Below are positions 1-64,000 of a DNA stretch of 64,000 bases, one piece after another. This DNA is from Methylotenera sp. L2L1 (lineage in GTDB: Bacteria; Pseudomonadota; Gammaproteobacteria; Burkholderiales; Methylophilaceae): assembly GCF_000744605.1 (NCBI RefSeq), contig NZ_JQMG01000001.1, forward strand, positions 1,922,001 to 1,986,000. The letters are read 5' to 3'. Numbering within the stretch: the stretch's first letter is position 1; each line of letters starts with the position of its first letter. Position numbers and translations under genes: made by a program. The notes beneath the pieces were generated by a model that searched no databases, was not told the origin of the DNA, and saw only the letters and a program-made list of their open reading frames with translations.

Positions 1-50
1 AGGTTCCAGCGCCGTAAGGCGTGAGAGTTCGAGTCTCTCCTTTCGCACCA
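1..50 (+). tRNA. tRNA-Leu (anticodon NAG), 3' portion only
   Basis: The window opens inside a tRNA gene. A long variable arm (stem CGCC/GGCG around a TAA loop), a T arm GAGAG-TTCGAGT-CTCTC, an acceptor 3' strand CTTTCGC and an encoded ACCA are visible. The long variable arm and the acceptor sequence fit tRNA-Leu rather than tRNA-Ser. The visible AG followed by GT and the stem TCCAG would be anticodon positions 2-3, so the anticodon is NAG; its first base lies outside the window. The last 20 bases are duplicated at 1510-1529, as expected for an integration site. Confidence 0.85.
31..50 (+). repeat. attL-like copy of the tRNA-Leu 3' end
   Basis: GAGTCTCTCCTTTCGCACCA, the T-arm to CCA end of tRNA-Leu, is identical to 1510-1529. 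Identity stops on both sides: the base before the repeat is C here and T at the distal copy, and the downstream flanks are unrelated. Confidence 0.75.
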
Positions 51-58
51 TCAAAAAA

Positions 59-102
59 AATTCCCTAATAAATCAATTGCTTAATAGATTTATTAGGGAA
101 TT
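59..102 (+). terminator. Hairpin immediately after tRNA-Leu, inside the element
   Basis: A perfect 16-bp inverted repeat (arms 59-74 and 87-102, 12-nt loop) follows the tRNA by 8 bases. It is A+T rich and lacks a clean U tract, so it is weaker than the canonical terminator at 1529-1572. It may serve as the replacement terminator brought in by the element, or end the minus-strand P63C transcript. Confidence 0.5.
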
Positions 103-216
103 CATATTTAATAAAAAATAATTAACTAATTGATTTAATTGAAATTATTTTCTTACCTTTTGTCTTTTTCTTACTCTATTCTAACTGTAAATCCTACTAC
201 TTTCTAACTATTGTCC

Positions 217-1242
217 TTATTTATTAGTTGGGTCGTAGTTTGGGAAAAGTGGAATAGTTGCTCCTTTTTTTGGCAAAATATCGTCCATCATGCTAATAAA
301 GTGATTCCATTTGTTCCCAGTCTTGTTCAAGCACGCTCTTTGTAATGCAAGTATAGTAAACATTTGAGCTGAAAATAATTTATCACCAACTTCATCATTT
401 AACCATTGATGGTGCTTATGGGTTCTATAGCCTTTTTCATTTTTTGGATTTCTTGCGTTTAGCTCTTCTTTAAGCCCGGGAATTAAACGTTCCCAAACTA
501 AATCGTTTGTATATGTACCTACAACGCTGTAACGATTTTTAGTCATTCCAGGCCACTCCCAATCTTTGAGCTTGTATATATTTTCGTAAAACTCATCAGG
601 GAATCTTTTGAACCATACGGCTAAGTCTTTTTTGAGAACTTGATCAAAATAATTTCTAAGTCCATCAGCTGGTCTTAAGTTTTGATACCCAGTAGCTTCA
701 TCAATTAAAGCAACAATACCGGTTTTTGCCAGACCACGCATTATTAGTTCACATTGTGCAGCGATTATGCTCTGTCTAGCAGTTTTAAGTAGTCCGGCAC
801 TTCTTGCTTCAAGCATACCTTCACAAATATCAACAAGCATCTCTGCGTTAAATCCAGAAATTAACTTACCTTTGAATCTACGTTTTTTTGGACTGAAGTG
901 GTCCGGTGATTTATCTTTGTAAATCATCGGGTTAAGTTTTGAGTTGTTTAAAAGCCTAGTTAATCTTGACCCGGGCTTCTGAGACTTTGGCGTTTCTTCA
1001 TCAACAATTTTTAGAATATCTTGCATGCCACGACCGGCTATTAAACGTTCTCCATCGTCAGTTACATAGCAATCAACCTCAACTCCGCCGAGAGTGAGTT
1101 TTGCTCCTAATAGAACGCTAGGAATGTTTTTATCCCACCTAGCATCAGCTCCCTTTTTAGCAATTTCACTTTTTTCTATATCAGAAAGCGATTCAGCCCT
1201 CGCTTTTCCACCTTTTGACTTAGAAGAGTTGTTATCAGTCAT
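217..1242 (-). CDS. P63C domain-containing phage-type protein
   Basis: 341 aa. The N-terminus carries the basic motif GGKARAESLSDIEKSEIAKK...DARW (about residues 11-37), a short module seen ahead of several phage and plasmid proteins. The C-terminal two thirds match the P63C family: an alpha-helical segment around SIIAAQCELIMRGLAKTGIV, then ALIDEATGYQ, then FPDEFYENIYKL, then YTNDLVWERLIPGL, ending in a HHQWLNDEVG-type segment. The family's biochemical role is unsettled; antirepressor-like or regulatory functions are often assumed. A good ribosome binding site (AGGAG, 7 nt spacing) supports the ATG at 1242. It is the only gene of the tRNA-Leu mini-element, and its promoter region is loaded with repeated TGCTTGC motifs, suggesting autoregulation. 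No transposase, integrase or toxin-antitoxin partner is present. Confidence 0.85.
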   Translation of the reverse strand: MTDNNSSKSKGGKARAESLSDIEKSEIAKKGADARWDKNIPSVLLGAKLTLGGVEVDCYVTDDGERLIAGRGMQDILKIVDEETPKSQKPGSRLTRLLNNSKLNPMIYKDKSPDHFSPKKRRFKGKLISGFNAEMLVDICEGMLEARSAGLLKTARQSIIAAQCELIMRGLAKTGIVALIDEATGYQNLRPADGLRNYFDQVLKKDLAVWFKRFPDEFYENIYKLKDWEWPGMTKNRYSVVGTYTNDLVWERLIPGLKEELNARNPKNEKGYRTHKHHQWLNDEVGDKLFSAQMFTILALQRACLNKTGNKWNHFISMMDDILPKKGATIPLFPNYDPTNK

Positions 1243-1318
1243 TGCTTGCTCCTTTTTTAGATATGCTTGCGATTTAATACAATAGCAAGCATTTTTGTAT
1301 TTTTCAATATATGCTTGC
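1243..1318 (-). promoter_or_regulatory. P63C promoter with four TGCTTGC operator-like motifs
   Basis: Read on the minus strand, TTGAAA (complement of 1302-1307), a 17-bp spacer and TATTGT (complement of 1279-1284) form a plausible sigma-70 promoter about 37 bp ahead of the ATG. The heptamer TGCTTGC or its complement occurs at 1243-1249, 1264-1270, 1285-1291 (inverted) and 1312-1318. The first three start exactly 21 bp apart. One copy lies between the Shine-Dalgarno and the start codon, and one abuts the -10 box. This is what an autorepressor operator cluster would look like. The binding protein is not known. Confidence 0.5.
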
Positions 1319-1509
1319 TATTATTTATCTTAAAAATTTTAATTTAACCTAAACCACAAAGTCAGCCACAAAGTTTAATTGCATTAATAGTTTCAACAAT
1401 CATTCACTTAATTCTATATTTTTGATTTTTGATAACCATTTTTATGGGATGTATTTTTTACTATTTTTCTTACCATTACGCTTGTTAGCCGCGTCAATGC
1501 TTGATGGTT

Positions 1510-1529
1510 GAGTCTCTCCTTTCGCACCA
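1510..1529 (+). repeat. attR-like copy of the tRNA-Leu 3' end
   Basis: This is an exact 20-bp duplicate of 31-50. No other tRNA sequence precedes it (the upstream flank is TTGATGGTT), so it is not a second tRNA gene. It joins directly to the terminator at 1529-1572. Confidence 0.75.
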
Positions 1530-1572
1530 AAAAGCATTAAAATCAATATTGTTGATTTTAATGCTTTTTTTT
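1529..1572 (+). terminator. Displaced tRNA-Leu rho-independent terminator
   Basis: The arms 1531-1546 and 1552-1567 are perfectly complementary (16 bp, 5-nt loop) and are flanked by A and T runs, giving eight or more T residues after the stem. It begins at the CCA of the distal tRNA fragment, the position expected for the native terminator of the intact tRNA-Leu before insertion. Confidence 0.8.
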
Positions 1573-1842
1573 GCTATTTTGACTCTTAGTTTAAGTGGTG
1601 TAGGTTTATTAGCGCTTATGAAGTGCGACCTATATGAAGCCTTACTTAGAGGGGCGGGTAACTTCCTAGCTTATCGATACTAATCGTTTAGTGTGCACAG
1701 CTTATGTTCACAATATCAAGATGAGTGGAAGAGTGTGGTCACATAAGTGTTGAAAAGGCTTAGTCACACATTGCGCTGCAAATTAGCATCGCGCACCGCA
1801 ATCAGTGCGCTATTTAGGATGGTTTTGGTTCTTAGAATGAGT
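1573..1842. other. Gene-free stretch; weak rRNA-end-like patch and small hairpin
   Basis: No convincing gene. Around 1668-1688 the sequence AGCTTATCGATACTAATCG resembles the conserved 3' end of bacterial 23S rRNA, but the flanks do not follow it. A 6-bp hairpin (GCGCAC 1791-1796 / GTGCGC 1805-1810) lies downstream of the cpxA stop codon without a U tract. Confidence 0.3.
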
Positions 1843-3225
1843 TTAAGTGACTGAATATGGTAGTGATATTTCAACACAAAATCCTTGAGGGATAGTATTT
1901 TTTGCTAGCGCGTGCCCACCATGTGCTTCGATAACCTGTTTTGTAATGGCTAGCCCAACCCCGTGACCAACTGTCTGGCTACCAGAGTTCCCCCTGATAA
2001 AAGGTTTGAATATATCTTCTAACTCAAGTGTGTCAACTCCGTCACCTTGATCTGTAACGGCAATATAGATTTGCTGATTTTCGATACTTTTACTGCAAGC
2101 GATATTAATTTCACTGTCATTCGGACCATATTTAATGGCATTACGCACTACATTCTCAATTGCTCGATACAATAAATCAGGTTGTCCATGTAGGGTGTAG
2201 TCATTATCTAGCGACATGCATAGTTTCATATTTTTTGATGCCGCCTCAAACTGAGCATCTTCAATAATACTGTGCATCAACTGGTTTAACGCTAGCGTCT
2301 CTTTTTTGATTTGAACCGCACCAGACTCTAATCTAGACAGCGTTAATAATTCACCCACTAATCCATCCATACGATTAGCTTCTAATGTAATGCGATCAAG
2401 AAACTCTGCAATCTTTTGAGGGCTTTGCCTTACCAAGCCAAGTGCCATTTGTATTCTTGCAAGTGGTGAACGCAACTCATGGGAAATGTGATGCAATAGT
2501 TTGGTTTGGCTTTGTAGTAGGCTCTCTAGACGAGAGGCCATTGCATCGAAGTCGTGCCCCAAATCTGAAAGTTCATCGCGACGCCCACCCATTGCATTTG
2601 CCACACGTACATCTAGCTTGCCATGTGATGCTTGTTCAAAGGCCGTGCGTAGTATGTTGATTGGTTTTGAGAAGTACCAAGCGAGTAATGCAGCAAATAT
2701 CAAGCTGACAACAATACCGCCTAGAACTGGCATTAAGGGGAATCTTCCACTTGCTTTACGAGACGCGCCTTTGTAAAGCTTTATTTCTGCTGGGCGCGGT
2801 GCGAGAGAGTAGCTACGGCTATCATCAGGCACAAATAACAGAAACGATTGACCATTGCTCAATTTAATTTGTTTAGCGTGCCGCTGGTGCATGTCATCTT
2901 CAGCTAATGCCATTGCCACATCAAAACTTGTTTTTTTGTAGCTGCGATTTAGCAGCTCTTTGCCGTTGTTGTCTATCGCTAGTAATTGGAGAACAGGGCG
3001 CTTTTGCCAGTTCTGCAGTAAATTTTTCAGGCCATCTATACCACCAAATTGTAAGGTGGACGCGGCAGCTTCTACCAGAGATCGCGCAGAAGGGGACGTT
3101 TCCACGCCTGTGTTTTGAAGGTCTTCATGGCGGTGCTGTAACCAAATTGCAACACTTACACCAATGACCGCAGTGAGCTGAGCCACAAGGAGAAACATGA
3201 AGAATTTCCAAAAGAGCCTACTCAT
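1843..3225 (-). CDS. cpxA: CpxA-like envelope-stress sensor histidine kinase
   Basis: 460 aa from the ATG at 3225, which overlaps the end of cpxR by 8 bp. A longer in-frame start at 3300 would only add residues read through cpxR and is rejected. Order: a membrane segment (about 5-27), a periplasmic sensor region, a second membrane segment (PVLGGIVVSLIFAALLAWYF), HAMP, dimerisation/phosphoacceptor HISHELRSPLAR with His249, and a HATPase domain with N box NVVRNAIKYGP, G1 box DQGDGVD and GHGVGLAI. It would autophosphorylate and transfer phosphate to the adjacent CpxR. Identification as CpxA rests on the partner regulator and the divergent cpxP-like gene. Confidence 0.85.
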   Translation of the reverse strand: MSRLFWKFFMFLLVAQLTAVIGVSVAIWLQHRHEDLQNTGVETSPSARSLVEAAASTLQFGGIDGLKNLLQNWQKRPVLQLLAIDNNGKELLNRSYKKTSFDVAMALAEDDMHQRHAKQIKLSNGQSFLLFVPDDSRSYSLAPRPAEIKLYKGASRKASGRFPLMPVLGGIVVSLIFAALLAWYFSKPINILRTAFEQASHGKLDVRVANAMGGRRDELSDLGHDFDAMASRLESLLQSQTKLLHHISHELRSPLARIQMALGLVRQSPQKIAEFLDRITLEANRMDGLVGELLTLSRLESGAVQIKKETLALNQLMHSIIEDAQFEAASKNMKLCMSLDNDYTLHGQPDLLYRAIENVVRNAIKYGPNDSEINIACSKSIENQQIYIAVTDQGDGVDTLELEDIFKPFIRGNSGSQTVGHGVGLAITKQVIEAHGGHALAKNTIPQGFCVEISLPYSVT

Positions 3226-3931
3226 GATGATTTGATGCCTGTGCTTTAATGAGTTGATAGCCCATACGATACACTGTTTGAATGCAGTCTCGCCCGTCAT
3301 TAAGTGTGCCGATTTTTTGCCTGATACTACTCATGTGAACATCGATGCTACGATCAAATCTTGCGAGTGGTTTGCCCATCCCTTGCTGCGATAGCTCTTT
3401 CTTGCTGACTACTTGACCAGCGTTTTTAGCCAGTACCTCTAGTAGATTATATTCGGTGCTTGTCAGGTTTACGGTGTTGCCACTCAGTTCAACACGGCGC
3501 TGTTCAGGCCAGATGGTGAGGTCGCCTATGTTCAGCTCTTTTTCACTATGCATATTATCTTGTGCAGGCTGTGTTCTGCGCAGTATTGCACGTATGCGCG
3601 CAGTGAGCTCTCGTGGTGTGCAGGGTTTGGGTACATAATCATCTGCGCCTAGCTCTAGGCCAAAAAAACGATCAGACTCATCACCTCTTGCGGTGAGCAT
3701 AATAATAGGAATGTGACTTGTTTTACGAATGATTCCTAATGTCTCAATCCCATTCATTTTAGGCATCATGACATCAAGCACAACAAGATTAAATTGATTG
3801 CTAAGTGCCAGTTGTGCGCCTGTAATGCCATCACTTGCGGTGGCTACGTCAAAGCCTTCCATGCATAAAAACTCTTTAAGCATGGCAGTGAGTTCAACAT
3901 CATCATCAATTAATAGTATTTTGTTCATCAT
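3218..3931 (-). CDS. cpxR: CpxR-like OmpR-family response regulator
   Basis: 237 aa (or 236 from the second of two adjacent ATGs). The receiver domain begins MNKILLIDDD, with phosphoacceptor Asp53 in VVLDVMMPKMNG and Lys in VPKPCTPRELTARIRAILRR, and closely tracks E. coli CpxR (same LGLELGADDY and ARIRAILRR blocks). The C-terminal winged helix (about 130-230) has the usual VNLTSTEYNLLEVLAKNAG and RSIDVHMSSIRQKIG. It is first gene of a cpxR-cpxA pair transcribed leftward. A perfect GTAAA-N5-GTAAA site 76 bp upstream of its start suggests autoregulation, as in enteric bacteria. Confidence 0.9.
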   Translation of the reverse strand: MMNKILLIDDDVELTAMLKEFLCMEGFDVATASDGITGAQLALSNQFNLVVLDVMMPKMNGIETLGIIRKTSHIPIIMLTARGDESDRFFGLELGADDYVPKPCTPRELTARIRAILRRTQPAQDNMHSEKELNIGDLTIWPEQRRVELSGNTVNLTSTEYNLLEVLAKNAGQVVSKKELSQQGMGKPLARFDRSIDVHMSSIRQKIGTLNDGRDCIQTVYRMGYQLIKAQASNHHE

Positions 3932-4006
3932 GACAAGTTTGAATGATTATTTAAGATGCACATCATAGCGATGACCTTCTAGTAGCGACAGTGGTGTTGT
4001 GATGGA

Positions 4007-4021
4007 TTTACGTAACTTTAC
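4007..4021 (-). promoter_or_regulatory. CpxR box (GTAAA-N5-GTAAA)
   Basis: The minus strand reads GTAAA-GTTAC-GTAAA, an exact match to the enterobacterial CpxR-P consensus. It lies in the 194-bp divergent region between cpxR and the cpxP-like gene, so phosphorylated CpxR could activate both. Confidence 0.85.
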
Positions 4022-4125
4022 GTTTGCTTAACCTGTATTTACAAGCAGTACATGCACAATGCAATTGTCATTTGATTGGATGTTTCAACCATGATGCTTA
4101 AATATTACCTACTAGGAGGCTTTAA

Positions 4126-4656
4126 ATGAAAATCACTACCCCTTTGTTAGCACTAGCATTTGCTGCAATGACTATCCCATTATCTTCTCATGCTGATTCT
4201 GGAAAGCACTCACGTTGCCATCAGCATGCAGCTAGCTCACATGAGTCAGGAAAGCTATCTCATGAAGGATTTGGGCGAGGTGTTCCACCGCATCTGGCCG
4301 CATTAAACTTATCTGAAAGCCAGCAAGACAAAGTGTTTGAATTGATGCATTCACAGATGCCTAAAACGAGGCAAGCTGAAAAACAGCGACATCAACTAAT
4401 GAGTGAGCTGCATAAACTTTCAAATTCTGGCAGCTTCGATGAAGCTAAGGCAAAACAAATTTCAGAGAAATTGGCGGTCATTGAAAAAGACGGCGTGTTA
4501 AATCGTGCCGCTATTAACAATCAGGTTTATCAGATTCTAACACCGGAGCAACGCAAGCAGTTGGATGAAATTAAACCGCGTCAGGAAGGTGGTTTTAGTA
4601 AAAGCAGATTCGAAAAACATCAGCACCATGCTAAAAAAATAGAGCGAACACTATAG
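4126..4656 (+). CDS. cpxP: Spy/CpxP-family periplasmic chaperone
   Basis: 176 aa with an AGGAGG ribosome binding site. A signal peptide (about 1-23, cleavage after SSHA) precedes a His-rich stretch, then an all-helical region. Two LTxxQ-type motifs are visible: LSESQQ (about residue 63) and LTPEQRKQL near the C-terminus. The fold family (Spy, CpxP, ZraP) binds unfolded periplasmic proteins and, for CpxP, damps CpxA. The His-rich N- and C-termini (HSRCHQH, HQHHAKK) hint at metal binding as in ZraP. A hairpin AACACTATA/TATAGTGTT (4647-4669) overlaps the stop codon. Divergence from cpxRA and the shared CpxR box support the CpxP assignment over plain Spy. Confidence 0.8.
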   Translation: MKITTPLLALAFAAMTIPLSSHADSGKHSRCHQHAASSHESGKLSHEGFGRGVPPHLAALNLSESQQDKVFELMHSQMPKTRQAEKQRHQLMSELHKLSNSGSFDEAKAKQISEKLAVIEKDGVLNRAAINNQVYQILTPEQRKQLDEIKPRQEGGFSKSRFEKHQHHAKKIERTL

Positions 4657-5284
4657 TCTTTATAGTGTTTCGTAAAGTGGCCCGAGCCTGAAGGTAGTGA
4701 GTTAATTGTAATCATTTAACAATTAGGTGAAGGCCTTTTAATGGCTAGTTCAATTGACAAAGTGTGTTGTTAGTATATTAGGCGTGTTAATACATATGAA
4801 TAATAGATGCTACTTTATACATTATTAATGGTCTGGTTGGTTTTATGTGAAGCTTAGTTTAGCTGTGCGCATATCTGAGCTCATTAAGCAGAAAACACGA
4901 TTGAAGCACGTGGTCTAGATAATCTTGTTTGCTGAGCGCGTAAAATTCTTGCGAGTACCAAATGATCCTGAATTTATATATGTTTTTATCTTCTTATTTC
5001 ATCTAGACTTGATGGGTTTTCTTGTGTAACATCCACAGTCTTTCAACCTTAATTGTTTACAGATGTTTGGAAATTTCCAAGTGATTTACTTGGCTTTGTT
5101 AAAAACATTTAGCGGCAACTAGGTTACAGACGTTAAAGACTAGCTTTACATCTTGGCACTATACGGTGCATAGATAGCGACAGCTTTTTCGCCACCCCTT
5201 TACTTTATCAATAGCATGATTGTAAGTGGCGCTCATAACGAGTGTTAATTTATGGTGTGCAGTTAAGAAATTAGGAATGACAGC
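4657..5284. other. 628-bp non-coding region before tig
   Basis: No reading frame, tRNA or recognisable RNA family was found. The left end holds the hairpin that overlaps the cpxP stop. The remainder is A+T rich and should contain the tig promoter, but no -35/-10 pair or sigma-32 site stands out. Confidence 0.4.
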
Positions 5285-6589
5285 ATGGCTCTGAATGTTG
5301 AAACCCTCAGCAACCTTGAACGTAGAATTTCTATTAGCGTTCCTTTGCAACCGCTAGAGGCGCAAATTAAACAAAGATTAAATCAAGTTGCACGTACTGC
5401 AAAATTCTCTGGTTTTAGACCAGGTAAAGCTCCTATGGGGTTGGTTAACCAACATTACGGCAATCAAGTGCGTGATGAGGTTTACTCAGCAGCTGTAGAA
5501 AAAAGCTTTGGTGAAGCTGTAGATGAAGCAAAGTTACGTGTTGCAGGCTTCCCTAACATTCAACACAAACCATTTGATGCTGCATCAGAAGCTTTAGAAT
5601 ACACTGCAACTTTTGAAGTGTTCCCAGAAGTTGTGGTTGGTGACTTATCAAAAGTTAAAATCGAACGTCCAGTACTTGAAGTTGGCGAAGCTGACGTTAA
5701 AAAGACACTAGATGTTTTAGTGAAACAACGCGTACAGTTTGAGCCAGTTAAACGTGCAGCTAAAAAAGGCGATCGCGTTAATGTAACGTTAAAAGCCTTT
5801 ATCGATGGTGAAGAAGTTGAGTCTACAGGCGACAATGGTATCGATTTGGTGCTAGGTGAAGCTGGACGTATGGCTACATTTGACGATGAATTAATCGGCG
5901 GTAAAACCGGCGCTACTAAAAAATTCGATATTACTTACCCAGAAGACCACAACCCTGCACAATTAGCAGGTAAAGCAGTTGGTTATGAAGTAACCTTCGT
6001 TTCAGTTTCTCAACCAGTATTGCCAGAAATCGATGCGGACTTTGCAAAAAGCTTAGGCGTTGAAGATGGTGATGTTGAAAAAATGAAAGCTGAAGTTGCA
6101 GAGAGCTTGAAGCAAGAAGTTGCTAAACGCGTCAGCGCAAAATTGAAAGAACAAGTATTCCAAGCTTTGGTTGAGTCAGCTGATTTTGAAGTTCCACGCA
6201 TCTTGCTAGAAACTGAAATCAATCGCATGATGCAAACTACTGAGCAAAATCTAAAACAACGCGGTGCAGATTTAGCTAATATTCAGTTAGAGCCTGCAAT
6301 GTTTGAAGATCAGGCAAAACGCAGCACTAAACTACGCCTGTTACTTGGCGAGTTGATTAACACTAATGGCCTACATGCAAATGCAGACCAAGTGCGTGCA
6401 ATGGTTGATGTGTTCTCACAAAGCTTTGAGCGTCCAGCTGACGTAGTAACTTGGTACTATGCTGACCACAAACGTTTAGATGAACCTGCTGCATTAGCAA
6501 CTGAAGAGAACGCAGTGAGCTGGGTGTTGTCTCAAGCTAAGGTAAGTGATAAAAAAGTTAAATTTGATGATCTAATGGGAAACGCGTAA
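5285..6589 (+). CDS. tig: Trigger factor, ribosome-associated chaperone and prolyl isomerase
   Basis: 434 aa, usual family length. The N-terminal ribosome-binding domain carries the signature GFRPGKAP (about residues 44-51; family motif GFRxGxxP). The FKBP-type isomerase domain follows (about 150-245, KKGDRVNVTLKAFIDGEEVE), then the helical C-terminal chaperone arms. It binds near the ribosome exit tunnel and assists nascent chains. Its TAA stop abuts the clpP ATG with no gap, giving the common tig-clpP-clpX order. Confidence 0.97.
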   Translation: MALNVETLSNLERRISISVPLQPLEAQIKQRLNQVARTAKFSGFRPGKAPMGLVNQHYGNQVRDEVYSAAVEKSFGEAVDEAKLRVAGFPNIQHKPFDAASEALEYTATFEVFPEVVVGDLSKVKIERPVLEVGEADVKKTLDVLVKQRVQFEPVKRAAKKGDRVNVTLKAFIDGEEVESTGDNGIDLVLGEAGRMATFDDELIGGKTGATKKFDITYPEDHNPAQLAGKAVGYEVTFVSVSQPVLPEIDADFAKSLGVEDGDVEKMKAEVAESLKQEVAKRVSAKLKEQVFQALVESADFEVPRILLETEINRMMQTTEQNLKQRGADLANIQLEPAMFEDQAKRSTKLRLLLGELINTNGLHANADQVRAMVDVFSQSFERPADVVTWYYADHKRLDEPAALATEENAVSWVLSQAKVSDKKVKFDDLMGNA

Positions 6590-7234
6590 ATGAATAAGCA
6601 CCTGCAACCTCAAGCTCAATCTGAATTAATCACCACTGGGTTGGGATATATCCCTATGGTGATTGAGCAAAGTGGTCGCGGTGAGCGTTCATTTGATATC
6701 TACTCGCGCTTGTTAAAAGAGCGCGTGATTTTTCTGGTTGGCCCTGTTAACGACATGTCTGCAAACCTAGTGGTTGCGCAGCTGTTGTTTCTAGAGGCAG
6801 AGAATCCAGATAAAGATATTTCGCTCTACATTAACTCACCAGGTGGGTCAGTGACTGCCGGTATGTCTATTTATGACACGATGCAGTTTATTAAGCCAGA
6901 TGTGAGTACTTTGTGTATCGGTCAAGCTGCAAGTATGGGTGCGTTTTTATTAGCGGCCGGTGCGAAAGACAAGCGTTATAGCTTACCAAACTCTCGCATC
7001 ATGATTCATCAGCCTTCTGGTGGTTTCCAAGGCCAGTCATCTGATATTGAGATTCATGCGAAAGAGATTCTTTACTTACGTGCGAAACTAAACGATATCT
7101 TGGCGCATCACACTGGTAGAACGGCTGAAGAAATCGACCGTGATACAGAGCGTGACAACTTTATGAGTGCAGAGCAATCTGTGGCTTATGGGTTAATTGA
7201 TAAAGTAATTGGCAGCCGCAACGAAGCTGCTTAA
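6590..7234 (+). CDS. clpP: ClpP ATP-dependent protease proteolytic subunit
   Basis: 214 aa. The serine protease triad is visible: Ser115 in [11 protein letters not shown], His140 in [10 protein letters not shown], and Asp189 in the ERDNFMSAE segment. A short N-terminal propeptide precedes [20 protein letters not shown]. It forms tetradecamers that degrade substrates unfolded by ClpX or ClpA. The start codon directly follows the tig stop, so translation is probably coupled; clpX begins 84 bp downstream. Confidence 0.98.
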
Positions 7235-7318
7235 GCGATTTTGATGATATTTGGGTTTGTATTTAGAGATAGACCCATTTAAGTATTCAGAATGCAAAAC
7301 TAAGTTAGGAAATAACTA

Positions 7319-8599
7319 ATGGCGACTAAAGCCGACGACGATAAATTACTTTATTGCTCATTTTGTGGCAAAAGCCAACATGAAGTAAAGAAGCTGATAG
7401 CAGGCCCATCTGTATTCATTTGTAATGAATGCGTAGATTTGTGCAATGACATCATTAAAGAAGAGATTCAGAATTCAGATGGCTTGAAGTCAACTGATAC
7501 TAGCCTGCCTATGCCACAAGAAATTTGTAAAATATTAGACCAGTATGTTATTGGTCAGACGCAAGCGAAGAAAAACTTAGCGGTTGCTGTCTATAATCAT
7601 TACAAACGTCTTGGTCACAATAATTTATCTAATGGTGGTCAAAAAGATGAGGTGGAAATTGCAAAAAGCAATATTCTATTAATCGGGCCTACAGGTTCAG
7701 GTAAAACATTATTGGCACAAACACTAGCAAGATTGCTAGATGTACCGTTTGTGATGGCAGATGCAACCACGTTGACTGAGGCGGGCTATGTGGGTGAGGA
7801 CGTTGAAAATATTATGCAGAAATTGCTGCAAAAGTGTGATTACGACACCGAAAAAGCACAGCGCGGGATTGTTTATATCGATGAAGTGGACAAAATCTCT
7901 CGTAAGTCAGATAACCCATCTATTACACGTGATGTGTCAGGTGAGGGCGTTCAACAAGCTTTGCTTAAGCTGATTGAAGGTACTGTTGCTTCTATTCCAC
8001 CACAAGGCGGTCGTAAGCATCCAAATCAGGAGTTTGTTCAGTTAGACACAACAAATATTTTGTTTATTTGCGGCGGTGCGTTTGATGGTTTAGAAAAAGT
8101 CATTCGCCTACGTTCTGAAAAAGGTGGTATTGGCTTTGGTGCTGAAGTAAAAAGCAAATCAGATATCCGCGAAGTCGGTGCTGTATTGCGCGATGTAGAG
8201 CCAGAAGATCTAATTAAATTTGGCTTGATTCCTGAGTTTATTGGCCGTTTACCTGTAGTTGCTACATTAGAGTCTCTTGATGAAGCAGCTTTGATGACGA
8301 TTCTGACAGAGCCAAAAAATGCACTGACTAAACAATATATCAAATTGTTTAAAATGGAAGGTGTTGACCTGGAGTTCAGAGAGTCAGCGTTGTTGTTGAT
8401 TGCGAAAAAGGCATTAGAGCGCAAAACTGGTGCACGTGGTTTGCGTTCTATTATGGAGCATTCATTGCTTGAGGTCATGTATGAATTGCCATCATTAAAG
8501 AACTTGAATAAAGTTGTGATTGATGAAGGTGTGATTCGAGGCGATACGCCACCTCTTTTAATCTATGCAGATAAGCCCGCAGACGAGGCTTCAGCCTAA
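7319..8599 (+). CDS. clpX: ClpX AAA+ unfoldase of the ClpXP protease
   Basis: 426 aa. The N-terminal zinc-binding domain has Cys13, Cys16, Cys35 and Cys38. The AAA+ module has Walker A GPTGSGKT (123-130), Walker B with VYIDEVDKI (about 183-192) and the C-terminal ELVF-type region [18 protein letters not shown]. It recognises tagged substrates and feeds them to ClpP. The 84-bp gap from clpP has no strong promoter, so cotranscription from tig or clpP is likely. A clear intrinsic terminator follows. Confidence 0.98.
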
Positions 8600-8601
8600 C
8601 T

Positions 8602-8635
8602 AAAAGCCAGTGACTTAAATGTTACTGGCTTTTTA
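8602..8635 (+). terminator. Intrinsic terminator of tig-clpP-clpX
   Basis: A 13-bp stem AAAAGCCAGTGAC / GTTACTGGCTTTT (one G-T pair, 6-nt loop) ends in a T run, 2 bases after the clpX stop. Confidence 0.9.
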
Positions 8636-8892
8636 GTTTTTACTGAGCAACTTGAGTGATACTAGAGTGTTGCAGTGGTGCTTATTACTGATGTAGTTAG
8701 GCAAAATCTATACACTCTTTATATTTTCTATATCTTCAAAATTACGATATTTGAGTATTTGAAATCACATCACCGTTGATAGTGATGTTACCGATTGATG
8801 TGACGCTTAGATTCATTCTGGCGAGTTTGCATTAAATTTCTTTAAACTTTTTACAATTACTTGTTAAATTTAGTGTTAAATACTAATAAATA
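8636..8892. other. Upstream region of lon, no gene
   Basis: A+T-rich intergenic DNA between the clpX terminator and the lon promoter. A small inverted repeat CATCAC (8768-8773) / GTGATG (8782-8787) is present, with further GATGTGAC-like words next to it. No reading frame or RNA gene was seen. Confidence 0.4.
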
Positions 8893-8920
8893 CTTGAACT
8901 GTTAATAGTTATCCCCATCA
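8893..8920 (+). promoter_or_regulatory. Sigma-32 (heat shock) promoter of lon
   Basis: CTTGAAC (8893-8899), a 13-bp spacer and CCCCATCA (8913-8920) match the RpoH consensus CTTGAAA-N11-16-CCCCATNT nearly perfectly, 57 bp ahead of the lon ATG. lon is a classic heat shock gene. Confidence 0.85.
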
Positions 8921-8976
8921 ATCAATATATAAGCGTTTTTTGGCTTAACTCTTAGCTTAATTTTGGAAGTCTACTC

Positions 8977-11436
8977 ATGGCACAATCATTACCTTCATAC
9001 AATCCAGATAGCGGATTATTACCGTTACTACCTTTGCGTGATGTCGTTGTATATCCGCATTTGGTGATCCCACTTTTTGTTGGGCGCACAAAATCTGTTA
9101 AAGCGCTTGAGATTGCGTCAGAAGGCAATAAGCAAATTTTATTGGTCGCACAAAAGTCAGCGAACAAAGATGATCCAGAAGCCAGTGACTTACATGAAGT
9201 AGGTACAGTGGCGACTGTGTTGCAAATGCTTAAGTTGCCTGATGGCACGGTAAAAGTCCTAGTTGAGGGTGTACAGCGTGCACGCGTCAGTGAGTTTACT
9301 GAGGCTGAAGAGTGTTTTGCTGCGCGTGCAGAATTAATTGCTGAGTCAGTGAGTGATGTTGAAATCCAAGCGTTAATGCGCACGGTATTTGCGCAGTTTG
9401 ATCAATATGTGAAGTTGAATAAAAAGATTCCTCCTGAAATTTTAACTTCGCTTGCCAGCATTGATGAAGCTAGCCGCCTAGCCGATACTATTGCTGCGCA
9501 TCTGACTTTGAAGCTAGAAGAAAAGCAAAAAATTCTGGAGATGATTGATGTTGCCGAGCGTTTGGAGCATTTGCTACGCCTAATGGAAGGCGAAATTGAC
9601 ATTCTGCAAGTAGAAAAACGTATCCGTGGTCGCGTTAAGCGTCAGATGGAAAAAACACAGCGCGAATACTATTTGAATGAGCAAGTAAAAGCGATTCAAA
9701 AAGAGCTGGGCGAGCAAGATGAAAATGCCGAAATGGATGAGCTTGAGAAGCGCATCGATGAAGCACGTATGCCTAAAGAAGCGCTGGCTAAAGTATCTAG
9801 TGAGCTTAAAAAGTTAAAACTGATGTCGCCAATGTCGGCAGAGGCTTCTGTGGTGCGTAATTATATTGATACACTCATTAACTTGCCTTGGAAGAAAAAA
9901 ACAAAAATCAGTAAAGATTTAGTGAAAGCTGAGGCTGTGTTAGATGATGATCACTTCGGTTTGGAAAAGGTTAAAGAACGTATTGTTGAGTACCTCGCGG
10001 TGCAGCAGCGTGTAGATAAGATTAAAGCACCAATCTTATGCTTGGTCGGACCTCCTGGTGTTGGTAAAACGTCATTAGGACAAAGCATTGCCAAAGCGGT
10101 GAACAGAAAGTTTATTCGTATGGCGCTGGGTGGTGTGCGAGATGAGTCTGAAATCCGTGGGCATCGCCGTACTTACATTGGCTCAATGCCAGGCAAGATT
10201 TTGCAGAGCATGAGCAAAGTGGGGGTTAAAAACCCATTGTTCCTGCTTGATGAGGTCGATAAGTTAGGTCAAGACTTTAGAGGTGACCCTTCATCTGCAT
10301 TGCTGGAAGTGCTTGATCCAGAACAGAATCATACATTTGCTGACCACTACATCGAAGTTGAGTACGATTTGTCAGACGTGATGTTTGTGGCAACCGCTAA
10401 CTCAATGAATATTCCTGCGCCTTTATTAGATCGTATGGAAATCATTAATCTATCTGGTTATACAGAAGATGAAAAAGTGAATATCGCGATGCGTTATTTA
10501 TTGCCTAAACAACTTAAATCTCACGGTTTGAAAGACCTGGAGGTGCATATTTCTGAGCCGGCAATTCGTGATGTTGTGCGTTTCTATACACGTGAAGCTG
10601 GTGTGCGTAGATTGGAACAAGAAGTCGCTAAAATTTGCCGTAAAGTGGTAAAAGAATTGCTCACGACTAAAGCGAAGCAAGGTGCAAAAGCACCTAAAAA
10701 AATCAACGTGACACCAAAAAATCTTGATAAGTATCTTGGTGTTCAACGTTATGATTTTGGTGTTGCCGCAAAAGAGAATCAAGTTGGTCAGGTAACAGGT
10801 TTGGCTTGGACATCTGTGGGTGGTGAGTTGCTGACAATTGAGGCGGTATTATTGCCTGGTAAAGGTAAAACCACGACAACAGGTAAGCTGGGCGATGTGA
10901 TGAAAGAATCTACACAAGCAGCGATGAGTGTTGTGCGTAGCAGGGCTGAGCGTTTGGGGATCGCAGGTAACTTTTATGAAGAACATGACATTCATATTCA
11001 CTTTCCTGAAGGCGCAACACCTAAAGATGGGCCAAGTGCTGGTATCGCCATTACAACAGCATTAGTTTCAATTTTAACTGGAATTCCTGTCCGTGCAGAT
11101 GTTGCTATGACTGGTGAAATCACCTTGCGTGGAGAAGTGTTGCCGATCGGTGGCTTAAAAGAGAAGCTATTGGCTGCGCATCGTGGCGGCATTAAAACAG
11201 TGCTGATTCCACAGCAGAATGTGAAAGACTTGGCAGATATTCCTGAGAACATTAAAAACCATTTGGATATCCATCCGGTTCAATGGATTGATGATGTATT
11301 AGCATTGGCGTTGGCTTCAAAACCTGTACCATTGCCTGAAGGGGGAGATGCTAACGATAATGTTGCAAAAGAGGTTCAACCTGCTGATAAATCAAAAGAA
11401 AATCCAGATGCAGTAATTGAAACAACAAAGCATTAA
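8977..11436 (+). CDS. lon: Lon ATP-dependent protease
   Basis: 819 aa. The N-terminal substrate-recognition domain ([20 protein letters not shown]) is followed by a coiled-coil region, an AAA+ domain with Walker A GPPGVGKT (358-365) and [11 protein letters not shown] Walker B, and the LonA proteolytic domain with the nucleophile Ser687 in [10 protein letters not shown] and the catalytic Lys in [14 protein letters not shown]. It degrades misfolded and regulatory proteins. A GGAAG ribosome binding site supports the ATG. It sits in the common clpX-lon-hupB order under its own heat shock promoter. The last 30 residues are charged and low-complexity. Confidence 0.98.
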
Positions 11437-11467
11437 AAAATAAGTGCGCTATAAACCGCATAAAAGC

Positions 11468-11497
11468 TTGACATAGTCTTTGTTGGCTTGATATAAA
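11468..11497 (+). promoter_or_regulatory. Sigma-70 promoter of hupB
   Basis: TTGACA (11468-11473), an 18-bp spacer and TATAAA (11492-11497) give a near-consensus promoter about 75 bp before the hupB GTG start. Confidence 0.7.
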
Positions 11498-11572
11498 GCT
11501 GATACGGGTGTTTTGTTACCCAGACAGTTTGCCGAAGTTTTTTATTTAATAAACCTTGAGAGGGGATTACAC

Positions 11573-11845
11573 GTGAATAAATCAGAACTAATTGACGACA
11601 TTGCTAGTGCCGCAGGTATTTCAAAAGCTGCTGCTGGTCGCGCGCTAGATGCAACAACTGCTGCAATAACAAAAGCAATAAAAAAAGGTGATCTAGTAAC
11701 ATTGATTGGCTTTGGTACGTTTTATGTAGGTAAACGTGAGGCTCGCAACGGCCGTAATCCACGTACAGGTGAGACAATTAAAATTCAAGCTGCAAATTCT
11801 CCTAAATTTAGGGCTGGTAAAGCGCTTAAAGATGCTGTAAACTAG
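11573..11845 (+). CDS. hupB: HU-beta-like nucleoid protein
   Basis: 90 aa from the GTG at 11573, preceded by GAGAGGGG at good spacing. An in-frame ATG 60 bp upstream would add 20 residues absent from the family, so the GTG is preferred. The sequence [20 protein letters not shown], the [21 protein letters not shown]-wrapping arm and [13 protein letters not shown] are typical of HU. It binds DNA non-specifically as a dimer. tRNA-Val starts 19 bp after the stop and may share the transcript. Confidence 0.96.
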
Positions 11846-11864
11846 CGTCTTCGTTGGTGATGCA

Positions 11865-11940
11865 GGGTGCTTAGCTCAGTTGGTAGAGCGTCGCCCTTAC
11901 AAGGCGAATGTCAGCGGTTCGACCCCGTTAGCACCCACCA
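11865..11940 (+). tRNA. tRNA-Val (anticodon TAC)
   Basis: 76 nt with encoded CCA. Acceptor GGGTGCT/AGCACCC, anticodon loop CTTACAA and T loop TTCGACC all fold in the standard cloverleaf. Confidence 0.97.
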
Positions 11941-12111
11941 AAAACCAACGATGATGTAATGTGACTAAGCCGTTTTTAATTTTATAAATTGAGAGTGCTA
12001 GTAGTTTAGGCACTCTTTATTTTGTGAAAATTTTACAATAGTTAGATGGTTGTAATGATTAAAAGCGCAAGTATTTAGTATATTGTTATGTGAATAATGT
12101 ACTGAGTTTAT

Positions 12112-12188
12112 GGAGTGGTAGTTCAGTTGGTTAGAATACCGGCCTGTCACGCCGGGGGTCGCGGGTTCGAGTCCCGTCCACTCCGCCA
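12112..12188 (+). tRNA. tRNA-Asp (anticodon GTC)
   Basis: 77 nt with encoded CCA. Acceptor GGAGTGG/CCACTCC, anticodon stem CCGGC/GCCGG with loop CTGTCAC and T arm GCGGG/CCCGT are all present. It lies 171 bp after tRNA-Val and is followed by a strong terminator. Confidence 0.97.
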
Positions 12189-12191
12189 AAC

Positions 12192-12223
12192 AAAAAAGCG
12201 AGCCTTCATGGCTCGCTTTTTTT
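12192..12223 (+). terminator. Intrinsic terminator after tRNA-Asp
   Basis: The stem AAAAAAGCGAGCC / GGCTCGCTTTTTT with a 5-nt loop starts 4 bases after the CCA end. Confidence 0.93.
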
Positions 12224-12438
12224 ATTTCTATTAGCGCTTATTTCTTTAATTAAGATGCTGAATTAGCAGCAAGTTATCATGAACTTGTTTTGCTAATCGC
12301 TTGTCATCACTCACTCGGCTAATGTTTCAAGTATAACTTGTGATATATTAATGGCCTTTCGTTTGCAATTGATTTTTGATCAATTGTGACCTTTTACTTT
12401 TTTAATGATTTTAGTGCATATTTTAAGAAGAGAACTTT

Positions 12439-14337
12439 ATGTTAGATAGTATCCGCTCTGTGGCTAAAGGCTGGGTTGGTAAAGCGATATTGGCTTTAAT
12501 TACGATTCCTTTTGCTTTATTTGGAATTGACTCTTATTTGAGTGATGCTGGCAATAATGTTGCGATAGCGAAAGTTGATGGTAGTGAGATCTCTGTGCAG
12601 GCTTATTCAAATGCAATGCAAAGCTTACGTACTCGTATGCAAAACGAGGGTAAAGTAGATCAAGCGCAATTAGATAGTCCACAAGTAAAAGCAATGGTGC
12701 TAGACCAATTAATTAATGAGCAGTTGCTAGAAAAAGAAATTCAACAAGCTAACTATAAAATTAGTGATGCGCATTTAGCTACCTATGTTACAGCGATGCC
12801 ATCGTTCCAAAAGGACGGTAAATTTTCTCAAGAGTTGTATGATGAGCTGTTACAGCAAAACAGATACACACCGAAGAAATTTGAAGCTGAGATTCGCGCT
12901 AGTTTATTGGCACAGCAAGCACAAGATGGCATTACTAAGCTTGGTTTTATTTCAACCGCACGTGCAGACAAAACATTAAAGTTGTTGAATCAAAAACGTC
13001 TGGTCACTGTGTCTGAGCTTAAAACTAAAGATTTTCTTGATCAAGTGAAGGTTGACCCAGCTGAAGTAAAAGCATACTACGAAAAACATAAAGATAAGTT
13101 GCGTGATCCTGAGCAAGTTAAAATTGAATTCTTATTGCTATCTGCAAGTAGTTTAGTGCCTGGTATTAAAGTAGATGATGCGGATGTGAAGCGTTACTAC
13201 GATGAGAATGCAGCTAAATTTAAAGGTAACGAACAAAGACGTGCTAGCCATATTTTGATTGGTTTTGGTGTGAATGCAACGCCAGAACAAAAGCAAGAGG
13301 CTAAGGATAAGGCCCAAGCTTTATTAGCAACTATCAAAAAGAATCCTAAGTCTTTTGAAGAGTTAGCAATTAAAAACTCACAAGATCCTGGTTCTGCCAC
13401 TAAAGGTGGTGACTTGGGTAGTTTTGGCCGCGGTGCGATGGTTAAGCCATTTGAAGAAGCGGCATTTAGTATGAAGGTGAATGAGGTTAGTGATTTGGTA
13501 GAGTCTGAATTTGGCTACCATATTATTAAACTGACGGAAGTTTCAGGTCAAAGTTCTGATTTTGAAAGTTTGAAACCGCAGATTAAAGGCGAATTGATTT
13601 TCCAAAAAGCGCAAGCTGAGTTTATTGAGAAAGCGGAAAGCTTTAGCAATGCGGTTTATGAGCAATCTGATAGCTTGGCACCAACGGCGAAGATGTTCGG
13701 TGGACAGGTGCAGCTTTCTGGATGGATGTCACGTGAAGATGCGGCTAAGTTCTTTAAGAGCGATAAAATCGTTGGTTTAATCTTCTCTCAAGAGTCTTTA
13801 AAAGAGCGTCGTAATACAGAAGCTGTTGAGGTATCACCTAATAATCTAGTGTCAGCACGGGTGCTTGACTATAAGCCATCAGCAGCAAAAACATTTGATG
13901 CTGTAAAAGCAGGTATTGAAGATTTGCTTAAGCTTGAGGCTGCTGCAAAGTTAGCTGTGACCAAAGGTGAAGAAGCTTTGAAAGCTTTGCGTGCAGGCGG
14001 CTCTGTGGATACGCTGGATTGGATTCCTGAAGTAATGGTAGACCGTAAAAATGCACAAGGCTTGACACAGCTTGCAATGACGCAAGTGTTTAAAACGGAT
14101 GTGAGCAAATTACCAGCTTATTCTGGATTAGCAGACAGCAAGTTGGGCTATATGATTGTGAAAGTGGTTGAGGTCGATACATCAAGTATTGCGGATGCTG
14201 AATCAGTGAACACTGCTAAAGCTGAGCTTAACCAAGTGTTATCCGATGAATATATGGCAGCGTATAAACAATCATTACGTGAAAAGGTTAAAGTGACTGT
14301 GAATCAACGTTTGCTATTAGAGAATACTAATAACTAA
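12439..14337 (+). CDS. ppiD: PpiD-like periplasmic folding factor (SurA/parvulin type)
   Basis: 632 aa. A single N-terminal membrane anchor (about 13-32, KAILALITIPFALFGIDSYL) is followed by a SurA_N-like helical domain and a parvulin domain (about 263-360, with ASHILIGFG and GGDLGSFGRGAMVKPFEEAAF), then a C-terminal helical region. It acts at the periplasmic face of the inner membrane near SecYEG on newly exported proteins. The tig/clp/lon/hupB/ppiD order is conserved. An inverted repeat CAATTGAT/ATCAATTG (12366-12386) lies upstream; no CpxR box was found there, unlike E. coli ppiD. Confidence 0.93.
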   Translation: MLDSIRSVAKGWVGKAILALITIPFALFGIDSYLSDAGNNVAIAKVDGSEISVQAYSNAMQSLRTRMQNEGKVDQAQLDSPQVKAMVLDQLINEQLLEKEIQQANYKISDAHLATYVTAMPSFQKDGKFSQELYDELLQQNRYTPKKFEAEIRASLLAQQAQDGITKLGFISTARADKTLKLLNQKRLVTVSELKTKDFLDQVKVDPAEVKAYYEKHKDKLRDPEQVKIEFLLLSASSLVPGIKVDDADVKRYYDENAAKFKGNEQRRASHILIGFGVNATPEQKQEAKDKAQALLATIKKNPKSFEELAIKNSQDPGSATKGGDLGSFGRGAMVKPFEEAAFSMKVNEVSDLVESEFGYHIIKLTEVSGQSSDFESLKPQIKGELIFQKAQAEFIEKAESFSNAVYEQSDSLAPTAKMFGGQVQLSGWMSREDAAKFFKSDKIVGLIFSQESLKERRNTEAVEVSPNNLVSARVLDYKPSAAKTFDAVKAGIEDLLKLEAAAKLAVTKGEEALKALRAGGSVDTLDWIPEVMVDRKNAQGLTQLAMTQVFKTDVSKLPAYSGLADSKLGYMIVKVVEVDTSSIADAESVNTAKAELNQVLSDEYMAAYKQSLREKVKVTVNQRLLLENTNN

Positions 14338-14393
14338 TGAGATGCTGACTGACCCCTGCGAATGGGGTTGGTAATGCATACGCAGTAGGTAAC

Positions 14394-14420
14394 AAAAAAG
14401 GCACCTTAGGTGCCTTTTTT
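14394..14420. terminator. Bidirectional terminator between ppiD and fabI
   Basis: AAAAAAGGCACC-TTA-GGTGCCTTTTTT is symmetric with A and T runs on both sides. It can end both the rightward ppiD and the leftward fabI transcripts. Confidence 0.9.
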
Positions 14421-14463
14421 GTTGTTGAGTAGTGTCGGTGATTTATAACGACACTAATAGCAT

Positions 14464-15249
14464 TTAATCAATGCTGCCAGCAGCCGTAATGTTCATACCA
14501 CCGTCTACGTACGTGATTTCACCAGTAATACCAGATGCTAGGTCGCTACATAGGAATGCTGAGGCATTACCTACTTCTTCGATCGTGACATTTCTACGTA
14601 ATGCTGCATGCTTCTCGTTAAAGCCAATCATCTTGTCAAAGTCTGCAATACCTGACGCTGCAAGCGTTTTAATCGGGCCTGCAGACACCGCGTTAACGCG
14701 GATGCCACGTGGGCCTAAACTTTGTGCTAAATAGCGTACATTGGCTTCTAAACTTGCTTTAGCTAAGCCCATGACGTTGTAGTTTGGCATTGTGCGTTCT
14801 GCACCTAGGTAGCTCAGTGTTAATAGGCTGCCTTTACGACCTTCCATCATAGGGTAGGCGGCTTTAGCCAGTGCTGAGAAGCTGTATGAACTAATGTCGT
14901 GTGCAATACGGAAATATTCGCGGTCAACAGCCTCGAGGTAGTCGCCAGCAAGTGCGACTTTTGGTACAAAGGCAACAGAGTGCACTAATGAATCTAAACC
15001 ATCCCAGTGTTTCGCTAGCGCAGGGAATAGTGCATCGATTTGCGCGTCTTCTGCAACATCACATGGCAACACAATTTTTGAATCAAAATCTGCGGCTAAG
15101 TCTGCAACGCGTTTTTCATGTTTGTCAACTTGATAAGTGAATGCGAGTTCAGCGCCTTCTCTTTTCATTGCAGCGGCAATGCCGTAAGCGATTGAGCGGT
15201 TACTTAATAAGCCCGCGATGAGTACTTTTTTACCAGCTAAGAATCCCAT
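14464..15249 (-). CDS. fabI: Enoyl-ACP reductase (NADH), FabI
   Basis: 261 aa. The divergent short-chain dehydrogenase pattern of FabI is clear: [13 protein letters not shown] cofactor loop, catalytic Tyr157 and Lys164 in [20 protein letters not shown], and [12 protein letters not shown]. Tyr147 is also present (E. coli Tyr146/Tyr156/Lys163). It catalyses the last reduction of each fatty acid elongation cycle and is the triclosan target. It follows the ABC permease genes on the same strand with a 98-bp gap. Confidence 0.97.
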
Positions 15250-15347
15250 AGTTATTTCCTATTTACTTGTCATTAGAGGAGGGGGTGGTTTAGCGCCTGC
15301 TAAACTCGATAGTTGCGAGATGGCTTAGATTGGATTGATAGGCGGAA

Positions 15348-16193
15348 TTAATGATTTGTTCCACTTCGTGGGTCTAGTGCATCACGCAAACCCTCACCAA
15401 GCAGATTATAACCTAACACGGTAATTAAAATCGCTAATCCAGGAAACAAGGATAGCCACCAAGCGAATTGAATATATTCTTTACCGTCAGTTAATATATT
15501 GCCCCATGAGGCTTGCGGTGCTTGCACACCTAAACCTAAAAAGCTTAGTCCCGATTCCATGAGTACTGCACCTGCCACGCCTAGTACTGCGCTGACAATA
15601 ATAGGCGTCAGGCTGTTAGGCAGTAAGTGCGTAAAGATGAGCCTGGTGTTTTTTGCACCTAATGTGCGCGACGCCATCACGAATTCACGTTCATTTAAAC
15701 TTAGGAATTCTGCACGGACTAGCCTTGTGACGCCCATCCATGAGGTGAGGCCAATCACAATCATGATGTTGATTATAGAGGGGGTTAGAAATGCGATGAC
15801 GGCTAGGATTAGAAAGAAACTAGGGATCGAGAGCATGACGTCAACGATACGCATAATGAATGTGTCTACCCAGCCACGATAAAAGCCAGCGAGTGCACCA
15901 AGTAATATACCAATCGCAGTCGAGATGCCAACCGCTACAAGGCCCACTAGCAGCGAAATACGGCCGCCATACAGCATACGGCTAAGCACATCACGTCCAA
16001 GCCCATCTGTTCCCATCCAATGCTGCATAGAGGGCTCTAGCAAGATTGCTTTTACATCAATGTAGTTAGGGTCGTATGGTGCGACGATAGGGGCGAGCAT
16101 TGATAGCAGGAATACGCATACGATAATGATGAAACCAGCTAATGAAAGTGGGTTAGATAATGCTTTTTTAAAGAGATCTGTTTGCATGCTCAT
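15348..16193 (-). CDS. OppC/DppC-type peptide ABC transporter permease
   Basis: 281 aa, about six membrane segments. The N-terminal OppC_N segment (LAGFIIIVCVFLLSMLAPIV) precedes the binding-protein-dependent transport domain, with GTDGLGRDVLSRMLYGGRIS and the EAA loop EFVMASRTLGAKNTRLIFTH. Family members form a heterodimeric channel with an OppB-type partner. It is last of three ABC genes and 22 bp after the partner permease. No ATPase gene is adjacent. Confidence 0.93.
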   Translation of the reverse strand: MSMQTDLFKKALSNPLSLAGFIIIVCVFLLSMLAPIVAPYDPNYIDVKAILLEPSMQHWMGTDGLGRDVLSRMLYGGRISLLVGLVAVGISTAIGILLGALAGFYRGWVDTFIMRIVDVMLSIPSFFLILAVIAFLTPSIINIMIVIGLTSWMGVTRLVRAEFLSLNEREFVMASRTLGAKNTRLIFTHLLPNSLTPIIVSAVLGVAGAVLMESGLSFLGLGVQAPQASWGNILTDGKEYIQFAWWLSLFPGLAILITVLGYNLLGEGLRDALDPRSGTNH

Positions 16194-16215
16194 CTTTATT
16201 AAACCTTAAATACGG

Positions 16216-17238
16216 TTAAGCCTTTGCTACGCCACGACGTACACGTGGGTCTGCCCATGCGTAGGCTACATCTGCAAGTAAGTTACCAATCAATGTTAGC
16301 GCTGAGCCTATCGTGAGTATACCCATGACCACTGGAAAGTCTCGCATCAGTACTGCATCGTAAAATAACTTACCCATGCCTGGAATTGCGAAGATAGTTT
16401 CTGCAATAACAGAACCGCCAATCAGGCCTGGGATGGAGAGCCCAATAATTGTGATAAGTGGCAATAAAGCATTGCGTAAAGCATGCGTGTAAACCACCTT
16501 GCGCTCACCTAAGCCTTTAGCGCGAGCTGTGGTGATGTAATCTTGTTGAAGCACGTCTAGCATGCCATTTTTAACAAATAGAGTGATGCCTGCAAGACCG
16601 GTGATGGATGGAATGACGACCGGTAAGAATAAATGACTAAACGTGTCTTTTACTTTGCCCCAAGTATCTAATGTGTCGTAATTGAGGCTGTGCATGCCCG
16701 AGATTGGAAACCAGTTGTTGACTACGCCCAGCCAGTACATCAGCAATAGCGATAACCAAAAGCCCGGAATTGAAAAACCAATGAAATTAAACAGGGTAAT
16801 TGATCGGTCTTGCCAGCCTTGATATTTATGCGCGGCGATGATGCCGAGGGGGATTGCCAGCGATAAAGTGATGGCAAGGCCTAGCAGATTAATCATCAGC
16901 GTAATGGGTAAGGCTTGCTGTATGAGCCCCTCAGTGATGTTGCCATCAGCATCTTTTGTTTGCCAAAACACGGGTTTTTGATGCGAGGCGAATGATTTAC
17001 CAAAATCCAATGTAACCATTCGTTTTAACCACAAACCGTACTGAACAATGATTGGCTTATCTAGATTGTACATTTCACGCAGTTTTTGACGTGACTCTTC
17101 ACTGGCTTTTGGGTTAAAAGCTGATTCATTGTTGGTGATGTCACCAGGCGCTAAATGCATGATGAAAAATGAGATTAGGCTGATGCCAATCAGCATCGGT
17201 ATCATCCACAAAACACGTTTGATTAGGTATTTAAACAT
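16216..17238 (-). CDS. OppB/DppB-type peptide ABC transporter permease
   Basis: 340 aa. Starts MFKYLIKRVLWMIPMLIGIS as in OppB/YejB proteins; the EAA loop YITTARAKGLGERKVVYTHA is followed by LPLITIIGLSIPGLIGGSVI. About six membrane helices with an N-terminal periplasmic insert. It begins 5 bp after the stop of the solute-binding lipoprotein gene, so the two are translationally close and surely cotranscribed. Confidence 0.93.
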   Translation of the reverse strand: MFKYLIKRVLWMIPMLIGISLISFFIMHLAPGDITNNESAFNPKASEESRQKLREMYNLDKPIIVQYGLWLKRMVTLDFGKSFASHQKPVFWQTKDADGNITEGLIQQALPITLMINLLGLAITLSLAIPLGIIAAHKYQGWQDRSITLFNFIGFSIPGFWLSLLLMYWLGVVNNWFPISGMHSLNYDTLDTWGKVKDTFSHLFLPVVIPSITGLAGITLFVKNGMLDVLQQDYITTARAKGLGERKVVYTHALRNALLPLITIIGLSIPGLIGGSVIAETIFAIPGMGKLFYDAVLMRDFPVVMGILTIGSALTLIGNLLADVAYAWADPRVRRGVAKA

Positions 17239-17243
17239 AGTTG

Positions 17244-18902
17244 TTAATGTGCGCTAATTTCGTTTCTTCTTAAAGATTGCGGGATGTACCAATCTTGTGA
17301 GTTATGGCCGATACCAGCAGGTGGTGCTGGGTCATCAATGCCTTTGACTCGTTTGTGAATGGCGGTTAAGCCGTAGCCTGCGGACAAATAGATGATGGGG
17401 CTGTCTTCTAATAAGGTTGCTGAGAACTGATGGTAAATTTCCATGCGTTTATCTGGGTTAAGTTCTAGCCTGCCTTGTTCAAGCAATTTGTCAATTTTAG
17501 GGTTGTTGTAACCGATAAAGTTAAATTGCCCAGGCGCTTGCTGGCTAGAGTGCCAGATGTTGTATTGGTCAGGGTCTAAACCTAAGCCCCAGCCCAGCAC
17601 TACAACATCAAAATCACCGGTTTTAATAAAGCGGCTGATGAAGCTCGCCCATTCTATGGCGCGAATTTGGACGTCAATGCCTACTTCTTTCAGTCTGCGT
17701 TGAATCAATACAGCAGATTTTTCACGCTCTTTGTTCTGGTTTGTGATGATTTCAAAGCTAAACGGTTTGCCATCACGCTCTAAAGTGCCATCGTTATTAG
17801 TGTCTGTGAAGCCAGCTTCTTTCAGCAATGCACGTGCTTTAGCAGGATCGTAAGGATAGGGCGTTAGGGCAGGATTGCTCCAGCGTGTGCCTGGCTTATA
17901 AGGCGAGGCAATGTTAATACCTAGCCCCAAATAAACACCATCGATGATTTCTTGTTTGTCGATGGCGTAATTGATAGCACGGCGCACACGTACGTCATCA
18001 AAAGGTTTGTGTTTCAGATTAAAGCCCATATAGGTATAGCTGTTGCCAAGCTCTTTATATAGCGCTAATTTCTTTTGCAACTCTGGGCGAGCCGGGATAA
18101 TTCTTGAATATTTAATCGGGTCTAAACCCATTAGGTCGATGTTGTCGGCCATTAACTCTAAGAACTGTGCGGAATTGTCAGGAATAATCCGTGTAATCAG
18201 ATTGTCGATTTGGGCGGGTCCAAGTACAGAGTTGGCATTTCTAGAAAGTTTGAGATGTTCGCCGTGATTCCAGCTATCTAATTTGTAATAGTTGCTACCA
18301 ACTGGGCTGCGAGCAAATGCTGTCGTGTGCAGATCTTTGCCCTCAAGCAGATGTTTTGGCAATATTTGTAGCCCAGCCCAGCTATCTAGTGCTGGCGCAT
18401 AAGCTTGTTCATAACTGACACGAAATGTTTGTGCATCGGGTGTTTCTGCTTTTTTTACCAGCAAGAAGTCTGATGCGTATGGGCTGGCATTCTTCTCATC
18501 GGTCACGGCTTGCCATGTGAACAGTACATCTGCACTAGTGAGCGGTTTTTTGTCTGCCCACTTTAAATTTGGCTTAAGCTTAAATGTAATGGTCTTTTGG
18601 TCTGCAGAAATGTCCCAATGTTCGACAAGGTCACCTTCTAGCTCAAGGTTTTTGTCGTATTTCAATAAGCTATTAAATATGTTGCTACTGATTGCCGATG
18701 AAGCGGATTCCCCTGCAATCATCGAAATTAAGCCGCTAGGCTCGCCGGTCATTGCATTGATCAGTGTACCGCCTGAAACCTGCGGGGAGCTAACGTTGTA
18801 ATCAATCTGACTTTGTTTGTCGGTGGAGGAACTGCACCCTGCGATCAACAAGGCTAGTGATAGGCTAATCGCAATGTTTAGGTTTAACAATAATGGAGAC
18901 AT
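17244..18902 (-). CDS. Family 5 peptide-binding lipoprotein of an ABC transporter
   Basis: 552 aa. A lipoprotein signal (lipobox LIAGC, Cys23) precedes an SBP_bac_5 domain: LVEHWDISADQKTITFKLKP, FDDVRVRRAINYAIDKQEII and the C-terminal FDVVVLGWGLGLDPD...WHSSQ segment. It should capture peptides, or murein-derived peptides, for the OppB/OppC-type permeases that follow. Downstream of mltD by 43 bp on the same strand, so the lytic transglycosylase and transporter may be coexpressed. Substrate is unknown. Confidence 0.92.
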   Translation of the reverse strand: MSPLLLNLNIAISLSLALLIAGCSSSTDKQSQIDYNVSSPQVSGGTLINAMTGEPSGLISMIAGESASSAISSNIFNSLLKYDKNLELEGDLVEHWDISADQKTITFKLKPNLKWADKKPLTSADVLFTWQAVTDEKNASPYASDFLLVKKAETPDAQTFRVSYEQAYAPALDSWAGLQILPKHLLEGKDLHTTAFARSPVGSNYYKLDSWNHGEHLKLSRNANSVLGPAQIDNLITRIIPDNSAQFLELMADNIDLMGLDPIKYSRIIPARPELQKKLALYKELGNSYTYMGFNLKHKPFDDVRVRRAINYAIDKQEIIDGVYLGLGINIASPYKPGTRWSNPALTPYPYDPAKARALLKEAGFTDTNNDGTLERDGKPFSFEIITNQNKEREKSAVLIQRRLKEVGIDVQIRAIEWASFISRFIKTGDFDVVVLGWGLGLDPDQYNIWHSSQQAPGQFNFIGYNNPKIDKLLEQGRLELNPDKRMEIYHQFSATLLEDSPIIYLSAGYGLTAIHKRVKGIDDPAPPAGIGHNSQDWYIPQSLRRNEISAH

Positions 18903-18945
18903 TGACGGTCTTTATCTATGACTGTGTTTATTTAGTATCATGTCG

Positions 18946-20718
18946 TTATTGGATGATAAGCTTTGCACCAGGTTTGATATGGCTAGACGATTTTTTATTC
19001 CAACGTTTAAGGTCAGCCACAGCAACATCAAATTTCTCCGCAATACTGTGTAATGTATCACCACGCCTAACAATATAAGTTTTTTTCTTGTCTGAAGCAT
19101 TGCTTTTACTGGCAGATTTTTTAGTGTTATCTGAGTTTTTTGCATCTGCAACTTCAATACTTAATACTTGCCCAGCTTTTACTTTACTATTTCGTAACGA
19201 GTTGGCTGCTAATATTTGCTTAACACTGACGCCGTAGTATTTAGCAATAGATTGCATCACCTCACCTTTTTTAACCTTGTGTGTGACGGTTTGCTTAGAT
19301 GATGGTTCAATGTCGACGCTATTATCTTCAATGACAGTGAGCGGTGTGTTTTCATTATCATCAGCTTTGGGGACTAATAAGGTCGTACTTTTTTTCATTT
19401 TAGCTTGTGAAGAGAGGTCGTTAACATCTCTAAGCTGCGCTAAGTTGATACCAAACTTACTGGCGATTGTATCCATACGCTCACCGCGTTTTGCCTGATA
19501 GGTTTGCCAGTTAACTAAAGGTTTTTCATAGTTAGCCAAGTTTGTTCTAAAGGTTTGTGCTGCCATGATAGGCAGTAATAATTCTAGGCTTTCATGCTCG
19601 CTGTTGATAAGAGGGCGGTCATAGCTTGGATTTAGCGCAAGAAACTCTTCATGGTTGATTTCAGCAAGCTTAGCAACGAGATGTGTATCAATACGTGCTG
19701 GCGCTGTTACCTTTGCAAAATAAGGCGTGTTGGCAATGGTTGGAATCTTAAGACCATAGTTACTTGGGTGCGTCATTAAGTTTTTGACCGCCTGTAGTTT
19801 TGGTACGTAGTTTCTGGTTTCGTCTGGCAGTGTCAGGCTTTCGTAGTCCGTAGGTAAGCCTAGTTTTCTGTTGCGTTCAATGGCTCGTCCTATTGTACCT
19901 TCACCTGCATTGTATGCGGCCAGTGCTAAATCCCAAGCACCAAACATCGCGTGTAATTTTTGCAGGTAGGTGAGGGCAGCATCTGTAGCCATGGTGATGT
20001 TACGTCTATTATCTACCCACCAGTTTTGTTTTAACCCAAAATGCTTACCTGTTGACGGGATAAATTGCCAAATACCAGAAGCGCTGCTTTTTGAATACGC
20101 TTTAGGGTTGTAGGCACTTTCAATCATTGGCAGTAGTGCAACCTCGGTAGGCATGCCGCGTTTTTCAACTTCTTCTACAATATGAAATAAGTATCGTTGA
20201 CTACGTTCTACCATGCGTTGCACATAGTCAGGGCGTGAGCTGTACCAGTCTTCATGCTTGTTGGTGAGTGCTGATGTTGAGTCAGGCATTGCGTAGCCGT
20301 TTTTGATACGCTGCCAAAGGTCGTCATGTTGCGTTGCTTGCTGGTCGAATAATGTTGTGCTGGTTTCGTCAGCACTATTCACTTTGTTATCTTTGATGGT
20401 GATTTCTAAGTTATCAGCGAGGCGTCCACCACGGGTGTTTTTTTGGCTTTGTAGTTCTTTGCTGACTTCTGGTTTGCTGCCTAAATCTCTAACGACTGGT
20501 TTAAACGTGTCGTCAGCGAAAATAATAATCTCATCGCCGGCCACGTTAGATATGGTGTTTTGCTCTGCATGCAATGCTGCGCTGAACATGATTGCAGCCG
20601 CGAAGACGCTGATGAATAGCTTTGGATGAAGCGTGCGTGATAGAGCGTCAGAAGTTTTGATGGATTGACCAATGCGTAAAAAAAATTGAGTACCCATAAA
20701 AACGCTCTTGTTCATCAT
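18946..20718 (-). CDS. mltD: MltD-like membrane-bound lytic murein transglycosylase with LysM repeats
   Basis: 590 aa; an internal ATG at 20697 is an equally possible start and no strong ribosome binding site decides. Signal sequence ending near SAALHAEQ. The SLT family 1 domain carries catalytic Glu200 in PMIESAYNPKAYSKSSASG and the GIWQFIPSTGKHFGL block. Three LysM peptidoglycan-binding repeats follow (YQAKRGERMDTIASKFG, THKVKKGEVMQSIAKYYG, TYIVRRGDTLHSIAEKFD), the last ending the protein. It cleaves the glycan strand to 1,6-anhydromuropeptides. Upstream of, and probably cotranscribed with, the peptide ABC genes. Confidence 0.93.
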   Translation of the reverse strand: MMNKSVFMGTQFFLRIGQSIKTSDALSRTLHPKLFISVFAAAIMFSAALHAEQNTISNVAGDEIIIFADDTFKPVVRDLGSKPEVSKELQSQKNTRGGRLADNLEITIKDNKVNSADETSTTLFDQQATQHDDLWQRIKNGYAMPDSTSALTNKHEDWYSSRPDYVQRMVERSQRYLFHIVEEVEKRGMPTEVALLPMIESAYNPKAYSKSSASGIWQFIPSTGKHFGLKQNWWVDNRRNITMATDAALTYLQKLHAMFGAWDLALAAYNAGEGTIGRAIERNRKLGLPTDYESLTLPDETRNYVPKLQAVKNLMTHPSNYGLKIPTIANTPYFAKVTAPARIDTHLVAKLAEINHEEFLALNPSYDRPLINSEHESLELLLPIMAAQTFRTNLANYEKPLVNWQTYQAKRGERMDTIASKFGINLAQLRDVNDLSSQAKMKKSTTLLVPKADDNENTPLTVIEDNSVDIEPSSKQTVTHKVKKGEVMQSIAKYYGVSVKQILAANSLRNSKVKAGQVLSIEVADAKNSDNTKKSASKSNASDKKKTYIVRRGDTLHSIAEKFDVAVADLKRWNKKSSSHIKPGAKLIIQ

Positions 20719-20803
20719 AATGCAACATAGTAACGAACGTGAGCTCGATTAGTCAAGTTAAAATCACTGTAAATTACTTGATGAATATTCTCTATCTTCA
20801 TGA

Positions 20804-21592
20804 TTAATATGAGTTTCTAAGTTCTCTTGTTTTTGTGAACGTTTGTAGTGTAGTCGGTTTTTCAAGGAATAAAGAGGATTGAATTTCTGCAGCATCACAA
20901 CGTAGAAAAGGGTTGGTTGCAAGTTCTATCGCAATGGTTGAAGGCAGGGTTGGTTGCCCTGATTGGGTTAGTTTTGTGGCGTCCTGATGGCGCTTAATCA
21001 GTGTTTTGTTTGTGGGTTCTAGCGTGAGTGCAAAGTTGATGTTGTGCAATGTGTACTCATGGGTACAGTACACTTGCGTACTAGCTGGCAGTGCTGCGAG
21101 TTTTTGTAGTGATGACATCATTTGTGCTGGCGTGCCCTCAAACAATCTACCACAGCCTGCGCCAAACAAGGTATCGCCGCAAAATAGCCATTGTTGTTCC
21201 GCATGTTCAATGTAATAAGCGATATGACCTAGTGTATGTCCTGGTACATCGATTACCTTAGCTCTACTTATCCAATCACCTAAATAAACGGTATCTGGTT
21301 CTTTAACAGGCTCGTGCTTAAATGCATACGGCTCTAGTTTAGGGGCAAAAACTTTTACATCAGGATATGCTTCTAACAATACATCAACACCACCAATATG
21401 ATCCTGATGGTGATGAGTAATTAAGATAGTTTGTAAATCAAGCTTAAGCTTTTTTAATACATGAATGACCGGAGCAGCATCGCCTGGGTCGATAACGATG
21501 GCTTTGTGATTGTTATGGATAAGCCAAAGATAATTATCCTTAAAAGCTGGGATTGGAATAATTTGTAATTGGCGTTGTATATCGTCTATCAT
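20804..21592 (-). CDS. gloB: Hydroxyacylglutathione hydrolase (glyoxalase II)
   Basis: 262 aa. Metallo-beta-lactamase fold with THHHQDHIGG (59-68) supplying the binuclear metal ligands, VPGHTLGHIAY, LFCGDTLFGAGCGR and the C-terminal CTHEYTLHNINFAL/RLGR-type region typical of GloB. It hydrolyses S-lactoylglutathione to lactate and glutathione, and in methylotrophs belongs to aldehyde detoxification. Divergent from the methyltransferase gene with a 67-bp shared promoter region, an arrangement known from gloB-yafS in other proteobacteria. Confidence 0.96.
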   Translation of the reverse strand: MIDDIQRQLQIIPIPAFKDNYLWLIHNNHKAIVIDPGDAAPVIHVLKKLKLDLQTILITHHHQDHIGGVDVLLEAYPDVKVFAPKLEPYAFKHEPVKEPDTVYLGDWISRAKVIDVPGHTLGHIAYYIEHAEQQWLFCGDTLFGAGCGRLFEGTPAQMMSSLQKLAALPASTQVYCTHEYTLHNINFALTLEPTNKTLIKRHQDATKLTQSGQPTLPSTIAIELATNPFLRCDAAEIQSSLFLEKPTTLQTFTKTRELRNSY

Positions 21593-21659
21593 CTGTTTAA
21601 GTATATTACTTTAGTAAAATTTAGTTAAATTTTAATGCAATTAAAATGACACCAACGCC

Positions 21660-22448
21660 ATGAGCCAGCCACTGAATAGATTAATATCATTGCATCCAGA
21701 GTATCAATGGCTAGATTCAGCGCTTGGTCGTTACTTACAGCAAGAAGAGCAGACGCTGTACGATCAAGCAGTTGTTGATTTGTTTGGGTTTAACGCGCTG
21801 CAAGTGGGTTGTTTGCAAATGGACTTGCTGCGTAATTCTCGTATTGCTCATCGATATAAGTCTACAGAGTATGTTTCATCTCCTGAGTTCACACATTTGT
21901 ATTGCAGCGATGATTTTCTGCCTATTGCGGATGCGAGTTTAGATTTATTGATCTTGCCGCATCGACTTGAGTTCAGTGAGCGGCCGCATCAAACCCTGCG
22001 TGAAGCTGAGCGCGTGATGATGCCAGAGGGACATTTGTTGATATCGGGTTTTAATCCACTGAGCTTATGGGGTGTGGCGTTATTTTTTAGAAACCTGTTA
22101 CATAAACAAGGGGCTACCGTTAAGCCGTTTCCATGGAGTGGAAGTTTCATTGGCTTAGGCCGATTAAAAGACTGGCTGGCGTTGTTGGGCTTTGAGGTAG
22201 TGTCGGTTGAGATGTGTTGTCACATCCCACCACTTGAGCAAGAGCCTTGGCATCATCGCTTTGGTTTTATGCACAAGTTAGGCGCTAAGTGGTTTTCAGC
22301 AATCGGCGGTGTGTATTTTATTGTTGCAAAAAAACGGGTGGTGGGGATGACGCCACTTAAGCCAAACTGGAAGACAGTGCCGTTGAAATCCCCTTTAATT
22401 GCGCGCCCTACACAGCGTAAGCCAAGTCAGCGTGAGCATTCAAACTAA
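21660..22448 (+). CDS. YafS-like class I SAM-dependent methyltransferase
   Basis: 262 aa. A methyltransferase type 11 core is recognisable by DASLDLLILPHRLEFSERPH and the following LREAERVMMPEGHLLISGFNP, but the usual glycine-rich motif I is degenerate, so activity is uncertain. The substrate is unknown. The position divergent from gloB matches the E. coli yafS/gloB arrangement; the neighbours rnhA and dnaQ seen elsewhere are absent here. The C-terminus is basic. Confidence 0.8.
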   Translation: MSQPLNRLISLHPEYQWLDSALGRYLQQEEQTLYDQAVVDLFGFNALQVGCLQMDLLRNSRIAHRYKSTEYVSSPEFTHLYCSDDFLPIADASLDLLILPHRLEFSERPHQTLREAERVMMPEGHLLISGFNPLSLWGVALFFRNLLHKQGATVKPFPWSGSFIGLGRLKDWLALLGFEVVSVEMCCHIPPLEQEPWHHRFGFMHKLGAKWFSAIGGVYFIVAKKRVVGMTPLKPNWKTVPLKSPLIARPTQRKPSQREHSN

Positions 22449-22533
22449 GCACTGCGCTAATCAAAATTAGATGCTTGAATACTGCACAGGTTAAGCTTAG
22501 TTTAGGTTTAACTGAATTGAGATTTAATTTAGG

Positions 22534-23550
22534 TTAAACCTGCATCAGTGCTTTTCTCACTTCACTTTCGTCGATATCTTTACCGATGATCACGATTCTA
22601 GACATAGCTTCATCCTCATCCCAGCCTTCGAGTAAGGTTGGAGGATAGGGCGTAAAATGCACTGCATGAATCGCGAGCGGTGCTGGCTGATCTTCTGCAT
22701 GAATAATGCCTTTTAGACGCAGTAGTTTACTGCCGTGTGTTTGGCATAGTTTCAGAATGACAGGTTTAAGGTCACGCCAATTCAGTGGTTTTGGCATGGT
22801 GACGGTAAAGCTGGTAATGCCATCTTGGTGTGCTGCTTGTGGCAACATTCCTTTAGGCTGGCTGGCCTTGCTTGGTGTGCGTAACCAGCGTTGAGGGGTT
22901 GCGGTTTTACCTGTGGGGTCAAATAAGCCAACATCAACGATGCTGTCTGGGTCGATCTCACCATGCTGAATTAAATGCTGGCTAGCACCAGGGTTAATTT
23001 CAGCGAGTTTTTCTTGAAGTGCTTTAATTTCATCACTATTCGCGATATCTGTTTTTGTGAGCAGAAGTACATCTGCCACGGCGGCTTGTTTGAGTGCTTC
23101 TATGTTGTCTTGCAACTGCTTTAAGCCATAAACGCTATCAATTGTGACCACAACGGCATCTAGCCTAAATGTGGATTCAATGACTGGTTCGTTCATTAAG
23201 TTACCCAAAATAGGGCCGGGGTCAGCCATGCCTGTTGTTTCTATCACCAAACGGTTAAATTGCGGAATTGCTTGCAAAGCTCGCTTGAAAAACAGGTCGC
23301 GCATCGTATCGGCAAGCTCATTTTTTAGGCTACAGCAGATGCAGCCTGAGTTTAATAACACTGTGTTGTCAGCAATATGCTCACTCTCTACCTGCGTTGC
23401 TAAAATATGATCTAAGCCCGTTTCACCTAACTCGTTAATGATGACTGCAGAGTCATGCATTTTGGGGTCGCTCAGTAATTGATTGAGTAGCGTAGTTTTG
23501 CCTGACCCTAAAAAACCGGTGAGTAGTGTAACGGGAATGCGTTTATCCAT
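22534..23550 (-). CDS. COG0523 (CobW/YjiA/ZNG) GTPase, putative zinc metallochaperone
   Basis: 338 aa. Walker A GFLGSGKTT (12-20), the family's metal-binding GCICCSLK with Cys70, Cys72 and Cys73, Walker B-like IETTGMADPGPI, and the C-terminal CobW_C domain. COG0523 proteins are GTPases that deliver metals. Proximity to a Zur-like regulator points to zinc, for example re-supply of an essential zinc enzyme under deficiency, rather than cobalamin. A 23-bp palindrome between the regulator gene and this gene is a candidate Zur operator. Confidence 0.88.
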   Translation of the reverse strand: MDKRIPVTLLTGFLGSGKTTLLNQLLSDPKMHDSAVIINELGETGLDHILATQVESEHIADNTVLLNSGCICCSLKNELADTMRDLFFKRALQAIPQFNRLVIETTGMADPGPILGNLMNEPVIESTFRLDAVVVTIDSVYGLKQLQDNIEALKQAAVADVLLLTKTDIANSDEIKALQEKLAEINPGASQHLIQHGEIDPDSIVDVGLFDPTGKTATPQRWLRTPSKASQPKGMLPQAAHQDGITSFTVTMPKPLNWRDLKPVILKLCQTHGSKLLRLKGIIHAEDQPAPLAIHAVHFTPYPPTLLEGWDEDEAMSRIVIIGKDIDESEVRKALMQV

Positions 23551-23686
23551 TTGATTCTGTCTTTTTGATTATATTGTTGGGTGTGTTTGTGTTCGCGACA
23601 ATAATGGTTTATTGGTTTGGCGTTAGTGCTATGTAATTAAGCATGCCTAACATACCTCTGAAACTAATTTTATTGATTAAGTGCAT

Positions 23687-23709
23687 AAAATGCAACTTAA
23701 TTGCATTTT
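23687..23709. promoter_or_regulatory. Candidate Zur operator (perfect 9-5-9 palindrome)
   Basis: AAAATGCAA-CTTAA-TTGCATTTT is a perfect inverted repeat just after the zur-like stop codon and about 137 bp ahead of the COG0523 start. A+T-rich palindromes of this size are typical for Fur-family operators. It could also be a weak terminator, but it has no GC-rich stem. Confidence 0.5.
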
Positions 23710-23719
23710 GTTGCGATTC

Positions 23720-24187
23720 TCAATGTGTCTGGTGTGCAGTATTGCAATCTAGGCATAAGCCTTTAATATTGATATCAATAGATTCCACATGATATTGCGC
23801 TAAAACTTGCTTGGGAAATTGCGGTTTTAATTCATGTATGCAGGTAACTTTTCCGCAGGATGTGCAGTGTAAGTGAGCATGCTGATGCAGGCTAGCAAGG
23901 AACTGCTTTTTATTAGAACTTGATTCAACGGGTGTATAGCTACTTTGCGAGAACTGAAATTTCCATGCACGATTTTCACCAGAGATTTTATGGATTAAAT
24001 GATGCTCGGTGAGCCAATCTAGTACGCGATAAATCGTGACACGGTCAAACTCTTTTTGGCTGGACATTTGTTCCAGAATTTCTGAGTGGCTCAGTGCGCT
24101 ATTTGCATTTGTTAGTACATTTAAGACAGCAATGCGTGCTTTGGTTGACCTTAGTCCGGCATCAGTAAAAATTTGTTGTATCTTCAT
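23720..24187 (-). CDS. zur: Fur-family regulator, Zur-like
   Basis: 155 aa from the ATG at 24187; an in-frame extension to 24244 runs into selO and lacks family similarity. The N-terminal winged helix (AGLRSTKARIAVLNVL...FDRVTIYRVLDWLTE) is followed by the dimerisation domain with HQHAHLHCTSCGKV, and a second CxxC near the end (Cys145, Cys148) that with Cys108 and Cys111 forms a structural zinc site. Identity as Zur rather than Fur or PerR is inferred from the COG0523 neighbour. selO ends 29 bp upstream, so the two are likely cotranscribed. Confidence 0.75.
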   Translation of the reverse strand: MKIQQIFTDAGLRSTKARIAVLNVLTNANSALSHSEILEQMSSQKEFDRVTIYRVLDWLTEHHLIHKISGENRAWKFQFSQSSYTPVESSSNKKQFLASLHQHAHLHCTSCGKVTCIHELKPQFPKQVLAQYHVESIDINIKGLCLDCNTAHQTH

Positions 24188-24216
24188 GGATGATTGTGAT
24201 GAGCGATAGAGGAGCA

Positions 24217-25803
24217 TTATGAACTGCAAGAAAGCATGGAACAACCCGCTTTATGTCTTGCCCAATCTGGGCGTTTTTCTTCAAACTTTTCCATTTCAGC
24301 TTGTTTGGTATACGGATTTTGCAATAGCTTGAGCAGGGTTTCTATCATACTGGTATCGCCTTGTTCGGCCAAATCGATTGCTTCTTGTGCTAGGTAGTTG
24401 CGCAATACATAGCGTGGGTTAAAGCTTGCCATGCGGGTATGTCTGTTTTCATTAGACTCGTTGCTTTGCAAAATGCGCTTGGCGTATTGTGCTAACCAGT
24501 CATTAAAGTCTTGCTCAAAGTTCAAATAGCCTTGTTCGGTATAAAACGCAACTTTCAAGTCAGCAATGTCAGGCTTGGCTAAATTGATATGTGGTAAATG
24601 CGTAAAGAATAGCGTCATGTCTACTTCTGCTCGGGTCATGAGCTCAAAGCAGCGGTTAATTAATTCGCCATCGTCATCTTGCCAAGCATCAAGGCCAAAC
24701 TTTCCTACTAGCGAATCCATTAAGCTTTGCGTGTATACCGCTTCATACTGGTCTAGTGCGTGATTTAAGCCTACAGCATCAGGCAGTAGGGTAGATAGTG
24801 CGTCGGCGAGGCGTTCTAAATTCCAGCGCCCAATGTCATGCTGTCTGCCAAAGCAATAACGTCTGCCTTGTGCGTCGGTTGTGTTTGGTGTCCAGCCTGG
24901 GTCAAAATTATCAACCCAGCCGTAAGGGCCGTAATCAATGGTGAGGCCAAGAATCGACATGTTGTCGGTGTTCATTACGCCGTGCACAAAGCCCACGCGC
25001 ATCCAGTGTGCAATCATGCGGCCCGTGCGTTCGCATATTTCTGTAAACCACGCTTCGATTAATTCAGCTGATGGCTCATCTATTGATAATGTGAGTGGCT
25101 GTTGTTGAAGCCAGTCGGTAAAATCTCGGTCTATCGTAAAGCCAATCAGTTTTTTTAATAACGCTTGCTCGCCACGGCTGGCAAGTAACTCGAAATGTCC
25201 AAAGCGCGTAAACGATGGTGCCACACGGCATACAATCGCGCCTTGCTCCATTTGTGGGTTACCGTCATAAAACATATCGCGAACCACTTGGTCACCAGTG
25301 CTGACAAGGCTTAATGCGCGCGTTGTTGGCACGCCTAAGTAATGCATTGCTTCACTACATAAGAATTCACGCAGTGATGATCTTAAAACAGCACGGCCAT
25401 CGGCACGTCGTGAGTAGGGCGTTTCACCAGCGCCTTTGAGTTGTAGCTCAAAACGTTTGTTTTCATGTATTAGTTCGCCTAGCAATATTGCACGGCCATC
25501 ACCTAATTGACCTGCCCAATTGCCAAATTGGTGGCCGCCGTAGCAAGTCGCGTAAGACTGCATGTCATCTAACAGTTGATTGCCGCCTAGCGTATTAATC
25601 ATGTCAGGATGGTGCATATCTGCATCAGTCAACCCTAGCATTTCAGCCACTGAACTTGAATAAGCCATCAGTGCAGGCGCCTTGACAGGTGTTGGCATCA
25701 CGCTAGACCACAGTGCACCTTTTACTTGGCGCGTGTAGTTCGTGGTGACAGGGTCACTAGGGAGTTCTCTGCAAAAGCGGTTATCAAAATTCAGTTTTCT
25801 CAT
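24217..25803 (-). CDS. selO: SelO (YdiU) protein AMPylase, pseudokinase fold
   Basis: About 528 aa from the ATG at 25803 (MRKLNFDNRF); an upstream in-frame ATG adds three residues. The UPF0061/SelO family blocks are complete: YGGHQFGNWAGQLGDGRA, GAGETPYSRRADGRAVLRSS, VGFVHGVMNTDNMSILGLTI and DYGPYGWVDNFDPGW. It transfers AMP to Ser/Thr/Tyr of redox proteins. The C-terminus GCSMLSCSS keeps the conserved SCSS end; in some lineages a selenocysteine stands here, but this protein uses Cys. First gene of the leftward selO-zur-COG0523 group. Confidence 0.95.
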   Translation of the reverse strand: MRKLNFDNRFCRELPSDPVTTNYTRQVKGALWSSVMPTPVKAPALMAYSSSVAEMLGLTDADMHHPDMINTLGGNQLLDDMQSYATCYGGHQFGNWAGQLGDGRAILLGELIHENKRFELQLKGAGETPYSRRADGRAVLRSSLREFLCSEAMHYLGVPTTRALSLVSTGDQVVRDMFYDGNPQMEQGAIVCRVAPSFTRFGHFELLASRGEQALLKKLIGFTIDRDFTDWLQQQPLTLSIDEPSAELIEAWFTEICERTGRMIAHWMRVGFVHGVMNTDNMSILGLTIDYGPYGWVDNFDPGWTPNTTDAQGRRYCFGRQHDIGRWNLERLADALSTLLPDAVGLNHALDQYEAVYTQSLMDSLVGKFGLDAWQDDDGELINRCFELMTRAEVDMTLFFTHLPHINLAKPDIADLKVAFYTEQGYLNFEQDFNDWLAQYAKRILQSNESNENRHTRMASFNPRYVLRNYLAQEAIDLAEQGDTSMIETLLKLLQNPYTKQAEMEKFEEKRPDWARHKAGCSMLSCSS

Positions 25804-25909
25804 AAGGTGCATTTTAGATGTTTTAGCTTACTTAAAGTTACAATTTTTGCAGTAAATCATGGGCTGGCTCATGTATCATTGCGGTTATATTAGGAATAGA
25901 AAAAATTGA

Positions 25910-27817
25910 ATGAACGTATTTTACGAAGAAGACGGTAGTTTTAAAGTTGCAAGCATTATGAGCGAGGCTGAAAGCTCGATGCAAATTGAGTCAGTGAGCG
26001 GTAAGCGGAGCAAAATCAAGGCCGCTAATGTGTTGTTGCGTTTTGAGGCGCCATTGTCAGGATTTTTAGAAACAGCACAAGCTGAAGCTGAAAAGTTGGA
26101 GCTTGATTTTTTGTGGGAATGCTGCGGCGAGTCAGAATTTAATTTTGAAGATTTTGCCCAAGAATATTACGGTAAAAAACCTACACATTTAGAGGCCGCT
26201 GCCATTGCGATTCGCTTACATAGCGCCCCTGTGTATTTTAACCGTAAGGGCAAAGGGCGCTATAAAGCGGCGCCAGCCGATATTTTAAAAGCAGCGCTGG
26301 CTGGGCTTGAAAAGAAACGCCTGTTAGCAGAAAAAATGGCAGGGTATGTGGAGCAACTAAAAGCCCTGACTATGCCTGAAGAGATCATGCAAAAACGCGA
26401 CATGCTTTTATACGAGCCTGATAAAAACGCGTTTGAGTACAAAGTACTAGATACTGCTGCTGGCGCATTGCATTTAAGCCACCTTAAACTCTTACATGCA
26501 TGCGGTGCAATTCCATCTGTGCATGATTACCACTTAGGTGCTTTTTTGCGTGAGTATTTTGCTAAAGGTACTGACTTTACCGATATGCAAATGTCGGCTA
26601 TGCCGGCAGATATCAGCTTTGATTTACCAATGGCAGAGGCTGAGGCTTTTAGTATTGATGACAGCACGACCACAGAAATTGATGATGCGTTTTCTATGCG
26701 TCAGCTTGATGATGGTGTGATGTGTGTGGGTATTCATATTGCTGCACCAGCATTGGGGATTGATATTGATAGCGAGCTAGATGTTGCCGCCATGCACCGC
26801 TTATCTACCGTTTATATGCCTGGCCACAAAATCACCATGTTGCCTGAGTCTGCGATTAGGCCATTCAGCCTAGATGCAGGGCAGATTAAGCCAGTGTTAT
26901 CGATGTACTTGCATGTGAACCCAGACTTTACGATTGCACAGCGACATAGCAAAGTTGAGCTGATTAGAGTAGCAGAAAACCTACGTCATGATGTGTTAGA
27001 GCCTTACTTTAATGAAACCACGTTAGCTGCCGATAGCGGTCATCCATATTGGTCTAAATTATTATTTCTATTCAACTTGGCAGAGTCCTTAGAAAAAGCG
27101 CGTGGCAAGTATGACCCAACGAAACCGCCGCAAGTGGATTACAATTTTTATGTGAATGATGGCAAGGTAAGCATAGTCGGGCGCCATCGTGGCTCACCGA
27201 TGGATAAGCTAGTGGCAGAGTTGATGATTGAGGCCAATAGCCAATGGGGCGCGTTATTGGCAAGTAGTCAGGTGCCAGGTTTGTATCGTGCACAAAGCGG
27301 TGGTAAGGTGTATATGACCACCAAAGCTGAACCACATCAAGGTTTGGGCGTTGCTCAGTACTCATGGAGTACCTCTCCATTACGTCGTGCCGTTGATTTA
27401 ATCAATCAGCGGCAAATCATGAGTGTGGTGCAAAATCAGCCGCCAGTTTATCCACAAAATAGTGATGCACTCACCACGCATATGCGTAACTTCGAGCTCA
27501 CTTACAAAGCGTATAGCGAGTTCCAAATTCGTATGGAACGCTATTGGTGTTTGCAGTATTTAATTCAAGAAAACGTACAAGAGATTCATGCCACAGTATG
27601 GCGAGAAAATTTAGTACGCTTGGATAACTTGCCTTATATGACTAAAGTGTATGGCTTACCAGAGCTAAAAACTGGCACGCGCGTGAGTTTGCAAGTGCAA
27701 GAAGTAGATACGTTAATGATGGATTTACGCACTAAATTCCTGCACGTGTTAGAAAATGAAGCGGTAGTAGCCGACGTAGCGGTTGCTGATGATGAAAACG
27801 AAGTAGAGGCGGCCTAG
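25910..27817 (+). CDS. RNB-domain exoribonuclease (RNase II/R family)
   Basis: 635 aa. The RNB catalytic signature SIDDSTTTEIDDAFSM with its aspartates lies at about residues 245-260, and PMDKLVAELMIEANSQWG and YSWSTSPLRRAVDLINQRQI follow. It hydrolyses RNA processively from the 3' end. The long N-terminal region (about 1-210) is that of the betaproteobacterial RNB group rather than canonical RNase II with two cold-shock domains, so the symbols rnb or rnr are not assigned. Its TAG overlaps by one base the GTG start of the next gene. Confidence 0.9.
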   Translation: MNVFYEEDGSFKVASIMSEAESSMQIESVSGKRSKIKAANVLLRFEAPLSGFLETAQAEAEKLELDFLWECCGESEFNFEDFAQEYYGKKPTHLEAAAIAIRLHSAPVYFNRKGKGRYKAAPADILKAALAGLEKKRLLAEKMAGYVEQLKALTMPEEIMQKRDMLLYEPDKNAFEYKVLDTAAGALHLSHLKLLHACGAIPSVHDYHLGAFLREYFAKGTDFTDMQMSAMPADISFDLPMAEAEAFSIDDSTTTEIDDAFSMRQLDDGVMCVGIHIAAPALGIDIDSELDVAAMHRLSTVYMPGHKITMLPESAIRPFSLDAGQIKPVLSMYLHVNPDFTIAQRHSKVELIRVAENLRHDVLEPYFNETTLAADSGHPYWSKLLFLFNLAESLEKARGKYDPTKPPQVDYNFYVNDGKVSIVGRHRGSPMDKLVAELMIEANSQWGALLASSQVPGLYRAQSGGKVYMTTKAEPHQGLGVAQYSWSTSPLRRAVDLINQRQIMSVVQNQPPVYPQNSDALTTHMRNFELTYKAYSEFQIRMERYWCLQYLIQENVQEIHATVWRENLVRLDNLPYMTKVYGLPELKTGTRVSLQVQEVDTLMMDLRTKFLHVLENEAVVADVAVADDENEVEAA

Positions 27818-28623
27818 TGTTTAGTGCTGCTAAGAAAATGCTGCGCGGCTTCGCGAATGCTGCGCTGAATGATGCAGTGGATGTGAGTGAAATCAACGGG
27901 GTACGTGCATTACATTTAGGCTCTGCCACTGTGCAAAGTGCCATGCGTATTCGAGAGCCATTTGAATTAGAACTCACCTACACGCGCGCCATTATGTGTT
28001 TTTTGCTGTTTCACCGTGAGGTTAAACAAATGCTCACTATCGGCTTGGGTGGCGGCTCGGTGGCTAAGTATGTGTACGCACATTGTCCTGAGATTGTTGG
28101 CAAGGTGGTGGAGATTAATCCTAGAATTATTCAAGTGGCTAGAAATCAATTTTTTGTACCAGAAAACGACGATAGATTTGAAGTGATAGAAGCCGATGGT
28201 TTGGTTTATTTGGAAGAGCATCTCAATGCTGCCGATGTGTTGTTTATTGATGCGTTTGATAGTAATGGCATCCCACCTAATTTTTGTAGCCAAGATTTTT
28301 TTGATCAATGCGCCAATACCTTAAAAGAGGATGGTGTGTTTGTGATTAACTTATGGGGCAGCGACAAAAAGTTTGACATATATCTAGCTCGAATCGAGCA
28401 GAGTTTTAATAGCAAAGTATTGATATTGCGCACAGGCAAGCCAGGCAATATTGCGGTGTTTGGCTTTAAACAAGGCGTTGCAGATTTACGCCTCAACACC
28501 CTGCGTGATCATGCAAAATTATTAGAAAAAACACACAAGATTGAATTTTTGCAGTTTGTAGAAAAACTGGCAGACAATAACAACAGTACCAACAACCGAA
28601 TATTTATGAAAAGCGATCGTTAA
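27817..28623 (+). CDS. Spermidine synthase-like protein
   Basis: 268 aa from a GTG that shares its G with the upstream TAG, indicating coupled translation. The Rossmann methyltransferase-type fold of the spermine/spermidine synthase family shows LTIGLGGGSVAKYVY, VVEINPRIIQVA and ADVLFIDAFDSNGIPPNF. It lacks the full N-terminal beta domain of true SpeE, so the substrate may not be a polyamine. A stand-alone gene between an exoribonuclease and an RNA methyltransferase; function not assigned. Confidence 0.82.
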   Translation: MFSAAKKMLRGFANAALNDAVDVSEINGVRALHLGSATVQSAMRIREPFELELTYTRAIMCFLLFHREVKQMLTIGLGGGSVAKYVYAHCPEIVGKVVEINPRIIQVARNQFFVPENDDRFEVIEADGLVYLEEHLNAADVLFIDAFDSNGIPPNFCSQDFFDQCANTLKEDGVFVINLWGSDKKFDIYLARIEQSFNSKVLILRTGKPGNIAVFGFKQGVADLRLNTLRDHAKLLEKTHKIEFLQFVEKLADNNNSTNNRIFMKSDR

Positions 28624-28626
28624 TTT

Positions 28627-29862
28627 ATGGCAGTTAATCAACCTAATACGCGTGAACAGTCCGCACCCAAAGCCCAGTCTGGCAAAAACCAAACAAGCAG
28701 ACAAGCGCCAAACCGATACTTTGCCACATGCCCACGCGGCTTAGAGCAACTACTTGCAGATGAGCTTAAACAAGTGAGTGCAAAAGTGGTGAATGTGACC
28801 GATGGCGGTGTAAGTTTTGATGGTGATTGGTCAGTGTGTTATGCCGCCAATTTAAACTCACGTACCGCAACACGTATTTTGTGGCAAGTAGGCCGTGGTA
28901 AATATTTGAACGAAGAAGATTTGTTTGAAGCTGCGTATAAAATGAACTGGCCACAATGGTTTGATGTCAGGCATGACTTCATGGTAAAAGTAACAGGCGT
29001 TAAATGCCCGTTAAAAAGCCTAGAGTTCGCCACCCTAAAAATTAAAGATGCAGTATGCGATAAATTTAGGTTAGCGGTAGGTAGCCGCCCCTATATCGAT
29101 ACTAAAACGCCTAGTGTGCGTATACATGCCTATTTAACCACAGACGAGTATCAATACTATGTTGATACCTCAGGCGCCGCGTTGTACCAGCGTGGCAATC
29201 GCGGTGCAAGTATTGAAGCGCCATTGCGCGAGAACTTGGCTGCAGGTATTTTAAAACTCACAGGTTGGCAAGCAGGCCAGCCATTACTAGACCCAATGTG
29301 TGGCAGTGGTACTTTTCTGTTAGAGGCTGCCATGGTTGCACTCGATATGGCACCAGGCATTAAACGTGAGTTTGGCTTTGAAAAGCTAAAAACGTTTGAA
29401 TCTGATACTTGGAAGAAAATCAAAAACCAAGCCTTGAGCAAAGTGAAGAAAGTCAGCTTCCAAAAAATCTACGGCTCAGATATGGATTTACGCGCAGTAC
29501 GTGTCACTAAGCAAAATCTAGAATCAGCAGGTTTGCTAGAGGCGGTGCAAGTGTCGCATGTTGATATGTTAGACGTTGTACCACCAGCAGATCACGGCGT
29601 ATTAGTGGCTAACCCACCATACGGTGTGCGTATTGGTGAGGATGAAGAGCTTACATTGCTATACCCAAAAATGGGTGAAACGCTAAAACGTAAATTTGCA
29701 GGTTGGAATGCATATTTCCTCACAAATGATTTGCGCATGCCTAAGCTCATGCGCCTTGCTCCGAGCAAAAAAACACCATTATTCAATGGCCCGTTAGAAT
29801 GCCGTTTATTTGAAATCAAAATGGTGGCAGGCTCAAACCGTAAAGACAAACCGGACGCATAA
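28627..29862 (+). CDS. rlmL: RlmL-type 23S rRNA (guanine-N2) methyltransferase
   Basis: 411 aa. A basic, Gln/Ser-rich N-terminus (about 1-28), an RNA-binding THUMP domain (about 45-155) and the UPF0020 methyltransferase domain, with motif I DPMCGSGTFLLEAA at about 222-235 and the catalytic NPPYGVRIGE near 330. Corresponds to the N-terminal half of gammaproteobacterial RlmKL, which makes m2G2445 in 23S rRNA; the RlmK half is not fused. It follows the previous gene with 3 bp between. Confidence 0.87.
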   Translation: MAVNQPNTREQSAPKAQSGKNQTSRQAPNRYFATCPRGLEQLLADELKQVSAKVVNVTDGGVSFDGDWSVCYAANLNSRTATRILWQVGRGKYLNEEDLFEAAYKMNWPQWFDVRHDFMVKVTGVKCPLKSLEFATLKIKDAVCDKFRLAVGSRPYIDTKTPSVRIHAYLTTDEYQYYVDTSGAALYQRGNRGASIEAPLRENLAAGILKLTGWQAGQPLLDPMCGSGTFLLEAAMVALDMAPGIKREFGFEKLKTFESDTWKKIKNQALSKVKKVSFQKIYGSDMDLRAVRVTKQNLESAGLLEAVQVSHVDMLDVVPPADHGVLVANPPYGVRIGEDEELTLLYPKMGETLKRKFAGWNAYFLTNDLRMPKLMRLAPSKKTPLFNGPLECRLFEIKMVAGSNRKDKPDA

Positions 29863-29871
29863 GGAAACAAC

Positions 29872-30222
29872 ATGGCAGACTCATTGGATGCGCTAAGAGC
29901 CAGAGTAAATAATTTTGTGACGGAGCGAGACTGGGCACAGTTTCACTCACCAAAGAATCTTGCTATGGCTATGATTGTAGAAGCGGGCGAGGTGGTAGAG
30001 CATTTTCAATGGATGACAGAGCAAGAAAGCCGTCAGTTAGATGCACAGACGAAAGAGCAGGTGGGGCAGGAGTTATCTGACACTTTAGTGTATCTGCTAC
30101 GGATTGCAGAAGTTTGCGGTATCGATTTAATAGAAGCAGCGAATAAAAAAATAGATTTAAATGCTAAAAAATACCCAGTAGAAAAATGTAAGGGCAGCAA
30201 CGCCAAATATACGAATTATTAG
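29872..30222 (+). CDS. MazG-like nucleotide pyrophosphohydrolase
   Basis: 116 aa. The all-alpha NTP-PPase fold of the MazG/RS21-C6 type is indicated by EAGEVVEHFQW (metal-binding ExxE) and ELSDTLVYLLRIAE (ExxD). Closest in length to dCTPase/iMazG house-cleaning enzymes that hydrolyse non-canonical dNTPs. Starts 10 bp after rlmL with an AAGGAAAC ribosome binding site. Confidence 0.85.
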   Translation: MADSLDALRARVNNFVTERDWAQFHSPKNLAMAMIVEAGEVVEHFQWMTEQESRQLDAQTKEQVGQELSDTLVYLLRIAEVCGIDLIEAANKKIDLNAKKYPVEKCKGSNAKYTNY

Positions 30223-30225
30223 GGT

Positions 30226-30264
30226 GTTTGTAAGTATGTTGAAAAGTTTGTAAGTGTTTTGAAA
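30226..30264 (+). repeat. Two tandem 20-bp units
   Basis: GTTTGTAAGTATGTTGAAA at 30226-30244 and GTTTGTAAGTGTTTTGAAA at 30246-30264 differ at two of 19 positions. They sit just after the MazG-like stop codon, probably a simple local duplication. Confidence 0.7.
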
Positions 30265-30324
30265 GTGATAGTCGCACTACCATCCATCACATAAGCTTTT
30301 TATACCTCGCTATAAGGATCTCAC

Positions 30325-30816
30325 ATGACTGATATACATTCTCCCGTTATCGATTTGCTCAAGTCCAAAAATATTGCATTCGAGATTATAGAGATTCCAC
30401 TTAGCGAGGACAGTAAGCCTATCCGTGATTTAGAAGCCTTACTCTCAGTCAAAGGTTTAGACCCAACATCCGTAGTGCGTAGCGTGGTATTCAAGGCAGA
30501 TTCTGGTCAATATACTTTGCTCGCAGTAGCGGGCGCAGGTCGTGCGGATTGGGGCGTGCTGCGCAAGCATTTAGACGAACGTAAACTACGCATGGCTGAA
30601 TATGATGAAGTACCCGAAGCCACAGGTTATGTGGTCGGCGCAGTGCCACCCATCGCCTTACCAGAAACGCTACGCGTGTTAGTAGATAAAAGCGTGCGCA
30701 ACTATGATGCAGTGGTCATCGGCAGTGGCGTATTAGGCTATGCCTTGGCGCTTAAAGGTCAAGACTTGCTAGCCTTGTTGGCGGGCGCAGACGAAGGTGA
30801 GTTTGTAAAAGTATAG
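30325..30816 (+). CDS. YbaK/ProX-like aminoacyl-tRNA deacylase
   Basis: 163 aa. YbaK/EbsC-fold protein with VVRSVVFKADSGQYTLLAVAGAGRADW and the YVVGAVPPIALPETLRVLVD block. The family removes wrong amino acids from tRNA (for example Ala or Cys from tRNA-Pro). Which aminoacyl-tRNA this subgroup edits cannot be read from sequence. AAGGA ribosome binding site. Last plus-strand gene before the accessory minus-strand stretch. Confidence 0.82.
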   Translation: MTDIHSPVIDLLKSKNIAFEIIEIPLSEDSKPIRDLEALLSVKGLDPTSVVRSVVFKADSGQYTLLAVAGAGRADWGVLRKHLDERKLRMAEYDEVPEATGYVVGAVPPIALPETLRVLVDKSVRNYDAVVIGSGVLGYALALKGQDLLALLAGADEGEFVKV

Positions 30817-30871
30817 ATAGGCGTTGTTAATGTGGAGCGTGGTGAGCTAAATAGCGTCATCACTTTGATTG

Positions 30872-31087
30872 TTATTTACCGGGACGGCCAATTGTTTTGC
30901 AATGCGCGTCTTTATATGGCCCATCTATTTGCACCCAGCCTTTACCTGGTGGAGTTTGCGTGCACCATACGCTACCATCCAACTTACTTTTCCATAAGTA
31001 CCAAGGGGCTGGCGCTGCAATAACGGCAAACGACATCAGTAGCCCGATTGCTACAAGTGTCATACTTTTCATCATCGCTTTATCCAC
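30872..31087 (-). CDS. Small exported protein with one Cys pair
   Basis: 71 aa, or 67 from an internal Met. A signal peptide (MTLVAIGLLMSFAVIAAPA) is followed by about 45 mature residues rich in Trp, Gly and Pro with two cysteines (Cys42, Cys63) that could form one disulfide. Not recognised. The clean signal peptide and the balanced mature sequence suggest a real gene rather than chance. Confidence 0.6.
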   Translation of the reverse strand: MDKAMMKSMTLVAIGLLMSFAVIAAPAPWYLWKSKLDGSVWCTQTPPGKGWVQIDGPYKDAHCKTIGRPGK

Positions 31088-31133
31088 TTTATTGTTACGC
31101 TGTTAATAGTTACAACGCATGAGTAGTCGCTGT

Positions 31134-31211
31134 GTCGGGTGGGGTTTAAACCTAGCGCAGTAGTAACACGGGTAATACTGCACGGCGTGGGTCACTAGTG
31201 CCCCAACCGAC
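31134..31211. repeat. MITE-like repeat, copy 1
   Basis: Ends GTCGGGTGGGG and CCCCAACCGAC are near-perfect inverted repeats (one mismatch). It shares the GCGTGGGTCAC and GGGTGGGGT words with the copies at 31702 and 32398. Confidence 0.55.
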
Positions 31212-31226
31212 TTGGAATGACTATTG

Positions 31227-31679
31227 TTAGATATTTCGTCTGATGTGCTGTCTATCTGGCAAAACTTGCTTATCTTCCTCTGCATAGGCCTGCCTTTCAA
31301 AGAAATTATTTCTGTACCCGTTGCGGCCACGACACACTTCCCACAGGCTAGACAACGCATAGGCAGGCAAAAAGAATACTCCCCACCGCTCATATTGCCT
31401 AACATGCACATGTTCGTGCGCTCGCAGTGCGTAAAGTTCCTTGTGGCATGTGCCTAAAATGACATGACCAATTGTGATTGCGCCAAAACAAAATGGGTGA
31501 GGACGAGAGGCAAAGAAACTCCCCATCCAGCCGCCGTGAAACTCAGCTACTCCAGCCACGATACGCACTCTGCCGCCAAGCGCGAGCATAACAAGACCTA
31601 GTAATATGCCAAGTGCCGTGTTGGGCGAAGCCCAAGCATATGCAATAAGCTTGAAAATAGGCGTGCGATATGTGCGCAT
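31227..31679 (-). CDS. Small membrane protein with HExxH zincin-like motif
   Basis: 150 aa. Hydrophobic segments at about 19-35 and 99-112. Between them HEHVHVRQYERWG contains His88-Glu89-x-x-His92, the HExxH zinc-protease motif, and Glu128 in NNFFERQAY is in the right place for a third ligand of a gluzincin. Far shorter than any characterised membrane zinc protease. Family not recognised by name; activity is inference. In the accessory stretch between two MITE-like repeats. Confidence 0.7.
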   Translation of the reverse strand: MRTYRTPIFKLIAYAWASPNTALGILLGLVMLALGGRVRIVAGVAEFHGGWMGSFFASRPHPFCFGAITIGHVILGTCHKELYALRAHEHVHVRQYERWGVFFLPAYALSSLWEVCRGRNGYRNNFFERQAYAEEDKQVLPDRQHIRRNI

Positions 31680-31701
31680 TTTAAGGTGTTAAATTAAGTT
31701 G

Positions 31702-31779
31702 AGTAGGGTGGGGTAACCCCACGCGGTAGTGACAGATAATGATATTACAAGTGGTGTGTCACAACTGACCCACCACTTG
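31702..31779. repeat. MITE-like repeat, copy 2
   Basis: Begins GTAGGGTGGGGTAACCCCACGCGG and ends near TGACCCACCACTTGG, abutting the stop codon of the HPP-family gene. TAACCCCACGCGGT is shared with copy 3 at 32398. Confidence 0.55.
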
Positions 31780-31780
31780 G

Positions 31781-32287
31781 CTACCAGTATTTTGGGTACT
31801 TTGCATCACGGGTTGCATTGTTATAAACCAGTGCAACAGCCACCAACACCAAGGCACCGACTAATGTTGGGAACAGTAAAAAGCCCCAAGTTGGCTGCAT
31901 TAAAAACACGATTACTGGATTTGATCCAGCAGGTGGATGCACTGTGCGAGTAAGCATCATAAGCGCGATAGCTGTGCCAACGGCGAGCGCGACAGACCAC
32001 CAATGTGGGCCAAAAGCAAAAAGAAATACAAGGCCAACTAGAGAGCTGATGACATGGCCAGCAATTACATTTCTTGGTTGAGAAAATGGCACGTCAGGAT
32101 AGCCAAAAACTAATACACATGATGCGCCAAACGACCCAAGCACCAACGCAACTGAAAGAAAATCATTCAGTGAGGCAACGGCGGCAATGGCTAGAAAACC
32201 GCCCAACCACGCAAGAGCAACCGCTTTTGTTGATGGCTGAGGAGGTAGCGGTGCGTTATCGCCTTTCAGTTTGCTAAGAAAAGACAT
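31781..32287 (-). CDS. HPP-family integral membrane protein
   Basis: 168 aa with about four to five membrane helices. The family signatures LGSFGASCVLVFGYPDVPFS, SQPRNVIAGHVIS and TVHPPAGSNP are all present. HPP proteins are small membrane proteins; some bacterial and plastid members have been linked to nitrite transport, but this gene has no nitrogen-related neighbour, so no substrate is assigned. Followed directly by a MITE-like repeat. Confidence 0.88.
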   Translation of the reverse strand: MSFLSKLKGDNAPLPPQPSTKAVALAWLGGFLAIAAVASLNDFLSVALVLGSFGASCVLVFGYPDVPFSQPRNVIAGHVISSLVGLVFLFAFGPHWWSVALAVGTAIALMMLTRTVHPPAGSNPVIVFLMQPTWGFLLFPTLVGALVLVAVALVYNNATRDAKYPKYW

Positions 32288-32397
32288 GGTAAATCCTTAT
32301 TGGTGACTTAATGTTTGAGATAGGATGTTGGCAATATTGTCACCTAAACCCTTGTTATTAAAAATTGTATCATTGATGAGCATTCTTACCAGTTTGT

Positions 32398-32535
32398 GTA
32401 GGGTGGAGTTTTCACTCAGAATAAGAAGCTTGTTTATAAGCGACTATATTCTGTGGGGAAGCCAAATACTGGCTTAACCCCACGCGGTGGTGAGAGGTGG
32501 AAGTTGTAACGCGTGGGTCAAGTGACCCACCCTAC
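32398..32535. repeat. MITE-like repeat, copy 3, with 9-bp terminal inverted repeats
   Basis: Terminal arms GTAGGGTGG (32398-32406) and CCACCCTAC (32527-32535) are perfect inverted repeats. The interior has TTAACCCCACGCGGTGGTGA and AACGCGTGGGTCAAGTGACC, shared with the copies at 31134 and 31702. No coding capacity. It fills most of the 277-bp gap between genes. Confidence 0.65.
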
Positions 32536-32564
32536 ATGGCTAATTAGTTAGGTAGCATAATAGC

Positions 32565-33050
32565 TCAATATGTTTTGCTCAAAACGTGATAAGGTCCGTA
32601 CTTCTTTATGTCAGTTAGAAATTTCTTACTGTTGGATTTGCAAGCATTCGTGAAGAATTGCCGACTTTGAGTTAGTTTCGAGTAAAGCAGACGATCTTCT
32701 GTCTTGCTCGCTTGCGCTGTCGTAATTCCGTCAGCCATGCCAAGACATGAAATCTGAGATAGCTCCTGTAATTTCATATCCCGTTGCTTTTTTTCTATCC
32801 CGCCTACAGTAGGCATGGATTTACATGTTTCCAAGAGTTCAGCTTGAGTTGCAGTTACTCGTTTTGCATGCTCAGGAGAGCTTGGTGGCTTGTAGTCGAG
32901 CATTGATTCAATAAAAGCGATGGACATAGTCTCGCAGTAAAGATCTGTAGATGTTGGCTCAGGTGCTTGAGTTTGGCTGAGTGGTCGCGCTTGAGTGTAT
33001 GGAGCTACAACTAATAAAACTGACAAAATAGCGTTAAGGGTTTTCTTCAT
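32565..33050 (-). CDS. Uncharacterised secreted protein
   Basis: 161 aa. A signal peptide (MKKTLNAILSVLLVVAPYTQA) precedes a helical, Cys-containing domain: Cys39, Cys76, Cys101 and a late Cys, pattern compatible with two disulfides. Not recognised. The codon pattern and start context (AAAGAATG) suggest a true gene. Accessory neighbourhood. Confidence 0.6.
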   Translation of the reverse strand: MKKTLNAILSVLLVVAPYTQARPLSQTQAPEPTSTDLYCETMSIAFIESMLDYKPPSSPEHAKRVTATQAELLETCKSMPTVGGIEKKQRDMKLQELSQISCLGMADGITTAQASKTEDRLLYSKLTQSRQFFTNACKSNSKKFLTDIKKYGPYHVLSKTY

Positions 33051-33130
33051 TCTTTGTTTTCTCTAATTGTTATCGCGCCAGAAGTGTAGCTTTGGGGCGG
33101 TTGACTTGAAGCTAGTGTTAGTTAGCACAG

Positions 33131-33652
33131 TTACTTACCTGATTCAAAAGAGCCTGGAAGGATAGGAGACCATTTGCACCTTGGTTTAGGAGCTTTTTTT
33201 ATGGCTTTATCACATGCTGATATTTTTCTTTCCAACACTACTCGAACGGACGCTGTAACTGCCTTTCGAAGCTCCTCCTTAAGTTTTTTTGACGTTGATT
33301 TTAGTGTTTGAAGTTGCTCTAGTCTTTTAATATCTTGCTGGGCGCGTTTTTCCCTTTCCATCTTGGCATAAACGCTGGCTTGATATTCCAACGGGATACT
33401 CTTCAACTGTTTTATGTCGCTCCGTAACTCATTTTTGATTTTTCTAATAAGAGGGTTTGAGTTTGCTGTTTTTAATGTATTTTCGAGTGAATTTTGGTTC
33501 GGCGGCGGAGTGTGAGCATTACGTTTATGCTTTTTTAGTTTCTTTCTTGCTAATTCAACTCCACAGACAGAGCATAGAATGATTTCGTTCCTTTTAGCAT
33601 ATTTTCTGTCATTTTCTACTGTTGATGCAAGCGAATGATCTTTATGAGACAT
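33131..33652 (-). CDS. Uncharacterised protein with N-terminal C2H2-type zinc finger
   Basis: 173 aa, strongly basic. CSVCGVELARKKLKKHKRNAH (about 27-47) gives Cys-x2-Cys...His-x4-His, a C2H2-like zinc finger, rare in bacteria. The rest is predicted coiled coil (long Lys/Glu/Leu helices about 75-150), ending in PRCKWSPILPGSFESGK. No family name recognised; nucleic-acid binding is a guess from the finger and charge. Confidence 0.6.
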   Translation of the reverse strand: MSHKDHSLASTVENDRKYAKRNEIILCSVCGVELARKKLKKHKRNAHTPPPNQNSLENTLKTANSNPLIRKIKNELRSDIKQLKSIPLEYQASVYAKMEREKRAQQDIKRLEQLQTLKSTSKKLKEELRKAVTASVRVVLERKISACDKAIKKAPKPRCKWSPILPGSFESGK

Positions 33653-33701
33653 AACCGATGTGTCCTTTTTGGAGCGGTTAGTAATAGGTTAGAACGTTAA
33701 G

Positions 33702-34073
33702 TCATTTTAAAGCCTTAATTGTGTCTTGAACTTCAAATGTGAGTTTTACATTCTTTTCTGTATCCTCTTTCCACTCATTCAAAAGTGACTCAAGTAACCG
33801 TTTTGTGAGGCTACTGTATTCGGGAAAATGGCGAAGCTCATAAATGAATGCACGCTGACTTGCTAACTTTAAAAGTCCTTGAGTGTCAGTACCTCTACTG
33901 ATTTTTAGTAACAATTCGTGATATTGATCGTAGCGTTGGTTTTTTAGCTCATCCCTGCGCAAAGAAACGTAGCGGAATGCTGAAAAAGCAAGCACTATCA
34001 ATGAAAATAAAAATGCTAGAACTGTGCATGCAACTCCAATTTCATTTAGGTTTTGACGTGCCCACTCCCACAT
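33702..34073 (-). CDS. Uncharacterised protein with one membrane helix
   Basis: 123 aa. One N-terminal membrane segment (about 12-34, VACTVLAFLFSLIVLAFSAF) followed by a basic turn RRDELKNQRYDQY and a helical cytoplasmic tail. Similar short one-helix proteins are frequent in bacterial accessory regions, with no known function. Confidence 0.6.
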   Translation of the reverse strand: MWEWARQNLNEIGVACTVLAFLFSLIVLAFSAFRYVSLRRDELKNQRYDQYHELLLKISRGTDTQGLLKLASQRAFIYELRHFPEYSSLTKRLLESLLNEWKEDTEKNVKLTFEVQDTIKALK

Positions 34074-34180
34074 ACGCGGCTCCTTGATATGTTCTAACGT
34101 AAAGTAGGCATCCTAATTGACGGAAAGCTTTGCGTCAAAGAATGATTTTTTTGATCAGAATTGTCTGAGGTACCAAACAA

Positions 34181-34212
34181 AAAAGCCCAGCAAATCAATC
34201 TGCTGGGCTTTT
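34181..34212 (-). terminator. Intrinsic terminator downstream of tpx
   Basis: AAAAGCCCAGCA / TGCTGGGCTTTT is a perfect 12-bp stem with an 8-nt loop, 20 bp after the tpx stop; T runs on both strands allow bidirectional use. Confidence 0.88.
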
Positions 34213-34231
34213 CATCATTCAAGTGTACAAC

Positions 34232-34732
34232 TTATAAAACAGCCAAAGCTGCTTCGTAGTTAGGCTCGTCTGCAATTTCAGCCACTAATTCACTGTGTAG
34301 CACTTTATTATTTTCATCTAACACTACAACAGCGCGTGCTGTTAAGCCTGCTAGGCTGCTGTCTGTAATAAATACACCGTAGTCTGTTGCAAATTTTGCA
34401 GTGTCACGGAATGTCGATAATGTTACTACGTTCTCAATGCCTTCAGCACCGCAGAAGCGGCTTTGTGCGAAAGGTAAGTCAGCAGAGATGCATAATACGA
34501 CTGTGTTAGCTACGCTGCTTGCTTTTTGGTTGAATGTACGTACTGATGTTGCGCAAGTAGGTGTATCGATACTTGGGAAAATGTTTAATACTTTGCGTTT
34601 ACCAGAGAATGCATCTAGTGATTGCAATTCACGTTTTGCATTAGCAAGTGCAAAGTTAGGTGCTGTTTGGCCTGCTTGTGGTAAGTTGCCGCCAACGTTA
34701 ACTGTATTGCCTTTTAGGGTCACGGTTGCCAT
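34232..34732 (-). CDS. tpx: Thiol peroxidase, atypical 2-Cys peroxiredoxin
   Basis: 166 aa. Peroxidatic Cys60 in [16 protein letters not shown] and resolving Cys94 in QSRFCGAEG (E. coli Tpx Cys61/Cys95), with the N-terminal [20 protein letters not shown] of the family. It reduces lipid and organic peroxides using thioredoxin. The leader at 34733-34823 (minus strand) can fold (GGGGCTA/TAGCCCC). Confidence 0.97.
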
Positions 34733-34883
34733 CTTAAATTCTCCTTGTGTATAAAGGGGCTAACTCTATCGTTTATAGCTAAAGCAATCAACCCTAAGTT
34801 GATTATGGGTTAGCAATAGCCCCGAATTGACTAGTTTTATATGCAAAAGCTAGTGATTTGTTTGATCAAGTATACCGTGTTAT

Positions 34884-36035
34884 TTAGGCGAGTAGGTCTT
34901 CACTTAAATAACCGATCGTCATGGTTTGATTGTGCAGTACGCTGTCGCTAGTATCTGGTCTTGGTGCAAACTCACCATATGAGTAAAAGCCAGTAATCGC
35001 GGTTTGACCGCCTAAAATCTGTTGTACTAATTTCACTTCATCAGTCACAAGCTCTGCCATCACGCCTTTACGCCCAACACAGCTTACGCAAATCGCTAAA
35101 CCTGTTTGGTTAACGTTGGCATGGTTAGATACTAAGTGTGCGGCATCGCCAGCACCTTCCACTAATCGGTCGTGGGTTGATTGACAGAAACGCACGGTCT
35201 CACCTTCGTTGACGTTGCCGGCAAAGGTGAGGCTGTTAGTTTTAGGATCGATTGCGAGTAAGGTACGAATCTTTTCAATATCGCGTTTACCATCTTCAAT
35301 GATAGCAAATGGGAAGTTTAAGCCACTACCAGGTAGGCCTTTAGCCGAATGTGAGCCAATATACATATTATATATAGGTAATGCTGGTTTACCATCAAGC
35401 TCAATCACTACGTTTTTATCAGACTTGGTGACTTTGCGAGGCGGGCCATATGGCTTCCATCCTAAGCCAACGCCTGTTGCGGCAATTAAGCTGTTGCCGT
35501 ATAAGCCAACGGCAATCACAAGGCCATCCGACACTGTGTCGTTAAATAGTTGTACAGTTTTATTGAAGTTAAAACCATCGCCAGCCATACCACCCATGAT
35601 TGGGGTTTCACCAAGTTCGCTTTTAAAGCCCTCAAGGAGTTCGGAGCCGTTTACATTTAAACCATCTGAATACACTAGGACAGCTTTCAAGCTATCTGAT
35701 TTTAACTGTTTGGCTAAGGTGACTGCGGTTTCAAATGAGTTTTGCATGCCAGTCATTTTGGTATGCGTGACGCGTTGTACTGTTTTTTCCCAAAGGATAG
35801 CGGTGATTTGCAGGCTGTCATCATAAACGCCGGAAGCTGTGATTTCACCAGAAGTAGAACAGCCAATGATTTGCGCTGTAGGGTAGCGCGTCTTTAATAT
35901 GCTTTGTAACTTTGCTTCACCAAAACGTTTTACTGAGCCAAATACCAATACCAAATTAGCTGATGGTAATGGTGACGTCGAGGATAAATCCTTGAGCGTC
36001 ATTTTAGCTGTTAATGATTCTTGCCTAATTATCAT
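34884..36035 (-). CDS. FIST-domain sensory protein
   Basis: 383 aa covering FIST_N (about 25-215: RYPTAQIIGCSTSGEITASG, LLEGFKSELGETPIMGGMAG) and FIST_C (about 225-365, ending AITGFYSYGEFAP). FIST proteins are intracellular small-molecule sensors, often of amino acids, usually linked to signalling genes. Divergent from pilG with a 268-bp region between them, so it probably feeds into, or is coregulated with, the Pil-Chp chemosensory pathway. Confidence 0.88.
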   Translation of the reverse strand: MIIRQESLTAKMTLKDLSSTSPLPSANLVLVFGSVKRFGEAKLQSILKTRYPTAQIIGCSTSGEITASGVYDDSLQITAILWEKTVQRVTHTKMTGMQNSFETAVTLAKQLKSDSLKAVLVYSDGLNVNGSELLEGFKSELGETPIMGGMAGDGFNFNKTVQLFNDTVSDGLVIAVGLYGNSLIAATGVGLGWKPYGPPRKVTKSDKNVVIELDGKPALPIYNMYIGSHSAKGLPGSGLNFPFAIIEDGKRDIEKIRTLLAIDPKTNSLTFAGNVNEGETVRFCQSTHDRLVEGAGDAAHLVSNHANVNQTGLAICVSCVGRKGVMAELVTDEVKLVQQILGGQTAITGFYSYGEFAPRPDTSDSVLHNQTMTIGYLSEDLLA

Positions 36036-36303
36036 GCTTACCCCTTGGTGAACTCTATTTCCCGTTAAATCTTTAGTTGTTGCGCTAGATTTTTATTTAT
36101 TATAAATTGTAATCATGAATTGTAATAAATTGTAATTTTATTATAGACTACCCTAAAGAGTGGTTGAAATAAATATTATTATTATTTTGAATAATATTTC
36201 AAATAGTATTGCTTATTAAGACAGACTATATATAAAATGAAGTAAAACAAGTGCAAAAAAGCTAATTAAAGTAGTGTTGCATATAAAATAAAGGAGCTTA
36301 CTG
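36036..36303. promoter_or_regulatory. Divergent control region FIST / pilG
   Basis: Very A+T-rich. AATTGTAAT occurs three times (36105-36113, 36118-36126, 36128-36136). A 10-bp inverted repeat AAATATTATT/AATAATATTT spans 36171-36199. AAGGAG at 36291-36296 is the pilG ribosome binding site. Confidence 0.4.
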
Positions 36304-36747
36304 GTGACCCAGGAAAAGCCGTATCAGGAAAAGCTGACATTAGATCAGCTCTCAACAATCAAGGTCATGGTCATAGATGATAGCAATACGATTCGTCGTA
36401 GTGCTGAGATATTTCTAAAGGCATCTGGTTGCCAAGTTATTCTCGCGGAAGATGGTTTTGATGCGTTAGCAAAAATATCTAACGAGAATCCTGATTTAAT
36501 TTTTGTTGATATCATGATGCCTAGGCTAGATGGGTATCAGACCTGTTCTCTCATTAAAAGAAATGCGCGTTATAAAACAACGCCTGTCATTATGCTATCT
36601 AGCAAAGATGGCTTGTTTGACCGTGCACGCGGTCGCATGGTCGGTTCAGACCAGTACCTTACCAAACCCTTTACCCAAGAAACACTGATAGAAGCAGTGC
36701 AGATTTATGCTGCAAAAGCTAAAAGTCATCAAAAAGAGGTGGATTGA
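36304..36747 (+). CDS. pilG: PilG-type single-domain response regulator
   Basis: 147 aa from a GTG preceded by AAGGAG at 7-nt spacing. A receiver domain (about 19-140) with phosphoacceptor Asp69 in LIFVDIMMPRLDGY and Lys in YLTKPFTQETL; MVIDDSNTIRRSAEIFL is the acidic pocket. No output domain. In the Pil-Chp system PilG-P promotes pilus extension and directional twitching via PilB. First gene of pilGHIJ-chpA. Confidence 0.92.
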   Translation: MTQEKPYQEKLTLDQLSTIKVMVIDDSNTIRRSAEIFLKASGCQVILAEDGFDALAKISNENPDLIFVDIMMPRLDGYQTCSLIKRNARYKTTPVIMLSSKDGLFDRARGRMVGSDQYLTKPFTQETLIEAVQIYAAKAKSHQKEVD

Positions 36748-36749
36748 AT

Positions 36750-37115
36750 ATGGCAATACAAACTATTTTAGTCGTCGATGATTCTGCAACAGACCGTTTT
36801 TTTCTGACCGAAATGTTAGAAACTGCCGGTTATCGTGTGGTTGGTGCAGAAAGTGGCGAGGAATGTTTAACTAAGGTGAATATTAACCCGCCTGATCTTG
36901 TGTTGTGTGACGTTGTGATGCCTGGATTAACTGGTTTTCAGGTGACACGCACGCTAACAAAGAATCCTGCAACTGCCCATATTCCGGTTGTTTTATGTAC
37001 CGGTAAATCACAAGCAACAGATTTAGCTTGGGCGTTAAAAATGGGCGCTAAGGCCTGTGTCACCAAGCCGGTGGTAGAAGCAGATTTGCTGGCTTTAATT
37101 AAAACGATTGAGTAG
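36750..37115 (+). CDS. pilH: PilH-type single-domain response regulator
   Basis: 121 aa from the ATG at 36750, two bases after the pilG stop, with AGAGGTGG upstream; an in-frame TTG two codons earlier is less likely. Receiver domain with Asp54 in LVLCDVVMPGLTGF and Lys in CVTKPVVEADLL. PilH counteracts PilG and acts as a phosphate sink or retraction regulator. Confidence 0.92.
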   Translation: MAIQTILVVDDSATDRFFLTEMLETAGYRVVGAESGEECLTKVNINPPDLVLCDVVMPGLTGFQVTRTLTKNPATAHIPVVLCTGKSQATDLAWALKMGAKACVTKPVVEADLLALIKTIE

Positions 37116-37240
37116 TTGGATAATTAAGTCGCTAAATAGTGGCTATATATAATAGTGCTTAGAGATTAGCTGGTGGCTTTATGCTGTTAGTGATGCTTTT
37201 TTATATGTTTAATGGTATTGATTGGGATTAATAATTAATC

Positions 37241-37759
37241 GTGGCACAAACTTCTAATTTACGTGAGTTTCAAGAGGCGATTCTTTCTAAGCTGAAAGAT
37301 GCTGCGAGCCAAGTTGGCGGCGAGTCTTTCTCTCGTTTAGGCGTTACCGTCGGCGATAAAAGATTTTTAATTAATCTACAAGATGTGAAAGAAGTGTTGC
37401 CCGTACCGCCGTTGCAATTGGTACCATTTACAAAACCATGGTTCTTGGGGGTTGCTAACGTCCGCGGTAATTTATATAGCATTTCAGACTTGGCACAGTT
37501 TATGGGAATGCAGCCAACGCCTAGATCTGTTAATAATCGTATTTTATTGCTGAGTACAGAGTCTACGACACAAGTTGCATTGATGGTTGATAGCTTGATT
37601 GGTTTACGCAGCATTCAAACCATGCAAGTTAAGCCTGTTGAAGATGATGCTGATTTCTTTAGCATGAATATATATATGGATACTGAAGGTAACGATTGGC
37701 TGGAGCTTGATGTAGAAGCGCTGGTGCAAAATAAAGGCTTTGTTCAGCCAACATATTAG
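37241..37759 (+). CDS. pilI: PilI, CheW-like adaptor
   Basis: 172 aa, GTG start. CheW domain (about 30-165) with VGDKRFLINLQDVKEVLPVP, the LGVANVRGNLYSISDLAQFM block and NRILLLSTESTTQVALMVD. It couples the chemoreceptor PilJ to the kinase ChpA. 125 bp separate it from pilH. Confidence 0.92.
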   Translation: MAQTSNLREFQEAILSKLKDAASQVGGESFSRLGVTVGDKRFLINLQDVKEVLPVPPLQLVPFTKPWFLGVANVRGNLYSISDLAQFMGMQPTPRSVNNRILLLSTESTTQVALMVDSLIGLRSIQTMQVKPVEDDADFFSMNIYMDTEGNDWLELDVEALVQNKGFVQPTY

Positions 37760-37875
37760 TGAATACCTTATGTTGGTAGATAACTTAGTAAAAGTAATGG
37801 ATATTGAATTCTTAGTTTTTAAGTAAGCATATAGTTGTTAAGTAAGCATAATAAATTTAGAAATCGGGGTTAACA

Positions 37876-39663
37876 ATGGCATTAAATCTTGTAGCGATAA
37901 AAGGCCTGCCACCACAAATAGGGTCTTTGCTTGGTGGGTTCTTTAATAATGTTAAAGAAAAAATTTCTAATTTGACGAGTGCTGAAAAAGGTAACTTTGA
38001 TGCAGGAGGCATTAGCGCTGGTTATCGCCAGCTTTTCTTGCAGATTGTGGCTTTCATTTTATTTGCATTATTGAGCTTCTGGGTAATTAACCAAGTGCGC
38101 GTCAACGGCCCAATTTACAATATTTTAGATACTTACGAAAAGCTAACGGCTGATACTAATCCGCCGCCGATGTTCCCCTTAGATGCGTTTGCTTCATATA
38201 ACGAAGCGTATGTTGCGTCGACTAGTTTTAATAATCAGAAACGTGATAGTGCATTAGCCAATGCAGCTAAAAGCGAGGCAATGTTTAAGGAGCGTTCTGA
38301 GTACTGGCGTAAAAATCTAGATAATCAAAAGTTAGTGGCTCCTTTAGAGGAGGTGATACGTGCTGGCGAACACTTTTTTGATGTAGCGAATAAACGTTAT
38401 ATTCCGGCTTTGCCTTTAGGTACGGTAGCTGCTTCAGCGCCTTTGCTGGATTTGACTGTGGCTTTTGAAACATCTAAACAAGCAGGTAACACCTTTACAC
38501 AAGCGATTGTTAAAGAAAACAAGGCGTTAATTGAATCACAAACTCGGTTTATTCAGTTTGTATTGGTTGGCTTATTGTTGCTAGGGCTTGTGTTGTTGGG
38601 TTTGATGTATTTCTATGGTAAAAAACAGGCAGCTCAATCTATTACCTTAACTAGTCAGCTTGCAAAAGAAGGCCAAGAAAACCAAGAGGCGGTGTTGCAG
38701 CTACTTGATGAAATGGGTGACTTGGCGGACGGTGATTTAACTGTAAAAGCTGAAGTGCGCGATAATATTGCGGGTGCGATTGCAGACTCTATTAACTATA
38801 CGATTGATAGCTTGCGTGACCTTGTTGTTGAGATTAACCATGCGACAGAGCAAGTGACTTCTGCAACCTCAGTAGCACAGGGGACTTCTGAACAGTTGCT
38901 GACTGCTGCTGAAACGCAAGCTGCACAGATTACGCAGACAACACAGGCTGTTAACGACATGACGCGTTCTATCTTGCAGGTATCTAGCAACGCGGAGCAG
39001 GCTTCTCAGGTTGCGCAACGCTCATTGGAAGCGGCTATTCAAGGTTCGCAAGCGGTACAGAACACGATTTCAGGGATGAACGAGATTCGTACCCAGATTC
39101 AGGAAACATCTAAACGTATTAAACGCTTGGGTGAAAGCTCACAAGAGATTAGTGAGATCGTTGAGCTGATTTCAGACATTACCGAACAAACCAACATTCT
39201 AGCGTTGAATGCTGCAATTCAGGCTGCTTCTGCGGGTGAGGCTGGACGAGGTTTTACGGTGGTTGCAGAGGAGGTTCAGCGTCTAGCGGAACGTTCATCT
39301 GAAGCGACTAAGCAAATTAGTGCGATTGTGAAGACGATTCAGACCGATACGCATGGTGCGGTGGCGGCGATGGAAAAAAGTACCGAGGGTGTGGTTGAGG
39401 GTGCACGCGTTGCCGATGCTGCGGGACAGGCACTAAATGAGATTGAGTCAGTTACGACTAATCTTGCACGACTCATTCAGTCTATTTCTGCTGCGACTAA
39501 CGCGCAAACAGAATCTGCCACAACGGTAGCAAACAACATGCAGATGATTCAAGAGATTACGACACAGACAACAGAGGGTACTAAACTCACTGCTGAGTCT
39601 GTTGGACAGCTCACATCGTTGGCAGAAGAGTTACGTGACTCAGTGGCTGGCTTTAAACTCTAG
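37876..39663 (+). CDS. pilJ: PilJ, methyl-accepting chemoreceptor for type IV pili
   Basis: 595 aa. Membrane segments at about 51-69 ([17 protein letters not shown]) and 225-245 ([20 protein letters not shown]) bracket a periplasmic PilJ-type sensing domain; HAMP-like linker, then a long signalling coiled coil with the hairpin tip [20 protein letters not shown] and [20 protein letters not shown]. Receptor of the Pil-Chp pathway, sensing pilus or surface contact in characterised systems. Confidence 0.95.
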
Positions 39664-39753
39664 ACATTTTAATATTTTGCGCGGAAGTTTAATTTTTAGC
39701 ATAAGACACATAAAACGCCATGAAAAACTACAAACTGAAAATGGACGTAAATA

Positions 39754-42700
39754 ATGCCTGAAGCATTTGATACTGGCCCATTGTCTTGGGTTAAAGATGA
39801 GATTGATCAGTCACTAAAAAAGGTGCTGGAGAGTTTTAACGAGGTCAATCAAACCCCAAGTGAGTTTGCGAGCTTGAGATTTACCATTGCGCATTTGTAC
39901 CAAGTGAGTGGTGCACTTGATATGGTAGGGCTGGAAGGATGTAAACGTTATTGCCATGAGTTGGAAAAGCTTGCTGATAATTTAGCGAAGCAGCTGATTC
40001 CGATTAGCCAAGAGGTGATGGAGTCTTTCATTGCTGCGGTGGAGGCCTTGTCTAAGTATCTGCAAGATTTGCTTAATGGTGAACCTGATCAACCAATGCG
40101 GCTGTATAAGGCACTCAAGCCTATTGTTGAAGCACAGGGCGAGTCTTTAGATGAAAGTGAGTTGTTCTTTCCGGATGTGGATAGCAGTGCGCCGAAAGAT
40201 TTACCAAGCAATCCGATTGAAGAGTCAGCAATCCCAATTTTTGTGTCTGAACAAAGAGCGGCCTTTCAGAAGTCTTTACTGGATTGGTTACGCACAAAAG
40301 ATACGGTAGCGCTGAATGGTATGCGCGATGCAGTGACTAAAGTTCAACAAGTTCAGGTTAGAAATGCACCCAAAACACTTTGGTGGACTGCTTCAGCATT
40401 TACTGATGCACTTGCACAGGAGAAAGTAGCGGAAAATCCTGGCGCTAAAAAGCTTTGTAGTAAATTAGACCGCCAGCTACGCAACGTGGCGATGGGTGAC
40501 GCGAAAGTTCCATCTCGTTTATTACGTGATTTACTTTATTACGTTGCTATCAGCGATAGAAGCACCGAGACTATTGCTGCGGTAAAAAATACGTTTGAGT
40601 TGGATGCTGCTCTCCCATCAGAAACGCAAGCGGTAGAGGCGACAAGCTCTAATGCGGCAGAACAAGCGGCATTGGCACAGTTGATTGCTGATATCCCAAC
40701 GCTGAAAGATTTATGGGCGAGCATTAGTTTAAGTGAGGTCACAGCAAGTGCTGCTGATTTAGCGACATTAGTAAACAAGTTCGAACATATTTTGAATACT
40801 GTTCAGCAAAGCGTTAATCATGAGGGGGTCGTTAGTTTATTTAATGCTACCCATCAAACTGTAGCAACTTTGCAGAATGATACTGCTAAGTTAAATGATG
40901 TTGCGTTTATCGAAGTTGCTGCCTCATTGAATCTGCTTGAATCAAGTTGTGATCATTATCAGCAACTTGACGCAGAAGCTAACCAAAAAATCACGACACA
41001 AGTATCACGTCTAAACGCAGTGGTGCTTGGGGATGCCTTGGCGCCGGCAGTTGATGCATTTGCGATGACTCAACATGATGCTGCGTTGGTAGAGGCTGTT
41101 GCTAAACAAGTGTTGGCTGCATTGGTAACTGTAGAAAAAGCACTAGATACTTTCTTTAGAAACCCAGAAAATATCAGCGAGCTAGAGGAAGCCAGTAAAC
41201 CTTTACAACAAATTTCAGCCGCATTTGATATGTTGGAAATGCCTGTGCCCAAAGCCATTGCACAGTTAAGTGCTGTTTTTGTGGATCACTTTAGAACTAA
41301 CGGCAGCCAAGCTAATGACGATAGCCAAACAAATTACAATAGTAAGGATCAGCAATCGATTTTTGAACTGATTGCAGAAAACCTTAGTATGTTAGGTTTG
41401 TACGCAGAAGAGCTACCGCACGTTCATGCAGAAGCAGAGCATGCATTGGCTGAGGCATTGTTGCGTTTGGAACAAGCGGCTGCTTCGCTAGGGCTAAATG
41501 CTGCCGATAATGTGCTAGAAGTTGATTTGTCTGCGATAGATTTAAACTTAAATGATAATGAAGCTGTAATCGCATCAACTCAGTCTCTGGCCTTGCCAGC
41601 AGAGAATGCCACGAATGCTCTAAACGAGGTGGTTGACCAAGCATTTGATCCTGAGCTACAAGATATTTTCTTGGCAGAGGCTGAAGAGGTACTCGCGTCA
41701 TTGGCTCAAAATCTGCAAGCTTTACGCGTTAATGCAACCGATAGCGACGCTTTTGTTGAAGTGCGAAGGGCTTACCATACACTGAAAGGCAGTGGCCGCA
41801 CCGTCGGGCTGTTAGGTCTGGGCGAGGTAGCGTGGGCTGTAGAGAGCTTACTTAACCTTGTATTGGATCGTAAGACATTTCCAACCCCTGCGATTTTAGC
41901 TTTTGTTGAAAAAGTAAGCGCTGAATTTGCAACGTGGGTAGCTGTGTTACAGCAACATCACCAAGTGAGTTTAACGCCAGGCCCATTCCAGCAGCAGGCT
42001 GCTGAGTTGGCAGCAGGGCTTGAGCAGTCATTAGTGACAGCTAAACCAATAGTACAAAAAGAAGAGGTGCTAATTGGCGGAACACGTAAGTTAAGCAAAG
42101 CCTTCTTTAATATCTTTTTGGGAGAGGCGCAGCAGCACTTGCAAGCGTTGGTCGAGGCACAGGCGGCTCTGGTTGTTGATTCTACAGATTTGCCAACGCC
42201 AGAGAGTTGTCGTGCAGCACACACTCTGGGTAGTAATGCATTAACCGCGGGCTTTAAAGCAATTGGTGACTTAGCAAGAGCTTTGGAGCATTGGTTAGAT
42301 GAACATCATAGTGTTTGGACATCGCAACACATCACTCTCTATGGTAGTGTGGTTAAAGCATTATCCGATGGGTTAGAAAAAGCCAAGGCATTGAAGAATC
42401 CTAGGTCTTCACGCGCTTTGATTGTTGCGCTAGGTGAGTCAACCGCTGCAATGCAAGTATCTGCAGCACAGATAGCAGAGGCTGCTGTCTTGGAGGTTGA
42501 AAAAGCAGAGAGTTCTAAGAAAAAACCAAAATCTAAAACAAAAGTCAGCCCAGCAGAGCCAATTGTTGAGCAAGAGGATATTGCATCTCAAACTGAGGTA
42601 GTCACTGAGTTACCACTGGAAAGAGATGCATTATTAGCGGCTGAGCAAGCGTTGCAGCGTAAAGATGCCATCGTTAATGATGAGTTGCTCGCACTGTTTA

Positions 42701-44856
42701 TTGAAGAAGCGCGTGAGTTAATACCGCAAATTGGTAAAGACTTAAGGGGTTGGCGTACCAATCCAAAAGAAGCTGAATATCCTGACTCATTGCAACGTGC
42801 ACTCCACACATTAAAAGGCAGTGCCCGTATGGCAGGTCAGGGCGTGATTGGGGATAGCGTGCATGGGATGGAAGACCATGTGATTCGCGCGTTAAGGCAC
42901 CAAGTAAGCTCAGATGACTTTGATGCAATGTTTGTTGAGTTCGACCGCATTGGCTACATGCTAGAGGACATTGTCGGAGATGTCGGCATGGCTAAGGGCT
43001 TGCCTGTTCAAGCTAAAACTGCCACGCCAAAATCTACAAGGCAAAGTGAACGTAAAACACAGTTTTTGCGTATGCGTGCTGATGTATTAGATAGGCTGAT
43101 TAATGAAGCTGGTGAAGTTTCTATCATGCGTTCTCGTATGGATAGAGAGATGCAAAACTTCAAGCAGTCCTCTACTGATTTGACGGACAGTATTAGCAGA
43201 TTGCGTAGCTATCTGCGTGAGTTGGAAATTGAAGCAGAAACGCAATTGCAGTCTCGTATGAGTTTATTGCAAGAGGCAAACGAGACATTTGACCCATTAG
43301 AATTTGACCGATTTACACGCCTGCAAGAGCTTACCCGCATGATGGCGGAGAGCGTAAACGACGTGGCGACTATTCAACATGGTTTGCTGCTTAATCTTGA
43401 TCAGACTGATGCTGCATTACAGCAACAAAACCGCATGAACCGTGAGCTGCAACAGGGGCTGATGAGTGTGCGTATGTTGCCGTTTTCAACTATCTCTGAG
43501 CGTTTGCAGCGTATCGTGCGCCAAACGGCTAGAGAGTTGAGTAAACGCGTAGAAATGACCATCGAAGGCGAAAGTATTGAGCTGGACCGTGGTGTGTTGG
43601 ATAAAATGGGGGCTCCTTTGGAGCATCTGTTGCGCAATGCCGTTGCGCACGGGCTTGAGTCTGCTAGTGAGCGTGTAAAGCTAGGCAAGTCTGAGGTTGG
43701 CCATATCAAGCTAAAAGTCAGCTTGGAAAATGACGAGATTACGCTGGTCATTACAGATGATGGTGCAGGCGTGAACTTGGCTAAGGTTAAACAAAAAGCA
43801 ATTGAGAAGGGCTTGTTCAGTGCAGACCAGGACGTGTCTGACCAAGCGCTGATGACGATTATTTTTGAGCCAGGTTTTTCTACTGCTGAAACCGTTTCGC
43901 AAATTGCAGGACGCGGGGTTGGCTTAGATGCTGTACGTAGCGATATTGCAGCCTTAGGCGGCCGTATCGATGTAAGTAATGCATCAGGCTTGGGCGCGAT
44001 GTTTAACATTTACTTGCCAGTGACGCTATCAGTTGCCCAAGTAGTGCTTGCACGTGTAGGCAGCCAAACTTATGCGATTCCATCGGTGATGGTAGGGCAA
44101 GTGCAAAAGCTTAAATCAATAGATTTAAGCGATGCCTATAATGCAAACAAGATCAGTTGGGCCGGCAGAGAGTACCCATTACATTTCTTGTCAAAACTGG
44201 TTGGTGATGCAGAGATTGTGGCACAGGCACATACTTACACGCCGGTGGTGTTATTAAGAAGCGGTGCATATCGTACGGCATTGCATGTAGATGAGTTGAT
44301 TGGTAACCAAGAGGTGGTGATGAAGCCTATGGGGACACAATTATCACATGTGCCGGGTATGATTGGCGCGACGGTGATGGGTGATGGCGCCATTATTTTG
44401 GTGATTAACCCAGTGTTGTTGGCGAATAGAGAAGAGTTGTCTAGTGGCGCAATTAAAGTGACTAATATAGCCCCTGTGGTTGTACAGATGAAGAAAGTTG
44501 CTTTAGTGGTAGATGATTCACTCACCATGCGTAAAGTGCTTTCGCGCGTATTGGAGCGAGATGGCTTTGAAGTGGTGACAGCCAATGATGGTATGGATGC
44601 GATTCAAAAATTGCAGCAAATATCACCGGCAATTATTTTGACCGACATCGAAATGCCGCGTATGGATGGTTTCGAGTTTTCTCGTTATGTCAGAGATAAC
44701 GCACAGACTGCTGGCACGCCGCTCATTATTATTAGCTCACGTACGGCAGAGAAGCATCGTAATGTGGCAACTGAAATTGGCGTCAATGCTTTCTTGGGTA
44801 AGCCGGTGCAGGATGAGGTGCTGATTGAGCAAGTGCATGCTTTAATCAATCATTAG
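39754..44856 (+). CDS. chpA: ChpA/PilL hybrid chemotaxis histidine kinase
   Basis: 1,700 aa. Three histidine phosphotransfer sites are visible: His675 (YHTLKGSGRTVG), His823 (AAHTLGSNALTAG, where the usual Lys-Gly is replaced by Gly-Ser) and His1018 (LHTLKGSARMAG), after an N-terminal helical region of degenerate Hpt-like repeats. The CheA dimerisation and HATPase domain follow (N box HLLRNAVAHGLES with His1291; DDGAGVNL at 1335; GRGVGLDAV near 1386), a CheW-like domain (about 1410-1560) and a C-terminal receiver with Asp1631 in ILTDIEMPRMDGF. It phosphorylates PilG and PilH to control twitching. Fewer Hpt repeats than the P. aeruginosa protein. Confidence 0.95.
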   Translation: MPEAFDTGPLSWVKDEIDQSLKKVLESFNEVNQTPSEFASLRFTIAHLYQVSGALDMVGLEGCKRYCHELEKLADNLAKQLIPISQEVMESFIAAVEALSKYLQDLLNGEPDQPMRLYKALKPIVEAQGESLDESELFFPDVDSSAPKDLPSNPIEESAIPIFVSEQRAAFQKSLLDWLRTKDTVALNGMRDAVTKVQQVQVRNAPKTLWWTASAFTDALAQEKVAENPGAKKLCSKLDRQLRNVAMGDAKVPSRLLRDLLYYVAISDRSTETIAAVKNTFELDAALPSETQAVEATSSNAAEQAALAQLIADIPTLKDLWASISLSEVTASAADLATLVNKFEHILNTVQQSVNHEGVVSLFNATHQTVATLQNDTAKLNDVAFIEVAASLNLLESSCDHYQQLDAEANQKITTQVSRLNAVVLGDALAPAVDAFAMTQHDAALVEAVAKQVLAALVTVEKALDTFFRNPENISELEEASKPLQQISAAFDMLEMPVPKAIAQLSAVFVDHFRTNGSQANDDSQTNYNSKDQQSIFELIAENLSMLGLYAEELPHVHAEAEHALAEALLRLEQAAASLGLNAADNVLEVDLSAIDLNLNDNEAVIASTQSLALPAENATNALNEVVDQAFDPELQDIFLAEAEEVLASLAQNLQALRVNATDSDAFVEVRRAYHTLKGSGRTVGLLGLGEVAWAVESLLNLVLDRKTFPTPAILAFVEKVSAEFATWVAVLQQHHQVSLTPGPFQQQAAELAAGLEQSLVTAKPIVQKEEVLIGGTRKLSKAFFNIFLGEAQQHLQALVEAQAALVVDSTDLPTPESCRAAHTLGSNALTAGFKAIGDLARALEHWLDEHHSVWTSQHITLYGSVVKALSDGLEKAKALKNPRSSRALIVALGESTAAMQVSAAQIAEAAVLEVEKAESSKKKPKSKTKVSPAEPIVEQEDIASQTEVVTELPLERDALLAAEQALQRKDAIVNDELLALFIEEARELIPQIGKDLRGWRTNPKEAEYPDSLQRALHTLKGSARMAGQGVIGDSVHGMEDHVIRALRHQVSSDDFDAMFVEFDRIGYMLEDIVGDVGMAKGLPVQAKTATPKSTRQSERKTQFLRMRADVLDRLINEAGEVSIMRSRMDREMQNFKQSSTDLTDSISRLRSYLRELEIEAETQLQSRMSLLQEANETFDPLEFDRFTRLQELTRMMAESVNDVATIQHGLLLNLDQTDAALQQQNRMNRELQQGLMSVRMLPFSTISERLQRIVRQTARELSKRVEMTIEGESIELDRGVLDKMGAPLEHLLRNAVAHGLESASERVKLGKSEVGHIKLKVSLENDEITLVITDDGAGVNLAKVKQKAIEKGLFSADQDVSDQALMTIIFEPGFSTAETVSQIAGRGVGLDAVRSDIAALGGRIDVSNASGLGAMFNIYLPVTLSVAQVVLARVGSQTYAIPSVMVGQVQKLKSIDLSDAYNANKISWAGREYPLHFLSKLVGDAEIVAQAHTYTPVVLLRSGAYRTALHVDELIGNQEVVMKPMGTQLSHVPGMIGATVMGDGAIILVINPVLLANREELSSGAIKVTNIAPVVVQMKKVALVVDDSLTMRKVLSRVLERDGFEVVTANDGMDAIQKLQQISPAIILTDIEMPRMDGFEFSRYVRDNAQTAGTPLIIISSRTAEKHRNVATEIGVNAFLGKPVQDEVLIEQVHALINH

Positions 44857-44872
44857 TGCTTTACCTAGGTTT

Positions 44873-44931
44873 CATGGCGGCGCTTAACGTTTACATACGC
44901 TAGCATGGGGTGCGTATTTATTTCCGCCATG
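44873..44931. terminator. Nested hairpin after chpA
   Basis: Outer arms CATGGCGG (44873-44880) / CCGCCATG (44924-44931) enclose a second pair ATACGC (44895-44900) / GCGTAT (44912-44917). There is no U tract. It may be a structured 3' end for the pil-chp transcript or a short REP-like palindrome. Confidence 0.4.
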
Positions 44932-45074
44932 TTTGCTTAGCTGTTATTGCTACTCTTAACTATTAAAAAACCATATTTAGCAAGTGCTATATATGATGTT
45001 TTAAGCAATTTATTTATCGTTTTAAGTACCTACCTTGCTTACAACGATACCCATCAATAAGGTAAAATTGCCTT

Positions 45075-48000
45075 ATGCTAGAAACGACACCCACCCCATC
45101 AGCTTCTCCTAGTTTTGTCCATTTGCGTTGCCACAGCGAGTATTCTATTGTTGATGGCATTGTGCGAATAGACGACTACGTCAAGCAGGCGGTGAGTGAT
45201 CAAATGCCTGCGCTAGCATTGACCGATTTAAGTAACTTATTTGGTGCAATCAAGTTTTATAAAACAGCGCGTGGTAAAGGTGTTAAGCCTATTATCGGCT
45301 GTGATATTTGGCTCGAAAATGTTGATAATCGAGAGCAGCCTTCGCGTTTGTTACTGTTGTGTCAGTCGCATGCTGGATACTTAACCTTATGTCATTTGTT
45401 AAGTCGTGCATATTTAACCAATCAGTATCGCGGCCGTGCGGAATTTAAGCGCGCATGGTTTGCTGAGGCAGGTACTGAAGGCTTGCTGTTATTGTCTGGA
45501 GGCCTTGCTGGAGATGTAGGCCAAGCATGCACGCAGGGTAATTTAGCATTAGCTAAAAAACTTGCGGATCAATGGCAAGAGCTATTTCCAGAGCGCTTTT
45601 ATTTGGAAGTGCAGCGCATCGCCACCGATACAGGCAAGGCAAGTGAAGAGCAGTATATTCAGCATGTGCGTCATATTGCGCATGAGCTAAGCTTGCCAAT
45701 TGTAGCTACACATCCCATCCAGTTTACTACGCCAGATGATTATCGCGCACACGAGGCAAGAACCTGTATTGCAGAGGGTTATGTCCTTGCAGATAAAAGG
45801 CGCCCACAGAACTTTACCACTGAGCAATACTTTAAAAAACAGGCTGATATTGCAGTACTTTTTGCAGATATGCCCGAGGCGCTTACCAATAGCGTAGAAA
45901 TTGCGAAGCGCTGCAATTTAAACCTGACACTAGGCAAAAACTATTTGCCGCAATTTCCTACGCCTAATAATGAGAGCCTGAATGATTACTTGATTTCAGA
46001 GGCACGTTTAGGCTTAGCGAGAAGGTTGGAAGTGCTGTTCCCCGATGAGCAGATTCGCGCCAGTAAACAAGATGCCTACTCAGCACGATTAGACTTTGAA
46101 ACCAATGTGATTAACCAGATGGGTTTCGCTGGTTACTTCTTGATTGTTGCTGACTTCATTAACTGGGCGAAAAATAATGGCGTACCGGTCGGGCCTGGCC
46201 GGGGTTCCGGTGCGGGTTCTGTTGTTGCGTATAGTTTAGGCATTACTGACCTAGACCCTTTGGAATATAACTTACTGTTCGAGCGCTTCCTAAATCCGGA
46301 CCGCGTTTCCATGCCTGACTTTGATATCGACTTTTGTCAGGAAGGTCGCGATCGTGTAATTGACTACGTGAAGCAGAAGTATGGGATTGATGCTGTTTCA
46401 CAGATCGCCACCTTCGGTACCATGGCGGCAAAGGCCGTGATTCGCGATGTTGGGCGTGTGTTGGATCTGCCGTTTAACTTTGTGGATGGCATAGCGAAAC
46501 TGATACCGCTGGAGCTTGGTATTACCTTGTCTGATGCGCTAGAAAAAGAGCCGCAATTGGCTGAGCGTCGTGAGAGTGAAGAGGAAGTTAAAGAGCTGCT
46601 AGAGCTGGCTTTAAGACTAGAAGGGTTAGTGCGTAATATCGGTATGCATGCGGGCGGTGTGTTGATTTCACCCAGTAAGATTGCAGATTTTTCACCCGTA
46701 TACTGCCAGCCAGACGGCGCAAGCTTGGTGAGTCAGTATGATAAGGATGATGTTGAAGCTGTAGGGCTGGTCAAGTTCGACTTTTTGGGCTTACGTACGC
46801 TGACCATTTTGGATATGGCATTAGAGAATGCCAATCAACAGCGCGCGAGCAACAACTTGCCGCCATTATCATTTGAAACCTTGCCGATTAATGACAAGCC
46901 AACGTTTCAGCTGTTAAAAACTGCAAATACCACAGCGGTATTCCAGTTAGAGTCGCGCGGCATGAAAGACATGCTTAAACAAGCGATGCCAGATTGCTTT
47001 GAAGATATTATTGCTTTGGTCGCTTTGTATCGTCCAGGCCCAATGGATTTGATTCCAGATTACTGCCGCCGTAAACACGGTAAGCAACGTGTTGAGTATC
47101 CACATCCTTTGACTGAGCCTATTCTAAAAGAAACCTACGGCATTGCTGTTTACCAAGAGCAGGTGATGCAGATTGCGCAGGTGGTGGCTGGCTATAGCTT
47201 GGGCGGCGCTGACTTGCTGCGTCGTGCGATGGGTAAGAAGAAAAAAGAAGAGATGGATGCCCAGCGTAAGATATTTACTGAGGGCGCGACCAAAAACAAC
47301 ATGACTGAGCAGCAGGCCAGTGATTTGTTTGATTTGCTCGAAAAGTTTGCAGGCTATGGTTTTAATAAGTCTCACGCTGCAGCCTATGCGCTAGTAGCCT
47401 ACCATACGGCTTTCCTTAAAACGCATTACCCAGCGGCATTCTTGGCAGCGACAATGTCTGCTGATATGAACAACACAGACAGTGTGCACATATTCTATGA
47501 TGATTGTGCGCCGAATCAGGTTGAAGTGTTGCCGCCTGATGTCAATGAAAGTGAATTCAAGTTCAAACCTGTGAGTAAAACCCAAGTCTTGTATGGTTTG
47601 GGTGCAGTTAAAGGTACTGGCTCTGCCGCAATTGATGTGATTTTAGAAGCGCGTAGAAAAGATGGTCCATTTACGAGTTTATTTGATTTTTGTAGCCGAT
47701 TAGATTTACGTAAAGTGAACAGACGCGTCATCGAGTCGCTGATTAGGGCTGGTGCGTTTGATAAGCTTGAGTCTAACCGTCATGCGTTATTGGCAGGCGT
47801 GGCTTTGGCAATTAGTGCTGCCGAGCAAACTAACGCCAATAGTAATCAGAATAGTTTGTTTGGTGAGGCATCCGATCAGTCTGTACATGTATTGCCTAAC
47901 GTTGCGCCATGGCCTGAGCAACAGCGTTTACAGGAAGAAAAAGCAGCGCTTGGCTTTTATTTTAGTGGCCATCCTTATTGGTCATATCAAAAAGATTTAA

Positions 48001-48557
48001 GTCAGTTTATCAGCACAACCTTGGCAAACTTAGCCCCTAAAGATCAGCCACAACTATTAGCCGGTATCGTTTCTGGGGTGCGCAATAGGATGACTGCGCG
48101 CGGTAAAATGGCAATTGTTGGCCTAGATGATGGTACAACTAGAATTGAAGTAGTGGTTGGTAATGACTTGTTGAATCAATCGCAGCAGTTGTTAAAAGAT
48201 GACCAGCTAGTGATTGTTGAAGGCCGTGTGAGCCACGATGAGTTTTCTGGCGGTGTTCGTGTGAATGCTAGAAAGCTATATGATCTTTCTGCTTTAAGAA
48301 ATAATCGTGCCAGCTTTTTAAAAATTATGTGCAATGGTCAATCTGATGCGCTTAAACTAAAGACATTATTAAAGCCTTATTGTGTGAGTGCGTCAGATGA
48401 ATACCGCGGATGCCCGATCAAAATTGAATACCATAATCAAACCAGTAAAGTTGAACTCATGTTAGGTAATGATTGGCGAGTGGATTTGCATGATGAGTTG
48501 ATTGCGAGTTTAACCGAATGGTTGAGTAAGAATAACGTAAAAATCCTATATAATTAG
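45075..48557 (+). CDS. dnaE: DNA polymerase III alpha subunit
   Basis: 1,160 aa. N-terminal PHP domain (FVHLRCHSEYSIVDGIVRID), the polymerase core with PVGPGRGSGAGSVVAYSLGI, catalytic aspartates in MPDFDIDFC (413-421) and VKFDFLGLRTL, then helix-hairpin-helix and OB-fold (LLAGIVSGVRNRMTARGKMA). Length equals the E. coli DnaE class (DnaE1). It is the main replicative polymerase; no neighbouring gene of the holoenzyme is present. Confidence 0.98.
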   Translation: MLETTPTPSASPSFVHLRCHSEYSIVDGIVRIDDYVKQAVSDQMPALALTDLSNLFGAIKFYKTARGKGVKPIIGCDIWLENVDNREQPSRLLLLCQSHAGYLTLCHLLSRAYLTNQYRGRAEFKRAWFAEAGTEGLLLLSGGLAGDVGQACTQGNLALAKKLADQWQELFPERFYLEVQRIATDTGKASEEQYIQHVRHIAHELSLPIVATHPIQFTTPDDYRAHEARTCIAEGYVLADKRRPQNFTTEQYFKKQADIAVLFADMPEALTNSVEIAKRCNLNLTLGKNYLPQFPTPNNESLNDYLISEARLGLARRLEVLFPDEQIRASKQDAYSARLDFETNVINQMGFAGYFLIVADFINWAKNNGVPVGPGRGSGAGSVVAYSLGITDLDPLEYNLLFERFLNPDRVSMPDFDIDFCQEGRDRVIDYVKQKYGIDAVSQIATFGTMAAKAVIRDVGRVLDLPFNFVDGIAKLIPLELGITLSDALEKEPQLAERRESEEEVKELLELALRLEGLVRNIGMHAGGVLISPSKIADFSPVYCQPDGASLVSQYDKDDVEAVGLVKFDFLGLRTLTILDMALENANQQRASNNLPPLSFETLPINDKPTFQLLKTANTTAVFQLESRGMKDMLKQAMPDCFEDIIALVALYRPGPMDLIPDYCRRKHGKQRVEYPHPLTEPILKETYGIAVYQEQVMQIAQVVAGYSLGGADLLRRAMGKKKKEEMDAQRKIFTEGATKNNMTEQQASDLFDLLEKFAGYGFNKSHAAAYALVAYHTAFLKTHYPAAFLAATMSADMNNTDSVHIFYDDCAPNQVEVLPPDVNESEFKFKPVSKTQVLYGLGAVKGTGSAAIDVILEARRKDGPFTSLFDFCSRLDLRKVNRRVIESLIRAGAFDKLESNRHALLAGVALAISAAEQTNANSNQNSLFGEASDQSVHVLPNVAPWPEQQRLQEEKAALGFYFSGHPYWSYQKDLSQFISTTLANLAPKDQPQLLAGIVSGVRNRMTARGKMAIVGLDDGTTRIEVVVGNDLLNQSQQLLKDDQLVIVEGRVSHDEFSGGVRVNARKLYDLSALRNNRASFLKIMCNGQSDALKLKTLLKPYCVSASDEYRGCPIKIEYHNQTSKVELMLGNDWRVDLHDELIASLTEWLSKNNVKILYN

Positions 48558-48740
48558 CGCATTGTGGATATAGCGATGTCAGTGCTTTAAAAGCCACTGG
48601 CATTTAACGGGTTTATGCAAACTTAGCGTTTCTTTAATGGCTCTGTTAGCTGTGCAGGTTTATATCTTGCACCAGAGCTTACACCTGGCAACAGAAATAG
48701 GCATTATAGAATCAGATAATTTGAGACAAAATATAACGAT

Positions 48741-49712
48741 ATGAAAATTACTTATTTAGATTTTGAACAACCAATCGCTCAATTAGAAGCGAAAATTGAG
48801 AGTTTGCGTTCATCACATGATGACCACGATAATTTAGATATTTCAAAAGAACTGACAGCATTAGAAAAGAAAAATAAAAAACTGTCTGAAGATATTTATG
48901 GCAATTTAACTGCTTGGCAAATCTCTCAGTTGGCACGTCATCCTCAGCGCCCATACACACTAGATTATATTCAAGCGCTATTTACAGATTTTGAAGAGCT
49001 ACATGGCGATCGCGCATTTTCGGACGACCCTGCGATTGTTGGCGGTATTGCTAGATTTGAAGGCCAGCCAGTCATGGTGATTGGGCATCAAAAAGGCCGT
49101 GATATCAAAGAGCGTCAATACCGTAATTTCGGTATGCCGCGCCCTGAAGGTTATCGTAAGGCTTTGCGTTTATTCCGCTTGGCTGAAAAATTCAATATAC
49201 CAATTATCACGCTTATTGATACCCCAGGTGCTTACCCTGGTATCGGTGCTGAAGAGCGCGGACAATCTGAGGCAATTGCACGCAACTTGTATGTGATGGC
49301 TGAGCTTAAAACGCCAATTATCGGTGTAATTATTGGAGAGGGCGGTTCTGGTGGTGCTTTAGCATTAGGTGTTGTAGATCAATTACTCATGCTGCAATAT
49401 GGTACTTACTCAGTGATTTCACCTGAAGGCTGTGCTTCTATTCTATATAAGAGCGCAGATAAAGCTTCAATCGCAGCCGAGGCGCTTGCGATTACTGCGG
49501 ATAAACTGAAAGCATTAGGTTTGATAGATAAAATCGTACCTGAACCGATGGGAGGTGCGCATCGAGCACCAGAAGAAATGATGGCGTCATTAAAAACAGC
49601 ACTAAAAGAAGAGTTGACTCGCTTTAAATCAAAATCAATTAAAACATTATTAGTGAGCCGTTATGAGCGCTTAATGAGCTATGGCAAATTCAAAGAAGTT
49701 GCTGAAAAGTAA
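48741..49712 (+). CDS. accA: Acetyl-CoA carboxylase carboxyltransferase subunit alpha
   Basis: 323 aa. [51 protein letters not shown] and [16 protein letters not shown] are the AccA signatures. It pairs with AccD to transfer carboxyl from biotin to acetyl-CoA, the first step of fatty acid synthesis. The dnaE-accA-tilS order is widespread in proteobacteria. Its last 32 bases overlap the tilS frame. Confidence 0.98.
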
Positions 49713-51129
49713 GGCTTCTGTCAAACGGGCTGGTAAGCAAGCTTTTGCAAGCCAGCCTGATGCTAGTGAACTTCACCCAGTATTATCCAAACTACACTCT
49801 TTTTTTACTCAACACTTATCTTTTGACGAGAAATCATTAACGGTATCGTCGGCATCAGCACCCAAACTGTTGCTCGCATTAAGTGGTGGGCTAGATTCTT
49901 CAGCACTTCTACATCTGTTGGTAAGCCTTAGGTCTTTACTGAGCTTTGATCTGCACGCCTTACATGTGCACCATGGGCTAAGCCCGAATGCAGATGCTTG
50001 GTCCGCGCTATGTGTGGAGCAATGTCGGTTACTGAATGTGCCAATCAACATAGTGCATGTCAACGTAGCTCAATCCAGCAAGTTAGGGATTGAGGCGGCA
50101 GCGCGACAGCTACGTTATCAAGCATTATTTGATGAAAGACTCTCCATTCAAGCCGACTTTATCGTGACAGCGCATCATCAAGATGATCAGGCTGAAACGT
50201 TAATCTTGCAGCTTATGCGTGGGGCCGGGGTGAAGGGACTCAGCAGCATGGCTGAGATTGACCAAACACGTGGTCTTATTAGGCCGCTACTGGGAGTCTC
50301 TAGGCAAGCGCTATATGATTACGCTATGCAGGCCGGTATTCAGTGGTGCGACGACGAAAGTAACGACAATACGCAATATGAGCGTAACTTTGTGCGTCAT
50401 GACGTTATGCCTGTGTTACAGGCACGTTACCCCAGTGTGAAGTCGGTGCTAGCAAGAACCGCGTCACATCTTGCTGAGGCTAATGATTTGTTAGATACAT
50501 TGGCGGAAATTGACGCACAAACTTTGATCATGAATGACAGTCTTTGTTTGCAGGGATTAAGTCAATTAAGCATCTCACGTGCAAAAAATTTATTACGTTG
50601 GTGGTTTGCTCAACATCACCTTTCGATGCCGACATCGGATCATTTGGCTGAGATGTTACAACAGCTGCTGAATGCCAAGCCCGACGCTGAGTTGAGTATT
50701 AACGTTCAGGATTACACATTAAGGCGTTATCAGCAAAGGGCTTACCTTTCTATTGAACAACTCAATGAACCGTTTGATTTGGTTTGGAATGGTGAAAGTG
50801 AACTTGTCGTGCCTAATGGCGGGAAGCTGATTTTTAGACAGGTTGAAGGCGCAGGGTTGGCCCTTAAGTTTGGCATGGCTAGGCTGAGAATTACTAACCG
50901 TAGTGGTGGTGAGCGTTTTAAGCCAGATGTATTAAGACCAACGAGAACGCTTAAGCACTTACTTCAAGCAGCCAGTATTCCGCCTTGGTTGCGCGATCAT
51001 TTGCCACTGGTGTACTGGCAAGATACTTTAGCATGCGTACCTGGCATCGGCATAGCGCATGAGCTTAGGGCATCTGAAGGTGAGCTGGGCTTAGAGATTA
51101 CTTGGCATCCTGTAGGCAAAGTACATTAG
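49681..51129 (+). CDS. tilS: tRNA(Ile)-lysidine synthase
   Basis: 482 aa from the ATG at 49681, which overlaps accA by 32 bp. The ATP pyrophosphatase PP-loop SGGLDSS sits at about 69-75, roughly 40 residues later than in E. coli TilS, so either the N-terminus is extended or translation begins at an internal non-ATG codon. Also [20 protein letters not shown], and C-terminal substrate-binding domains with GGERFKP and [13 protein letters not shown]-like [13 protein letters not shown]. It makes lysidine at C34 of the minor tRNA-Ile. Confidence 0.93.
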
Positions 51130-51247
51130 TTGTACTAACCAAATTAGCTCAACCAGTACAATTAGTCCCAACTAGTACAGTCAAACTTAAGCGTCTTAAA
51201 CTTGCGTAAAGCTAATGAAGCATAGCCGCATTGTTATGCCATTTAGG

Positions 51248-51904
51248 TTATTTCTTAAGTAGTTTTTTTAGATGAGACCAAATGTTATCTAAAACCAGTG
51301 GTTGAGCAGTGGCGTTGGGGTGTAGGCCATCATCCTGAATTAAGTTTGCTTTTGCTGCGATGTTTTCCAACATAAACGGCACCAGCGGAATTTGGTGCTG
51401 TTGGCTGAGCTTTACATAACTTTGGCTAAATAATTTTGTGTATTGTGGGCCGTAGTTTGGTGGAATCCTCATCCCAACTAGTAATATTTTCGCACCTGAT
51501 TTTTTGCCTTGTTGAATAATTGTGTTGAGATTAGTGGTCATTTCTTGAATAGGCAGCCCGCGCAGGCCATCGTTTGCACCAAGCTCTAAAATGATAATGC
51601 TAGGTTTTATTTGGGCTAGGGCATTGTGAATACGGCTGACGCCACCACTTGTGGTTTCGCCGCTAATACTCGCGTTGATGACTTCATATTGATAATATTC
51701 AGAGGATAGCTTTTTTTGTAGCAATGATGCCCATCCTTGTTGCTGTGGAATACCATATGCAGCCGATAAACTATCACCGTAAATCATTATTTTTGGATTT
51801 TCTGCAAAAGCAGGCATTGACCATGCAACGAAGTTCGAAAAAAACAAACTAAGCAATACGGTTTTCAAAAAGAATTTAAAGTCTAACAATAAACGGAATG
51901 ACAT
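51248..51904 (-). CDS. tesA: TesA-type SGNH/GDSL esterase (arylesterase/thioesterase I)
   Basis: 218 aa from the ATG at 51904; a TTG start at 51922 in the same frame is less likely. A signal peptide (FLKTVLLSLFFSNFVAWSMPAFA) precedes SGNH blocks: IYGDSLSAAYG with the nucleophile Ser, the block I-III Gly, LGANDGLRG with the oxyanion Asn, and DGLHPN with Asp-x-x-His. A periplasmic lysophospholipase or thioesterase. Divergent from the ABC ATPase gene with only two bases between start codons, as at E. coli tesA/ybbA. Confidence 0.92.
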   Translation of the reverse strand: MSFRLLLDFKFFLKTVLLSLFFSNFVAWSMPAFAENPKIMIYGDSLSAAYGIPQQQGWASLLQKKLSSEYYQYEVINASISGETTSGGVSRIHNALAQIKPSIIILELGANDGLRGLPIQEMTTNLNTIIQQGKKSGAKILLVGMRIPPNYGPQYTKLFSQSYVKLSQQHQIPLVPFMLENIAAKANLIQDDGLHPNATAQPLVLDNIWSHLKKLLKK

Positions 51905-51906
51905 GA

Positions 51907-52593
51907 ATGCAACAATCTCCAATGATTCAAGCGCAAGACCTGCACTACGAAATTACTAACCATGATAACCAAATTCGCATATTAAGTGGCCTAAATCTGA
52001 GCGTTACAGATGGTGACCAAATTGCCATTATTGGCAGCTCTGGTTCAGGTAAATCTACATTACTTAGCCTGCTCGCAGGGTTGGACGTTCCTACTAGCGG
52101 AAGCGTTCAAATTAGAGGTGGTCTATTTAGCGGTTTAAATGAAGATGGCCGTGCTGCGGTACGAGCTAAAGACATGGGGTTTGTATTTCAGTCTTTTCAG
52201 TTATTACCCGCATTGACTGCATTAGAAAACGTGATGCTTCCACTGCAATTAAAAAGCCATCCTAAAGCTGAAGCATTAAGCCTTGAAGCTTTAGATAAAG
52301 TAGGGCTAAGTCAACGTGTTCAACACTACCCTAAACAACTGTCTGGTGGAGAGCAGCAACGAGTGGCAATCGCGCGTGCTTTTGCCACACAGCCTAGTAT
52401 TTTATTTGCAGATGAGCCCACAGGTAATTTAGATAGCACTACTGGCCAGATGATTATTGAGTTGCTGTTTAACATGAATAAAGAGGCTGGCACTACCTTG
52501 GTGCTGGTTACACATGATATTAAGCTGGCTAATCGTTGCAAGCGTCTATTTAAATTAGAGCACGGTGTTCTATTAGAAATGGCGCAAGTATGA
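51907..52593 (+). CDS. ybbA: YbbA-like ABC transporter ATP-binding protein
   Basis: 228 aa. Walker A GSSGSGKST (about 43-51), signature LSGGEQQRVAIARAFA, Walker B ILFADEPTGNLDS and the H loop VTHD. LolD/MacB-type MATE-like ATPase; assigned to YbbA from the head-to-head tesA gene and the large permease downstream. Its stop overlaps the permease ATG (ATGA). Confidence 0.93.
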   Translation: MQQSPMIQAQDLHYEITNHDNQIRILSGLNLSVTDGDQIAIIGSSGSGKSTLLSLLAGLDVPTSGSVQIRGGLFSGLNEDGRAAVRAKDMGFVFQSFQLLPALTALENVMLPLQLKSHPKAEALSLEALDKVGLSQRVQHYPKQLSGGEQQRVAIARAFATQPSILFADEPTGNLDSTTGQMIIELLFNMNKEAGTTLVLVTHDIKLANRCKRLFKLEHGVLLEMAQV

Positions 52594-55097
52594 TGTTAGC
52601 TGCTAGGTTGGCATGGTCGCAAACGATTAGTTTGTGGCGCGCTGGTGAGTTAAGAGTATTAGTCTTCGCATTAGTGTTGGCGGTTGCAGCGATTACTGCG
52701 GTGAGTTTTTTTACGCAGCGTATTGAGTCTGCACTTAATCAACAAGGTAGTTTGTTAATTGGTGGAGATTTAGCGGTTTTAGCAGACCATCCTATCCCTA
52801 CTACTTTTATGGTGCGTGCAAAATCACAAGCAATGTTGGCAACACGTACTTATGAATTCCCTAGTATGGTGATTTACGGCGAGTCGAGTCAGTTAGTTGA
52901 AATTAAGGCGGTTGAACCAAACTTTCCATTACGTGGGCACTTAACGATAGGTAAGCATCCACAGGATACGGGGCAAGCTGTGCAGGCCGCTCCTCAGGCT
53001 GGTGAGGTTTGGATAGAGCCACGATTAGCAACTTTGTTGAATGTGCAGGTAGGTGACAAACTCCAAGTGGGTGAACTTAGTTTAATAGTGAGTGCTGTAT
53101 TACTGCGTGAGCCTTCGCGGGGGGGCAATATGTTTAGCTTTGCGCCTAGGTTGATGATGAACGCTGCCGATTTAGCTGCAACTCAACTTATTCAGTATGG
53201 CAGCCGTGTGAAATACCAGCTTTTGTTGGCTTCTAGCCCTGAAGAAATTCAGCGTTATTTGGAGCAGGCAAAGCCTACATTGGGTAGAGGAGAGCGGATG
53301 GATGATGTCCGTAATGCCCGTCCTGAAATAAAAACTGCATTAGATAAAGCACAGCAGTTTTTGGGGCTATCTGCCATGGTGAGTGTGGTGTTGGCGATGG
53401 TGGCCATGCTGTTATCAAGTTTGCCGTACATCAAGCAAAGTTTAAATACATTTGCTTTGATGCGCTGTTTTGGCGCCCAACAAAATACAGTGTTGCAGAT
53501 ATTGACCATTCAAACCTTAATGATCGCGTTATTGAGTGCGTTGGCTGGTGCGCTGCTTGGTTTTATCGCGCAACTAGGGTTAGCACAATTAGCAGGTAAT
53601 TTGTTTGTGGAAACATTGCCACCGGTATCTGCAATGCCTGTGTTAATAGGGATTTTGGCTAGTATTGGGATGATGGTTGCTGTCGTGCTTCCACACGCGT
53701 GGCAAATGAGAAATCTGTCGGCGATGAATATACTAAGGCGAGATACGCTATTACTACCATTATCAACACAAGCTAAGTTCTTGCCAGCTGCTTTAGTGAT
53801 GATGGTCATGATTTTCTGGCAGGCGCAAGATGTGAACATTGCAGTTTCGACGATTGTTGCGATGCTTGCATTGAGCTTAATTGTATTAGGCTTTGTTTAT
53901 GCGCTCACTTACTTAGCACAGCGGTTTTTAATGCTCACCCCTAAAAGTAGCATGTTGGCCTCCATTAATCTGGGTATACAAGGCTTAAAACGCCGAGTTG
54001 GTTTGTCCACTGTGCAAATGATTGGCTTTTGCATGGGCTTGATGGTGATTATGCTGCTGACGCTCATCCGTGGTGATTTAATCCGTAATTGGCAAGCATC
54101 TCTGCCAGAAGGTGCGCCAAATCGATTTGTGATTAATATTCAACCCGCTCAAATTAATCAAGTAAATCAGTTTTTTATTAAACAAAACATTCAAGATGCG
54201 GCTATCTTTCCAATGGTGCGTGCGCGATTGGTCAGTAAAAATAAACAGTTAATCAATACTGTGACATGGCAAGATGATCGTGCGAAAAGACTTGCCGAGC
54301 GAGAGTTTAACTTGTCATGGGCCGCACAAATGCAAAGCGATAATAAGCTAGTTGCTGGACGCTGGTGGCAAGATAACGAACATGGAAAGCCATTAATATC
54401 ACTTGAAGAGGGCTTGGCTAAAAGTCTTAATATTAAAATTGGTGATCAACTACTATTTGATATCGCAGGAAGTCCGTTAACACTGACCGTCACAAGTCTT
54501 AGAAAAGTAGAGTGGGATACGATGCGCGCCAATTTCTTTGCTGTGACACCGCCAGGGGTGCTGGATACATTTTCTGCCAGCCATATCAGCAGTTTTCATC
54601 TGCCTATTGGCGCAGAGGAGTCACTTAATCAACTGGTGAAGCAATACCCTAATTTAACCGTGATTGACATTGCAGCACTCATGCAGCAAGTGCGTGGCAT
54701 CATGCAAAAGATGAGTCAGGCAATTGAGTATGTTTTTGTGTTTAGCTTAATTGTAGGTGTCGCCGTACTGTACGCTGCCCTTGTTGCCACCAGAGAGGAG
54801 CGCGTGACAGAAGCAACGCTAATGCGTGTATTTGGCGCATCACGACAACAGGTGAGTGTTGCTTATATCGCAGAATTTGCGTGTATTGGATTTATCTCGG
54901 CGCTAGTGGCATCGATTGCCGCAAATTTTTTAGCGTATTACATTAGTGTCAATATTCTCAATATACCGTTTCAGTTTAATCTTAGTTTGGTTGTATTGAG
55001 TGTGCTAGTTGCAGCAGTTTTAATTCCATTAGCTACTTGGTTGGGGTTGCGTCGTTTCTTGAATATTCCACCTAGGCAGTTACTTAACAGTATTTAA
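52590..55097 (+). CDS. ybbP: YbbP-like FtsX/MacB-family ABC permease
   Basis: 835 aa. An N-terminal membrane helix (LRVLVFALVLAVAAITAVSF), a MacB-type periplasmic domain, a four-helix FtsX block (about 255-385), further helices to about 500, a second periplasmic domain and a second FtsX block (about 725-825, ending near TWLGLRRFLNIPPRQLL). About ten membrane helices in total, the layout of YbbP. Substrate unknown; proposed to act in envelope lipid or toxin handling with TesA. Confidence 0.92.
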   Translation: MMLAARLAWSQTISLWRAGELRVLVFALVLAVAAITAVSFFTQRIESALNQQGSLLIGGDLAVLADHPIPTTFMVRAKSQAMLATRTYEFPSMVIYGESSQLVEIKAVEPNFPLRGHLTIGKHPQDTGQAVQAAPQAGEVWIEPRLATLLNVQVGDKLQVGELSLIVSAVLLREPSRGGNMFSFAPRLMMNAADLAATQLIQYGSRVKYQLLLASSPEEIQRYLEQAKPTLGRGERMDDVRNARPEIKTALDKAQQFLGLSAMVSVVLAMVAMLLSSLPYIKQSLNTFALMRCFGAQQNTVLQILTIQTLMIALLSALAGALLGFIAQLGLAQLAGNLFVETLPPVSAMPVLIGILASIGMMVAVVLPHAWQMRNLSAMNILRRDTLLLPLSTQAKFLPAALVMMVMIFWQAQDVNIAVSTIVAMLALSLIVLGFVYALTYLAQRFLMLTPKSSMLASINLGIQGLKRRVGLSTVQMIGFCMGLMVIMLLTLIRGDLIRNWQASLPEGAPNRFVINIQPAQINQVNQFFIKQNIQDAAIFPMVRARLVSKNKQLINTVTWQDDRAKRLAEREFNLSWAAQMQSDNKLVAGRWWQDNEHGKPLISLEEGLAKSLNIKIGDQLLFDIAGSPLTLTVTSLRKVEWDTMRANFFAVTPPGVLDTFSASHISSFHLPIGAEESLNQLVKQYPNLTVIDIAALMQQVRGIMQKMSQAIEYVFVFSLIVGVAVLYAALVATREERVTEATLMRVFGASRQQVSVAYIAEFACIGFISALVASIAANFLAYYISVNILNIPFQFNLSLVVLSVLVAAVLIPLATWLGLRRFLNIPPRQLLNSI

Positions 55098-55134
55098 TCT
55101 AGGCGTATTTTTATATATTTCCTACTTAATAAAA

Positions 55135-55304
55135 CGTCATTCCCGCGTAGGCGGGAATCCAGTCAAGATGGTGATTAAGAATGTTGGTTTGTTGTAAATA
55201 ATCTGGCATTCACATTACCTAAATTCCTGCCTATTGTGCCGAATCTTGGCGCTTCTGCGGCTTAGGTTAATGGGGAAAACTTTTAAGCTCTCACGAGAGT
55301 GACG
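55135..55304. repeat. REP/MITE-like element
   Basis: Starts CGTCATTCCCGC with hairpin TTCCCGC-GTAG-GCGGGAA (55140-55157), a common bacterial REP core, and ends CTCT-CACG-AGAG then TGACG (55288-55304). The outermost CGTCA and TGACG are inverted. It fills the gap between ybbP and the TonB receptor gene and has no coding potential. Confidence 0.6.
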
Positions 55305-55347
55305 GATAGTTTAGTGGCTATCACAGAAGAACAAAATCGCAACAAAT

Positions 55348-55380
55348 AAAAAAGGGTTACAGCTTGCTGTAACCCTTTTT
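55348..55380. terminator. Bidirectional terminator between ybbP and TonB receptor
   Basis: GGGTTACAG-CTTG-CTGTAACCC with A runs on the left and T runs on the right. Converging genes can both use it. Confidence 0.9.
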
Positions 55381-55429
55381 GCTAAGCAATCATACCTAAC
55401 GGTGACTGCTTGTTTTTACATCAAATTGC

Positions 55430-57865
55430 CTACTTCTTTGGGCCACCAAACTCATAACGAGCGCCAATCCAAGCCGCACGTGGTGCGCCAGATAATAACC
55501 CAAGTTGTTTTGATTCAGTACCAAATGTGCCATCAGCAGTAAACATGGTTTCAGCTAAACGGCCACTCACATTGTACTCACGGTCAAAAATGTTGGTCGC
55601 TTTAGCAAATGCTTTCCAACCATTGCCGATGTTGTATTGTGTGTCTAAGTTAACAATAAAATAACCGCTCACTTTACCTTTGCCTGTAGCACACTCTTCA
55701 GTATCTGCAGCACAAGTTGCACTATTAGCACGATGTTGGTTGTTTTCATTGCCCCAAACATAAGCGCTTGAGAAGCCAATCACGTTAGTACCAATAGACC
55801 ATGCTGGTGTGACTGCATATTGACCACGTAGTTTCAATTGATGTGCAGGAATTGATGGAATACGGTCACCTGGTTTTGCGTAAATAATACCTTCACTATC
55901 TTCTGACGAGTTTGAAGAACTTACAAATGAAACATCAGAATCGTAAGTGGCACGTACATAGCTGTATGAAGCGCTCCATCTGAACTTATCAGCATCACCA
56001 GCTAAGCCCATATCAATCCCTTGACGCTTAGTTCTGCCTACGTTTTTGTAGTAGCCAGCACCGTTTGATGAGCCTGCTGCAGTGAATTGAATGTCATCAT
56101 GGTTAACAGCATGGTACAAGCCAGCATTCCAACGAATACTTTCTGTTAACAAGCCACGACCACCAAACTCATAAGTTTTCGCAACCACTTGGTTTAGTGG
56201 AGGATCATCTGCCATTGCTGAAGGCAGTAAGCATGGTGCCGCTGGATTTGAACAGCCTAACTCAATAGAGGTTGGTGCACGGCTAGATTCACTATAAGAC
56301 GTAAAGAACGTTAAATTGTCATTAGGTGTATGCGTCAGGCCTATGCTTGGGTTTAAACGTGTGTAGCTATCTTTTGCAGTCAAGCTATTTGGATTTGTAT
56401 CAGAACGAGGACCTCTTAGCGTATCTACGTTATCAACACGCGTAAAGTTCCAGCTTGCACCACCAGTTAAATGCCACTGATCATTAAGAGATAATGTATC
56501 TGTTGCAAATAAACGTGCTGTGTATTGTTTACCAGTAAGACCTGTTGTTTGCCTTTGTGGGAGCAAACCATCACCAGCTAAGATTGGTGCTCTTGATGGG
56601 TCAAACACTGAAGAGCTGCCTGTGTTTCCAACCAAAATACCATCAACAATAGCTTCACTCAATTCGGAAATATTTACATTTTCAGATTGTTTGAATCTAG
56701 ACAATGTGTAGTCGTATCCTGCGCCAACTGTAAATTGATTCTTTTTACCCATCCAATCCTCATTGAATACCATCTGACCAGTTGCGCCATAGGTATCTTG
56801 AGTAGTTTTAGATGAGTTTAGGGTTGAGCCGGTTATTTCACAGTCATCACCAGCACCGTTACATGTTATGCCAGGATAGCCGGCAAGCGCATCACCATCT
56901 TCAATCTCAGCTTCGTATAAGTCACCATTTACTGTATGACGATTAGATTTTCTGTAATACACATTACCAGAGAACATCGTGTCTTCATTAATCCAATGAG
57001 AGCCGTTTAGTGCTAAGAAGTGTGAGTGGTTGTTGGTAAAGTCTGGGCGAGTATGAATTTGATCACGATCACCACTTAATAGGTTTTCAGGCGTAAAGCC
57101 ATTACCAATAAGATTATTATCTGTACCGATATAAGTTAAATCTAACTTGGTTGTTTCATTTTGCCAACCCAACTTACCAAATAATTGGTTGAGGTGTGAT
57201 GGTGAGTAATCTCTCCAGCCATCTTCAGTCGTGTGTTGGTAGCCTAGCATGTAATCTACAGAACCATCTTTAGATACGCCGCCAGCTTCGATTAATGCAC
57301 GTTGACGACCCCATGAGCCAGCCTCGTATTCTAAGGCCATGCCTTGGTTATCACGACCACTTTTGGTTTGAATCGCAATAGCACCGCCCAAAGTATTTAA
57401 ACCGAATAATGGATTTGATCCAGGCACTACTTGCATGTTGCCAATCGCAAAGCTAGGAATCTTGTCCCAAAGCGTTACATCACCGAATGGCTCGTTGACA
57501 CGTACACCATCCACATAGGTAGAAAGACCTTGAGCATTACCTAATAAAGAAGAAGCAGAGTAGCCACGGAAGTTGATTTCTGGTTGCCATGGGTTACCAG
57601 ACATATCTGATACTGTCACCCCTTGCATATTGTTCATCATGTAGTCAGCAATTGAAACGCCAGCTTGATTAGCAACCTCTTTTGGTGATGCCATTTGGAT
57701 ATTTGCAGGTACTTTATTTAACGGCAAACCAATACCTGGTAGTGGTGTAGTGCCGTATACCTCAATTTTCTTAATATTAATTGCAGTGTCATCTGCAAGT
57801 GCTGGTGTGTTTGCAAAAGCAAGCATCACCGCGACAGATGTAAGTTTCATCAATGGTTTTTTCAT
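55430..57865 (-). CDS. TonB-dependent outer-membrane receptor
   Basis: 811 aa. Signal peptide (LTSVAVMLAFANTPALA), plug domain (about 45-170: NMQGVTVSDM, NFRGYSASSLLGNAQG, STYVDGVRVNEPFGDVTLWD, GGAIAIQTKSG) and a 22-strand beta barrel ending WIGARYEFGGPKK. Three Cys-pair loops (CNGAGDDC, CSNPAAPC, CAADTEEC) are probably extracellular. Ligand unknown; no siderophore or cobalamin gene is adjacent. Its start is preceded by a sigma-54 promoter match, and an enhancer-like palindrome array lies 170-250 bp upstream, next to a divergent sigma-54 activator gene. Confidence 0.94.
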   Translation of the reverse strand: MKKPLMKLTSVAVMLAFANTPALADDTAINIKKIEVYGTTPLPGIGLPLNKVPANIQMASPKEVANQAGVSIADYMMNNMQGVTVSDMSGNPWQPEINFRGYSASSLLGNAQGLSTYVDGVRVNEPFGDVTLWDKIPSFAIGNMQVVPGSNPLFGLNTLGGAIAIQTKSGRDNQGMALEYEAGSWGRQRALIEAGGVSKDGSVDYMLGYQHTTEDGWRDYSPSHLNQLFGKLGWQNETTKLDLTYIGTDNNLIGNGFTPENLLSGDRDQIHTRPDFTNNHSHFLALNGSHWINEDTMFSGNVYYRKSNRHTVNGDLYEAEIEDGDALAGYPGITCNGAGDDCEITGSTLNSSKTTQDTYGATGQMVFNEDWMGKKNQFTVGAGYDYTLSRFKQSENVNISELSEAIVDGILVGNTGSSSVFDPSRAPILAGDGLLPQRQTTGLTGKQYTARLFATDTLSLNDQWHLTGGASWNFTRVDNVDTLRGPRSDTNPNSLTAKDSYTRLNPSIGLTHTPNDNLTFFTSYSESSRAPTSIELGCSNPAAPCLLPSAMADDPPLNQVVAKTYEFGGRGLLTESIRWNAGLYHAVNHDDIQFTAAGSSNGAGYYKNVGRTKRQGIDMGLAGDADKFRWSASYSYVRATYDSDVSFVSSSNSSEDSEGIIYAKPGDRIPSIPAHQLKLRGQYAVTPAWSIGTNVIGFSSAYVWGNENNQHRANSATCAADTEECATGKGKVSGYFIVNLDTQYNIGNGWKAFAKATNIFDREYNVSGRLAETMFTADGTFGTESKQLGLLSGAPRAAWIGARYEFGGPKK

Positions 57866-57921
57866 TATTTACTTTCGATAAAAATTCTAGGCTATCTTTT
57901 ATGTAAGATGGGCTAAATTAA

Positions 57922-57937
57922 GCAAAAAATATTCCAA
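57922..57937 (-). promoter_or_regulatory. Sigma-54 promoter facing the TonB receptor
   Basis: On the minus strand TTGG-AATATTTT-TTGC has the invariant GG and GC separated by 10 bp, as required for RpoN -24/-12 promoters. The -12 GC lies about 57 bp before the receptor ATG. The promoter at 58288 has nearly the same sequence. Confidence 0.65.
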
Positions 57938-57944
57938 TTTAAAC

Positions 57945-57994
57945 GTTTTTAATCTAAGTTAATTCAAGTGATTGAATTAACTTAGATTAAAAAC
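57945..57994. repeat. Perfect 23-bp inverted repeat, IHF-like centre
   Basis: Arms 57945-57967 and 57972-57994 match over all 23 positions with a GTGA loop. A+T rich with no U tract. Its centre ATTCAA-GTGA-TTG (57962-57974) differs by one base from the IHF consensus WATCAANNNNTTR. It lies between the sigma-54 promoter at 57922 and the palindrome array at 58033, where a DNA-bending site would be expected. Confidence 0.75.
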
Positions 57995-58032
57995 TTAACG
58001 GTTAATTGAGATTGGTGGTGGCGGCTAGTTGG

Positions 58033-58111
58033 TGGTTGTAATAAACCATATTATGGTTGTATATAACCAATAATTGGTTGTAATAAACCATGTTTTGGTT
58101 GAGTATAGCGA
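58033..58111. promoter_or_regulatory. Array of four 16-bp palindromes at 21-bp spacing (candidate UAS)
   Basis: TGGTTGTAATAAACCA (58033-58048), TGGTTGTATATAACCA (58054-58069), TGGTTGTAATAAACCA (58075-58090) and a degenerate TGGTTGAGTATAGCGA (58096-58111) start exactly 21 bp apart, two helical turns. The TGGTT-N6-AACCA form matches the size of enhancer sites for Fis-type DNA-binding domains of sigma-54 activators. The array lies about 120-200 bp upstream of the predicted receptor transcription start. Confidence 0.7.
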
Positions 58112-58287
58112 TGTTGATGTTGTGGCGAAGTGATCTTGATGGTGAGGTTCTTTTAAATAAAGAGTGTAGCTTTTTTGTGCTATTTATAATGTTGAGTAAT
58201 GCCTGTGGGAGCGCAGTGCATTTAATTTGGCCAAATCATGATTGTTAATGGTGGTAGTTTTTTTGTGAAGTTTTATAAAAAAGATGC

Positions 58288-58303
58288 TTGGAATGTTTCT
58301 TGC
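58288..58303 (+). promoter_or_regulatory. Sigma-54 promoter facing the response regulator gene
   Basis: TTGG-AATGTTTC-TTGC has GG (58290-58291) and GC (58302-58303) with 10 bp between. It shares TTGGAAT.TTT.TTGCT with the divergent promoter at 57922. The -12 GC is about 53 bp before the TTG start codon. Confidence 0.65.
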
Positions 58304-58355
58304 TAATTTAAAACCAGTAAAGATAAAAATTAAGCTTGTATGTCAGGAGTAATAA

Positions 58356-59771
58356 TTGCAATTAGCGCATCTCAGTAATATTGAAGCTTCAACGTTAGCT
58401 AAACAACAATCAAAAATATTGATTGTTGAAGATGAGGCGTTGTTTGCACGTGCCGTAGTGCGTCGGTTACAAAAATCAGGCTATGAATGTGCGCACGTGG
58501 AGAGTCTGCAAGATGCGCGCAATATCGTTAAACAATTTACGCCAGATATTGTTTTACTCGACATGCGATTACCTGATGGCAATGGTTTAGATTTGCTTGC
58601 TGAGTTTGTTGCTAAAGGCGCAGTGGTGATTGTCATGACTGCGCATGGTGAAATCAGTGATGCCGTCAATGCAATGAAGCTAGGGGCCGTTGATTACCTT
58701 AAAAAACCGATAGATCTCGAAGAGTTGTTATTATCGATTCAAAAAGCTGAAACTGCAGCTATGCAGAGTAAGAGTCTTGATTACTCACGCCAGCGTAATG
58801 CGCATGCCTCAGAAGGTGTGGAGTTGCTGGGAGATAGCCCAGCCATGCAAAATGTAAAAATGCAAATTAAACGCATTGCGCAGCTAGTATCAAACGACAG
58901 TGTGCCGCCTACAGTGCTGATAGGTGGTGAAACAGGAACTGGTAAAGATGTGGCTGCACGTTTATTGCATTTATCATGTGCTAATAGTGATAAACCTTTT
59001 GTGCACGTGGATTGTGCGTCATTGCCAGCAGAGCTAATGGAAAGTGAATTATTTGGTCATGAGAAGGGCGCTTTTACTGGCGCTGTCAGTTCTCGCCCTG
59101 GTTTGATTGAGGCAGCAGAAGACGGCACTTTGTTTCTAGATGAAATCGGTGAATTACCATTAGCGCTACAGGCGAAACTGCTTAATGTGCTAGAGCGTCG
59201 TGTTGTTCGGCGTATTGGGTCAACTAAAGAGCGTACTGTACCAGCTCGTTTTGTGGCAGCGACTAATCGTGATTTACATGAAATGTCACAGAATGGCCGT
59301 TTTAGGCAAGATTTGTATTACCGGCTCAACATGATGAGTGTTTTTATGCCACCATTGCGTGATCGTGGGCACGATATTATGTTGTTAGCCAAAAGCTTTG
59401 CCACACAAACTGCTAGACGTTACGGCTTAACCAGCCCGCATTTCACTAGAGAGGCAGTGAGTACGATACAAACTTATGCATGGCCAGGTAATGTGCGTGA
59501 ACTGAAGCATCAAGTGAGCCGTGCTATGTTGCTTTGTCATAACGGAGAGCTGACAGACATTGATTTGGCGTTACCAAATTGCCGTCTTGCAGAGCCGATT
59601 CCTACTACCTTAGCAGATTCACAACAGTCCGCTCTGGATGCGGCAGAAAAGTCTATATTGTTACAAGTCCTTGTCGAAACTAAATACAATGTTTCTGAGG
59701 CGGCAAGAAAGCTTGGGATTACACGCATGACAATGCGTTATCGTATGGATAAGCATCAAATTAAAGCTTAG
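58356..59771 (+). CDS. NtrC-family sigma-54-dependent response regulator (orphan)
   Basis: 471 aa from a TTG supported by AGGAG at 6-nt spacing; the first ATG lies well inside the receiver domain. Receiver with Asp69 in VLLDMRLPDG and Lys in DYLKKPIDLEEL; central AAA+ domain with Walker A GGETGTGKD (190-198), GAFTGA loop (238-243, contacts sigma-54), LFLDEIGELPL Walker B, and RFRQDLYYRLN; C-terminal Fis-type helix-turn-helix (about 440-467, NVSEAARKLGITRMTMRYRM). No histidine kinase gene is adjacent. The palindrome array and sigma-54 promoters upstream suggest it controls both itself and the TonB receptor. Confidence 0.93.
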   Translation: MQLAHLSNIEASTLAKQQSKILIVEDEALFARAVVRRLQKSGYECAHVESLQDARNIVKQFTPDIVLLDMRLPDGNGLDLLAEFVAKGAVVIVMTAHGEISDAVNAMKLGAVDYLKKPIDLEELLLSIQKAETAAMQSKSLDYSRQRNAHASEGVELLGDSPAMQNVKMQIKRIAQLVSNDSVPPTVLIGGETGTGKDVAARLLHLSCANSDKPFVHVDCASLPAELMESELFGHEKGAFTGAVSSRPGLIEAAEDGTLFLDEIGELPLALQAKLLNVLERRVVRRIGSTKERTVPARFVAATNRDLHEMSQNGRFRQDLYYRLNMMSVFMPPLRDRGHDIMLLAKSFATQTARRYGLTSPHFTREAVSTIQTYAWPGNVRELKHQVSRAMLLCHNGELTDIDLALPNCRLAEPIPTTLADSQQSALDAAEKSILLQVLVETKYNVSEAARKLGITRMTMRYRMDKHQIKA

Positions 59772-59927
59772 CAGCTTGGTTGCAATTTTTTAAACCAGTG
59801 ATGTCGAAATTTATTCATCTATAGAGGCTGTTCATTTTCTATTTTCTTGTAAATTAAGTGTATCTCTAATTTTCTTAAAAATAGCTGCATGGTATGATTC
59901 GAGCAATCATAAAATGAAAGAATCACT

Positions 59928-61127
59928 ATGCGAATCGGAACCCCTTTAAGTCCTAATGCAACCCGTGTCATGCTCTTAGGTAGTGGTGAGCTTGGTAAAG
60001 AGGTGATTATCGCTTTGCAACGTCTAGGCGTTGAAGTGATTGCCGTCGATCGCTATAAAAATGCGCCTGGCCATCAAGTTGCGCATCGCGCCCATGTGAT
60101 CGATATGACTGACGACCAAGCATTACGTCAGTTGATTGCGCTTGAAAAGCCACATTTGATTGTGCCTGAAATTGAAGCTTTAAACACAGCAACACTCGCT
60201 GATATTGAACAATCGGGCATTGCGACCGTGATTCCTACCGTTAAAGCTGTGCAGTTAACGATGAATCGTGAAGGTATTCGCAGGCTTGCTGCTGAAGACC
60301 TTAACCTACCGACATCTCCTTATGCATTTGCCAGAAGCGAAGCCGAGCTTCAAGCTGCGATTGATGCAGGTATAGGCTACCCATGTTTTATCAAGCCTAC
60401 CATGTCTTCCTCTGGTAAGGGTCAATCACGCATTACACAGGCGAGCGAAGTATCCTCTGCGTGGGAATATGCTGCGTCTGGTGGACGCGTAAATCAAGGT
60501 GTAGTGATTGTTGAGGGTCAAATTGACTTTGATTATGAGATTACGCTATTAACCGTCCGTGCAAAAAATGCACAAGGTGAAATCAGCACTTACTTCTGTG
60601 AGCCAATTGGCCATGTGCAAGAAAAGGGTGACTATGTCGAAAGCTGGCAACCGCAACCAATGGCTACTAAAGCATTAGAAGAGTCTAAACGTATTGCTAA
60701 AGCGGTCACTGACAGCTTGGGCGGCTTGGGCTTGTTCGGGGTTGAGCTGTTTGTCAAAGGCGACCACGTTTGGTTTAGTGAGGTAAGTCCTCGTCCACAT
60801 GATACAGGCATGGTGACGATGGCCACGCAACGCTTTAGTGAGTTTGACCTACACGCACGTGCAATTTTAGGATTGCCTGTAGACGTGAGCCTGCGTGAAG
60901 CTGGCGCTAGTGCTGTTATCTATGGCGGGCATAATACCCAGCAATTAGCTTTTGATGGCGTGGAAAAAGCCTTAGCCGTGAATAATACTGATATTCGCTT
61001 ATTTGGTAAGCCAGAGTCTTTTACTAAAAGGCGGATGGGCGTTGCATTAGCGACGGGTAAAGATGTTGCGGAAGCAAGAGTAAGTGCAAAATTGGCTGCT
61101 AGTCTTGTGACACCGATTGATATTTAA
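59928..61127 (+). CDS. purT: Formate-dependent phosphoribosylglycinamide formyltransferase 2
   Basis: 399 aa. ATP-grasp enzyme: [20 protein letters not shown] at the start, [19 protein letters not shown], the [19 protein letters not shown] metal-binding block and [18 protein letters not shown]. It makes formyl-GAR from GAR, formate and ATP, independent of formyl-tetrahydrofolate, which fits a methylotroph with a formate pool. 156 bp upstream without a recognised operator. Confidence 0.97.
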
Positions 61128-61209
61128 ATGTAGGGATAGCAACAGTACAGTGGTGATGCATTTTGCACACTACGTTACAAAAAGTTCCTACACTTAAGGT
61201 TTTAAGCAT

Positions 61210-61638
61210 ATGTTAAATGAAATAGAAGAAGCGGGTAGTGATAAGCGTACATTTTTTGAGCTACTCGGTGGTGAAGAAAACGGCATCCAAAATATTCGTT
61301 TGCTGGTAGAGACATTTTACGACATCATGGATAGTGATCCTAAGGCGAAGCCTCTGCGCGATATGCATCAGCCAGATTTAACCTCTGCTCGTGAGAAGCT
61401 GTTTATGTTTTTAACCGGATGGACAGGTGGACCACAGCTATATATTGAGCGCTATGGCCATCCAATGCTGCGTAAGCGGCATTTGCCGTTTGCCATTGGT
61501 GAGTCAGCGCGTGACCAATGGATGTATTGCATGATTAAAGCCATGCATCAGTTGGAATATGACGAGGCGTTGATGAAAAAACTAGCAAATCAGCTCTATG
61601 GTGTTGCTGACTTTATGCGGAATCAACACGGGCATTAA
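61210..61638 (+). CDS. Group II truncated haemoglobin
   Basis: 142 aa. FFELLGGEENGIQNIRLLVETFYDIM, FLTGWTGGPQLYIERYGHP and the proximal His in RKRHLPFAIGESARDQWMYC (about 94-112) match group II (YjbI-like) trHb with Trp at G8 and Tyr-Ile ahead of it. It binds O2 or NO; role likely in NO or peroxide detoxification. 82 bp after purT, possibly same transcript. Confidence 0.92.
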   Translation: MLNEIEEAGSDKRTFFELLGGEENGIQNIRLLVETFYDIMDSDPKAKPLRDMHQPDLTSAREKLFMFLTGWTGGPQLYIERYGHPMLRKRHLPFAIGESARDQWMYCMIKAMHQLEYDEALMKKLANQLYGVADFMRNQHGH

Positions 61639-61667
61639 CTGTACGTAATCAATTAACGGCGCGCAAT

Positions 61668-61690
61668 AAAAAGGGGCATCACTGCCCCTA
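61668..61690 (-). terminator. Terminator of the DEAD-box helicase operon
   Basis: On the minus strand GGGGCA-GTGA-TGCCCC is followed by a T5 run, about 45 bp after the helicase stop. It may also end the plus-strand haemoglobin transcript. Confidence 0.75.
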
Positions 61691-61732
61691 ATTAGCTGGG
61701 TACTAAATACCCCACATAACTTTCAAAGATTA

Positions 61733-63136
61733 TTACTTTCTAGATAACAATCCACCAAGTAAGGCAGCTACTGGTGCTTTTTTGGTGTTAATTTGTCTAG
61801 TAGCGACAACATTATTTTCTTGTGTGCTTGGTTCGTAAGGTTTATCAAACCATGGGTCGACACTCTTCTTCTTAGCTGGTAAGCGTCTGGTTGGTGCTTC
61901 CTGATCTTTCACCTGATTGCTTGCGTTGCTACGTGTACGTGATGTTGCTTTAGGTTTATCTAGCGCTACCGTTTCTTTGGTAATTTGGCGTTTGATTAAC
62001 TTCTCAATTTCAACCAAGTATTTCTCTTCATCATCGCTGACAAATGAAATTGCAACGCCGCTTGCGCCGGCACGTCCGGTACGGCCAATACGATGCACAT
62101 AATCTTCTGGCGCACTTGGAATTTCATAATTAATCACCATTGGCAGTTCACTAATATCTAAACCACGCGCAGCAACATCCGTTGCGATAAGCGCAGTCAC
62201 TGTGCTAGCTTTAAACGCATCTAATGCTTTAATACGCTCTTGTTGGGTTTTATCGCCATGAATTGCGTCTGCCGCAATGCCTTCGCGTACTAGGCTGCGG
62301 CTTAAACGGCTCGCCGTTAATTTTGTTTTGGTGAATACGATGACTTGTTTTGCATCGGCTTCTTTTAACAGCTGAATTAACAAGGCTTCTTTATCTGATT
62401 GCGCAACTTGATATACTTTTTGCGTTACGTTGTCGTTGGTTGCATTGCTGCGCGCCACTTCAATCAATTGAGGTTTAGTTAAAAAGTCATCTGCTAATTT
62501 TTTAATCTCGTTTGAGAATGTCGCTGAAAACATCAAATTTTGACGCTGTTTTGGCAATAGTGCCAAAATACGTTTCAAATCAGGCATAAAGCCCATGTCC
62601 AGCATTCTGTCTGCTTCATCAAGTACTAACATTTGTACTTGGTTGAGCTGTAATGTTTTTTGTTCAATATGATCCAACAAACGGCCAGGGGTCGCTACCA
62701 ACACTTCCACGCCCGTTTTAAGGTGAGGTGTCTGTGTTTTGATATCTACGCCACCATAGACAACCAGTGAGCGTAATTGCGTATGCTTGGCATACGCTTT
62801 GACGCTTTCTTCCACCTGAATAGCAAGCTCACGTGTTGGCGTTAAAATTAACGCGCGCACGGGGTGCTTGGCAGGAGAGGTGCTGCTATTGGCTAGCGGT
62901 AATAACTTCTGTAGTAGGGGAAGCGCAAATGCCGCAGTTTTACCTGTGCCAGTTTGCGCCCCTGCCATTAGATCCCCTCCAGCCAAGGCAACAGGAATAG
63001 CCTGTGCCTGAATTGGTGTTGGAGTAGTGTAACCAGATTCAGTTAATGCACGTAAGAGCTCAGGTGCGAGTCCTAATGTGCTGAAACTTGGGCTGTCAGT
63101 CGTTACGATTTCTGTCATTTGTTGGATACTGTTCAA
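61733..63136 (-). CDS. DEAD-box RNA helicase (RhlE type)
   Basis: 467 aa. Q motif GYTTPTPIQAQAIP (36-49), motif I AQTGTGKT (60-67), DEAD (173-176), [21 protein letters not shown] and [10 protein letters not shown] are all present. The short C-terminal tail is basic and ends QINTKKAPVAALLGGLLSRK. Likely an RNA helicase in ribosome assembly or RNA decay. Starts 18 bp after the stop of a second helicase gene, giving a tandem pair. Confidence 0.93.
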   Translation of the reverse strand: MNSIQQMTEIVTTDSPSFSTLGLAPELLRALTESGYTTPTPIQAQAIPVALAGGDLMAGAQTGTGKTAAFALPLLQKLLPLANSSTSPAKHPVRALILTPTRELAIQVEESVKAYAKHTQLRSLVVYGGVDIKTQTPHLKTGVEVLVATPGRLLDHIEQKTLQLNQVQMLVLDEADRMLDMGFMPDLKRILALLPKQRQNLMFSATFSNEIKKLADDFLTKPQLIEVARSNATNDNVTQKVYQVAQSDKEALLIQLLKEADAKQVIVFTKTKLTASRLSRSLVREGIAADAIHGDKTQQERIKALDAFKASTVTALIATDVAARGLDISELPMVINYEIPSAPEDYVHRIGRTGRAGASGVAISFVSDDEEKYLVEIEKLIKRQITKETVALDKPKATSRTRSNASNQVKDQEAPTRRLPAKKKSVDPWFDKPYEPSTQENNVVATRQINTKKAPVAALLGGLLSRK

Positions 63137-63154
63137 TTAAAGTCTTTACTTAAG

Positions 63155-64000
63155 TTATGCAAAACTACGTGAGCGACGTGGTGCACCATTGCCTGCACCT
63201 GCATTAGCGCCAGCAAAACCACGTGCTGGACCACGGCTATCGCTACGACCAGCAGGACGGCTATCACTGCGATCACCATCACGACGTGCAGCAGGTGCTG
63301 CGCTACGATCAGAACGGCCTTCGCTACGTTGACCGTCGCGTGAGTAAGGTTTTTTACCGAAGGCTACGCTATCGCCAAAGCTACGGTTAGGTGTACCCGC
63401 ATTGTTACCACGGCTACGGTCACCAGACTTATCAAACGCTGCGCGGTCACCAAAGCTACGTGCACGGTCGCCAGATGGTCTTTCTGAGCGGTTAGTATCA
63501 GATCTGCCAGCATAACCAGCTGAGTTGCCATTGATTTCACGCGGAGCTGAGTCACGGTTGCCACGATTTTCAAAACGGTTTTCGCTGCGAGGAGCGCTAT
63601 CACGGCTAGCGCCATTGCGATCATCACGACCTTTGTAACCACCACGGTCATCACGTGGTTTAAAGCCACCACGACCACCTGGTTTGTGACCATCACGACG
63701 GCTGCCGCTAGGGCCATCCATCTTCATGGCACGTTTTGGTTCAAAACCTTCAATCACTGCAGGCGACATGGTGTTGCCAGTGAATTGTTCGATTTTACGT
63801 AGAATATGTCTATCCATGTTCGACGCGAATGAAATGGCGATACCAGTGTTGCCAGCACGACCAGTACGGCCGATACGGTGTACATAGTCTTCTGCAAATT
63901 TAGGTAAGTCGTAATTGATGACGTGTGTAATGCCATGTACGTCAATACCGCGTGCAGCAACGTCAGTCGCTACCAAGATTTTTACATCGCCATGACGTAA
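63155..64000 (-). CDS. DEAD-box RNA helicase, C-terminal part, cut by window edge
   Basis: At least 281 residues; the gene continues beyond 64000. The visible part begins [20 protein letters not shown], contains [13 protein letters not shown] and continues into a long disordered tail (about 190 residues) rich in Arg, Gly, Ser and Asp, with two RSFGDxxAF repeats and many RSD/SRG units. The N-terminal half (Q motif to DEAD) lies outside. Tail of this kind binds RNA and can drive condensate formation in other DEAD-box proteins. Followed by the 61733 helicase on the same strand. Confidence 0.93.

Follow-up and report, generated by a model that had tools for sequence, protein, structure and literature searches.

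A sigma-54 receptor locus of Methylotenera and its probable sensor kinase, encoded beside a TonB gene

TonB-dependent receptors are usually controlled by Fur, by ECF sigma/anti-sigma pairs, or by AraC or two-component regulators acting at ordinary promoters. In the stretch of 64,000 nucleotides analysed here (the window, part of the 2.64-Mb single-contig genome of Methylotenera sp. L2L1), a gene for such a receptor lies divergent from a gene for an enhancer-binding protein (EBP) of the sigma-54 type, and no kinase gene accompanies the EBP. The initial annotation proposed a self-contained regulon, in which an orphan EBP controls its own gene and the receptor gene from a shared intergenic region. 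The question is whether this arrangement is genuine and, if so, from where the EBP receives its signal and why it is joined to this receptor.

The receptor, its regulator and the region between them

The receptor gene (positions 55430-57865 of the window, minus strand) encodes 811 residues with a plug and a beta-barrel (Pfam Plug and TonB_dep_Rec_b-barrel). These two domains were the only ones returned by a Pfam scan at 0.001, in which the N-terminal signalling (STN) domain was not found. The EBP gene (58356-59771, plus strand, TTG start) encodes 471 residues. Its domains were recognized by Pfam as a receiver domain (REC; Response_reg, about 58416-58739), an AAA+ domain (Sigma54_activat, about 58827-59342) and a Fis-type helix-turn-helix (HTH_8, about 59634-59753), in agreement with the architecture first proposed. 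Both the GAFTGA loop and the receiver aspartate are readable in the translation of 58356-59771. The best NCBIfam models for the EBP were PrsR-type TIGR02915, AtoC and NtrC, all below cut-off. Strong AAA+ matches were obtained for seven activators of the genome, and the recognition helix of the EBP is unlike those of the other six. Judged by the EBP, the closest named relatives of the genome are Methylotenera records (L195-L198, 90-96%; Methylophilaceae, Nitrosomonadales).

The locus is flanked by purT (59928-61127, plus strand) and, on the opposite side, by a gene for an FtsX-type permease (52590-55097, plus strand); both were identified by Pfam and are conserved flanks that lie outside the proposed circuit. 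Scanning of the flanking proteins gave the permease, PurT and a globin; neither an ECF sigma factor nor FecR was encoded by the neighbouring ORFs scanned.

Two near-identical putative sigma-54 promoters, both with GG-N10-GC spacing, are found in the intergenic region: TTGGAATATTTTTTGCT (57921-57937, minus strand) faces the receptor gene and TTGGAATGTTTCTTGCT (58288-58304, plus strand) faces the EBP gene. The coordinates that had been given for them were right within one base. They are the only matches to the pattern TTGGAATNTTTNTTGCT without mismatch in the 64 kb; with up to three mismatches allowed, the window contains 13 matches vs 5.6 expected. The general sigma-54 consensus YTGGCACGRNNNTTGCW is not enriched in the window (33 matches vs 37 expected), so that the case for these promoters rests on their geometry and their conservation.

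Three perfect TGGTT-N6-AACCA palindromes, placed in 21-bp steps between the two promoters, form a candidate operator array: TGGTTGTAATAAACCA at 58033-58048, TGGTTGTATATAACCA at 58054-58069 and TGGTTGTAATAAACCA again at 58075-58090. A degenerate fourth palindrome with two mismatches follows in the same 21-bp register (58096-58111); none of these elements is assigned to a strand. The distance to the nearest palindrome is about 95 bp for the receptor promoter and about 200 bp for the EBP promoter. In the 2.64-Mb genome, the palindrome TGGTT-N6-AACCA occurs 15 times, vs eight times for the reversed pattern. The region between the array and the receptor promoter also contains a perfect, strandless 23-bp inverted repeat with a 4-nt loop (57945-57994), which is absent from the initial annotation. 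It was rejected as a conserved element, since an alignment of seven intergenic regions showed that it is not kept in the six relatives.

Conservation of the locus and exchange of the receptor

The EBP was matched in 85 of 150 Methylophilaceae genomes at 1e-100. In two of them (G111 and G116) the protein was only 43-44% alike, and these two are not counted as EBP orthologs in the co-occurrence analysis below, which leaves 83. The loci analysed were that of the window and 60 of the other EBP matches with wide flanks (61 loci, a part of all matches). The receptor was present in 58 of them, purT in 58, the globin gene in 57 and the permease gene in 43, and all five genes were found together in 43. 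Three loci (L087, L117 and L127) are without this receptor, and the promoter counts therefore refer to the other 58. The receptor gene is upstream of the EBP gene in tandem in 51 of these 58 loci and divergent from it in seven (the window, L068-L072 and L077).

In all 58 loci, the 300 bp preceding the receptor gene contained at least two palindromes (with up to one mismatch); the two controls, the interior of the receptor gene and the region upstream of purT, gave 0/58 each. A -24/-12 element was found upstream of the receptor gene by pattern in 57 of the 58 loci (0/58 for the reversed-sequence control), and in the remaining locus, L126, TGGCGCGAAGATTGCA was recognized by eye as the -24/-12 element. 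The -12 sequence was TTGA or TTGT instead of TTGC in 15 of the 57 receptor promoters. Judged by this comparison across genomes, the palindrome array and the predicted promoters are not due to chance; a search for the same layout in related genomes, which the initial annotation had suggested, thus gave both the array and the -24/-12 element at each of the 58 loci.

The sigma-54 promoter facing the EBP gene was kept in all seven divergent loci. When tandem loci were scanned for an EBP promoter, sites were found only at about -12, in L073 and L084, and they are not EBP promoters because they are too close to the start codon; from their spacing, tandem receptor and EBP genes would be co-transcribed. 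At L117/L284, which has the EBP without this receptor, the array and promoter are directly upstream of the EBP gene. The EBP gene thus lies under the array in each layout, either through an operon or through its own promoter, which argues that autoregulation has been kept in both. Comparison therefore lends support to the original proposal of an autoregulated EBP that also controls the receptor. The rpoN gene was not found within the locus stretches that were fetched.

The receptor has had a different history from its regulator. The window receptor is only 42% identical to that of G078, although the EBPs of these two genomes are 84% identical and their PurT proteins 92% identical. Compared with four genomes from other genera (G057, G133, G022 and G050), it is 72-74% identical, and the EBPs are 69-71% identical. 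Receptor trees were built from 53 sequences, i.e. that of the window and 52 others, for which a full ORF was obtainable among 64 named loci. In a quick LG+G4 tree, a single clade of the 29 Methylotenera-group receptors, a group named from the EBP tree, was rejected (p-AU 3.15e-05), the log-likelihood of the constrained tree being 1866 lower. The EBPs of the same 29 rows form one group with a support of 99. We conclude that the regulatory locus stayed in place while its receptor was replaced on several occasions.

A kinase partner and an operator-promoter module elsewhere in the genome

Relatives of the EBP with 55-60% identity were found outside the family, among 150 genomes of the order, at seven loci of six genomes belonging to four families. 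In five of these seven loci (L275-L279) the EBP gene overlaps a histidine-kinase gene, the product of which has the HAMP-HisKA-HATPase order by Pfam in L276-L279 and by homology in L275. There is no kinase gene beside the EBP gene in L281, and the L280 locus ends at a contig end. A related receptor (39% identity) follows in L278 and L279. Palindrome pairs (up to one mismatch, 19-21 bp apart) are present at six of the seven outgroup EBP loci, vs none of seven for the reversed control; the pair follows rather than precedes the EBP gene in L275 and L276.

An ortholog of this kinase is encoded in the Methylotenera genome (G000:C1:521324-522808), far from the EBP gene (1980356 in genome coordinates). 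It was matched at 1.6e-106, the next kinase of the genome being at 7.6e-20. The kinase was matched in 88 of the 150 family genomes at 1e-80. Kinase and EBP occur together in 82 genomes, the EBP alone in one, the kinase alone in six and neither in 61, a distribution that genome reduction alone would yield in part, since EBP and kinase are missing mainly from small genomes. The divergence of the two proteins is also matched: in 25 genomes, representing 25 of the 58 loci, EBP identity tracked kinase identity (Spearman 0.92), vs a Spearman coefficient of 0.26 (p 0.21) between EBP identity and receptor identity in the same genomes.

A gene for a TonB protein is directly upstream of the kinase gene, on the same strand, in 28 of the 30 loci examined. 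Pfam identified TonB_C in the four family members scanned for this gene; the Methylotenera genome contains three TonB_C genes in all, this one included. A periplasmic stretch of the kinase, RGxLYRQxKExFDA, was kept in all nine kinases aligned, five of them from outgroups. Given the distant ortholog of this kinase at 521 kb, which co-occurs with the EBP, and the overlap of EBP and kinase genes in outgroups, the description of the EBP as an orphan is probably incorrect, and its partner sensor is probably the unlinked kinase encoded beside a TonB gene.

The operator-promoter combination also recurs away from the receptor. We searched for a composite pattern made of the operator, 81-111 bp, and GG-N8-TTGC, with the reversed pattern as control. 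The 85 EBP-positive genomes had 261 matches vs six for the control, with at least one match in 76 of the 85; the 65 EBP-negative genomes had 24 matches vs four, with at least one match in 15 of the 65. The density of composites is about fivefold higher in EBP-positive genomes. For genomes of at least 2 Mb, there were 1.25 composites per Mb in the 74 EBP-positive genomes vs 0.18 in the eight EBP-negative genomes; genome size confounds part of the link between composites and EBP, since EBP-negative genomes are mostly small.

In the Methylotenera genome itself, with TGC at -12, seven composite matches were found vs one control match: at the receptor gene and at 26.6, 28.9, 30.1, 1468.7 (two back to back) and 2428.3 kb. 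The 26.6-kb module is upstream of a pseudopilin gene, the 28.9-kb module upstream of an O-antigen-ligase-like gene and the 30.1-kb module upstream of a stretch with no sizeable ORF. A candidate short transcript at 30.2 kb had no Rfam match in L046, L164 and L016. One of the back-to-back modules faces an Mrr-type gene, and the 2428.3-kb match is perhaps due to chance. In 25 genomes of the genus, 82 composite matches were found vs two control matches. In 28 regions of relatives surrounding such matches, modules precede other TonB receptor genes, genes for an autotransporter, an RTX protein, a glycosyltransferase and an Mrr nuclease, pseudopilin genes and a secretin cluster; for several other matches in these regions, a target is not obvious. 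The theme shared by the module genes is largely the cell surface. A reading of an operon in L177 and L181 as mxa/MoxR genes was dropped, three of its proteins having no NCBIfam match. As the module recurs in this genome and across the genus, the term 'self-contained' proved too narrow for the regulon. The promoters, the array and the autoregulation of the initial annotation are supported by comparison, and its orphan and self-contained attributes are not.

Proposed circuit, signal and cargo

We consider it likely that a sigma-54 two-component circuit of the Methylophilaceae is divided between two loci and that the present locus provides its output; it would be a loop from TonB and kinase to EBP with an exchangeable receptor. 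The membrane histidine kinase encoded directly downstream of the TonB gene would be the cognate sensor and would phosphorylate the EBP. Phosphorylated EBP would then occupy one side of the DNA helix at the TGGYTGTATACARCCA array and activate RpoN-RNA polymerase at the receptor promoter. In the clade of the window, the EBP would also drive its own promoter, creating positive feedback. Points against a kinase-EBP circuit are the six genomes that have the kinase only, the 15 of 65 EBP-negative genomes that nevertheless contain a composite, and the absence of an adjacent kinase gene in L281.

The components resemble those of NtrC-family two-component systems (NtrBC, ZraSR and PilSR) in domain order, in the GAFTGA motif, in the HAMP-HisKA-HATPase kinase and in operators made of tandem palindromes, which precede the -24/-12 promoters by about 100 bp. 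The EBP has the domain order and GAFTGA of this family, and operators with a -24/-12 element at its target in 58 of 58 loci, to which its binding is predicted. Unlike in these systems, the target is a TonB-dependent receptor, and the kinase and activator genes are split, the kinase gene following a TonB gene. Fec- and Fpv-type signalling uses a receptor with an STN domain, a FecR-type anti-sigma factor and an ECF sigma factor. The present locus is similar in that the genes for receptor and regulator are neighbours and positive feedback is predicted; it differs in that no STN domain was found in the receptor and that a kinase and a sigma-54 activator take the place of an ECF sigma factor and FecR, neither of which is encoded by the neighbouring ORFs scanned.

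The periplasmic sensor of the kinase remained conserved through repeated replacement of the receptor, so that the kinase most likely responds to an invariant cue and not to the surface of each receptor. Speculatively, this cue might be a single shared small molecule or TonB engagement, the latter being the bolder candidate because the kinase is paired with tonB. A somewhat doubtful extension is that the circuit is a sigma-54 counterpart of Fec-type signalling, in which the kinase would sense TonB engagement and, via the EBP, raise the expression of any receptor then encoded at this site. A sensor of TonB, and not of the ligand, would leave the control circuit intact when recombination exchanges the receptor gene, and this would account for the pairing of a conserved sensor with changing receptors.

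As to what is carried and what is sensed, one idea, compatible with the two-locus circuit and in our view possible rather than probable, is a system specific for quinoprotein cofactors: PQQ or a lanthanide chelate would enter through the receptor, and the kinase would sense the cofactor or the status of methanol dehydrogenase. No solved structure matched the receptor sequence alone at 0.001; in a PDB search with a profile of the receptor family, the nearest was YncD/PqqU, the PQQ receptor of Escherichia coli (3.6e-32, the next being at 1.9e-16). The E. coli pqqU gene adjoins the propeller gene yncE, and propellers are likewise encoded at outgroup loci: PQQ-associated propellers in L276 and L279, together with a quinoprotein-relay hydrolase in L276 and a PQQ alcohol-dehydrogenase-like protein in L277, although all of these matches are below NCBIfam cut-offs. 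A cut-off xoxF-like fragment is present upstream of the receptor gene in G151. In the Methylotenera genome, modules are near a gene for a double-PepSY protein, encoded close to the 26-30 kb modules, and near the XoxF cluster; a SoxYZ-like carrier and a PQQ dehydrogenase, both above cut-off, are also encoded near the 26-30 kb modules. This genomic context points weakly to quinoproteins.

The receptor sequences themselves argue against PQQ as cargo. According to the accessible part of PMC12124388, PqqU homologs are verified by Y99 (or F, W), R304 and R365. In our receptor alignment A1 (41 of the 53 tree rows), these residues were kept in none of the 41 receptors, L/V/A, S/N/A/G/V and no arginine being found instead; the region of R365 aligns poorly in this alignment. 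PqqU residues K274, N477 and R536 were also kept in none of the 41. Membership of the PqqU group was therefore rejected, all six PQQ-contact residues of the E. coli protein being absent. The LanA/LutH lanthanide-switch receptors, compared by description from the accessible part of PMC12482762, are likewise TonB-dependent and from methylotrophs, and the double-PepSY protein near a module and the XoxF cluster offer a parallel to them. A lanthanide regulon, suggested by these two neighbours of modules, was kept only as a rival, because the other module genes (pili, autotransporter, RTX protein, nuclease) point to surface structures.

It is improbable that the EBP is a true orphan today, acting unphosphorylated or taking phosphate from several kinases, the unlinked kinase having a different partner; the lack of a kinase gene beside it in the window, the six genomes with the kinase alone and the one with the EBP alone would suit such an orphan, but the overlap of kinase and EBP genes in five of seven outgroup loci, the co-occurrence in 82 genomes and the matched divergence of the two proteins speak for a pair. 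That another activator (e.g. PilR-like) binds the palindromes and the neighbouring EBP controls something else is also improbable: there are seven candidate activators in the genome and modules at pseudopilin and secretin genes, but the array adjoins the EBP gene in 58 of 58 loci, and also at L117/L284, where this receptor is absent, composites are five times denser in EBP-positive genomes, and the EBP has a recognition helix of its own.

The two-locus circuit can be set against published work on these bacteria. A search of the open-access literature, with most subscription papers outside its scope, gave no description of sigma-54 receptor control of this kind in the family. Sigma-54 control of TonB (COG0810) has been predicted in Flavobacteriia and is called unconfirmed in the accessible part of that report (PMC12316311). 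The main text, as accessible, of a transcriptomic study of three Methylophilaceae does not contain the word TonB (PMC3728764), and the accessible text of another paper mentions only BtuB among the TonB-dependent receptors of Methylotenera (PMC11978286).

A family-wide sigma-54 circuit with a kinase gene placed after a TonB gene would couple uptake to transcription in a different way. The proposed circuit is present in methylotrophs that can be cultured, and since the sensor is conserved and the receptor is exchanged, sensing and import by the cell can be studied as separate questions.

A candidate small RNA near 30 kb of the contig

In region L046 of the L2L1 genome (G000), at L046:6099-6477 (G000:C1:30098-30476), the palindromic operator TGGTT-N6-AACCA and a sigma-54 site, TGGCATAGCTTTTGCA, precede a stretch that contains no sizeable ORF and is closed by a terminator-like hairpin. 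On the basis of this sequence organization, the region may encode a small RNA, about 240 nt long, whose transcription would depend on sigma-54. Its predicted folding surpassed that of all shuffled sequences (200/200, z -3.1). In a search of 41 genomes of the genus, strong matches to the candidate were restricted to G000, G112 and G051, and a weaker match was present in G060; no Rfam match was obtained with L046, L164 or L016.

A double-PepSY protein (Pfam) and a PQQ dehydrogenase of the methanol/ethanol type are encoded some 7 kb apart (L046:5157-5687 and L192:3861-5765), an arrangement reminiscent of the lanthanide-binding protein lanpepsy.

Regulator loci and their intergenic elements

Genome G006 carries a second copy of the enhancer-binding protein gene with its own upstream module, an operator followed by a -24/-12 site (L166:13529-15235). 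This copy is 73% identical to the enhancer-binding protein of the window, and no receptor of the window type was found in the surrounding 13-kb stretch (L087).

In the window, an inverted repeat whose two 23-bp arms match perfectly around a loop of 4 nt (57945-57994) lies between the palindrome array and the receptor promoter; its conservation was looked for in six relatives, and it was not kept. In an outgroup locus from outside the Methylophilaceae, the regulator-receptor gap (L278:8540-9060) contains a sigma-54 site of canonical appearance, TGGCATAAGACTTGCT; a terminator-like hairpin lies no more than about 100 bp beyond this site, and a palindrome pair comes after the hairpin. At the window end, translations revealed two DEAD-box-helicase-like genes in tandem on the minus strand (61733-64000).

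The module at nuclease and autotransporter genes

The module is also found 5' of Mrr-type nuclease genes (L052:2255-2402, L165:5681-5910 and L179:4266-4390), assigned by the Mrr_cat domain for L165 and by clustering for L179. In G000 and G112 an integrase-like gene adjoins the module and the Mrr-type gene, and G151 has a separate instance of the module 5' of such a gene. In three genus genomes, the module stands immediately 5' of a large autotransporter gene (L180:2734-5997, L182:4509-7834 and L189:2464-5739), identified by Pfam for L180 and by membership of the same cluster for L182 and L189.
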